This document shows positions 1 through 35,692 of a stretch of DNA of 35,692 nucleotides, piece after piece. The notes under the pieces are model-generated. The model ran no database searches. It worked only from the letters and a program-made list of their open reading frames with translations, and was not told the origin of the DNA. This DNA comes from Sulfurimonas sp. (GTDB lineage: Bacteria; Campylobacterota; Campylobacteria; Campylobacterales; Sulfurimonadaceae). Location: NCBI GenBank assembly GCA_026988315.1, contig JALSLJ010000096.1, positions 1-35,692 on the forward strand, given 5' to 3'. The translations under genes and the position numbers were made by a program. Position 1 is the stretch's first letter; each line of letters begins with the position of its first letter.

Positions 1-2851
1 CACCCTCTATAACAACCTCAGCTATACTCATACTTCTTGCTAACTCATTAAAGTAGCTTATCATAACAACACCATTTAACACGGCAATACCAAGGAGTGC
101 AATAAACCCAACAGAAGCTGGAACTGATAAGTAACTCCCCGTTGCGTACAGTCCAAAAATACCACCCATCATTGCAAGTGGGATAGTGGTAAAAATGATG
201 ATGCTTTGAACAACTGACTTAAATGTCATATATAAAATCATAAATATCATCACTAAAGCGATAGGCACAACCATAGAGAGTCTAGCCATAGTAGCCTGTT
301 GATTTTTAAACTCTCCCCCATAAGTAAGGGAGTATCCAGCTGGAAGTTTTATCTCTTTTTGTATATTTTCTTTAAGGTGATCCACAAAAGTTACAAGGTC
401 GATTCCAGATACATTTGTCGAAATAGATATAAATCTTCTCGCTCTCTCGTGTTTAATCTCAACTGGACCACTACTACTTACAATAGTAACAACTTCACTC
501 AAAGAAACTGCCTCACCCATAGCACCAACAAGATAAAGTTCATCAAGATTTTTTTGTATATAATCACCTCGAACTATAATAGAAAACTGTTTCATCCCCT
601 CATAAATAGTACCTGATTCAACCCCACTAACAGCAGCTTGCAAGAGATGGGCAACATCACTCTTATCAAGCCCATAATTTCCAAGCTTTTCATCATTGAA
701 ACGCAACTCCTGATAAGCTGCTCCCTCATTTTGACGCATATAAACATCTTGTGAGCCTTGAGTATTTTGGACAATATTTTTTATGTTAATTCCAAGTTCA
801 TTTAGTTTTTCTATCTCTTCACCAAAAAGCTTAATAACTACATCCCCTCTTGAGCCCGTTAGCATCTCTGATGTCCGCATCTCGATTGGTTGTGTAAAAC
901 TATACTCAATGCCTGAAATAGAATCAAGTGACTTTCTCATCTCATCTTTTAGCCAGTCAGTGTCTTGAACTCTCCACTCCTCTTTTGGCTTGAAGACTAA
1001 AAAAGTATCTGTATCGTTGAGTCCCATAGGGTCTAGTCCTATCTCATCAGAACCTGTTCTAGCTATGATAGACTTAATCTCTGGCACATCACTCATAAGC
1101 TTTTTTTGCACCTCAGTGTTGAGTGCAATTCCCGCTGGAATGTTAATAGACGGAGGTGCTTCCACACCAATTACAATATTTCCCTCATCCATAGTTGGCA
1201 TAAAGGTTTTTCCAATATTTCCAAATGCGTAAAATGTTCCCCCTAAGAGAACAAGTAAAAGGGCATAGATGCCAAACTCCGCTTTAAAAGCTTTTTTTAG
1301 AAGTGGCTCATACCCTTTAAGGAGCCATTTCATAACAATCGTATCTTCATGACTAGGCTTTCTTATCAAAAATGATGCAATAGTTGGAATAACAAAAAGT
1401 GCTAAAAGTATAGAAGCCGCAAGTGTAAATACAATACTAAGTGCAACAGGGGCAAAGAGTTTACCACCTAAACCTTGAAGCATAAGAAGAGGTGTAAATA
1501 CAATGATGATAATGAAAACACCGGCTATTACAGGAGTACTCACCTCTTTTGCAGCCTCAAAAATTATCTGTACTCGAGTCATATTTTTAGATTTTGGATG
1601 GGCAAGTCTGGCTATAATATTTTCAACCATCACCACCCCAGAATCTATTATCATCCCTATGGCTATCGCTATACCACCCAAACTCATAAGGTTTACGCTG
1701 ATGTTAAAATAGTACATCAAGATAAAGGCACTAAAAATAGCTAATGGCAAGATAAGTGCAACTGTGATAGCTGAAACAAAACTTCCTAAAAACAGAAGTA
1801 AAACAATCAAAACAAACACAACTGCTTCAGCGAGTGCTTTTTGTACCATACTTACAGCTTTACCAACTAAGTCACTTCTATCGTAAAATATATTTAGCTC
1901 TGTTCCCTCTGGAAATGTTTTTTGAATCTCTGCAAGTTTTTCTTTTACAGCGGATGTTACATTGGATGCATCTGCACCTTTGAGTCCAAGAACTAAACCT
2001 TGAACAGCTTCACCTTCACCATCTTTTGTAACATATCCATAACGAGTAAGAGCTGATATACTAACTGAAGCTACATCTCTAAGGCGGATAATTGCACCAT
2101 TATCTTCCACCTTTACAACAAGATTTTCTATATCAGAACTATCTTTCATCCTACCAGGCATACGGACTAAAAGTGCTTCATCACCTCTTTCTATCCTACC
2201 AGCTCCAAAGTTTGCATTGTTTTTATCTATTTTACTTTGCAAATCATCAAGTGTAATTCCGATAGATGCCATCATCGCAAAATCTGGCTTGATTCTAAAA
2301 GTTTTAGTCTCTCCACCTAGAGCATTGACATCTGCAACCCCCTCTATGTTTCTAAGAGCTGGTCTTATCACCCAATCAAGAAGTGTTTTTTTCTCCATAA
2401 GTGTCATAGAATCAGAATCGATTGTAAACATCAAAATCTCACCAAGTGGAGTTGTAACAGGGGCTATACCCCCGCCTATTGTAGAAGGAAGATCTCCTTT
2501 GATGTTATTAAACCTTTGATAGACTCTATCTCTAGCCCAGTAAAGGTCTGTCCCCTCTTCAAAATCTATGGTTATATCTGCAAGAGCATATTTAGTAACG
2601 GAGCGAACTATATCTTGATGGGGAATCCCCTGCATCTCAAGTTCTATAGGTATAGTGATTTGTTGCTCCACCTCTTTTGGCGTCATACCAGGTGCTTTTA
2701 TGATTATCTTTACCTGAGTAGTAGATACATCAGGAAAGGCATCGATGGTAAGTTTTGAGTATGCGACAATCCCACCTGCAATAATTGCGATAGATATAAC
2801 TATGGCAAAAATTCTTTGTGAGAGTGCAAATCCTATGAGTTTATCAATCAT
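1..2851 (-). CDS. CusA/CzcA-family heavy-metal efflux RND pump (partial)
   Basis: Inner-membrane proton-driven RND transporter that should export metal ions through a periplasm-spanning tripartite complex with the next two genes. The reading frame is open from an ATG at 2851 to the window edge, about 950 codons of a family length near 1,030, so the C-terminus is missing. Residues 1-30 form the first membrane segment, followed by the periplasmic domains. TM4, around residues 392-411, carries GGIAIAIG...IIDSGVVMVEN. This resembles CusA, in which the first CzcA proton-relay Asp is Ala, while Asp403 and Glu410 remain. The later FIALLGIAVLNGVVMIS segment is CzcA-like, so Cu/Ag versus Zn/Co/Cd specificity cannot be decided by eye. 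The start overlaps the adaptor stop by 8 bases, implying translational coupling. Confidence 0.93.
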   Translation of the reverse strand, partial: MIDKLIGFALSQRIFAIVISIAIIAGGIVAYSKLTIDAFPDVSTTQVKIIIKAPGMTPKEVEQQITIPIELEMQGIPHQDIVRSVTKYALADITIDFEEGTDLYWARDRVYQRFNNIKGDLPSTIGGGIAPVTTPLGEILMFTIDSDSMTLMEKKTLLDWVIRPALRNIEGVADVNALGGETKTFRIKPDFAMMASIGITLDDLQSKIDKNNANFGAGRIERGDEALLVRMPGRMKDSSDIENLVVKVEDNGAIIRLRDVASVSISALTRYGYVTKDGEGEAVQGLVLGLKGADASNVTSAVKEKLAEIQKTFPEGTELNIFYDRSDLVGKAVSMVQKALAEAVVFVLIVLLLFLGSFVSAITVALILPLAIFSAFILMYYFNISVNLMSLGGIAIAIGMIIDSGVVMVENIIARLAHPKSKNMTRVQIIFEAAKEVSTPVIAGVFIIIIVFTPLLMLQGLGGKLFAPVALSIVFTLAASILLALFVIPTIASFLIRKPSHEDTIVMKWLLKGYEPLLKKAFKAEFGIYALLLVLLGGTFYAFGNIGKTFMPTMDEGNIVIGVEAPPSINIPAGIALNTEVQKKLMSDVPEIKSIIARTGSDEIGLDPMGLNDTDTFLVFKPKEEWRVQDTDWLKDEMRKSLDSISGIEYSFTQPIEMRTSEMLTGSRGDVVIKLFGEEIEKLNELGINIKNIVQNTQGSQDVYMRQNEGAAYQELRFNDEKLGNYGLDKSDVAHLLQAAVSGVESGTIYEGMKQFSIIVRGDYIQKNLDELYLVGAMGEAVSLSEVVTIVSSSGPVEIKHERARRFISISTNVSGIDLVTFVDHLKENIQKEIKLPAGYSLTYGGEFKNQQATMARLSMVVPIALVMIFMILYMTFKSVVQSIIIFTTIPLAMMGGIFGLYATGSYLSVPASVGFIALLGIAVLNGVVMISYFNELARSMSIAEVVIEG

Positions 2852-3905
2852 CACTCTGACCTTGAAGAGCTCCTTTGAGTGAAATAACACCTGATATTGC
2901 TACCTCATCATTGAGAGTTAAACTATCAGAAACAACATATACATTGTTATTATTTCTTCCAAGAATACTTACTTGTACTAGCTTATAACCATTAGATACT
3001 TTTACAAATATAGCATCATTATCATCTACATCAATAATCGCTGAAGATGGGAGTTTATACGCCTCTTTAGACCAATATAACTTAATATTTTTCTTCTCAT
3101 TAAGCATTATTTTCATAGATTTTTCTGGTAATAGATGTACCGCAACCGTTTGTGTTCTGGCATCTATCTCTGCTGCTATAGACTCAACAGTAACGCTTTC
3201 ATTCGATATAAAAAGCTTCTGACCTAACTTCAATTTTTTTGCTATTTTTAATGGAAGAGCCACTACTAGATGTGCATGATTATCGTTCAAGATAGTCATC
3301 ATATGCTCACCTCTTTGAACATACATCTTAGGAAATATGTTTAAATCATTCACAACACCACCAATAGGTGCATATACATTTATCTCAGGAATTGGTTTTT
3401 TACTCTCTTTTATACTCTCAACCTGTTCTTTACTTAGTCCCCACTCTTGTAATAGGTGATAATAAAATTTACTCTGAGTCTCAAATTTTGCTAATGTATT
3501 TAAAGCTTTAAGGTATTGTTTTTTTGGAACAACTGTCGCTTCATAGAGAGGCTTAAGTCTTGCAACCTCATTAGCATTGTATTCCTCTTCTATAAGAAGA
3601 TTTATATAAGTCGATTCCAACTCTAGCATCTTTGGACTTTTAATTACTGCGACTAGTCTCCCTTTTTTGATAGGATTATATATCTCAACATTTAGTTTTT
3701 GTATTACTCCCTCAACAGAAGCATCTATCCTAAATACATCTTTTGATGGTATATACCCTTTTGCTAAAAAACTTCCCAAATAAACACTATCTGTTTTTTC
3801 TGGAGCCTTCGTTTTCACCATATTATTTTGACCTGCTACTACCAAATCATTTGCTAGTAATGGCACGAGAGTAAGCATTGTTGCTATTATTATTTTTTTT
3901 ATCAT
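2844..3905 (-). CDS. Periplasmic adaptor (CusB/CzcB-type membrane fusion protein) of the RND system
   Basis: 353-residue adaptor that should bridge the RND pump and the outer-membrane channel. It starts with a signal peptide (MIKKIIIATMLTLVPLLA). A short lipoyl/barrel half around residues 55-75 (DASVEGVIQKL...) is followed by a helical hairpin (about 80-165), then the second half (VYAPIGGVVNDL) and beta-barrel domains. This is the HlyD/CusB order. No lipobox Cys is present. No His/Met-rich metal-binding N-terminus is evident, so it gives no clue to the metal. It overlaps the upstream outer-membrane factor in an ATGA junction and the downstream pump by 8 bases, so all three are probably made from one mRNA in fixed ratio. 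Confidence 0.9.
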   Translation of the reverse strand: MIKKIIIATMLTLVPLLANDLVVAGQNNMVKTKAPEKTDSVYLGSFLAKGYIPSKDVFRIDASVEGVIQKLNVEIYNPIKKGRLVAVIKSPKMLELESTYINLLIEEEYNANEVARLKPLYEATVVPKKQYLKALNTLAKFETQSKFYYHLLQEWGLSKEQVESIKESKKPIPEINVYAPIGGVVNDLNIFPKMYVQRGEHMMTILNDNHAHLVVALPLKIAKKLKLGQKLFISNESVTVESIAAEIDARTQTVAVHLLPEKSMKIMLNEKKNIKLYWSKEAYKLPSSAIIDVDDNDAIFVKVSNGYKLVQVSILGRNNNNVYVVSDSLTLNDEVAISGVISLKGALQGQSDD

Positions 3906-5074
3906 TTTGATACCCCTTGTGGATCTATTGCGTAGTTGTACATATATTGTGCAACTGCGTTATGTCTGTCTATTTTTAATTCCAATATTGTTTGAATCAT
4001 TTGAACTTTTGTCTCTGTTGCCTTTAGCATTGAGATAAGGCTCTCTTCACCAGCACGAAATCGCATATTGCTTTGTTCTATTAGTTTATTTGATGATTCT
4101 CTAATGAGCCTGTCGCTCTCTTTTAAATACCTTCTATAAATGTTTAAACGCTTTTGCATAGCCGTACTTTCTTGTACATAGTTGTTTCTAAACATTTCAA
4201 GTTCATAGTTTGAAGCATTGAGAGCGTGCATTGCTGAAACTCTTGAAGCCTGAGTTTTTTCACCATATGCCAATGGAATTGATATATTTAACATATATTT
4301 GTCTGTGTCTAGTTCATTGGAGTACGAAGCACCTAAATTTATCTTTGGAACTCGTGCACTAGCAATAGCAAGCTCCTCTTTTTTTATCTCTATTTGTTTT
4401 TGGAGCATTGGATAGAGTGCTGAATATTCTGGTTTAAATAAATTTTCTATATTGGGTCTTAGCCTTTTACATACAAATTGAGAATCAAAGGGAACTAACT
4501 TTTTTATCTCTACTTCATAGTTTTGCGTAGCATTTTCTAGTTTTGAAATTTGAAGGTTCATATTTTCTAATGCTAGATTTGCCATGATCGATTTACTTGC
4601 ATCAAATTCCCCATATTCAACACCTTTGTCAATATGTTTGCTTATCGTGTCATATACAGATGCCAACTCACCTCTAGCTTGTAAAGCCTCCATAGTGATA
4701 CAGTAGTTTCCATATAATTGCCACAACTTTGTTTTTAACCTATTTTTCTCTATCTTTTTACTATTTTGTACATATGATTGTCTATTTTTTATCAAAGCAT
4801 CAACACTAGAACCATTGAGCTTAAAATCTTTACTTAAAGAGATTCCAAACTCTAAGCCAGATTCTACTCCACTATCTCGTCCTTGAGATTGCCCTACATT
4901 GGCACCAAGACTCCATCCTTCACTATAAAGCGAGGATTTTGAAGCTTCTAAATTAGAACTCAAAGTTTCACTTTTACTTTTGTAAAAATTACTTTGCGTC
5001 ACTCTATCGTATAGTGTATCTATATCTTCAGCCATAAGTAATAATGGCGTAAGCATAAGAAAGATATATCTCAT
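3902..5074 (-). CDS. TolC-family outer-membrane efflux protein (CusC/CzcC-like)
   Basis: 390-residue outer-membrane channel protein. A signal peptide (MRYIFLMLTPLLLMAE) precedes long, mostly helical sequence with two internally similar halves, as in TolC/OEP trimers. The second half contains the typical pattern of a helical stretch ending in RFRAGEESLISMLKATETKV. There is no lipobox Cys, unlike E. coli CusC. It overlaps the adaptor by 4 bases (ATGA). Family assignment is firm; the substrate is inferred only from the CusA/CzcA-type pump two genes on. Confidence 0.88.
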   Translation of the reverse strand: MRYIFLMLTPLLLMAEDIDTLYDRVTQSNFYKSKSETLSSNLEASKSSLYSEGWSLGANVGQSQGRDSGVESGLEFGISLSKDFKLNGSSVDALIKNRQSYVQNSKKIEKNRLKTKLWQLYGNYCITMEALQARGELASVYDTISKHIDKGVEYGEFDASKSIMANLALENMNLQISKLENATQNYEVEIKKLVPFDSQFVCKRLRPNIENLFKPEYSALYPMLQKQIEIKKEELAIASARVPKINLGASYSNELDTDKYMLNISIPLAYGEKTQASRVSAMHALNASNYELEMFRNNYVQESTAMQKRLNIYRRYLKESDRLIRESSNKLIEQSNMRFRAGEESLISMLKATETKVQMIQTILELKIDRHNAVAQYMYNYAIDPQGVSK

Positions 5075-5123
5075 ATCTTTATCCTTTTTATTAAAATATT
5101 TATTTTTTATTTCTCTTAAATGA

Positions 5124-5423
5124 TTAGGTGGTTGGTGGTCGTAGTAAAACTGGGTTAATACAAGATGTAGCAGTTGCTTGTGTATTTAAAATCTGTTTAT
5201 TAACACTTATCGGTTCAAATATATTTATCTCTACACGAGGAACATCCATAGTCAAATGGATCTGTGCATGAACTTTAGAAGCTGTATCTCCAAGAGTTTT
5301 TTCAGATTTTGTATAAGATGATTCATAGTTAGGATTTGCATCAATTACCACATAATCATGCACAATCAAAATTGAAAAGGCAAACAGTAAAACCGATAAA
5401 ATTTTGTTTTTAAAATTTTTCAT
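5124..5423 (-). CDS. Small exported or membrane-anchored protein heading the metal-efflux operon
   Basis: 99-residue protein with an N-terminal hydrophobic helix (residues about 8-25, ILSVLLFAFSILIVHDYVV) that is either a signal peptide or an anchor. The remaining 70 residues are polar and contain three His (HDY, HAQIH), one Cys near the C-terminus (SCINP) and a closing RPPTT. No known domain is recognised. It lies 49 bases upstream of the TolC-like gene on the same strand and is probably the first gene of the efflux operon. A role as a periplasmic metal-binding or regulatory partner is a guess from position. The Shine-Dalgarno is weak (GGA near -6). Confidence 0.6.
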   Translation of the reverse strand: MKNFKNKILSVLLFAFSILIVHDYVVIDANPNYESSYTKSEKTLGDTASKVHAQIHLTMDVPRVEINIFEPISVNKQILNTQATATSCINPVLLRPPTT

Positions 5424-5636
5424 ATCGTCCGCATTATATTATAAAAAAGACAATTTAAAATAAATATTTTAATCTATAATCTATTTGACTCAAGACTTAA
5501 AGATAGATAAATAAAACTAAATTATTTTCTATGATAAAATGTAATAAAATTAAATTTTAATAGCTTTTTTGAAACAAAATAAACTTAAGTTATTTTAAAT
5601 ATACAATACTTTAATTAATCTTTTGGTAATTTTGGC

Positions 5637-5642
5637 TATAAT
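5637..5642 (+). promoter_or_regulatory. Promoter -10 box of the DEAD-box helicase
   Basis: TATAAT preceded by TTTTGGC, which fits the extended -10 style of Campylobacterota sigma-70 promoters. Transcription should start near 5649, leaving a leader of about 66-69 bases before the helicase start. Confidence 0.65.
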
Positions 5643-5655
5643 TCGCTTTATATTT

Positions 5656-5701
5656 TAGGAGAAGATGCTTTAATGCGAAAGAAAGCTTGTATCATCTCCT
5701 A
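5656..5701 (+). promoter_or_regulatory. Leader hairpin of the helicase mRNA, covering a ribosome-binding site
   Basis: An interrupted inverted repeat in the mRNA leader. The outer stem TAGGAGA (5656-5662) pairs perfectly with TCTCCTA (5695-5701). GAT (5664-5666) pairs with ATC (5691-5693), and GCTTT (5667-5671) pairs with AAAGC (5682-5686). The outer stem would sequester AGGAG (5657-5661), the ribosome-binding site of the 10-codon ORF at 5673. The helicase's own AAAGGA (5707-5712) lies outside. A helicase that melts its own leader, or cold-induced folding, is a possible control; this is inference. Confidence 0.5.
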
Positions 5702-5705
5702 TTAA
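5673..5705 (+). CDS. Putative 10-residue leader peptide upstream of the helicase
   Basis: ATG at 5673 opens a ten-codon frame, MRKKACIISY, ending in TAA at 5703-5705, ten bases before the helicase ATG at 5715. An AGGAG lies 11 bases upstream, slightly far. A second ATG at 5665 gives only two codons. Whether it is translated cannot be told from sequence. It is listed because it has its own ribosome-binding site, sits inside the leader hairpin and ends just before the next gene, as attenuator or coupling ORFs do. Confidence 0.3.
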   Translation: MRKKACIISY

Positions 5706-5714
5706 CAAAGGATA

Positions 5715-7250
5715 ATGATGCAAGAGAATGCACAAAAAGAAACTCAAAAAGAAGAAGTAACAATCACATTTGATGATTTGAAATTAAAAAGAGAAGTACT
5801 CCAAGCGGTTAAATATGCTGGTTTTACCGTTCCAAGTCCTATACAAGCGCAAGCTATCCCTTTTGTACTAGATGGTCGCGACATGGTTGCACAAGCGCAT
5901 ACAGGTACAGGTAAAACTGCTGCTTTTGGTCTTCCAGCTATTAGCAATATGAAACTAAACTCAGGTGTAGAAGTTTTAGTTATCACTCCAACACGAGAAC
6001 TTGCTACTCAGGTAAGTGATGAACTTTTCAAATATGGTAGAAACTTAGGGGTAAGAACTGTTACTGTATATGGTGGTAGCTCATACAAGCGCCAACTCGA
6101 CCTCATTGAGAGAGGAGCAAACATTGTTGTTGCAACTCCAGGGCGTCTTTTAGACATCCTTAAAAAGAATATGTTAAACAACTTCGCTCCAAGTATGGTT
6201 ATTTTAGATGAAGCGGATGAGATGCTTGATATGGGGTTCTTAGATGATATCAATGAGATATTCTCTTACCTTCCAACAAACCGTCAAACACTTTTATTTT
6301 CAGCAACTATGCCTCAGCCTATTAAGACTCTAGCAAACAGAATCTTAGAGAACCCAGAGTTTATCTCTATCACAAAGGGTGAGACAACAAACTCTGACAT
6401 CGAACAACTCTACTATGTAATTGAAGAGTCTGAAAGAGATGATGCAATAATCCGTCTTATGGATGCAGAGGAGACTAAAAAATGTGTTGTATTTTGTAGA
6501 ACAAAATCTGAAGTAGATAGACTTAGTAATGTTCTCTCAAATGCTGGCTATCTAGCTAATGGGCTTCATGGTGATATGGAGCAACGCCAAAGAGAAACTG
6601 TTATCAAAGGATTCAAGCAAAACTCTGTAAAAGTTCTTGTTGCTACAGATGTAGCAGCTCGTGGTATCCATGTAAACAACATAAGTCATGTATTTAACTA
6701 CCATATCCCTTTTGACCCAGAAAGCTATGTTCACCGCATTGGTAGAACTGGTCGTGCTGGAACAAAGGGCAAAGCGATTACACTTTTAACTCCCTTAGAG
6801 TTTAAAGAGCTTCAAAGAATCAAGCAAAAAGTTGGAACTTCAATGAACCATGCTTTTGTTCCAAGCAAAAACGATTTAAGAGAATCAACTGTTGACGCAC
6901 TTGTTAAAAAAGTTGAAGAGCATAAAATCTATGATGAAGCGCATAGAGTTCTTGATCAACTAAAACAAGATATAGATGAAGAGCAGATTATGTATAAACT
7001 TATATCTATGCTACTTGACCAACAAGATATTAAAGGTCCAAATAGCATCGGTATCCCTGCTGATAGACTTGACGCAATCCTTGCTCGTGCCGCTCAACGC
7101 GGTGGCGGTAATCGTGGTCGCGGTCGTGGTAGAAGCGGTGGCGGTGGCTACCGTGGCAACAACAATAGAAATCGTTCTGGTGGTTCTCGTGATAGAAACC
7201 GTTCTGGTGGTAATCGTTCAGGTGGTGGCTACCGTGGCAACAGAGATTAA
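5715..7250 (+). CDS. DEAD-box ATP-dependent RNA helicase with RGG-rich tail
   Basis: 511-residue ATP-dependent RNA helicase of the DeaD/RhlE/CshA group, expected to unwind rRNA and mRNA duplexes in ribosome assembly, cold adaptation or RNA decay. Motifs in order: Q motif (GFTVPSPIQ, 36-44), Walker A (AHTGTGKT, 61-68), PTREL (92-96), TPGR (141-144), DEAD (165-168), SAT (196-198), ATDVAARG (310-317) and HRIGRTGR (340-347). The last 50 or so residues are Arg/Gly/Ser/Asn-rich with RGG and YRG repeats, an RNA-binding tail. Two ATGs stand in tandem. AAAGGA (5707-5712) is only 2 bases from the first and 5 from the second (5718), so 5718 may be the real start. It is monocistronic with a structured leader. 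Confidence 0.96.
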   Translation: MMQENAQKETQKEEVTITFDDLKLKREVLQAVKYAGFTVPSPIQAQAIPFVLDGRDMVAQAHTGTGKTAAFGLPAISNMKLNSGVEVLVITPTRELATQVSDELFKYGRNLGVRTVTVYGGSSYKRQLDLIERGANIVVATPGRLLDILKKNMLNNFAPSMVILDEADEMLDMGFLDDINEIFSYLPTNRQTLLFSATMPQPIKTLANRILENPEFISITKGETTNSDIEQLYYVIEESERDDAIIRLMDAEETKKCVVFCRTKSEVDRLSNVLSNAGYLANGLHGDMEQRQRETVIKGFKQNSVKVLVATDVAARGIHVNNISHVFNYHIPFDPESYVHRIGRTGRAGTKGKAITLLTPLEFKELQRIKQKVGTSMNHAFVPSKNDLRESTVDALVKKVEEHKIYDEAHRVLDQLKQDIDEEQIMYKLISMLLDQQDIKGPNSIGIPADRLDAILARAAQRGGGNRGRGRGRSGGGGYRGNNNRNRSGGSRDRNRSGGNRSGGGYRGNRD

Positions 7251-7270
7251 ATCAAGTTTTTACTTGGTTT
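7249..7270 (+). terminator. Weak hairpin at the helicase stop codon
   Basis: AAATCAAGT (7249-7257) can pair with ACTTGGTTT (7262-7270), a 9-base stem with one G-T pair and a TTTT loop. It overlaps the stop codon. There is no clean T-run afterwards, so termination here is uncertain. The rest of 7271-7533 is AT-rich, with no gene apart from the palindrome and promoter listed separately. Confidence 0.35.
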
Positions 7271-7427
7271 AACAAGTCCTGAGCCAAAAATAACACCGAC
7301 TCAATTTACTTAAAAATCATCCAAAAATACGCTAACATCTATAAAAAACTCTTTTTTCAATAAAAACACCCTAAAAGTATAAAAAAAATAAATATATTGA
7401 AATAAGAAACAGTTTTACAAATCTAAC

Positions 7428-7446
7428 TGATATAATTATTATATCA
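7428..7446. promoter_or_regulatory. 19-base perfect palindrome, candidate operator (copy 1)
   Basis: TGATATAATTATTATATCA is a perfect inverted repeat around a central T. Its inner 13 bases TATAATTATTATA match the core of the 7-1-7 operator recognised by Fur/PerR-family regulators (Per box TTATAAT-N-ATTATAA). It lies about 28 bases upstream of a TATAAT box at 7474, where an operator would overlap the -35 region. A near-identical copy lies at 29148-29166. Confidence 0.45.
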
Positions 7447-7473
7447 AAGAAATCATTATTCTTGTCAGGCACT

Positions 7474-7479
7474 TATAAT
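7474..7479 (+). promoter_or_regulatory. Possible promoter -10 box for the acyltransferase gene
   Basis: TATAAT in ACTTATAATCTA, about 55 bases before the proposed TTG start at 7534. There is no convincing -35 box. The palindrome at 7428-7446 is just upstream. Confidence 0.4.
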
Positions 7480-7533
7480 CTACCCTTAAAGCAAATTTAG
7501 ATATTATAATTAATATTTATAAAGGAAAAATCT

Positions 7534-8219
7534 TTGACTTTCAATCAAATTAAAATGGCAATCTATGCAATCATATTAACAAACTACTATGGTGTAAAAT
7601 TAAAACTAGCAAAAAACATTCAAGAAAAAAACAGCTCCGAATTGACTATGCACAAACACTTCTTGGCAAACTCAATATCAATGTAAATATAATCCATAAA
7701 GAAAAGCTTCCTCATGATGGAAAATTTTTATTAGCTTCCAATCATAGAAGTGTTATAGACCCTCTTATTGTTGAACTACTCACAAAAGATACCAATCTAT
7801 TTGGTAACTGGATATCAAAAAAAGAGCTTTACAACTCTCTGTTTTTCGGACTTTTTGTAAGAAATGGTGGTTCAGTTTTACTAGATAGAGATTCCTCTCA
7901 AATGGGTGGTTTTTTTTCTGACATCAAAGAGTATGTAAAACAAGGTCAATCCATATACATCTTCCCAGAAGGTACACGAAATAAAAGTAAAAATGAGATT
8001 GGTGATTTTAAAGAGGGAGCAAGAATAATCGCCATTAAAAACCGCATAGATATTCTCCCTGTGTTTATCAGGAGCAATGCCAATGAAGCCCTGATGTCTT
8101 CACTAAAGAGCGGAAAAAAGCATTTTACAGTTGATATCGAAGTTGGGGATATCATAAGCTACAAAGACAAATCACTCCCATTTGAAGAGGCTTATAAAAA
8201 GCAGTTTAAAATAGCTTAA
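7534..8219 (+). pseudogene. PlsC-like 1-acyl-glycerol-3-phosphate acyltransferase, frame broken near residue 32
   Basis: Acyltransferases of this family add the second acyl chain to make phosphatidic acid. The catalytic HX4D motif is present (NHRSVID, coded from 7740), as are FPEGTRNKSK and the late ILPVFIR. The N-terminus lies in another frame: TTG at 7534 with AAAGGA seven bases upstream reads MTFNQIKMAIYAIILTNYYG... and continues to a stop at 7684. The two frames join sensibly (...EKKQLRIDYAQTLLGKLNI) if the A7 run at 7625-7631 had eight As. As given, the longest ATG-started ORF is only 7902-8219 and lacks HX4D. Options are a recent pseudogene, slippage-dependent expression or a sequence error. 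Reconstructed length is about 229 residues, typical of the family. Confidence 0.75.
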
Positions 8220-8228
8220 TAGCACCAC

Positions 8229-8694
8229 TTATTTAATTATATAGGCGATACTTTTGAGTCCAACATGCCCTTTAAAGCTAGCAATATTAACACTTAACAT
8301 ATGCGTACCCTCTTCACCTTTTGGTACAAAGACCCAGCTAATAGGCACATATCCACTCTCCTCTTCAGAGATAAAATCCAAGTCATCAAAAAATGTAATT
8401 TCGTATTTTACTTTTTCCATTCGCAGGGCATCTTTTTCATCCATCACAATTTTAATGCGTACTTTCTCCCATTTTTTAAAGATAGGAACGCCATTTGAAT
8501 CCTTTTTAGTATTTTTTGAAAGAACACCTCTATGGTTATCGCTTCAGGGGCTACTGTCGTGCCCCACCACCACCGCCACCACTGCTACATCCAGCCGAGA
8601 AAAATATACCAATGAGAAAAATGAAAACCACTCCTAATCTAGTAGCAGAGAAACTAAAATATTTAAAACCTTGTTCTTTAGTGATAATTTTCAT
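8229..8694 (-). pseudogene. Small lipoprotein gene of unknown function, two frame breaks
   Basis: On the minus strand an ATG at 8694 with AAAGGA six bases upstream opens a lipoprotein: a hydrophobic helix (VVFIFLIGIFF), lipobox SAGC, then a Ser/Gly run. That frame stops at 8551 just after the G4 run (8562-8565). One more G gives TTVAPEAITIEVFFQK. One more A in the A6 run (8512-8517) then joins the C-terminal part (…VPIFKKWEKVRIKIVMDEKD… to SIAYIIK) ending at 8229. The rebuilt protein is about 155 residues with a beta-rich C-terminus and no domain I recognise. Either the gene is decaying or bases are missing from the given sequence. Confidence 0.6.
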
Positions 8695-8838
8695 GATATA
8701 TCCTTTTGCTCTTAGGTCATATACTACTAGTATACTCCTCATAGAATTAATAAATTATAAATCACAAGCAAATTGCTCACACAACTTTTTAAGATATAAA
8801 AAAACTCAGTCTTATACCAGGACTAAGGCAAAATATAG

Positions 8839-8844
8839 GATAAT
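8839..8844 (+). promoter_or_regulatory. Possible promoter -10 box for the MCE operon
   Basis: GATAAT (within TATAGGATAATTAAG) lies 23 bases upstream of the mlaE GTG start, giving a leader of about 17 bases. There is no clear -35. The 8695-8867 interval is a divergent spacer with no gene seen. Confidence 0.35.
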
Positions 8845-8867
8845 TAAGTTTATCAGGAGGAGAGGAA

Positions 8868-9656
8868 GTGAATGTAAAATTTATACAAAATATTGGTGAA
8901 AAGACAATTGATACATTTGCTTCATTGTATGAAGGTGTCAAATTTACGCTTATTTGCATAGAACATATGCTTCGACCAAGCAGTTACAATCCAGCAATGA
9001 AAATGGTTTTAACAAAGCAAATATATTTTACAGCAGTGAGTATCATCCCAATGTTTGTGATGATTGCTATCGTATTTGGCTCTGTCATCATTGGTTTTGT
9101 TATTGCACTCGCTAGTGAATATAACCTCCAAGATAAAATAGGTTCTATTATCATCACCTTTGTTATAAATGAGTTTGCACCTTTTTTTACAGCATTGCTA
9201 ATCTCCCTTCGTTCAGGTACCGCAGTAAACACCGAAATAGCGGTTATGAAAGTCAATAAAGAGTTAAATACTCTTATTGAGTACAAAATTGATATTATTA
9301 ACTATCTCTTTTTGCCAAGAATCATAGGGGGAATTATAAGTGTAACAGCACTCTCCATCATCTTTGCTCTCATCATGCTATCTAGTGGCTATCTTTTTAC
9401 ACTCTTTTATATGAATATGGATTTTCATACATATGAACAACTGCTAATCAATGCTATTGAAGTTAGAGATATAGTTATACTTCTTTTAAAAAGTGTAGCT
9501 TTTGGATTTGTTATTATGCTTATCCCCATTTATAGTGGACTAAAAACTGCTTCAGCTTATACAGCCATCCCCATCTCTGTTTTAAATGGCATGGTCAAGC
9601 TATTTATAGCTATATTTTTTATCGAGGTGTTATCATTACTACTCCAATCACTTTAA
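8868..9656 (+). CDS. mlaE: MlaE-family lipid ABC transporter permease
   Basis: 262-residue inner-membrane permease of MCE (Mla/Iam) systems that move phospholipid between the membranes. The MlaE signature is present at about residues 100-145: NEFAPFFTALLISLRSGTA followed by NTEIAVMKVNKELNTL. About five or six hydrophobic segments follow the N-terminal amphipathic region. It starts at GTG, supported by a strong GGAGG seven bases upstream. It heads a four-gene set with the same order as the Campylobacter iam/MCE locus (permease, ATPase, MCE protein, lipoprotein). The permease looks intact although the neighbouring ATPase is not. Confidence 0.9.
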   Translation: MNVKFIQNIGEKTIDTFASLYEGVKFTLICIEHMLRPSSYNPAMKMVLTKQIYFTAVSIIPMFVMIAIVFGSVIIGFVIALASEYNLQDKIGSIIITFVINEFAPFFTALLISLRSGTAVNTEIAVMKVNKELNTLIEYKIDIINYLFLPRIIGGIISVTALSIIFALIMLSSGYLFTLFYMNMDFHTYEQLLINAIEVRDIVILLLKSVAFGFVIMLIPIYSGLKTASAYTAIPISVLNGMVKLFIAIFFIEVLSLLLQSL

Positions 9657-9754
9657 AATTATTTCATAAGCGCCAAGATATTGAGGAGTTTTTAACAACT
9701 CAAAACAACTACTCTCTCATTAGTATTGATACACCCCTTATATCAAACCTAAAT

Positions 9755-10108
9755 ATGGTAGAAAATATCGCTCTCATACAAGAGTTTCATCAACTTCTCT
9801 CAATAAACAAAGCAGAACAAATAGCAAGTGAGTATCTCAGTAAAATCGCACTTACTCATATATCTCAAAATAGACTCAACCAATGCTCTTTGCTTGAGAT
9901 ATTTTATATTATGTTTATACGCGCACTTATGACTCAAGAGATGGATGTTATAATATCCTCACCTTTATTGTTGATTGGTGAGTTGCAAAATATGAAAAAT
10001 GTTATAAACAATCTAATATCTCTCAATGGGAATAAAAATATTTTAATTCTTGATACCAAAACAAATGAAATACACTATGAAGGATGTTCATGCCATATAG
10101 TAAAATGA
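9755..10108 (+). CDS. Truncated MlaF-like ABC ATPase without Walker A
   Basis: This position should hold the ATPase of the MCE transporter. The 117 residues from ATG 9755 follow the second half of an ABC ATPase. MVENIAL matches the segment after the Q-loop. NRLNQCSLLEIFYIMFIRAL sits where LSGGQ...RVAIARAL belongs, but LSGGQ is not conserved. DVIISSPLLL stands in for Walker B without DE, and ILILDTKTNEIHYEG resembles the C-terminal strand region. The frame is open back to about 9602 with no ATG, GTG or TTG. An ATT at 9635, after GAGG, is the nearest candidate and would add 40 residues, still without a P-loop. It overlaps mlaD by about 19 bases. It may be a non-catalytic structural subunit or a remnant. 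Confidence 0.6.
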   Translation: MVENIALIQEFHQLLSINKAEQIASEYLSKIALTHISQNRLNQCSLLEIFYIMFIRALMTQEMDVIISSPLLLIGELQNMKNVINNLISLNGNKNILILDTKTNEIHYEGCSCHIVK

Positions 10109-11025
10109 AATTTGCCGTTGGACTTTTTGTCATCACACTGTTTCTTGCAATTGCCAGTTTTTTATACCTAGTGCTTCAAGAAAAAGGAACATTTGATCAA
10201 AGATATGATTATCACTTCTCAACATCTAGTGCGAACTCTTTTAGCATAGGGATGCCACTAAAATTTTCAGGCTTTAATGTTGGTGTAATTGACGCCATAG
10301 CACTAAGCGATGATGGGTCTGTAAAGATGACCTTTTCTGTCTCAGAGGCAAATAAAAAGTGGATAAGTGAGGATTGCTACCTACTCCTTAAAAAACCACT
10401 TATTGGCTCACCCCATATAGAAATTCATGCTACTATTGGAAAAAAACCTCTCCCCCCATCATCAACCTTAGATATAAAGATGAGTGATGACATTAACGAT
10501 ATGATTTCAAAATTAGAACCTGTGGTTGATAATATTATTAAGATTATCAGTAGTGTGCAAAAGATGACATCTGCCATCTCCAAAGAGGATTCAGACCTAT
10601 TTTCCACTTTAAAAAATTTGAATACATTTAGTGCCAAACTCGCAAATAATGATTCACTCCTAACAAGCATAACAGGAGATGAAGCATCTACAAAAAATAT
10701 AATCAATTCTTTAAATACAACTACACAAATTATGCAAGAGGTACATCAAATCACTACACAACTCAACACAATAGTTGCAAATATAAATGAAGAGATGCTA
10801 AAGCCATCAGCCACACTCATACAAAAACTTAACCTTATCATGGAAGATGTACAACTTAAATTAGAAACCCTTGATGCAACTGTAAAAGCAGTGGGTAGCT
10901 ATGATGAAGATTTACTTCATTTAAAAGAACAAATATCTGTAGGTTTACAAAAATCTAATCAGATTATGGATAAGGTTGACTCCCTAATGCAAACACAAGA
11001 AAATTCAGAGGTGAAGCTTCCATGA
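10090..11025 (+). CDS. mlaD: MlaD-family MCE-domain protein
   Basis: About 311 residues. One N-terminal membrane anchor (KFAVGLFVITLFLAIASFLY) is followed by a single MCE domain (about residues 35-115), including FSIGMPLKFSGFNVGVIDAI and LLLKKPLIGSPHIEI. A long helical, coiled-coil-like C-terminus continues to the end. MCE proteins form hexameric rings that bind lipids in the periplasm. ATG 10090 has AAGGA five bases upstream and is preferred over the ATG at 10084. It overlaps the truncated ATPase upstream and the lipoprotein downstream (ATGA), so the operon is tightly coupled. Confidence 0.88.
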   Translation: MPYSKMKFAVGLFVITLFLAIASFLYLVLQEKGTFDQRYDYHFSTSSANSFSIGMPLKFSGFNVGVIDAIALSDDGSVKMTFSVSEANKKWISEDCYLLLKKPLIGSPHIEIHATIGKKPLPPSSTLDIKMSDDINDMISKLEPVVDNIIKIISSVQKMTSAISKEDSDLFSTLKNLNTFSAKLANNDSLLTSITGDEASTKNIINSLNTTTQIMQEVHQITTQLNTIVANINEEMLKPSATLIQKLNLIMEDVQLKLETLDATVKAVGSYDEDLLHLKEQISVGLQKSNQIMDKVDSLMQTQENSEVKLP

Positions 11026-11675
11026 AAAACATAATCTTACTAGCTATAGCTATACTTTTATTGAGTGGATGTTCGTTTAAAACTCCCGATAACTCTTGGC
11101 AACTTAAAAGTAGTTCCGCTTTTGAATCGTACAAAAAAAATTTCCTTTATGGTTATGATAGATTGGCAAGCAATGATTTACAGAGCGCTGTTGCTCATGC
11201 AAAAATGGGTGCAGACTTCACAACACTCGCCCGTGTCTATCTTGGTGCGTGTGCTTTAAATATCTCCGTAGGTATTCAAGATGAATGCAAAAACTACAAA
11301 GCTCTCTCTAACTTAGTTGAGGATCAAAAATTAAATGCTTATCATGCTTTTATAACTTCATCTTTAGAGACAAAACAGATACAACATCTACCAGCCATTT
11401 ATCAAAAATTTGCACTAAGTATTCTAAAATCAGATCAAAAATCTGCAAATGAAGAGCTAATAAAAATGGATACAATAACTTCTCAACTTTTATCTGCTGC
11501 AATCATAAAAGAGAAATTATCAAAAACAACTATCCAGAGTATAATTAAAAGTGCCTCTTTTTATGGCTATAAGAGAGCTGTCATCTATTGGCTAAAAATA
11601 TTAAAAGATAGAACTACGGATACAGATGAAAAAAAGATAATAAATAAAAAACTTTCTGTTTTGGAATCAGTTTGA
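11022..11675 (+). CDS. Lipoprotein, last gene of the MCE operon
   Basis: 217 residues with a lipoprotein signal peptide (MKNIILLAIAILLLSGC, lipobox LSGC) and a mostly helical mature part. It overlaps mlaD by 4 bases and ends just before a strong terminator at 11701. In the Campylobacter MCE locus a lipoprotein sits in the same place. It may link the MCE protein to a membrane, like MlaA or PqiC, but no such domain is recognisable by eye. Confidence 0.75.
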   Translation: MKNIILLAIAILLLSGCSFKTPDNSWQLKSSSAFESYKKNFLYGYDRLASNDLQSAVAHAKMGADFTTLARVYLGACALNISVGIQDECKNYKALSNLVEDQKLNAYHAFITSSLETKQIQHLPAIYQKFALSILKSDQKSANEELIKMDTITSQLLSAAIIKEKLSKTTIQSIIKSASFYGYKRAVIYWLKILKDRTTDTDEKKIINKKLSVLESV

Positions 11676-11700
11676 GTGAAAAAACTTAAAAATTGGGAGA

Positions 11701-11722
11701 CCCAGCTTTAGCTGGGATTTTG
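11701..11722 (+). terminator. Rho-independent terminator of the MCE operon
   Basis: CCCAGC-TTTA-GCTGGG (11701-11716) is a perfect 6-base GC-rich stem followed by ATTTTG, 26 bases after the lipoprotein stop. The adjacent TATAAT (11723-11728) could start a transcript toward the chorismate mutase. Confidence 0.8.
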
Positions 11723-11843
11723 TATAATCTCAATGAGTCAGAAAAAGAATATACATGGAGAATCGTAAGAGCAATTATATACCCAAATAGTTACAGAACT
11801 GTTAACAGAAATTTATCTATTTTTAGTTACCATACAAATAAGA

Positions 11844-11849
11844 TATAAA
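11844..11849 (+). promoter_or_regulatory. Probable -10 box of the chorismate mutase gene
   Basis: TATAAA, with ATG at 11869 and GAAGGA at 11854-11859, gives a short leader. A second candidate, TATAAT at 11723-11728, would give a leader of about 135 bases containing the 10-base palindrome CTGTTAACAG and an 11-codon ORF from ATG 11755. Neither is proven. Confidence 0.4.
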
Positions 11850-11868
11850 ATATGAAGGATATTATGCA

Positions 11869-12162
11869 ATGAAAACTTGTAATTCACTTGAAGAGGTTAG
11901 ACAAGAGGTAGATGCGATTGACGATAAACTAGTAGAACTTATTTCACAAAGAAGCCTTATCATCCGTCAGGCGGCAGCGTTTAAAAATAGCGTTGATGAA
12001 GTAAAAGCAGAAGATAGGATTGATTTTATTATGCAACGCGTTCGTCATCGTGCAATTGAGCTTGGTATATCACCCAATATGATTTCAGAGCTTTTTACAA
12101 TAATGATAGATGAGATGGTCGAGACAGAAATTTCAGAACTTAGAAATAAAGATAAATTTTAA
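11869..12162 (+). CDS. AroQ-class chorismate mutase, PchB-like
   Basis: 97-residue all-helical chorismate mutase domain. Such enzymes convert chorismate to prephenate for Phe/Tyr synthesis; the related PchB makes salicylate from isochorismate. The pattern VRQEVDAIDDKLVELISQR...AAAFK is the AroQ helix 1 with its Arg and the Lys-bearing segment. AEDRI and the C-terminal ETEISELR align with PchB better than with PheA. At the position of the catalytic Gln (PchB Q90) a Glu appears to stand, as in yeast chorismate mutase. No PheA dehydratase domain is fused. GAAGGA lies nine bases upstream of the start. It is followed after 8 bases by the rhodanese-like gene. Mutase activity is more likely than lyase. 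Confidence 0.82.
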   Translation: MKTCNSLEEVRQEVDAIDDKLVELISQRSLIIRQAAAFKNSVDEVKAEDRIDFIMQRVRHRAIELGISPNMISELFTIMIDEMVETEISELRNKDKF

Positions 12163-12170
12163 GTTTGTAA

Positions 12171-13016
12171 ATGAATAAATTACTAATCTTACTTGTAACA
12201 TTTTTAAGTTTACACGCATTTGATGCTTTTATAACTCCTAGTGAGTTAAAAAATTCACTCACAAATGATAATTTAATCATTATGGATGTCGGCTCAAATG
12301 CTTTATATAAACAAAGCCATATTCAAAATGCCATCCATGTAGATGTGCTTAACTTCTCCGATTCAGATAAAATTCAAGAGCTCATAAGCAAACTTGGCAT
12401 AAATTCTAATTCAGATGTTGTTATATACTCTCATAACACAGATAAAGGTGCTTTAAACTCCAGTTACTTGGCCTTAAAGCTTATAATAAATGGATTTGAA
12501 AGGGTAAGCATACTAGATGGTGGATACATGGCATGGCTTTTTGAATATGAATTGCTTACCTGCACTCTACCAAACTCTGATCTTGTGGATGGAAACTATA
12601 CGGTATCATATAATCCAAATATATTTGTTGATGTAGAGTATGTAAAACAAAGTCTGTATAAAAAAACAATTCTTGATTCAAGATCACCAGCGCACTATTT
12701 CGGTATTTTACGATCAAAGAACATAGAGCGTATTGGACATATTCAAAGTGCTAGTAGTAGCTATTATAAAAATAATTTTTTAACAGATGGTACGCTAAGA
12801 CCAAAAGATGAACTCATTAGCATTTATATAGATGGACATGAGATAGCTCCAGATGATGAGGTAATAGTGTATGGCACAGATCTATATGAGGCTTCAATGA
12901 ACTGGTATATATTATATAAGGTTATGAATATTAAAAAGGCAAAAATTTATGAAGCTTCACTTGCAGAATGGGGGAATAACCCAGAGCTTCCTATGACAAA
13001 ATTTAAGTGGGAATAG
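12171..13016 (+). CDS. Exported two-domain rhodanese-like protein, no catalytic cysteine
   Basis: 281 residues with a signal peptide (MNKLLILLVTFLSLHA) and two rhodanese folds, as in thiosulfate sulfurtransferase: domain 1 about 20-135 (DVGSNALYKQSHIQNAIHV, ILDGGYMAWL) and domain 2 about 150-275 (ILDSRSPAHYFG, LAEWG). The active-site loop should be Cys-X4-5-Arg/Ala, but domain 2 reads VIVYGTDLYEASMNW, with Gly where the Cys should be. Domain 1 reads VVIYSHNTDKGALNS. The only Cys in the protein (LLTCTLP) is outside both loops. It therefore probably binds rather than transfers sulfur, or has another role. It ends at a strong terminator. Confidence 0.8.
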   Translation: MNKLLILLVTFLSLHAFDAFITPSELKNSLTNDNLIIMDVGSNALYKQSHIQNAIHVDVLNFSDSDKIQELISKLGINSNSDVVIYSHNTDKGALNSSYLALKLIINGFERVSILDGGYMAWLFEYELLTCTLPNSDLVDGNYTVSYNPNIFVDVEYVKQSLYKKTILDSRSPAHYFGILRSKNIERIGHIQSASSSYYKNNFLTDGTLRPKDELISIYIDGHEIAPDDEVIVYGTDLYEASMNWYILYKVMNIKKAKIYEASLAEWGNNPELPMTKFKWE

Positions 13017-13029
13017 ACTTAAACGAGAG

Positions 13030-13064
13030 AAAGCTTTACCACAAAAGTGGTAAAGCTTTTGTTT
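13030..13064 (+). terminator. Strong intrinsic terminator between rhodanese-like gene and infA
   Basis: AAAGCTTTACCAC (13030-13042), loop AAAA, GTGGTAAAGCTTT (13047-13059): a perfect 13-base stem followed on the plus strand by a T-rich tail (TGTTTC). It lies between convergent genes and may also slow transcripts leaving infA, although on the minus strand no T-run follows. Confidence 0.85.
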
Positions 13065-13082
13065 CATAATAATAATCAGGGA

Positions 13083-13301
13083 CTATTTGTAACGATATGT
13101 TATACGACCCTTATCTAGTGAGTAAGGTGTTAGCTCAAGTTTAACACGATCACCTGGTAATATTTTAATATAGTGCATACGCATCTTCCCTGCGATATGA
13201 CATAAAATTATATGCCCATTTTCTAATTCAACACGAAATGTTGCATTTGGCAAAGCCTCTATAATCTTGCCATCAACTTCGATAACATCTGATTTAGCCA
13301 T
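13083..13301 (-). CDS. infA: Translation initiation factor IF-1
   Basis: 72 residues, the full length of IF-1, which binds the ribosomal A site during initiation. The OB-fold is recognisable from [42 protein letters not shown] and the C-terminal GRITYRYK. It lies 20 bases after map and is the last gene of the S10-spc cluster here. rpmJ and rpsM, the usual followers, are absent; a strong hairpin and an opposing gene come next. Confidence 0.97.
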
Positions 13302-13321
13302 TTTAATCCTTCTTATTTCTC

Positions 13322-14080
13322 TTAAGCAAGAGATAAAATTTCAGCTTTACCGTTGATAATTGCAACAGTATGCTCATAGTGTGAACCGCGTAAACCATCG
13401 GCACTAACAACATCCCACTTATTCTCTAAGATAACTGATTTAGTATCTTTTTGACATATCATAGGCTCCAAACAAAACACCATTCCATTTTTAATTTTAG
13501 GACCAGCTTTTGGATTTTTTCCATCAAGATAGTTAGGTATTTCAGGCTCTTCGTGAGGCTTTTTTCCTATACCATGTCCGCAAAAATTATGCAGTGGAAC
13601 AAAACCACGAGACTTGATAAACTCTTCCATTAAAGCGGAAAGTTCTTTAAATCTCATCCCAATTTTTATCTCTCCTATAGCATGATAAAGAGTATCTTTT
13701 GCACATGCGATAAGATCTTCATCCTCTTTAGTTATCTTGCCTACAGCCATAGTGATAGCTGCATCACCAAAATAACCATCAAGTTCAGTTCCAATATCAT
13801 ACCCAATAATATCACCTTCTTGGAGCTTATAGTCTGTAGGGATACCATGAATAATAACTTGATTGAGAGAGGTGCACACAGCACTAGGAAAGCCATAAAG
13901 ACCTTTAAAAGAGGGTCGAGCACCTTGAGAGAGAATATATTCCTCTGCCATGGCATCAAGCTCTTTTAAAGAGATTCCAACTCTAGTGTTTGCTCGAAGA
14001 AGTTCTAATGCGCCACCAACAATTTTGTTAGCGGCTTTTAATTTTTCTATTTCTATAGGTTTTCTAAGCGCAATGGCCAT
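13322..14080 (-). CDS. map: Methionine aminopeptidase, type I
   Basis: 252 residues; removes the N-terminal Met from nascent proteins using two metal ions. Metal ligands are visible in order: Asp in [15 protein letters not shown] (two Asp), His in CGHGIG, Glu in CLEPMI and Glu in HYEHTVAI. Substrate His is in the VIIHGIP segment. Family length is typical. Its start is two bases after the secY stop, so it is co-translated with the secretion gene, a common arrangement. Confidence 0.97.
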
Positions 14081-14082
14081 TT

Positions 14083-15345
14083 TTATAGACCAACCGCACT
14101 TAGTGTTTCATATTTACTCATGTAGAGTTGAGCTTCTATTTTTCTCATAGTATCTAAGGCAACTTGAACAACGATAAGAACCGCTGTACCACCAAAGAAG
14201 AATCCAACTCCCATTCCATGAATAATCATAAATGGAAGTGTGGCTACAAGACCAAGATACAGAGCACCAGTAAATGTCAATCTACTTGCAGTTTCATTTA
14301 AAAACTCTTGTGTAGCATTACCAGTACGGATACCTGGAATAAATCCACCTTGCTTTTTCAAGTTATCTGAAATATCTTTTGCGCTAAATGTAATACTTGC
14401 ATAAAAGAATGCGAAGAAAACAACAAACACAAAAGTCAAAAATTGAAAAAAGTAACCATTTGGATTCAATAAGTCAGCAATCGCTTGTATAGTAGGGTTA
14501 GTACTACTTGATAAAACTGTCATAGGGAACATTAATATCGCTGAAGCAAAGATAACTGGAATAACACCAGCTAAGTTAACTTTGATAGGGATATAGTTCA
14601 TCACTCTTTTGTTTTGATTTTGCATCATAACTTTTTTAGCATATGTTATAGGGATACGACGCTCACCAAGTTCAACATAGATAATTATAGCTACAGTAGC
14701 TAGTATAAGTGCAAGTATTGCTATTACCGTTAAGAAACTCATCGCACCTGTATTTACCATAGTTATTGTTTGACCAATAGCACTTGGAATTGCTGAAACA
14801 ATACCAGCGAAAATAATTAACGAGATACCGTTTCCGATACCACTTTGAGTAATTTGCTCACCAATCCACATAAGAAGCATAGTACCAGCCAACATAGATA
14901 CAGCAGATAAAATTATAAATGTTGTATGATCAGCTAAAATAGCACTATTACCACTAGGTCCTGTTAAACTTTGAAGCCCAACACTTACACCTATTGCTTG
15001 GATAAGAGTAATTACAATTGTCGCATAACGGATAATTTGCATATACTTAACCATACCGTCTCTCTCTTTTTTCATTTGACCTAATGGTGCAAATGTAGCA
15101 GCTAAAAGCTCCATAATAATTGAGGCAGTGATATAAGGCATAATACCAAGTGAAATAATAGATAGTCTCTCTACAGCGTTCCCACTGAACATATTGAAAA
15201 GACCTAATGCATCTGATTGATGTGAATCGAAGAATGAAGCTATAACAGCAGTGTCAACGCCAGGAACTGGCACATATGCCAGTAGGCGGTATAGAAATAA
15301 AAACCCGATTGTAATAAGTATCTTATTAACTAGATTTTTATTCAC
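14083..15345 (-). CDS. secY: Preprotein translocase subunit SecY
   Basis: 420 residues with ten predicted membrane segments; forms the SecYEG channel for exported and membrane proteins. Landmarks are the N-terminal YRLLAYVPVPGVD, the plug region after it, and the cytoplasmic loop NLKKQGGFIPGIRTG near residue 330. It starts two bases after the rplO stop, the usual spc order. Confidence 0.97.
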   Translation of the reverse strand: MNKNLVNKILITIGFLFLYRLLAYVPVPGVDTAVIASFFDSHQSDALGLFNMFSGNAVERLSIISLGIMPYITASIIMELLAATFAPLGQMKKERDGMVKYMQIIRYATIVITLIQAIGVSVGLQSLTGPSGNSAILADHTTFIILSAVSMLAGTMLLMWIGEQITQSGIGNGISLIIFAGIVSAIPSAIGQTITMVNTGAMSFLTVIAILALILATVAIIIYVELGERRIPITYAKKVMMQNQNKRVMNYIPIKVNLAGVIPVIFASAILMFPMTVLSSSTNPTIQAIADLLNPNGYFFQFLTFVFVVFFAFFYASITFSAKDISDNLKKQGGFIPGIRTGNATQEFLNETASRLTFTGALYLGLVATLPFMIIHGMGVGFFFGGTAVLIVVQVALDTMRKIEAQLYMSKYETLSAVGL

Positions 15346-15347
15346 GA

Positions 15348-15746
15348 TTATTTACCTGTTGTAGTAACGTTATCGTCTTTAATTTTTGATGCTAAATCTT
15401 TTGCAGAAGCACCAACTAATTTAATTCTAGTAACAGAGTTAGCTATTTTATGAACACCACGGATTGACTCTACAGTGATCTCTTCTAACTCAGCAACAGC
15501 TTTGATTTTTCCAACATTGATTACATAAGGTTTAACATTACGAGAATGAAAACCTATTTTAGGCATACGCTTTGCAAGTGGTTGTTGTCCACCCTCAAAG
15601 TTTCTTTTTCTTTTGTAACCTGAACGAGATTTTTGACCTTTTTGACCACGAGCAGCAGTCTTACCAGTACCAGAACCTTGTCCACGCCCAACACGCTTAC
15701 GATTAGCAGTTGACCCTAAAGCAGGTGTTAAATTTTCAATACCCAT
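15348..15746 (-). CDS. rplO: 50S ribosomal protein L15 (uL15)
   Basis: 132 residues. The N-terminal Gly/Arg/Lys-rich extension ([36 protein letters not shown]) reaches into the 23S rRNA core. The C-terminal globular part is shorter than in E. coli (144). rpmD (L30), which precedes rplO in many bacteria, is absent: only 3 bases separate rpsE and rplO. Confidence 0.97.
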
Positions 15747-15749
15747 TAT

Positions 15750-16190
15750 CTACCCTTTAATTCTTGAAAGTGCTTCAATTGTAGCACGCACAAGTGTATT
15801 TGGATTATTTGAACCGATTGATTTTGTAAGTATATCTTGAATACCTGCAAGCTCAAGAACAGGTCTCGCTGCTCCACCGGCAATCACACCAGTACCTTCT
15901 GATGCTGGCTTTAATAAAACACGGCTAGCATTATATTTATGCTCTATATCGTGTGCAATTGTTGAACCTTTAATCTTAACAGTAGTTAAGTTTTTAAAAG
16001 CGTTATCAACTGCTTTACGAATAGCGTCTGGAACCTCTTTAGCTTTACCAACACCATATCCAACAGTACCATTCTTGTTACCAACTACGATAAGTGCAGT
16101 GAAACGGAAACGACGCCCACCTTTTACAACTTTTGTTACACGACCAATATTTACAATTGATTCTTCAAATTCATCTCTATTGATTTCCAT
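15750..16190 (-). CDS. rpsE: 30S ribosomal protein S5 (uS5)
   Basis: 146 residues; shorter than E. coli S5 (166), mainly at the N-terminus. The start [19 protein letters not shown] leads into [10 protein letters not shown] and [15 protein letters not shown], the S5 dsRNA-binding segment and hinge important for decoding accuracy. [15 protein letters not shown] marks the C-terminal domain. It lies 8 bases after rplR. Confidence 0.97.
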
Positions 16191-16198
16191 CTTGGCCC

Positions 16199-16555
16199 CT
16201 AGAACTTAATTTCGTTAGCACGAAGTGCGTCACCAAATGCAGCAATTACGCCGTGGTATTGGTAACCATTACGATCAAATACAATCTCTGTAAGATTTGC
16301 TTCTTTTAGTTTAGCAGCAAATGCCTCACCAAGTGCAGCAGCACCTTCTTTGTTTGATTTATGACCAGTTGACTTTGAGTTAAGTGCGCATAATGTTGTT
16401 GCAGTAACATCATCTATTGCTTGTACACTTAAATAACGGTTTGAACGAAATACAGAAACACGAGGAAGTGAAGCACATCCAGATATTTTTGCACGAATAC
16501 GACGCTTACGCTTTAAACGGTTAGCTACTTTAGTTTTTAATACTTTTGCATTCAT
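16199..16555 (-). CDS. rplR: 50S ribosomal protein L18 (uL18)
   Basis: 118 residues; the 5S rRNA-binding protein. A basic N-terminus ([14 protein letters not shown]) is followed by [20 protein letters not shown] and ends with [20 protein letters not shown]. It lies 16 bases after rplF in the normal order. Confidence 0.97.
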
Positions 16556-16571
16556 TTAATTATATCCTCCC

Positions 16572-17108
16572 TTACTTCTTAGCAGTTTTACCGGCTTTAC
16601 GCACGATATGCTCTTCCATGTATTTAACACCTTTACCTTTGTATGGCTCTGGTGGACGGAATGATCTAATCTCAGCAGCAACTTGACCAAGCTTTTGCTT
16701 GTCGTGGCTTTTAAGAGTGATTACATTCTTTTCTACACTTGCTTCTATAGACTCTGGTAAATCATAATTAATATCATGAGAGTGACCAAGCTGAAGATTA
16801 AGAACTTTACCTTTAACAGCAGCTCTATAACCAACACCATTAATCTCTAATTGCTTAGAATAACCAGTAGTTAATCCAACAACGATATTTTGAGCTAATG
16901 CTCTATATGTTCCCCAAAATGCTCTATGAGCTTTCTCATCTGATTTTGTAGCAAAAGTTAAAACATTACCTTCAATAGAGAAATCAACATTTCCTTTTGT
17001 ATCTAAATCAACACTATTTTTGCCTTTAGCAAACGATATAACATTTCCATCAGTGCTTACTTTTATATCAGCACCAAAATCTACTGGTAATTTTCCAATT
17101 CTTGACAT
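16572..17108 (-). CDS. rplF: 50S ribosomal protein L6 (uL6)
   Basis: 178 residues, two tandem L6 folds. MSRIGKLPV at the start and [20 protein letters not shown] at the end are the family landmarks. It sits at the base of the L7/L12 stalk near the factor-binding site. The gap to rpsH is 9 bases. Confidence 0.97.
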
Positions 17109-17117
17109 GCTATCTCC

Positions 17118-17516
17118 CTACCAAACTGTACACATTACTTCGCCACCAATGCCAAGCTCATAAGCTTTGTCATTAGATAGAACGCCGTGTGATGTACTAA
17201 CAATAATAGTTCCGTAACCATTTTTGAAACGCTTAATATCTTCTTTACCTTTGTAAACGCGTCTTCCAGGTTTAGAAATTCTTTTCATTTCATTGATTAC
17301 AGTTTTACCATCTTCACCGTACTTAAGTACAACTTTGATAGTTTTTTTAACGCCATCTTCGATTACATTACAAGATTCAATATAACCTTTTTCAGCTAAG
17401 ATATTTGCTACAGCTTCAACACTTTTTGAGTGCACTAAAGTTGTAACTGGTAATCTTCTCATACCAGCATTACGAACACGAGTTAACGCATCTGATACTA
17501 GATCATTAATTGCCAT
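17118..17516 (-). CDS. rpsH: 30S ribosomal protein S8 (uS8)
   Basis: 132 residues. The start ([18 protein letters not shown]) and the C-terminal [17 protein letters not shown]...GGEVMCTVW identify S8, which binds central-domain 16S rRNA. In E. coli S8 represses the spc operon by binding its mRNA. Here a hairpin-rich gap of 163 bases lies just upstream, which makes a regulatory site there plausible. That link is inference. Confidence 0.97.
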
Positions 17517-17679
17517 TCATTTTTCCTTAAATGTGTAGTTCTTCCACTAAGAAGAACTGCTAATAATTAGGAGTTTCAAATTAGTAAATACTAACAAAAC
17601 GCACTAGTGCGTGAGCCCTCCGCTGAGGAGAACCTAGTGTTAGCGTAGATAGATGGGCTTTTGCTCATCTATCGTGTTA
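17517..17679 (-). promoter_or_regulatory. Structured 163-base gap within the spc operon (rpsN-rpsH)
   Basis: All other gaps in this cluster are 0-20 bases. This one holds three stem-loops. GATAGATG-GGC...GCT-CATCTATC (17648-17673, one mismatch) follows rpsN. A central element at about 17590-17642 contains the palindrome CGCACTAGTGCG (17600-17611), a CCTC/GAGG hairpin and outer arms CACTAG/CTAGTG. The third, AGTTCTTC/GAAGAACT (17537-17558), lies before rpsH. The centre is visibly more GC-rich than its surroundings. It could be an S8-type regulatory RNA, a processing or attenuation site, or an inserted palindromic repeat. No ORF is seen. Confidence 0.5.
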
Positions 17680-17865
17680 TTACCAACTAGACTTTCTAAC
17701 ACCTGGGATTAATCCCTCATTTGCCATTTTTCTAAAACACACACGGCAGATTCCAAAATCACGAAGTACTGAGTGTGGGCGACCACAAATTTGACATCTT
17801 GTGTAACCACGCACTTTAAATTTTGGAGTTCTTGCCGCTTTAGCGATCATCGATTTCTTAGCCAT
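17680..17865 (-). CDS. rpsN: 30S ribosomal protein S14, zinc-binding type
   Basis: 61 residues with two CXXC pairs, Cys24/27 and Cys40/43 (CQIC...CRVC), so this is the short zinc-ribbon form (uS14, also called rpsZ) rather than the 101-residue zinc-free form. It completes the 30S head. The start shares one base with the rplE stop (TAATG). Confidence 0.97.
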
Positions 17866-18410
17866 TAGTTGCTCCCTTTAGTAAAAGGCATACCCATTTT
17901 CTCTAAAAGAGCAAATCCTGCCTTGTCTGAATCAGCAGTTGTCACCATAGTAATATTCATACCATGGATTTGCATGATTGAATCATAAGAAATTTCTGGG
18001 AAAATAAGTTGCTCTTGAAGACCAAAGTTATAGTTACCACGGCCATCAAAACCATTTCTAGGAACACCACGGAAATCTTTCACACGAGGAAGTGCTATAG
18101 AAACCAAACGATCAAGAAAGTTATACATATTTTCACCACGAAGAGTTACACGAACACCAACTGGCATACCTTCACGAACCTTAAAACCTGCAACAGATTT
18201 TTTAGCTATTACTGTACTTGCTTTTTGACCAGCAATTTTCGTAATTGTATCTTCAATGTTTTTAATAAGTTTATTATCTTTCATTGCAAAACCAGCACCA
18301 ACAGAGATAATAATCTTCTCTACTTTTGGTGTTTGCATAGGGTTTTTTATCCCTAACTCAGCTTGTAATTCAGATGCAAGACCTAAATATTTTTCTTTTA
18401 AACGAGCCAT
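17865..18410 (-). CDS. rplE: 50S ribosomal protein L5 (uL5)
   Basis: 181 residues; binds 5S rRNA in the central protuberance. Landmarks are [36 protein letters not shown] and [17 protein letters not shown]. It lies 3 bases after rplX and overlaps rpsN by one base. Confidence 0.97.
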
Positions 18411-18413
18411 TTA

Positions 18414-18644
18414 TTATGCCTCCACTTTTCTAACATTAGAAATATCTATAGGCATCTCTTTATTAATAAAGCCACCTTTAGTGTTATCTTCAGTTGGCTT
18501 AACAGCTTTTTTAGCTATTTTACAACCCTCTACAATAACCTTGTTTTTCTTAGGCATTACTGATAAAACAGTAGCCTTAGTTCCACGGTCATCTCCAGCG
18601 ATAATTTCTACAGTATCGCCTTTTTTGAAATTAAATTTTGCCAT
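18414..18644 (-). CDS. rplX: 50S ribosomal protein L24 (uL24)
   Basis: 76 residues with an N-terminal KOW motif ([19 protein letters not shown]). It is shorter than E. coli L24 (104), as in other Campylobacterota to my knowledge. It is an early-assembly protein on 23S rRNA. It shares one base with the end of rplN. Confidence 0.96.
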
Positions 18645-19012
18645 TAAACAACCTCCGGCGCAAGAGATACAATTTTCATAAATCCAGCATAACGCACTTC
18701 ACGACCAACAGGTCCGAAGATACGAGTACCGATAGGCTCTCTCTTGTCATCAAGTATAACAGCTGCATTGTCATCAAAACGGATAAGAGAACCATTTTCA
18801 CGGTGAATCTCTTTGTGAGTTCTAACAATAACAGCTTTAACAACTTTACCTTTTTTAACTTTAGCAGTAGGCGTAGCTTTTTTTACAGAAGCAACAATAA
18901 CATCACCAACTGAAGCATAACGACGCTTAGAACCACCAAGTACCTTAATACACATAATCTCTTTTGCACCTGTGTTATCAGCTACAACCAAACGAGTAAA
19001 ACCTTGGATCAT
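18644..19012 (-). CDS. rplN: 50S ribosomal protein L14 (uL14)
   Basis: 122 residues, full family length. [18 protein letters not shown] at the start and [13 protein letters not shown] near the end are characteristic. It contacts the 30S subunit in an intersubunit bridge. It overlaps rpsQ and rplX by single bases. Confidence 0.97.
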
Positions 19013-19260
19013 TACTTAGCTCCTGATACTACTGTTTTAAGTCTAAAAGATTTAGTCTTAGAAAGTGGACGACATTCGATTGCAATAATCTCATCACCAA
19101 CTTTTACCTCATTACGCTCATCATGTACTAAGTACTTTTTGAAACGCTTTACAACTTTATGGTAACGAGGATGCATTACACGACGCTCAACAACGATAGA
19201 TACCGTTTTCTCGCCTGCAATTGTAACTACTTTACCTTGAATTTCACGCTTATGTGTCAT
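19012..19260 (-). CDS. rpsQ: 30S ribosomal protein S17 (uS17)
   Basis: 82 residues from [14 protein letters not shown]-fold 16S rRNA-binding protein. [20 protein letters not shown] and [11 protein letters not shown] are family landmarks. A longer in-frame extension to 19329 runs into rpmC and is rejected. ATG 19258-19260 follows a GGGGCCAGGA ribosome-binding region and leaves a 10-base gap to rpmC. Confidence 0.96.
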
Positions 19261-19270
19261 ATCCTGGCCC

Positions 19271-19459
19271 CTAGTTTGCCACTGCAGAAATAGCAGTGTT
19301 GATTTTAGCAATATCTTTTTTAGCAACACGAAGTTCGCTTGTATTATTTAATTGCATCATCTTTTGTTTAATTTTCAAAGTAAACAATTCAGTTTTCTTC
19401 TCTTTTAGCATAGCTTGAAGCTCTGCTGTATTTTTATCTGCTAAATCAGAATATTTCAT
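19271..19459 (-). CDS. rpmC: 50S ribosomal protein L29 (uL29)
   Basis: 62 residues, two-helix protein ([20 protein letters not shown]...) at the exit tunnel next to L23. It overlaps the end of rplP by 14 bases, the longest overlap in the cluster, so translation is probably coupled. Confidence 0.96.
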
Positions 19460-19865
19460 TGCTCATCTCCGCAGTGATTATTTTACATTTGAAAGGAAGC
19501 TTATGCATAGCAAGAGTTAATGCTTCACGAGCAATATCTTCTGGAACACCAGCCATTTCAAAAATTATACGACCAGGTTTAATGTTCATTACCCACTGAT
19601 CAACTGCACCCTTACCTTTACCCATACGAGTTTCAAGAGGCTTAGCAGTTAATGGCTTAGCAGGGAATACACGAATCCAAATCTTACCATTACGCTTAAT
19701 GTGACGCGTTGCTGAAATACGAGCTGATTCAATTTGACGAGAATTGATACGACCAGCTTCAACAGCTTTAAAAGCGATGTCACCAAACGCTAACTTATAA
19801 CCTGAACGAGCGTAACCACGGTTACGACCTTTCATTACCTTACGATATTTTGTTCTTTTTGGCAT
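19446..19865 (-). CDS. rplP: 50S ribosomal protein L16 (uL16)
   Basis: 139 residues from MPKRTKYRK, the conserved N-terminus; an upstream in-frame ATG at 19871 would add two residues. Landmarks are [29 protein letters not shown] and [17 protein letters not shown]. It is needed for tRNA positioning and late 50S assembly. It lies 8 bases after rpsC. Confidence 0.97.
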
Positions 19866-19873
19866 CAACATAA

Positions 19874-20581
19874 CTATTCAGCCTTTTCACGTCTTGGAGC
19901 ACGCTTTGGACGACGCTCTTTTTTCTCTTGCTCAACTTCAACAGGAACCCCTTTAGTAAGAACTTCCCCTTTGAATATCCAGACTTTAACACCGATAATA
20001 CCGTATGTAGTCTGAGCTTCTGCAAAACCATAATCAATTTTAGCACGTAATGTATGAAGTGGAACACGACCCTCTAAATACCACTCAGTACGAGCCATTT
20101 CAGCTCCACCAAGACGACCAGCTACTGCAATTTTGATACCTTTAGCACCAGAACGCTGTGCACCTTGCATAACTTTCTTCATAGCACGGCGGAAAGCAAC
20201 ACGACGCTCTAATTGAGTAGCTACATTTTCAGCAACAAGCTGTGCTGAAGTTTGAGCTTTTTTCTCTTCTTTAATGTTAACAGAAATCTGTTTTCCAATA
20301 AGTTTTTGAAGATTAGTTTTTAACTTCTCAATATCCGCACCCTTTTTACCAATAATGATACCAGGACGAGCAGCAACGATTGTTACACGAAGTCTCTTAA
20401 CTGTTCTTTCTATAATGATGTTAGCAACACCAGCATAGTAAAGCTCTTTTTTCAAAAATGTACGAATCTTGTGATCTTCACCTAAAGCTGCTGGTGCAGT
20501 TTTAAAATTAGGGAACCAACGGCTCTCCCAGTTACGGTTGATACCAAGACGTAAACCAATAGGATTAACTTTTTGACCCAT
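19874..20581 (-). CDS. rpsC: 30S ribosomal protein S3 (uS3)
   Basis: 235 residues from [13 protein letters not shown]; an extension to 20596 is rejected because the family starts at MGQK. The KH RNA-binding motif [14 protein letters not shown] is at about 75-88, and the C-terminal domain includes [10 protein letters not shown]-type sequence. It ends in a basic tail ([12 protein letters not shown]). It lines the mRNA entry site. It lies one base after rplV. Confidence 0.97.
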
Positions 20582-20582
20582 A

Positions 20583-20900
20583 TTATTTACCCTCAACTTC
20601 TACTAAAATGTGTGCAGTTGGCTTACGGATACCCGATGCCATACCACGTGCTCTTGGACGAAAACGCTTAAGAACTGGACCATTATCAACACGACACGAA
20701 GTGATAGTACAATCCTCAGCTTCACTACCACTGTTAGCAACTGCAGATGCAATAACTTTAGCGATAATTTTAGCTGCCTTATTTGGAGTAAATTCTAAAG
20801 CTGCTAAAGCTGCTTCAGCATTCATTCCCTGAACCTCTCTTGCGATAAGACGAGATTTAATTGGTGACACACGGATAAACTTTAATAATGCTCTAGCCAT
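20583..20900 (-). CDS. rplV: 50S ribosomal protein L22 (uL22)
   Basis: 105 residues, slightly shorter than E. coli L22 (110). The start reads [18 protein letters not shown]. The tunnel-lining beta-hairpin is at about 78-98 ([18 protein letters not shown]), the site of macrolide-resistance mutations in other bacteria. It is two bases after rpsS. Confidence 0.97.
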
Positions 20901-20902
20901 GA

Positions 20903-21178
20903 TTACACCTTCTTCTGAACAGAGCCCTTATGGCCCTTGAATGTACGAGTTGGTGCAAATTCACCAAGTTTATAACCAATATGGTTCTCTGTAATATATA
21001 CAGGAACAAATTGACGTCCGTTATGAACATTTAATGTTAAACCAACCATATCAGGAAGAACCATAGATCTTCTTGACCAAGTCTTAATAGGTTTTTTGTT
21101 GCCTTCAGCCTTAGCTGCAACAACTTTTTTCATCAAATGATCATCAATGAATGGACCTTTTTTTACTGAACGAGCCAT
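20903..21178 (-). CDS. rpsS: 30S ribosomal protein S19 (uS19)
   Basis: 91 residues. [33 protein letters not shown] and [13 protein letters not shown] are canonical. It forms the top of the 30S head with S13. It is two bases after rplB. Confidence 0.98.
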
Positions 21179-21180
21179 TA

Positions 21181-22026
21181 TTAACCTACCCTTTTTGCAT
21201 TTGGTTTACGGCGAGTAATAATTAATTTATCACTAGCTTTCTTACGACGAGTTTTAGCACCCTTCGTTGGTTTACCCCATGGAGTAACTGGATGACGACC
21301 TGAGTTCGTTTTACCTTCACCACCACCATGTGGGTGATCAATTGGATTCATTGCTGAACCACGAGTTTGAGGACGAATACCTAAGTGGCGTTGACGACCA
21401 GCTTTAGCGATAACAATGTTACCAAACTCTTCATTACCAACTAAACCAACAGTTGCTAAACACTCACCTAATACTAAACGCATTTCAGATGAAGGCATAC
21501 GAAGTGAAACATACTTGCCATCACGACCCATAATCTGAGCAGATGTTCCAGCAGCACGACACATTTGTCCACCTTTACCAGTTTTAAGCTCAATATTGTG
21601 AATCAATGTACCAACAGGTATATTTTTTAACTTCATTGTATTACCAGGTTTAACATCAAGACCAGCTTCTGCTGACATAATAGTTGCACCAACTTCAAGA
21701 CCTTTAGGCTGAAGAATATATCTCTTCTCACCATCAGCATAGTTGATAAGTGCAATACGACAGTTACGGTACGGATCGTACTCGATAGTTGCCACAGTAC
21801 CAGGAATATCAAATTTATTTCTTTTGAAATCAATGATACGGTAAAGTTTTTTAGCACCTGCTTGACGGTGACGAGATGTGATACGACCATTAGAGTTACG
21901 ACCAGCATGTTGTGGAAGCTTTACTAGTAACGAACGAACACTTGCTTTTGCAGTAATGTCAGAACTATCAACATTAGTGTAAAAACGACGAGATGGAGTT
22001 ATCGGTCTATAAGTTTTAATTGCCAT
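21181..22026 (-). CDS. rplB: 50S ribosomal protein L2 (uL2)
   Basis: 281 residues; near the peptidyl-transferase centre and in an intersubunit bridge. The C-terminal [15 protein letters not shown] carries the conserved His, followed by [18 protein letters not shown]. It is one base after rplW. Confidence 0.98.
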
Positions 22027-22027
22027 A

Positions 22028-22309
22028 TTAAACCGCCAAACTTTCTATTTGTGCACCCTCAGGTAATTGAACATAAAACTTTTTAAAGTCATTTTGTTTA
22101 CCTTGTACACCACGGAAACGCTTTGTTTTTCCGCTTTGATTCAATGAGTTAATTCTTGTTGGAATAATTCCAAAATACTCACGAAAAACCTCTTTAAGAC
22201 CTGTTTTAGTCATACGAGGAGATGTTTGAACTACAATAATTCCATCTTCTTGAAGAGCTAGTGTCTTTTCTGTATATAATATAGATTTAATATCTGTAAT
22301 ATCAGCCAT
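22028..22309 (-). CDS. rplW: 50S ribosomal protein L23 (uL23)
   Basis: 93 residues. Early [14 protein letters not shown] and the internal [19 protein letters not shown] match L23, the exit-tunnel docking site for SRP and trigger factor. The start overlaps the rplD stop by one base. Confidence 0.95.
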
Positions 22310-22923
22310 TACTTAGCCTCACTTGTCAACTTTTCAAATACCGCTTTTTCGATCACAATTGAACGATAGTTAGCAGCCAAATAAGCATTTAATTCATTTT
22401 CTTCAATTACATAAGTAGATTGAATGTTTTCAAATGCTAAAAATGTTGGCTCATCTAATAAAGACTTAACAAAAAGTGTATCTCTTTGATTTAATGATTT
22501 AAACATTGCCGCAGCATCTTTAGTTTTACCAGATGCTATCTCTATGCTATCAACAATAAAAAGAGTACTATTTTGCGCATGTTCATTTAGAGCAAAGTTT
22601 AAAGCAAGTTTTTTCTGCTTTTTATTTACTTTTAAATCGTAATTACGATTATTTTTAGAACCAAATGCTTTACCACCACCAACAAATATTGGTGAACGAC
22701 GAGAACCAGCACGAGCGCGACCGCCCCCTTTTTGAGCCCATGGTTTCTTACCACCACCACGCACTTCACTTCTACCTTTAGTTGTCGCTGTATTTGCACG
22801 CTGTGCAGCTTGAGCAGACTTCACATAAAGGTACAGGTTATGAGGGTTGATTCCAGAAAAACTCTCTGGTAATGCTAACTCAGAAGCTTTTTCCATGTTT
22901 TCATTTAGAATAATTGCACCCAT
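22309..22923 (-). CDS. rplD: 50S ribosomal protein L4 (uL4)
   Basis: 204 residues. The tunnel loop is present ([24 protein letters not shown] in segments, then [12 protein letters not shown]). In E. coli L4 also represses the S10 operon by acting on its leader. The short leader hairpin at 23841-23857 is much simpler than that of E. coli, so equivalent control is not evident. Confidence 0.97.
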
Positions 22924-23498
22924 TATTTAGCTACCTTTACACGACCTAATGCACCGTTAGCTCCAGAAACTGAACCAGATACCGCAATGATCTTATTTTC
23001 AGCATCGTAAGAAACGATCTCATTTTTTACACTATTTTGTGTGTTTCCGTAATGTCCTGGCATTTTCTTACCTTTCATTACACGACCTGGCCACTCTGCA
23101 TTACCGATTGAACCTGTTCTACGACCAAATCTATGACCGTGAGATGCAGGACCACCACCGAAATTCCAACGCTTCATTGCACCAGCAAAACCGCGACCTT
23201 TAGTGTTGAAAGTAGATTTTAAAACTTTAGCTTCTGCTAAAGGTGCTAAATCTAAATCACCAGCTTCAGTGTTTGCTACTTCTAAAGTAACAAAACGGTT
23301 AAACTCAGATGAAAGGCTATATTTCTTTTGCTGACCTTCAATTGACTTATTCATTTTTTTACCGCTATTGTAAGCTACAATTGCAGTGCCTTCATTTACT
23401 TCACATACTTTTTGGTCTAATACTCTTAAAAGAGTAACAGGCTTACTAGGAACTGTGATAGTACGGCTCATACCGATTTTTTCAACAATATATTCCAC
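22923..23498 (-). CDS. rplC: 50S ribosomal protein L3 (uL3)
   Basis: 191 residues, shorter than E. coli L3 (209). The central loop reaching the peptidyl-transferase centre reads [20 protein letters not shown], then [18 protein letters not shown]. The Gln that PrmB methylates in E. coli (GNQTPG) is replaced here (GNAEWPG). It lies nine bases after rpsJ. Confidence 0.97.
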
Positions 23499-23507
23499 GA
23501 CCTACTC

Positions 23508-23819
23508 CTACTTATCCATAGAGCGAACTTCAACATCCACTTCCGGTGCAAGATCAAGCTTCATTAGAGAATCAACAGTTTCAGGCGTAGCAGAAACAAT
23601 ATCTATAACTCTAGCGTGCATACGGATCTCAAACTGCTCACGAGCTTTTTTGTTAACGTGAACTGATTTCAATACTGTGTATTTACGAATCTTTGTTGGT
23701 AAAGGGATTGGACCACGAATTACGGCACCTGTACGCTTTACAGCCTCAACGATTGATGCTACTGATCTATCTAATACACGATGATCGTAAGCTTTCAATT
23801 TTAAACGAATTTTTTCCAT
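23508..23819 (-). CDS. rpsJ: 30S ribosomal protein S10 (uS10, NusE)
   Basis: 103 residues, first gene of the cluster. [20 protein letters not shown] and [20 protein letters not shown] are the canonical S10 loop and strand. It also works with NusB in transcription antitermination. An AGAAGGA ribosome-binding site precedes the ATG, and a TACAAT promoter and a small hairpin form the leader. Confidence 0.98.
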
Positions 23820-23840
23820 GTTTTTCCTTCTAAAGAACTC

Positions 23841-23857
23841 GTTAGGTCTTGCCTAAC
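23841..23857 (-). promoter_or_regulatory. S10 leader hairpin
   Basis: On the minus strand GTTAGG-CAAGA-CCTAAC forms a 6-base stem with a 5-base loop between the predicted start site and the rpsJ ribosome-binding site. It is the only stem-loop seen in the leader. Confidence 0.4.
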
Positions 23858-23874
23858 TATATTAAGGGAGCGGA

Positions 23875-23880
23875 ATTGTA
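23875..23880 (-). promoter_or_regulatory. -10 box of the S10-spc operon promoter
   Basis: TACAAT on the minus strand, preceded by TTTGGG. The predicted start is near 23868, giving a leader of about 49 bases. It is the only good promoter seen upstream of rpsJ and would drive all 23 genes to infA. Confidence 0.6.
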
Positions 23881-23940
23881 CCCAAATAAACTCTTATATT
23901 CAAGGTTTTAGGGGGTAAAAAGTAAAAAAGCTTTAAATTT

Positions 23941-23961
23941 ATTTCCTTTTAATAAGGAAAT
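23941..23961. promoter_or_regulatory. Palindrome upstream of the AAA ATPase gene
   Basis: ATTTCCTT-TTAAT-AAGGAAAT is a perfect 8-base inverted repeat ending immediately before a possible -10 box (TAAAAT, 23964-23969) for the gene at 23995. The position suggests an operator, although in RNA it could be a small hairpin for transcripts entering from the left. Confidence 0.35.
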
Positions 23962-23994
23962 GATAAAATACGACATACCAATAAAAGATAATTT

Positions 23995-25059
23995 ATGGAA
24001 ATATTACTTGAAGAATTTTATAAAACAGATTTACAAATACTAAAATTTCACGATAGAAAACTCTTTCTTGGTGATGCAAGTTACCAAATAAACGGCATAA
24101 CGCAAAGTGGAAAAACAAAATTAGTAAAAAATTATCTTTTAGGGCTCAAAAAAAGCACTTATCTCTATATAGACTGTTTGGATGTTAGAATAGATGTTGC
24201 TGATCTCAACAAACATCTCCAATTATTTTGTAAAGAGAATAAAATAGATGTTCTTGTTTTGGATAATTATTTTCCTGAGATCACCTTTGTAAATGTATCA
24301 CAACTCATTATCACTTCCCAAATCCACTACGATATAGATGTATTAACTACCTTAGAACTCTATCCACTTGATTATGAGGAGTTTTTGGCTTATGAGCATA
24401 AGTACGACTCAAGTGCGCTCAACCACTTTTTTCAACTTGGTGGTCTGCCCTCTATGCATAAGGTGAATAGTGATGAGAGAAATATCTACCTCCAAAAAAC
24501 TCTCAAATATACTTTAGAAGAGATGGAGTTTGAGATCATTTGCTTTTGTGCAAAAATGATGTCCCAAAAGCTTTCTGCTTACTCCATTTATGAGCGTCTC
24601 AAAAGCACTAGAAAAGTAAGTAAAGATAAACTCTATAAATCATATGAAAGTTTATGCAAAAAAAAATATATACATCTACTAGAGAAAATCGACCACCCTA
24701 AAGCAACTAAAAAAATCTACCTTTGCGATATATCTTTCAAATCTGCGCTCACAATTGAGAAACATTTTGGAAGACTTTTTGAAAATATGATATATTTAGA
24801 ACTTTTAAAATCAAATGTTGTGTGCTTTTATGGTGATGGGATAGATTTTTACATCCCAAATAATGATGAGATTATACTTGGGATGCCCTTTACGGACGAA
24901 AGAACTCTCTTTAAAAAGATAGAATCTATAGAAGCATTTATCTTTAGTTATAGCATACAAAAAGTTACAGCTATCACAATGAACCGTGAGGGAAGTGTCA
25001 GTCACCCCTTCTCAAAAGTGGAGATGATTCCCTTTGATATTTGGGCAATAGGAGATTAA
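23995..25059 (+). CDS. AAA_14/DUF4143-type ATPase of unknown role
   Basis: 354 residues. Walker A is GITQSGKT (34-41), Walker B-like VLVLDN is at 86-91, and a sensor-like LIITSQ at 104-109. GGLPSM (about 148-153) and the C-terminal helical and nuclease-like half match the AAA_14 plus DUF4143 architecture, a widespread family of poorly known function. Walker B lacks the usual second acidic residue (DN, not DE), so hydrolysis may be weak. The stop abuts the rnhB start with no gap, so the two are probably co-translated. No DNA-binding motif is visible. The ribosome-binding site is weak. Confidence 0.75.
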   Translation: MEILLEEFYKTDLQILKFHDRKLFLGDASYQINGITQSGKTKLVKNYLLGLKKSTYLYIDCLDVRIDVADLNKHLQLFCKENKIDVLVLDNYFPEITFVNVSQLIITSQIHYDIDVLTTLELYPLDYEEFLAYEHKYDSSALNHFFQLGGLPSMHKVNSDERNIYLQKTLKYTLEEMEFEIICFCAKMMSQKLSAYSIYERLKSTRKVSKDKLYKSYESLCKKKYIHLLEKIDHPKATKKIYLCDISFKSALTIEKHFGRLFENMIYLELLKSNVVCFYGDGIDFYIPNNDEIILGMPFTDERTLFKKIESIEAFIFSYSIQKVTAITMNREGSVSHPFSKVEMIPFDIWAIGD

Positions 25060-25605
25060 ATGTTATGTGGCATAGATGAAGCGGGGCGTGGACCGATTGC
25101 AGGTGATTTGGTTATGGCTGGGTGTATTTTAAATACTCATATAGATGGTTTGGATGATTCAAAAAAGCTTACTGAGAAAAAAAGAGAGACTCTTTATAAG
25201 TTAATTGTTAAAAATTCAGATTTTTATGTGGTGAAATTTTCTCCTAAAAATATTGATGAAAATGGAATCTCAAACTGCTTAAAAAGAGGACTTATAGAGA
25301 TTATGCAAAACTTACAGTGTGAAGAGTATCTTTTTGATGGTAACTCTAACTTTGGAGTGCAAAATCTTCCAACCATGATAAAAGCAGATGGGAAAATCGC
25401 AGAAGTCTCAGCAGCTTCCATCATAGCAAAAGTAACGCATGACAGAGATATTTTAAAAGAGGCAAAAAAGTATCCAGAGTATCAATTTGAAAAGCACAAA
25501 GGATATGGAACCGCCCTACATATCGAGATGATTAAAAAATATGGGTATTGTGAGATTCATAGGAGAAGTTATAAACTAAAGGCTTTAGAGGCAACTTTAT
25601 TTTAA
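25060..25605 (+). CDS. rnhB: Ribonuclease HII
   Basis: 181 residues; cleaves the RNA strand of RNA-DNA hybrids, including single ribonucleotides. The N-terminal GIDEAGRGPIAG carries the first catalytic Asp/Glu (D6, E7). IKADGKIAEVSAASIIAKV and HDRD carry the later part of the DEDD site, and the family C-terminus YPEYQFEKHKGYGTALH is present. It starts on the base after the ATPase stop and overlaps the convergent Nudix gene by 4 bases at its 3' end. Confidence 0.96.
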   Translation: MLCGIDEAGRGPIAGDLVMAGCILNTHIDGLDDSKKLTEKKRETLYKLIVKNSDFYVVKFSPKNIDENGISNCLKRGLIEIMQNLQCEEYLFDGNSNFGVQNLPTMIKADGKIAEVSAASIIAKVTHDRDILKEAKKYPEYQFEKHKGYGTALHIEMIKKYGYCEIHRRSYKLKALEATLF

Positions 25606-26018
25606 TCTGCTAAATAATCTTCTACAATCTTTTTATGATCAAACACTAATTTATTTAGAGGAATTTCATCAAGTTTATAAACTTTAGCCTCTTTTGCATC
25701 ATCAGCACCTATAGGGGTGCCAGTTGCTTTACATATATAAACAACAGAAGCGGTATGAAACCTTTTATCACGAGATGGGTCTGAATAAACTCCAAGAAGA
25801 GCTTTGATTGCAACATCAAGTGAAATCTCCTCTTTCATCTCTCGTACTACTGCATTCTCAACGCTCTCACCAACATCCACAAATCCACCAGGAAGAGCTA
25901 AACCTAATGGCTCATTTTTTCTCTGAATAAGGACTATCCCCTGAAAGTTTTCTACCTCATCGTATATCTCTACGATTCCATCAGCTGTTAGGTATGGGGT
26001 TTTTGGAGTGAATGGCAT
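25602..26018 (-). CDS. Nudix hydrolase
   Basis: 138 residues. The Nudix box starts at Gly45: GFVDVGE...VVREMKEEISL, with the RE and EE metal-binding residues intact and Ser where the usual late Gly stands. It hydrolyses a nucleoside-diphosphate-linked substrate. The arrangement around DPSRDKRFHTASVVYIC resembles ADP-ribose or NADH pyrophosphatase-like members, but specificity cannot be read. It is 4 bases downstream of the exonuclease gene, so probably in the same transcript. Confidence 0.9.
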   Translation of the reverse strand: MPFTPKTPYLTADGIVEIYDEVENFQGIVLIQRKNEPLGLALPGGFVDVGESVENAVVREMKEEISLDVAIKALLGVYSDPSRDKRFHTASVVYICKATGTPIGADDAKEAKVYKLDEIPLNKLVFDHKKIVEDYLAD

Positions 26019-26022
26019 AATT

Positions 26023-26766
26023 TTAGTTTCCTAAAACAGTAGTGATAGAGTAACGCATATCTTCATCAAGATTTTCCATCCCTGTTAACATCCAGCGTAG
26101 GTATCCAGCATCCTCGCGGGCAACCTCTTCTAAAGTTTTGCCCTTGTATTTTCCAAATCTAAAACTCTTCACCATTATGGGTGTGTTTGTTAAGTCAACC
26201 ATCTTTTCAACTGGGTTTTCATTTGGGAACTCTGCTTGGATGGCTTCTCTTAATTTGGAAAGAAATAGTTTTAAAACTAAAACATCCCCTATGGCATCGT
26301 GTGCTTTTACTACTATACCAAGAGCATCTGCTTCTTTTTGCTCATCTTTATAAAGACCCATCTTATAGCGAAAGTACTGAAGCCTATGTGCATCCTCATC
26401 TGGCAAGATATGCTTTGCAACTCTAAGGGTATCTATCACTTTCATCTGCGTGTTAAAACCCTCTTTTTCTAGCATCCCCAAATCAAAGGGTGCATTATGG
26501 ATTATCATATAATTATCAGCTGTATTTAACTCCAATAGTCTTTTATACGCACGAGTTTCTTGACAAGTTGGTTTACCCTTTATCATCTCCTCGGTGATTC
26601 CATGAACCTCCATAGCTCCAAACTTTATAGGGATATCTGAACTACAAAAATCGTTATGCACCTCTATCTCTTTTGCACCTAAAACCATATACCCTAACTG
26701 TATCACTCTATCTTCTTCTGCCACACCTGTTGTTTCTGTATCTAATATAATGTATTTTTTTACCAA
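26023..26766 (-). CDS. DnaQ/ExoX-like 3'-5' exonuclease
   Basis: 247 residues. The DEDDh nuclease motifs are all present: ExoI ILDTETTG (D9, E11), ExoII IIHNAPFDLGML, ExoIII HDAIGDV. The C-terminal FRFGKYKGKTLEEVAREDAG is the short domain attached to exodeoxyribonuclease X-type enzymes. It therefore probably acts in DNA repair rather than as the Pol III epsilon subunit. It starts at TTG with AAGGGA upstream. A -10 TACAAT lies at the complement of 26795-26800. The Nudix gene follows. Confidence 0.9.
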   Translation of the reverse strand: MVKKYIILDTETTGVAEEDRVIQLGYMVLGAKEIEVHNDFCSSDIPIKFGAMEVHGITEEMIKGKPTCQETRAYKRLLELNTADNYMIIHNAPFDLGMLEKEGFNTQMKVIDTLRVAKHILPDEDAHRLQYFRYKMGLYKDEQKEADALGIVVKAHDAIGDVLVLKLFLSKLREAIQAEFPNENPVEKMVDLTNTPIMVKSFRFGKYKGKTLEEVAREDAGYLRWMLTGMENLDEDMRYSITTVLGN

Positions 26767-26794
26767 AATTTTCCCTTCGTTATTTCATAACAAT

Positions 26795-26829
26795 ATTGTA
26801 CGAAAAAGTATATAAATATATGCTACAAT
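26795..26829. promoter_or_regulatory. Divergent promoter pair
   Basis: Minus-strand TACAAT (complement of 26795-26800) faces the exonuclease gene and plus-strand TACAAT (26824-26829, extended TGC) faces the DUF819 gene. The two -10 boxes are only 23 bases apart, so the polymerase footprints overlap and the promoters probably compete. Confidence 0.55.
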
Positions 26830-26856
26830 CCACTATATTTATCTAAGGATTTTATC

Positions 26857-27987
26857 TTGATTAGCTCCGCATTTGTTTATTTCTTTCTTTTAGCAACTAT
26901 TGCCACCTCATTTAATTTTATCGAGAAAAATACCAATCTAAAATTTTTCAACTATGTTCCCGCAGTTGTCATCATCTATGCCTTTAGTATGCTTTTAGCG
27001 GGGCTGGGTGTGTTTGAGCGAAACGAAGAGATACTCAAAATCTATAGCAACACAAAAACAAACTTACTCCCTGCCATGCTTTTTCTAATGCTTTTACAAA
27101 TTGATTTTAGGCACTTTGTAAAACTTGGTCGTTCCCTTCTTATCTCTTATGTTTTAGCAGTTTTAAGCATAGCGTTTGGCTTTGTGGTGGTCGCTCTCAT
27201 CTTTAGTTTTGATACAAAGAGCGCTTCTGCCTTTGGTGCTTTAGCTGGAAGCTGGATGGGTGGTACTGCAAATATGGTCGCTGTTGGTTCGGCTCTTGAT
27301 GTGCCAGATGAGGCTTTTGGGTATGCACTTATAGTTGATAGCGTTAACTATACATTTTGGGTGATGCTGATGCTCTTTATAGTCCCCTTTGCTAAAGTGT
27401 TCAACAAGTTCACTGCCTCAAATGATGTTGTAGCGAGTTTGCATGAGATTGGGTGTGCTTGTAATTTGGGAGCTAAAAAGTACTGGCTTTTAATTATCAT
27501 TGCACTTGTAGCATCCACAGTAGCTCAAGTTTTAGCAACACAGTTTATGATAATCAACACAACCACGACTGTCATTATCTTAGCAACTCTCTTTGGTGTT
27601 ATAGGATCTTTTACAAAACTCAGAGAACTTAACGGTACAAGTGAAGTCGCGACAACTATGCTTTACATTATCGTAGCACTTATTGGCTCGCAAGCTATAT
27701 TTGAAAATTTTAGTGGAGTTGGTGTGTATGTATTTGCCGGTTTTGTGATTTTACTTATTCATGCTCTTATCATGGTTATCGGTGCAAAGATATTTAAACT
27801 TGACCTTTTTAGCATTGCAGTTGCAAGTCTCTCAAATATAGGGGGCGTTGCATCCGCACCAATCCTCGCAGCAGCGTATAATAAATCACTTGTAAGTGTT
27901 GGTGTTTTGATGGCAATTATGGGTTACCTCATAGGAACATTTGGTGGTTTAGCCGTTGGAACACTGCTCCAAAGTTTAGCAAAATGA
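26857..27987 (+). CDS. DUF819 family integral membrane protein (YjcL-like)
   Basis: 376 residues, about ten or eleven membrane segments. The hallmark GSWMGGTANMVAVG is at about residue 130, followed by ALIVDSVNY. The second repeat, SNIGGVASAPILAAAYN, lies near the C-terminus, giving an internal duplication typical of a transporter fold. The substrate of this family is not established as far as I know. It starts at TTG, with AAGGAT six bases upstream. The gene overlaps the epimerase by 4 bases (ATGA), suggesting the membrane protein handles the epimerase's substrate or product. Confidence 0.88.
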   Translation: MISSAFVYFFLLATIATSFNFIEKNTNLKFFNYVPAVVIIYAFSMLLAGLGVFERNEEILKIYSNTKTNLLPAMLFLMLLQIDFRHFVKLGRSLLISYVLAVLSIAFGFVVVALIFSFDTKSASAFGALAGSWMGGTANMVAVGSALDVPDEAFGYALIVDSVNYTFWVMLMLFIVPFAKVFNKFTASNDVVASLHEIGCACNLGAKKYWLLIIIALVASTVAQVLATQFMIINTTTTVIILATLFGVIGSFTKLRELNGTSEVATTMLYIIVALIGSQAIFENFSGVGVYVFAGFVILLIHALIMVIGAKIFKLDLFSIAVASLSNIGGVASAPILAAAYNKSLVSVGVLMAIMGYLIGTFGGLAVGTLLQSLAK

Positions 27988-29012
27988 GGATAAAACACAT
28001 AGAGTGTGAAGTTATAAACATCCCCCTAAAAACTCCTTTTATAACAGCTCTGAGACGAGTTGAGAGTGTTGCATTTGTACGAGTAATTATAAGAAGTGAT
28101 GATTGGTCTTTTGGAATAGGTGAAGCTCCTGCCACTCAAGCGATTACGGGTGAAGATATTCCTATAATTTTAAACTCCATTGAGAGTGTAAAAGATATGT
28201 TTCTCGGATCTACTCCAAAAGAGGCTGTGAAACTTCTCCATACTGGATGTCGCATGGGCTCAAGTGCAAAAGCGGCTCTTGATATGGCATTTGTAACACT
28301 TATGGCAAAAGCTGAAGATAAAGAGTTGCATGAGTTCTTAGGCACTGCATCTCCACAAACTCTATATACAGATATAACAATAAGCTTAAAAGAGTCGCTT
28401 GTTATGTTTGAAGATGCAAAAAAAGCAATAGAAAATGGTCTGCATATTTTAAAAGTAAAACTAGGAAAAGATATAAACCATGCTATAGAGGTTATACAAA
28501 ACATAGGGAGTAAACTTCCACAAGCAAAAATCATAGTAGATGCAAATCAAGCGTGGAGTCTTGAAGATTCACTTATCTTTATAGATGGTATAAAAAATGT
28601 AAAAATAGAACTTATTGAGCAACCAGTCATTGCAAGTGATTTAGACTCTCTCAAAACTATAACAGACTACTCAAGCATCCCCATTCTTGCAGATGAAGCT
28701 GTTTTTACTCTTACAGATGTTAAAAAAGTTATAGAGAGTAAAAGTGCCGACATGATAAACATTAAACTTATGAAATGTGGCGGAATCACAAAAGCGGTAG
28801 AGATTTTAGAGTATTGCAGAGAAAACAATGTAAAATGTATGCTAGGCTCAATGTTAGAGGGTCCCTACTCCATAAACGCAGCCCTTCACCTAGCACTTGC
28901 CTACACAGATGTTATAAAGTATATAGATTTGGATAGTCCTTTACTTTATAAAGAGCCCTCTGACGAATTGGATTTTGAGTTTGATGGGTGTGCGGTACAA
29001 TTAATTATCTAA
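27984..29012 (+). CDS. Dipeptide epimerase (L-Ala-D/L-Glu epimerase type), enolase superfamily
   Basis: 342 residues. The enolase-superfamily barrel residues are in order: Lys in LKVKLGKD, Asp in IVDANQAW, Glu in IEQPV, Asp in LADEAV and Lys in INIKLMKCGG. The C-terminal DLDSPLL resembles the substrate Asp-X-Asp motif of YcjG/YkfB-type dipeptide epimerases. Such enzymes convert L-Ala-D-Glu from murein turnover to L-Ala-L-Glu. Related family members have other dipeptide specificities, so the substrate is probable, not certain. It is coupled to the DUF819 gene. Confidence 0.85.
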   Translation: MRIKHIECEVINIPLKTPFITALRRVESVAFVRVIIRSDDWSFGIGEAPATQAITGEDIPIILNSIESVKDMFLGSTPKEAVKLLHTGCRMGSSAKAALDMAFVTLMAKAEDKELHEFLGTASPQTLYTDITISLKESLVMFEDAKKAIENGLHILKVKLGKDINHAIEVIQNIGSKLPQAKIIVDANQAWSLEDSLIFIDGIKNVKIELIEQPVIASDLDSLKTITDYSSIPILADEAVFTLTDVKKVIESKSADMINIKLMKCGGITKAVEILEYCRENNVKCMLGSMLEGPYSINAALHLALAYTDVIKYIDLDSPLLYKEPSDELDFEFDGCAVQLII

Positions 29013-29178
29013 ATTTTACTCTAAAAACTGAAAAAACAGCTCTAAAATGTCTAACATCCAAAAAACAATACTTTTATCATAAAAAATGCTTGCTAAACAT
29101 CAAAAGGACATTTATATCTCTAAAAAGAGCTCTTCTTTGCAAATTACTGATATAATTATTCTATCAGTTAAAGAGTTC
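29013..29178. other. Convergent intergenic region with palindromes
   Basis: 166 bases between convergent genes. It contains the 10-base palindrome AAGAGCTCTT (29125-29134) and the copy-2 palindrome at 29148-29166. No classical GC-rich terminator was seen; these palindromes may serve as one. Confidence 0.4.
29148..29166. repeat. Near-palindrome, second copy of the 7428 motif
   Basis: TGATATAATTATTCTATCA has one mismatch in the inverted repeat and extends to ACTGATA...TATCAGT. It shares 15 identical bases (ACTGATATAATTATT) with the copy upstream of the acyltransferase, and then TATCA after one different base. Here it lies between convergent genes, where an operator is unexpected. Confidence 0.5.
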
Positions 29179-30171
29179 TTAAATCCCAACACCCTTAGCA
29201 AAATTCATAGTAACGCAATGGAGTGAGCCGTGTTGACGAATCAAAACTGAACAATCTACTCCAATAACATCTCTATCTTTAAATGTTTGAGCAAAAATTT
29301 CTAAAGCAATTGCATCCTCTTTAATATTATATGTTGGAACTAAAACAGCATTATTGAGAAAAAGAAAATTTGCATAAGTTGCGGGCAATCTTTCACCTTT
29401 ATAGTAGATAGCTTCTGTCATTGGGAGGGGAATGAGTTTAAAGTTATGGATATTTGCAAACTCTTGCAACTCCACCTCCATCAATTGTAACTCTTTAAAA
29501 TGTTCATCCAATGTATCTTTACATTGTATATACATAATTGTATCTTCATTGATAAATCTAGCGAGAGTGTCTATGTGTGAATCTGTGTCATCACCACTTA
29601 AATATCCATGGTTGAGATAGAGAATTTGTGTCGCACCGAGAAATTTATTTAATTTTTGTGTTATCTCTATAGCGTTTAAATTTTTATTTCTATTTTTGTT
29701 GAGCATGCACTCAGATGTTGTTAAAATAGTTCCACATCCATTAGTCTCAATTCCGCCACCCTCTAAGACAAAATCTACACTCTCTAATTTCGATGCATAG
29801 CATTGAGAGATACTTTTACTCATATTATTATCTTTAGTGGCTTCAAATTTTTCCCCCCACCCCGTGAAAGTAAAATCTAAAAGTTTGATTTTTTCATTCT
29901 CTTGCACACACAAAGCAGAACAATCTCTTGCCCATGTATCATCGCTCTCATACTCTACAAAGTATAGATTTTCGTTTGATTCAAAAAACCCTTTTACCTT
30001 TGAAGCGTCATAACAAACAAGCAAACATTTCTGATACTGAATAATTATTTTTATGATATTTACAAATGTATCTTGAGCCTCATCGAGATACTCAACCCAA
30101 TCACTATGTGGATGTGGAAATATGATTTGTGTAAAACTTTGCTCCTCAAATTCTGCAATAAATCTTCTCAT
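29179..30171 (-). CDS. Agmatine deiminase / peptidyl-arginine deiminase family enzyme
   Basis: 330 residues, guanidine-modifying fold (PAD_porph). Catalytic residues are recognisable: Asp in DDTWARD (78-84), EGGGIETNG (137-145), His199 in TDSHID, and nucleophile Cys319 in HGSLHCVT. Bacterial relatives turn agmatine into N-carbamoylputrescine plus ammonia for polyamine synthesis. No carbamoylputrescine amidase gene is next door. The start (MRRFIAEFEE) fits the family N-terminus, leaving only 16 bases to the divergent alr start. Confidence 0.87.
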   Translation of the reverse strand: MRRFIAEFEEQSFTQIIFPHPHSDWVEYLDEAQDTFVNIIKIIIQYQKCLLVCYDASKVKGFFESNENLYFVEYESDDTWARDCSALCVQENEKIKLLDFTFTGWGEKFEATKDNNMSKSISQCYASKLESVDFVLEGGGIETNGCGTILTTSECMLNKNRNKNLNAIEITQKLNKFLGATQILYLNHGYLSGDDTDSHIDTLARFINEDTIMYIQCKDTLDEHFKELQLMEVELQEFANIHNFKLIPLPMTEAIYYKGERLPATYANFLFLNNAVLVPTYNIKEDAIALEIFAQTFKDRDVIGVDCSVLIRQHGSLHCVTMNFAKGVGI

Positions 30172-30175
30172 CTGC

Positions 30176-30181
30176 TATAAT
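30176..30181 (+). promoter_or_regulatory. -10 box of alr, implying a leaderless mRNA
   Basis: TATAAT in CTGCTATAATTCC lies 6 bases before the alr ATG (30188), so transcription should begin at or next to the start codon. No Shine-Dalgarno precedes the ATG. Confidence 0.55.
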
Positions 30182-30187
30182 TCCTTT

Positions 30188-31204
30188 ATGGCTTACATAA
30201 CTCTAAATAAAAATAATTTTTTTAACAATCTTGACATTATCGCAAAGCAAACCAAAACAAAAGATAAAATTGCCTTAGTTTTAAAAGACAATGCATATGG
30301 TCATGGACTCAAAGAGATGGCAACTCTAGCGAGTGAATACGGCATACAAAAAGCAGTAGTAAGAACAGATGCAGAAGCTAAAAGTATTGAAAAGTTTTTT
30401 GAGTACATCTTAGTTTTATGTGACATTCCCACAAATAACTGCACTAAGCTTAGATACACCATAAATGATTTAGCAACAATACACTTATTTCCAAAAGGCA
30501 CCTTGGTGGAGCTAAAAGTAGATAGCGGAATGCATAGAAACGGCATTGCTATGAGTGAGCTTAAAAGTGCCTTTTGTAAAATAAAAGAAAATGAACTTAT
30601 TTTAGAAGCTGTTTTCACTCATCATAGAAGTGCGGATGAGCTTAGTTCTGAGTGGTTTTGGCAAAAAAACACCTTCAAAAAAATAAAAAAAGAGTCCATT
30701 GCACTAGCAAAAGAGTTTGGATTTGGTGCACTTAGGTTTCACTCCTCTAACTCCGCAGCACTCTTTAGACACACATCGTTTGATGAAGATATGGCAAGAG
30801 TGGGAATTGCTGCTTATGGATGTATGCAGTTCCCAAATGCTTTAAAAATTGAAGGCTTACAACCTATTCTCTCACTCTATGCAAATAAAATATCTTCAAG
30901 AGAACTCCACAAAGGTGAGTGTATCGGTTATGGTGGCACTTATGAGGCAAAGCAAAATTGTATTGTGAGTAACTATAATTTTGGGTATGCTGATGGTTTT
31001 TTAAGAAACTTATCAAATAGATACACAACACCTAAAGGGGTAGAATTAGTCGGGCGAATCTCTATGGACAACAGCTCCTTTTTAAGTGATGATGAAGAGA
31101 TTTTAGTTTTTAATGATGCGAGAGAGATTGCTACATCCGCTGATACTATAAGCTATGAGATACTAACATCCCTTAAATCTTACATAAAAAGAGATATAAT
31201 TTAG
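30188..31204 (+). CDS. alr: Alanine racemase
   Basis: 338 residues from MAYITLNKNNF; makes D-alanine for peptidoglycan. The PLP-binding Lys33 is in LVLKDNAYGHG. The second catalytic base, Tyr248, is in CIGYGGTYEA, and GRISMDNSS is the conserved C-terminal domain loop. It is somewhat shorter than the usual 360-370. An in-frame extension upstream to 30122 would run into the divergent gene and lacks family similarity, so it is rejected. Confidence 0.93.
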   Translation: MAYITLNKNNFFNNLDIIAKQTKTKDKIALVLKDNAYGHGLKEMATLASEYGIQKAVVRTDAEAKSIEKFFEYILVLCDIPTNNCTKLRYTINDLATIHLFPKGTLVELKVDSGMHRNGIAMSELKSAFCKIKENELILEAVFTHHRSADELSSEWFWQKNTFKKIKKESIALAKEFGFGALRFHSSNSAALFRHTSFDEDMARVGIAAYGCMQFPNALKIEGLQPILSLYANKISSRELHKGECIGYGGTYEAKQNCIVSNYNFGYADGFLRNLSNRYTTPKGVELVGRISMDNSSFLSDDEEILVFNDAREIATSADTISYEILTSLKSYIKRDII

Positions 31205-31207
31205 GCT

Positions 31208-31285
31208 CTAAAAACTTGTATGTAAATCTTTAAGAGCTCTATAGTGCTTATCAATATCCTTCAAGTTTACATCATATATTGCCAT
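31208..31285 (-). CDS. Possible 25-residue peptide
   Basis: ATG at 31285 opens a frame MAIYDVNLKDIDKHYRAL... ending in TAG at 31208, located 23 bases after the TlpA-like gene and converging on alr. There is no Shine-Dalgarno. The amino-acid makeup looks protein-like, but a chance ORF or a gene remnant is equally possible. Confidence 0.2.
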   Translation of the reverse strand: MAIYDVNLKDIDKHYRALKDLHTSF

Positions 31286-31307
31286 AGTGTAGCAACACAG
31301 ATGAAAA

Positions 31308-31916
31308 CTATTTTGCTAAAATCTTTTTTAAATCTTTCTCTATCACACCGCTATCTACTGCACCTAGATAAAATTTATTATTAGGGTTTCCATTATATAT
31401 ATCGGTGATTTTTTGATATTTTCCATCTTTTAACATAACCTTAAAAGGTATCTGCATCGCTGTATCATACGCTATATCTTTTAAAACAGTATCGATTATA
31501 ATCTTGTTGTGTTTTGAGTTAGTTATAAAATAATACGCCCCATATGTAAATCGAAACTTATCATCCACATATGTATCAGGGACATCCTCAAATGTATTTA
31601 ACGCAATGATTATAAAATCTTCCGAGTATTTCACTTGCAAGTCAGTTAGATGTGGTGCTTCTTTTTGACACGGTGGACAATATGTAGCATACATATCAAA
31701 CATCACCACCTTATCTTCATGCCCCTCTACAACAAAACCACCATCCACTCTTTTGAGTGTATATTTTGCGCCACTACTAATATCTTCTATAGTATAAGAG
31801 GATTGCTCTTGGGTGGTATGCTCTTTAGTTGCTGCGGTATCTTCTTCAGGTTCATTACTGCATCCACTCAAAATCAAAAAACTCAGTGCTATAATGAATG
31901 TATAAAAAAACTTCAT
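31308..31916 (-). CDS. TlpA/ResA-like thioredoxin-fold lipoprotein
   Basis: 202 residues. A lipoprotein signal ends at lipobox LSGC (Cys19). A polar linker leads to a thioredoxin fold with CPPC (80-83, YATYCPPCQKEAPHL). The CPPC motif and the lipid anchor suggest a periplasmic thiol reductant or oxidant, for example in cytochrome c maturation or protein repair. IPFKVMLKDGKY carries the cis-Pro. Last gene of the redox operon, nine bases after the DsbA-like gene. Confidence 0.85.
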   Translation of the reverse strand: MKFFYTFIIALSFLILSGCSNEPEEDTAATKEHTTQEQSSYTIEDISSGAKYTLKRVDGGFVVEGHEDKVVMFDMYATYCPPCQKEAPHLTDLQVKYSEDFIIIALNTFEDVPDTYVDDKFRFTYGAYYFITNSKHNKIIIDTVLKDIAYDTAMQIPFKVMLKDGKYQKITDIYNGNPNNKFYLGAVDSGVIEKDLKKILAK

Positions 31917-31925
31917 TTTTTTTCC

Positions 31926-32564
31926 TTATAATTCAGAATTTATAAGCTCTAAAAGCTGTTTATGCCCAAATTGTTGTAGCATCTTGCCATTTACAAAATA
32001 CTGAGGTGTTTTTTTCACTCCCAATGTTTTGGCATCAGCTAATTCTTGTTTGATGAGTTTGTCCAATTCAGGATTGTTAAAATCATCTTTGAGTTGCTGT
32101 ATATTTAAACCAATACTAGACATAATTTTCCATACAACTTGTATATTTGGCGAGTGGTGACTTGCCCACTGACTTTGATACTGAAATAATGCTTCAAGAG
32201 CTTGTATATATTTGCCCTGTTTTTTCGTTGCTTCTAAAAGCTTCACAACATAATCAGAATCGGGATGGAATGGAGCATATCTTATAACATGTCTTATCTC
32301 TCCATCATGTTTTTTTAGCAAATCTTTGATGATTGGGTAAAAAGCTCTACAAGTTTCACAAGCTGGATCTAAAAACTCAACTATAGTCACTTTCGCATCA
32401 TTTTCCCCTATAACAGTCGAGTACTCTCTGATGAACACCTCTTCATGTTTTTTAGCTATCTGCTCTACCTCTTTTGACTTACTTGTGTTATACCCCATAG
32501 TTGCGACCACGAACAATAGCACTAATGATACTACTGAAAAGAGAACGATTTTTTGTTTACTCAT
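31926..32564 (-). CDS. DsbA-like thiol-disulfide oxidoreductase (BdbD/DsbG type)
   Basis: 212 residues, N-terminal anchor or uncleaved signal (IVLFSVVSLVLLFVVATMGY). The active site is CETC (69-72) in VEFLDPACETCRAFYP. The cis-Pro loop is KKTPQYFVNG. The central dipeptide ET is unusual compared with DsbA's PH, so redox potential may differ. It overlaps the DsbB-like gene by 8 bases. The pair resembles the BdbC/BdbD or DsbI-type systems that make disulfides in exported proteins. Confidence 0.87.
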   Translation of the reverse strand: MSKQKIVLFSVVSLVLLFVVATMGYNTSKSKEVEQIAKKHEEVFIREYSTVIGENDAKVTIVEFLDPACETCRAFYPIIKDLLKKHDGEIRHVIRYAPFHPDSDYVVKLLEATKKQGKYIQALEALFQYQSQWASHHSPNIQVVWKIMSSIGLNIQQLKDDFNNPELDKLIKQELADAKTLGVKKTPQYFVNGKMLQQFGHKQLLELINSEL

Positions 32565-32997
32565 CTGTTTTTCCTTTAAAAAATAATAATAACAAAGCTA
32601 AAATAACTGAAAATGCAATAAATGAAAGCATTGGGATTGTTAAAAAGCCAAAAATGTCTATGTATTTAGTTGAGCAGGGTATCCCCTGAGCACATGGAGT
32701 CATCTCTTCTGAGATGATTCCAAACTGCAAAAGGTTATGATACAGTGCTACCAACCATCCTAAAACTACAAAAGGGATTGAATACTTAAAAACACTCCTC
32801 TCAAGTGGAAATAGTCCAACTAGAAAAATAACAACCAATGGGTACATTAAAATTCTTTGATACCAACAAAAAGTACACGGTGGGTACTCCATAACTTCAC
32901 TTAAAAACAAACTTCCAAGCATTGCTATAAGTGCTACTAACCAAGCAAAAAAGATTATATTCCACTCTTTTGCTGATGATTTATCGGCATCCTTCAT
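32557..32997 (-). CDS. DsbB/BdbC-like disulfide oxidoreductase
   Basis: 146 residues with four membrane segments; re-oxidises DsbA-like proteins using quinone. The first pair is Cys41/Cys44 in PPCTFCWYQRILMYP, the signature including the quinone-linked Arg. The second pair is Cys102/Cys108 in TPCAQGIPC. An AGGAG precedes the ATG. A GATAAT at the complement of 33030-33035 may be its -10 box. Operon order is dsbB-like, dsbA-like, TlpA-like. Confidence 0.9.
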   Translation of the reverse strand: MKDADKSSAKEWNIIFFAWLVALIAMLGSLFLSEVMEYPPCTFCWYQRILMYPLVVIFLVGLFPLERSVFKYSIPFVVLGWLVALYHNLLQFGIISEEMTPCAQGIPCSTKYIDIFGFLTIPMLSFIAFSVILALLLLFFKGKTDE

Positions 32998-33144
32998 ATA
33001 TATTTTCTCCTACCATATTAAACGCTTACATTATCTTTGTCATTAATTAATAGATGGTAATAATATTCTTTATTGCGTTATATTTATCTATTTTTATAGG
33101 GGGTGTTACTTTTTGAGATAAGTTTAGAGATGCTCTGTATGCTT

Positions 33145-33537
33145 TTATGAATTGATTTTTATGATTGCGTTAGAATAAATAACTCCATCTACACCCAAAA
33201 CAGCCAACTCTTCTATCTCGCTGTCCTCTTCTATGCTAACTAAAATTTTTGCATCAAATAGATAATTGTTTGCAATATTTTGAGCAGTTTTCGACAACTC
33301 TTTATCTACTATAATGTATGATGCCCCAAGAGAAGAAGCATAGACAATTTCAGTGATAGTATTAACATGCAGTGCCAATGGTATCTGATTTTTTACAACA
33401 TGGTTTATTATATCCATAATATCTTCACTAAAAGGCAAAAACAGAGTTGATGATGGTGGCGTATTTTCAATCGCTTCTATATTAGGTATATGGTATAAGC
33501 TTTCACTTGCTATAAATCTATGCCCTAAAATAATCAT
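33145..33537 (-). CDS. Conserved-looking protein of unknown function
   Basis: 130 residues from ATG 33537 (MIILGHRFIASESLYHI), whose A overlaps the previous gene's TAA (TAATG). An upstream start at 33567 is less likely. The pattern of alternating strands and helices (PLALHVNTITEIVYASSLGASYIIV, KILVSIEEDSEI, LGVDGVIYSNAI) looks like a small alpha/beta or half-barrel fold, but I do not recognise the family. There is no signal peptide. Its position after rsmG and a small zinc-ribbon protein gives no clear function. Confidence 0.65.
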   Translation of the reverse strand: MIILGHRFIASESLYHIPNIEAIENTPPSSTLFLPFSEDIMDIINHVVKNQIPLALHVNTITEIVYASSLGASYIIVDKELSKTAQNIANNYLFDAKILVSIEEDSEIEELAVLGVDGVIYSNAIIKINS

Positions 33538-33749
33538 TACAATCCCTTTACACACTCTTGAGAACAATAGTACTTGCCCTCACTAAGGAATGATTCACTC
33601 ACTTCACAGTATGTACCACAACTTGAGCACTCGACCATATCACTTGCCTCAAGCTTAGTGTTACTTGAGGAGTTCTTAAGAGGTTTTTTCTTAATAAAGA
33701 AAAAATAAACAAATGCGATAACGCCAACAACAAGCAAGTACTTTAACAT
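33537..33749 (-). CDS. PP0621-like small membrane protein with zinc-ribbon
   Basis: 70 residues: an N-terminal membrane helix (YLLVVGVIAFVYFFF), a basic stretch (IKKKPLK), and a Cys cluster CSSCGTYC...YYCSQEC that fits a zinc ribbon with the metal-binding part on the cytoplasmic side. This matches the PP0621 family of unknown role. The start overlaps the rsmG stop by one base and the stop overlaps the next start. Confidence 0.75.
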   Translation of the reverse strand: MLKYLLVVGVIAFVYFFFIKKKPLKNSSSNTKLEASDMVECSSCGTYCEVSESFLSEGKYYCSQECVKGL

Positions 33750-34345
33750 TATAGATCTCCTAAAAGTAGATAGTGTCTATTTTTTTTTTGAATAATTTTA
33801 TGCGGCATTTTTTCTCCAATATCATTCGCTGCATCCACCTCATCATAAACTTTTTCACCCTTATAAAAAAGAAGTTTTGAGTTTTCATCACGAAAATTTT
33901 TACTGAGTTGTAAAAGCATTTTTGTGTCTGTTACAGCTCTTGAAGTTACAAGTTCAAAGACCTCTGGAGGCATCTCTTGGACTCTTTTTTTCACAACCTT
34001 TACATTGTCAAGACCTAAGTCAGCCTTTATATACTGTAAAAAACTTGCTCTTTTTACAAGGGGCTCAGCTAATGTTACTTGTGTATCTGGAAGTGCCATA
34101 GCTAAAATCATCCCAGGGAAACCAGCACCAGTCCCAATATCTAATAGGTTTTTAGTTTTTGGCAAGAAGCTAACAGGGAAAACAGCATCATAGATAAAGG
34201 CATCTATAGTATCACTATCTTTAGCCCCTGTAAGATTATGAATCTTATTCCATTTAAAAAGATGTTCTTTATATTTTTGAGTATTTTTTAAAAAATTGTC
34301 TGGTAATCGTATATTGTCTTGCATGAGGGTCATTTTCAAATCCAC
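33749..34345 (-). CDS. rsmG: 16S rRNA (guanine527-N7)-methyltransferase RsmG
   Basis: 198 residues. The SAM-binding motif is [16 protein letters not shown] (about 67-82), with [12 protein letters not shown] and LFYKGEKV as later RsmG landmarks; [13 protein letters not shown] is the N-terminal family signature. It methylates G527 near the streptomycin site. GTG 34345 is chosen as the start because AAAGGA lies 7 bases upstream; ATGs at 34333 and 34324 are alternatives. First gene of a three-gene operon. Confidence 0.94.
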
Positions 34346-34389
34346 TAAAATATCCTTTTGTAAAAAGATATTCTATCTAAATTTGCTGT

Positions 34390-34953
34390 TTATGACATCA
34401 TTCTTTTCATAGCTTTAAAAAATAGCTTGAAAAGACCTCTATTTCCAACTAAATCATCTATAAAATCATCATAAGTGATGTTTGATTCTTCTAAAAAATC
34501 TCGAAGATATTTTTCACTAGCTTCCATGCCACCACTTGCCTCAACTTTTAAAAGCTCTGCATATATTGGAATCATTGTCTCTATAGCATCTCTAGGAGCT
34601 GCTTTTCTAAAAGCGGTATGAGCAACTATCTCGTTTGTGATAGGATCAATTTTTGGTTCAAATTCAGTAACAACCCAATAGTATCTTCCATCTTTAGCCA
34701 AATTTTTAACAACAGCCATAATGTTTTTGCCCTTGTTAATTCTATCCCACATCATCTTAAAAACGATTTTTGGCATATCTGGATGTCGAACAATACTATG
34801 AGGCTTCCCTAAAAGTTCTGCCTCGCTATAGCCAGAAATTTCCATGAAATAGTCATTAGCATAAAGGATGATACCTTTGGCATCTGTCTTTGAAACTATA
34901 TATCTTTTATTGCTTAGTGGGATCTCATAATCTATAGGTTTTGGATGATTCAT
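34390..34953 (-). CDS. PAS-domain sensor protein (CetB/Aer-like)
   Basis: 187 residues. An N-terminal PAS domain (about 20-115) contains YANDYFMEISGYSEAELLG, HSIVRHPDMP and the strand YYWVVTEFEP. It closely follows the Aer/CetB PAS that binds FAD for energy taxis in Campylobacter. The remaining 70 residues are helical. There is no methyl-accepting signalling domain, so like CetB it may act with a separate receptor. AAAGGA lies upstream of ATG 34953. Cofactor binding is inferred. Confidence 0.85.
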   Translation of the reverse strand: MNHPKPIDYEIPLSNKRYIVSKTDAKGIILYANDYFMEISGYSEAELLGKPHSIVRHPDMPKIVFKMMWDRINKGKNIMAVVKNLAKDGRYYWVVTEFEPKIDPITNEIVAHTAFRKAAPRDAIETMIPIYAELLKVEASGGMEASEKYLRDFLEESNITYDDFIDDLVGNRGLFKLFFKAMKRMMS

Positions 34954-35041
34954 TCTCTTTCCTTTAAAAATATTACCTAATTATATACTTATTAATTAAA
35001 CTTATGGAATAATATTACAAAAATAATTTAAAGTACATAAA

Positions 35042-35479
35042 ATGAACAAAATACAAACCCTAAATTCTATAATCGCTGTAATTAAACATCACGAAGATCA
35101 GATGCAAAAGCTTAAAGATTTAGTAGATGGCAAAAGCGTTGAAAAAGTTTTATCAATTTCCAAAACTCAATGTGAGTTCGGAAAATGGCTTTATTCCAAT
35201 GACAATAGTATCCAAAATATCATTGGCTTTCAATTTTATGAGAAGATTGATAAGCTTTATACCGAGTGGCACGAGCAGTACTACAAAATATATAAAGTTT
35301 TTTATAATGAAAAAAAAGGTTTTATATCAAAAATGTTTACTTCTACCTCTCAAGAAATGAAACTAGATAAGGCAAAGCTTTACTACTCTGAACTTAAAGT
35401 AACTAGTAGTGATCTTTTAAGGATATTAGCTTCATCCCAAAGAAGAATCTCTGCTATGAATGAGTCTAAATTTAGCTAG
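35042..35479 (+). CDS. CZB-domain (chemoreceptor zinc-binding) protein
   Basis: 145 residues, all helical. CZB hallmarks: His16/17 in IKHHEDQ, Cys44 in CEFGKWLY and His77 in EWHEQYYKIY. The usual HxxxH pair before helix 4 appears as Tyr73...His77, so one of the four zinc ligands may be missing or replaced by His17. CZB proteins sense zinc or oxidants in chemotaxis or diguanylate cyclase pathways. This one stands alone with no output domain. It is divergent from the PAS gene, with 88 bases between. Confidence 0.83.
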   Translation: MNKIQTLNSIIAVIKHHEDQMQKLKDLVDGKSVEKVLSISKTQCEFGKWLYSNDNSIQNIIGFQFYEKIDKLYTEWHEQYYKIYKVFYNEKKGFISKMFTSTSQEMKLDKAKLYYSELKVTSSDLLRILASSQRRISAMNESKFS

Positions 35480-35551
35480 GTTTGAAGTAGATTTTCTACA
35501 TCAACCAGCATTTTTTTTGCTTCTCTATTATAAAAATAATACTTAAAATGA

Positions 35552-35692
35552 TTACAGCAAATGTCCCATTTTCTCTTTTTTTATATTTAAATATGATTTA
35601 TTATACTCATTTGATTCCATAACAATTGGGATTCTCTCAACGATCTCTATATCATTAATAGCATTCACCTTATCTGGATTGTTTGTTAAAAG
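35552..35692 (-). CDS. ribA: GTP cyclohydrolase II (ribA/ribBA) C-terminus, partial
   Basis: 46 residues to the window edge, ending in TAA at 35552-35554. LLTNNPDKVNAIND, then IVERIPIVMESNEYN and YLNIKKEKMGHLL match the C-terminus of GTP cyclohydrolase II, the first enzyme of riboflavin synthesis. Whether it is a RibA alone or fused to RibB cannot be seen. It converges on the CZB gene. Confidence 0.85.
   Translation of the reverse strand, partial: LLTNNPDKVNAINDIEIVERIPIVMESNEYNKSYLNIKKEKMGHLL

What the first reader, a model, noticed from the sequence alone, without database searches (positions are those of the whole stretch)
9602..10108. MCE lipid transporter operon whose ATPase has lost Walker A
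mlaE, mlaD and the lipoprotein look intact and tightly coupled, but the ATPase slot holds only the second half of an ABC ATPase. It has no P-loop, a degenerate LSGGQ, no Walker B Glu, and no ATG/GTG/TTG start for its upstream 40 codons. The frame is otherwise open, which argues against random decay. The subunit may be a non-catalytic adaptor that recruits another ATPase, or the importer/exporter may work without ATP.
Basis: partly seen in the sequence, partly recalled or inferred. Interest (0 to 1): 0.65.

Follow-up and report, generated by a model that had tools for sequence, protein, structure and literature searches.

The report
Dead half-ATPase kept in lipid transporter
In Sulfurimonas and its relatives, a lipid-transport operon has replaced its ATP-burning engine with a small, well-folded protein that cannot bind ATP, that almost always starts with the very rare start codon AUU, and that appears to clamp onto the membrane subunit, so an ABC-type lipid transporter may have become a machine that runs without ATP.

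Summary
The slot between mlaE and mlaD encodes a conserved 157-residue pseudo-NBD, found in 57 genomes (Sulfurimonas and other Campylobacterales, plus one gammaproteobacterial MAG). It is under purifying selection (dN/dS 0.07-0.26) and predicted to fold well (pLDDT 92; ABC ATPases in the PDB at TM about 0.7). No copy has a Walker A or SGG motif; one diverged copy is longer but equally P-loop-less. The 'missing start' is ATT at 9635, with GAGG exactly 7 nt upstream. This ATT is kept in 56 of 57 genomes; the exception uses ATG 3 nt downstream and has released the mlaE codon that otherwise encodes ATT. In the overlapping mlaE frame only one codon choice is tolerated (TCA 53/53 Ser against 16.5% elsewhere). 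Conservation of the pseudo-NBD peaks in the region expected to receive MlaE's coupling helix. In all five operons that lost the gene, MlaE's coupling segment is shortened (36-45 aa instead of 47 in 58/58), although those five are one clade. Most likely it is a structural, ATP-independent stand-in for MlaF that docks on MlaE. Docking and ATP independence are inferred, not shown. New variant of a known kind.

The parts
8868..9656 (+). mlaE-like permease, 262 aa, no STAS domain, GTG start
   Evidence: Pfam MlaE 8e-44; aligns with solved MlaE chains 6xbd/7ch8; separate clade from STAS-MlaE and orphan MlaE
9186..9326 (+). MlaE segment holding the coupling helix between TM2 and TM3 (residues 107-153; helix about 128-146)
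   Evidence: aligned to E. coli MlaE; 47 aa in 58/58 half-ATPase operons, 36-45 aa in 5/5 operons without the gene
9624..9627 (+). Shine-Dalgarno core GAGG, 7 nt before the ATT
   Evidence: identical sequence and spacing in 56/57 genomes
9635..9637 (+). ATT start codon of the pseudo-NBD, inside the mlaE reading frame
   Evidence: ATT at this place in 56 of 57 genomes; one ATG swap in L134
9635..10108 (+). pseudo-NBD ('half-ATPase'), 157 aa, no Walker A/B, no LSGGQ, Q-loop Gln replaced by Ser; overlaps mlaE by 22 nt
   Evidence: translation, alignment, model, fold search, dN/dS
10090..11025 (+). mlaD-like MCE protein (ATG 10090 favoured over 10084), overlapping the end of the pseudo-NBD
   Evidence: Pfam MlaD 1.3e-6; NCBIfam MCE family 3.8e-13; operon order kept in relatives
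11022..11675 (+). lipoprotein, last gene of the operon
   Evidence: lipobox LSGC, weak LPAM_1 match; found in the same place in relatives

Best explanation
The gene makes a real 157-residue protein: an ABC ATPase fold cut down to a core that cannot bind or hydrolyse ATP. It is translated from a conserved AUU codon behind a strong Shine-Dalgarno inside the end of mlaE. It docks through its Q-loop/helical cleft on the coupling helix of MlaE, as MlaF does in the canonical complex, and acts as a structural cytoplasmic cap for the MlaE-MlaD-lipoprotein assembly. That assembly then works without ATP, probably as a passive or partner-driven phospholipid conduit, beside a separate, complete, ATP-driven Mla system present in most of the same cells. 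Shown here: conservation, start codon signature, loss of all ATP motifs, fold prediction, purifying selection, and shortening of the MlaE coupling segment where the gene is absent. Inferred: physical docking, lipid as substrate, ATP independence, and low expression from AUU.
For: 57 genomes, including single-contig ones (G031, G350, G379, G137, G194, G565), keep an open frame of nearly fixed length. dN/dS 0.07-0.26 in close pairs. No Walker A or SGG in 56 aligned copies, and the catalytic positions are replaced. AF2 pLDDT 92.3, pTM 0.89; Foldseek finds ABC ATPases, LptB TMq 0.73 and MlaF 0.66. AUU start: GAGG-N7-ATT in 56/57; mlaE codons frozen at GAG 55/55, GTG 49/50 Val, TCA 53/53 Ser, TTR 55/55 Leu against 48, 20, 16.5 and 35% elsewhere; 51/55 have no NTG start upstream in the frame. 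L134 swaps to ATG and its Ser codon becomes AGC; L148 and L169 keep ATT although MlaE has Ile or Leu instead of Ser. Docking: lowest column entropy in residues 28-51, 1.11 against at least 1.78 elsewhere, the stretch around and after the Q-loop. MlaE coupling segment 47 aa in 58/58 with the gene, 36-45 in 5/5 without, with different deletions. The coupling helix mediates MlaE-MlaF contact in E. coli (PMC7790496; PMC7367683). ATP-independent lipid transfer from MlaD to MlaC has been reported (PMC10212509). Canonical STAS-MlaE coexists in 30 of 32 genomes tested.
Against: No expression, proteomic, binding or transport data. The five operons without the gene form one clade, so the correlated change is perhaps one loss followed by several deletions, and their MlaE evolves fast throughout, so part of the shortening may be general relaxation. 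No complex could be modelled. The post-Q-loop region is conserved in ABC ATPases generally, so its conservation here does not by itself prove docking on this MlaE. The substrate was not tested.
Confidence: 0.62

Rival explanations
1. Adaptor model: the pseudo-NBD pairs with, or recruits, the intact MlaF of the second Mla system (or another ABC ATPase), so the complex is still ATP-driven.
For: An intact MlaF lies next to a STAS-MlaE in the same genome (L039), and canonical MlaE coexists in 30/32 genomes.
Against: The pseudo-NBD has neither Walker A/B nor a signature, so both composite ATP sites of a mixed dimer would be defective. G124 (20 contigs, 100% complete) and G284 keep the operon without a STAS-MlaE match. 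Operons without the pseudo-NBD lose the coupling segment rather than keep it for MlaF.
Confidence: 0.13
2. Regulator model: the pseudo-NBD competes with MlaF for coupling helices, including those of the canonical MlaE, and damps the ATP-driven system. The weak AUU start would keep it scarce.
For: It keeps the docking region but no catalysis, and AUU initiation is weak in reporters, about 10% of AUG in S. aureus (PMC13009471).
Against: It is encoded between its own mlaE and mlaD, overlapping mlaE, in 57 genomes. The coupling segment of its own MlaE, not of the canonical one, changes when it is lost. G124 lacks the canonical STAS-MlaE.
Confidence: 0.1
3. Decaying remnant of mlaF that happens to be open.
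For: ATP motifs are gone, the N-terminal part is deleted, and in one clade the gene is lost altogether.
Against: 57 open copies across several families, dN/dS 0.07-0.26, a confident fold, and a conserved start site.
Confidence: 0.03
4. The frame is read by programmed frameshifting from mlaE (MlaE-ATPase fusion) or from the internal ATG at 9755, not from ATT.
For: The frame lies -1 to mlaE and overlaps it by 22 nt; ATG 9755 is what a gene finder would call.
Against: Several relatives have TGA directly before GGT-GTT-ATC-ATT and no slippery heptamer after it. The ATG is not conserved (M, I, V, A at that place). Conservation starts at the ATT. L134 swaps ATT for ATG.
Confidence: 0.05

Closest known systems
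MlaFEDB / MlaEFD phospholipid transporter (E. coli, Veillonella)
   Same: MlaE permease with coupling helix, MCE protein, NBD-fold gene in the same operon
   Different: The NBD subunit lacks every ATP-binding motif and the antiparallel subdomain; the start codon is AUU; a lipoprotein gene ends the operon
Campylobacterota STAS-MlaE/MlaF/MlaD/lipoprotein operon (own C56, L039)
   Same: Same gene order and the same genome
   Different: MlaE is about 28% identical and carries a STAS domain; its MlaF has Walker A (GPSGCGKT) and ISGG
ABC transporters with degenerate nucleotide-binding sites (heterodimeric exporters)
   Same: Evolved loss of catalytic residues in an NBD
   Different: There one composite site is impaired but the P-loops remain; here the P-loop itself is absent and no active partner is encoded in the operon
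AUU-start genes infC and pcnB of E. coli and cvfC1 of staphylococci
   Same: Conserved weak AUU start behind a Shine-Dalgarno
   Different: Here the AUU lies inside the overlapping mlaE frame, where the conserved Leu codon forbids any NTG start; the gene encodes a transporter subunit
LetB/PqiB-type MCE systems
   Same: MCE proteins thought to move lipids without an ABC ATPase (own knowledge)
   Different: Those use LetA/PqiA, not MlaE and a pseudo-NBD

Membership tests
Functional ABC ATPase (MlaF type) | Walker A GxxGxGK[ST] | tested here: not met
   absent in 56 aligned copies
Functional ABC ATPase (MlaF type) | Walker B Asp and catalytic Glu | tested here: not met
   S-S in the window; V/L/I at the Asp place and T/S/R at the Glu place are the commonest; Asp is kept in a few diverged copies
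Functional ABC ATPase (MlaF type) | LSGGQ signature | tested here: not met
   CSLLE type; no SGG in any copy
Functional ABC ATPase (MlaF type) | Q-loop Gln and H-loop His | tested here: not met
   Ser in 50/56 at the Gln place; Asp-Thr at the H-loop place; the H-loop assignment rests on the model
ABC NBD fold | RecA-like core plus helical subdomain | tested here: met
   AF2 pLDDT 92; Foldseek TMq 0.61-0.74 to ABC ATPases
ABC NBD fold | antiparallel beta (ABC-beta) subdomain | tested here: not met
   157 aa, no such strands in the model; a low-confidence relic in L094
Mla/MCE transporter | MlaE permease | tested here: met
   Pfam 8e-44; PDB MlaE chains 2e-18
Mla/MCE transporter | MCE-domain protein | tested here: met
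   Pfam MlaD above cut-off; NCBIfam MCE 3.8e-13, below its cut-off
Mla/MCE transporter | ATP-driven phospholipid transport | not testable with these tools
   needs reconstitution
AUU-initiated genes | conserved AUU behind a Shine-Dalgarno at functional spacing | tested here: met
   56/57 with GAGG-N7-ATT; frozen mlaE codons; ATG swap
AUU-initiated genes | initiation shown experimentally | not testable with these tools
   no ribosome profiling or proteomics available

The most novel reading that the evidence does not exclude
An ABC lipid transporter lineage that has given up ATP. Its NBD survives only as a P-loop-less structural clamp on the permease, made from an obligatory AUU start codon forced by gene overlap; later lineages discard even the clamp and the permease's coupling helix while keeping the MCE channel. 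This would be a stepwise record of an ABC transporter turning into an energy-independent lipid conduit.
Probability: 0.45. Interest if true: 0.8.

Novelty: new variant of a known kind. Interest (0 to 1): 0.64.

Why it matters
Whether Mla-type MCE systems need ATP, and in which direction they move phospholipids, is debated. A natural lineage that keeps MlaE and MlaD under selection but has no working ATPase subunit makes the ATP question directly testable. The conserved AUU start inside an overlapping gene is, to my knowledge, one of very few long-conserved non-NTG starts in bacteria. It means gene finders will miss or truncate this family: here they would aa instead of 157.

Tried and rejected
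Pseudogene, assembly gap or sequencing error: rejected, because single-contig and independent genomes have the same frame. Start at ATG 9755 or at ATC 9632: rejected, because ATG is not conserved, and the ATC codon varies (CTC, GTC, AAT, ATT) while ATT does not. Programmed frameshift: no slippery site seen, and TGA directly upstream in some species. Full-length relatives in the slot: none; G392 (L094) has a 216-aa version, also without a P-loop, whose extra N-terminal part models poorly. Own infC as an AUU control: its apparent start is TTG, so no support either way. Orphan MlaE genes in other families have no ATPase or MlaD neighbour, but form a distinct clade and keep a canonical coupling motif. 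Literature searches for inactive MlaF/NBD subunits of MCE systems found no precedent in the held library.

Full report
Setting. The window is contig C96 of a 2.19 Mb genome (99.85% complete, 112 contigs). Relatives carrying the same genes are Sulfurimonas and other Sulfurimonadaceae/Campylobacterales records. The operon is mlaE (8868-9656), the finding (9635-10108), mlaD (10090-11025) and a lipoprotein gene (11022-11675).

The frame contains ABC-ATPase-like sequence from the Q-loop strand through the helical subdomain to the H-loop strand, without a P-loop, Walker B acids or signature. Pfam finds nothing significant. Profiles built from relatives do hit true ABC ATPases, in the genomes of the order (E about 1e-10 to 1e-5) and in the PDB (MacB 2.8e-9, LptB, MlaF), always over the part after Walker A.

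It is a conserved gene family. Searches of relatives, of 399 genomes of the order and of 228 of the family gave 57 genomes with the gene between this mlaE and mlaD, mostly 152-161 aa. Identity to the window copy is 22-57% over the first 31. dN/dS in the closest pairs with measurable dS is 0.07-0.26, against 0.03-0.08 for mlaE. None carries Walker A or SGG. AlphaFold2 with 31 sequences gives pLDDT 92.3 and pTM 0.89, and Foldseek matches ABC ATPases over about the whole length (LptB TMq 0.73, MlaF 0.66). The order of elements (strand 5-10, helix 13-21, strand 26-29) suggests that the strand and helix flanking the P-loop are still there, the P-loop itself is reduced to a short turn, and the antiparallel subdomain is deleted; this mapping is my inference from the order of elements. 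A longer relative, L094 (216 aa, no P-loop), keeps a poorly modelled N-terminal part before the equivalent strand at 64-67 and may be an intermediate.

The start codon is ATT. In 56 of 57 genomes the conserved protein begins at ATT, with GAGG exactly 7 nt upstream; the codon before it varies. In the overlapping mlaE frame, synonymous choice is frozen: GAG 55/55, GTG 49/50 Val, TCA 53/53 Ser, TTR 55/55 Leu, where the same genes elsewhere use these at 48, 20, 16.5 and 35% (relatedness makes a formal p-value inappropriate). Two copies keep ATT although MlaE has Ile or Leu in place of Ser (L148, L169). One copy (L134, the same genome as L146) has lost ATT: MlaE there reads Ser-Leu-Trp as AGC TTA TGG, which creates ATG 3 nt downstream of the old site, and the Ser codon is no longer TCA. 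This natural swap is the strongest single piece of evidence. The overlap also explains why the start is not NTG: any NTG at this place would turn the invariant MlaE Leu codon into TGN (Cys, Trp or stop). AUU starts are known for infC, pcnB and staphylococcal cvfC1, with about 10% of AUG activity in S. aureus reporters (PMC13009471), so low expression is a reasonable inference here.

What it docks on. In E. coli the MlaE coupling helix between TM2 and TM3 carries the contact with MlaF (PMC7790496), and NBDs receive it in a cleft (PMC7367683). In the pseudo-NBD the best conserved stretch is residues 28-51, the Q-loop strand to the next helix (mean entropy 1.11 bits against 1.78-2.68 elsewhere). 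In five Sulfurimonas genomes (G036, G505, G571, G561, G373) the operon has no pseudo-NBD gene. In these the MlaE coupling segment is 36-45 aa with different deletions, whereas it is 47 aa in all 58 MlaE from operons with the gene. The five form one clade inside the others (UFBoot 87, SH-aLRT 95), so this is one loss at least and the deletions are later events. G571 also has an mlaE frameshift, and G561's mlaE is split over two contigs; these may be assembly effects.

Energy. A complete STAS-MlaE/MlaF/MlaD/lipoprotein operon lies elsewhere in the genome (L039), and a STAS-type MlaE is found in 30 of 32 genomes checked. G124 and G284 gave no such match; the other MlaE in G124 is an orphan. Because the pseudo-NBD has neither half of a composite ATP site, pairing with a borrowed MlaF would not give a normal motor. 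I therefore favour ATP-independent work, in line with ATP-independent transfer from MlaD to MlaC reported in vitro (PMC10212509), but this is inference.

Limits. No expression or biochemical data; complex modelling was not available; the docking argument rests on sequence conservation and on one clade of losses. The genome-contig scan used one peptide pattern and would miss diverged copies.

Noticed in passing
window 7530-8219 (break near 7627): A plsC-like acyltransferase gene upstream of mlaE is split by a frameshift near an A-run; in G002 (L035) an intact 228-aa homologue lies directly before mlaE. Real decay or a homopolymer error; cannot tell.
   Followed up: partly
L037 4245-6228 (G056): A Septu PtuA/PtuB anti-phage pair (PADLOC E 9e-110 and 1e-38) is inserted between the pseudo-NBD and mlaD.
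   Followed up: yes
L129 (PEWX01000107.1): The whole operon with GAGG-N7-ATT occurs in a MAG labelled Piscirickettsiaceae (Gammaproteobacteria), 37% identical to the window copy: horizontal transfer or a binning error.
   Followed up: partly
L099-L106: Orphan 260-270 aa MlaE genes, often next to an acpS-like and a fliL-like gene, without MlaF or MlaD neighbours, in several other Campylobacterales families; they keep the canonical TEQID coupling motif and form their own clade.
   Followed up: partly
L142 (G571) and L143/L173 (G561): In two operons without the pseudo-NBD, mlaE itself is broken (1-nt frameshift; split over two contigs) while mlaD stays open: possible continued reduction towards MCE protein plus lipoprotein only, or assembly effects.
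   Followed up: partly
L175 (own infC): infC of this genome appears to start with TTG behind GAGG, not with the ATT known from E. coli.
   Followed up: no
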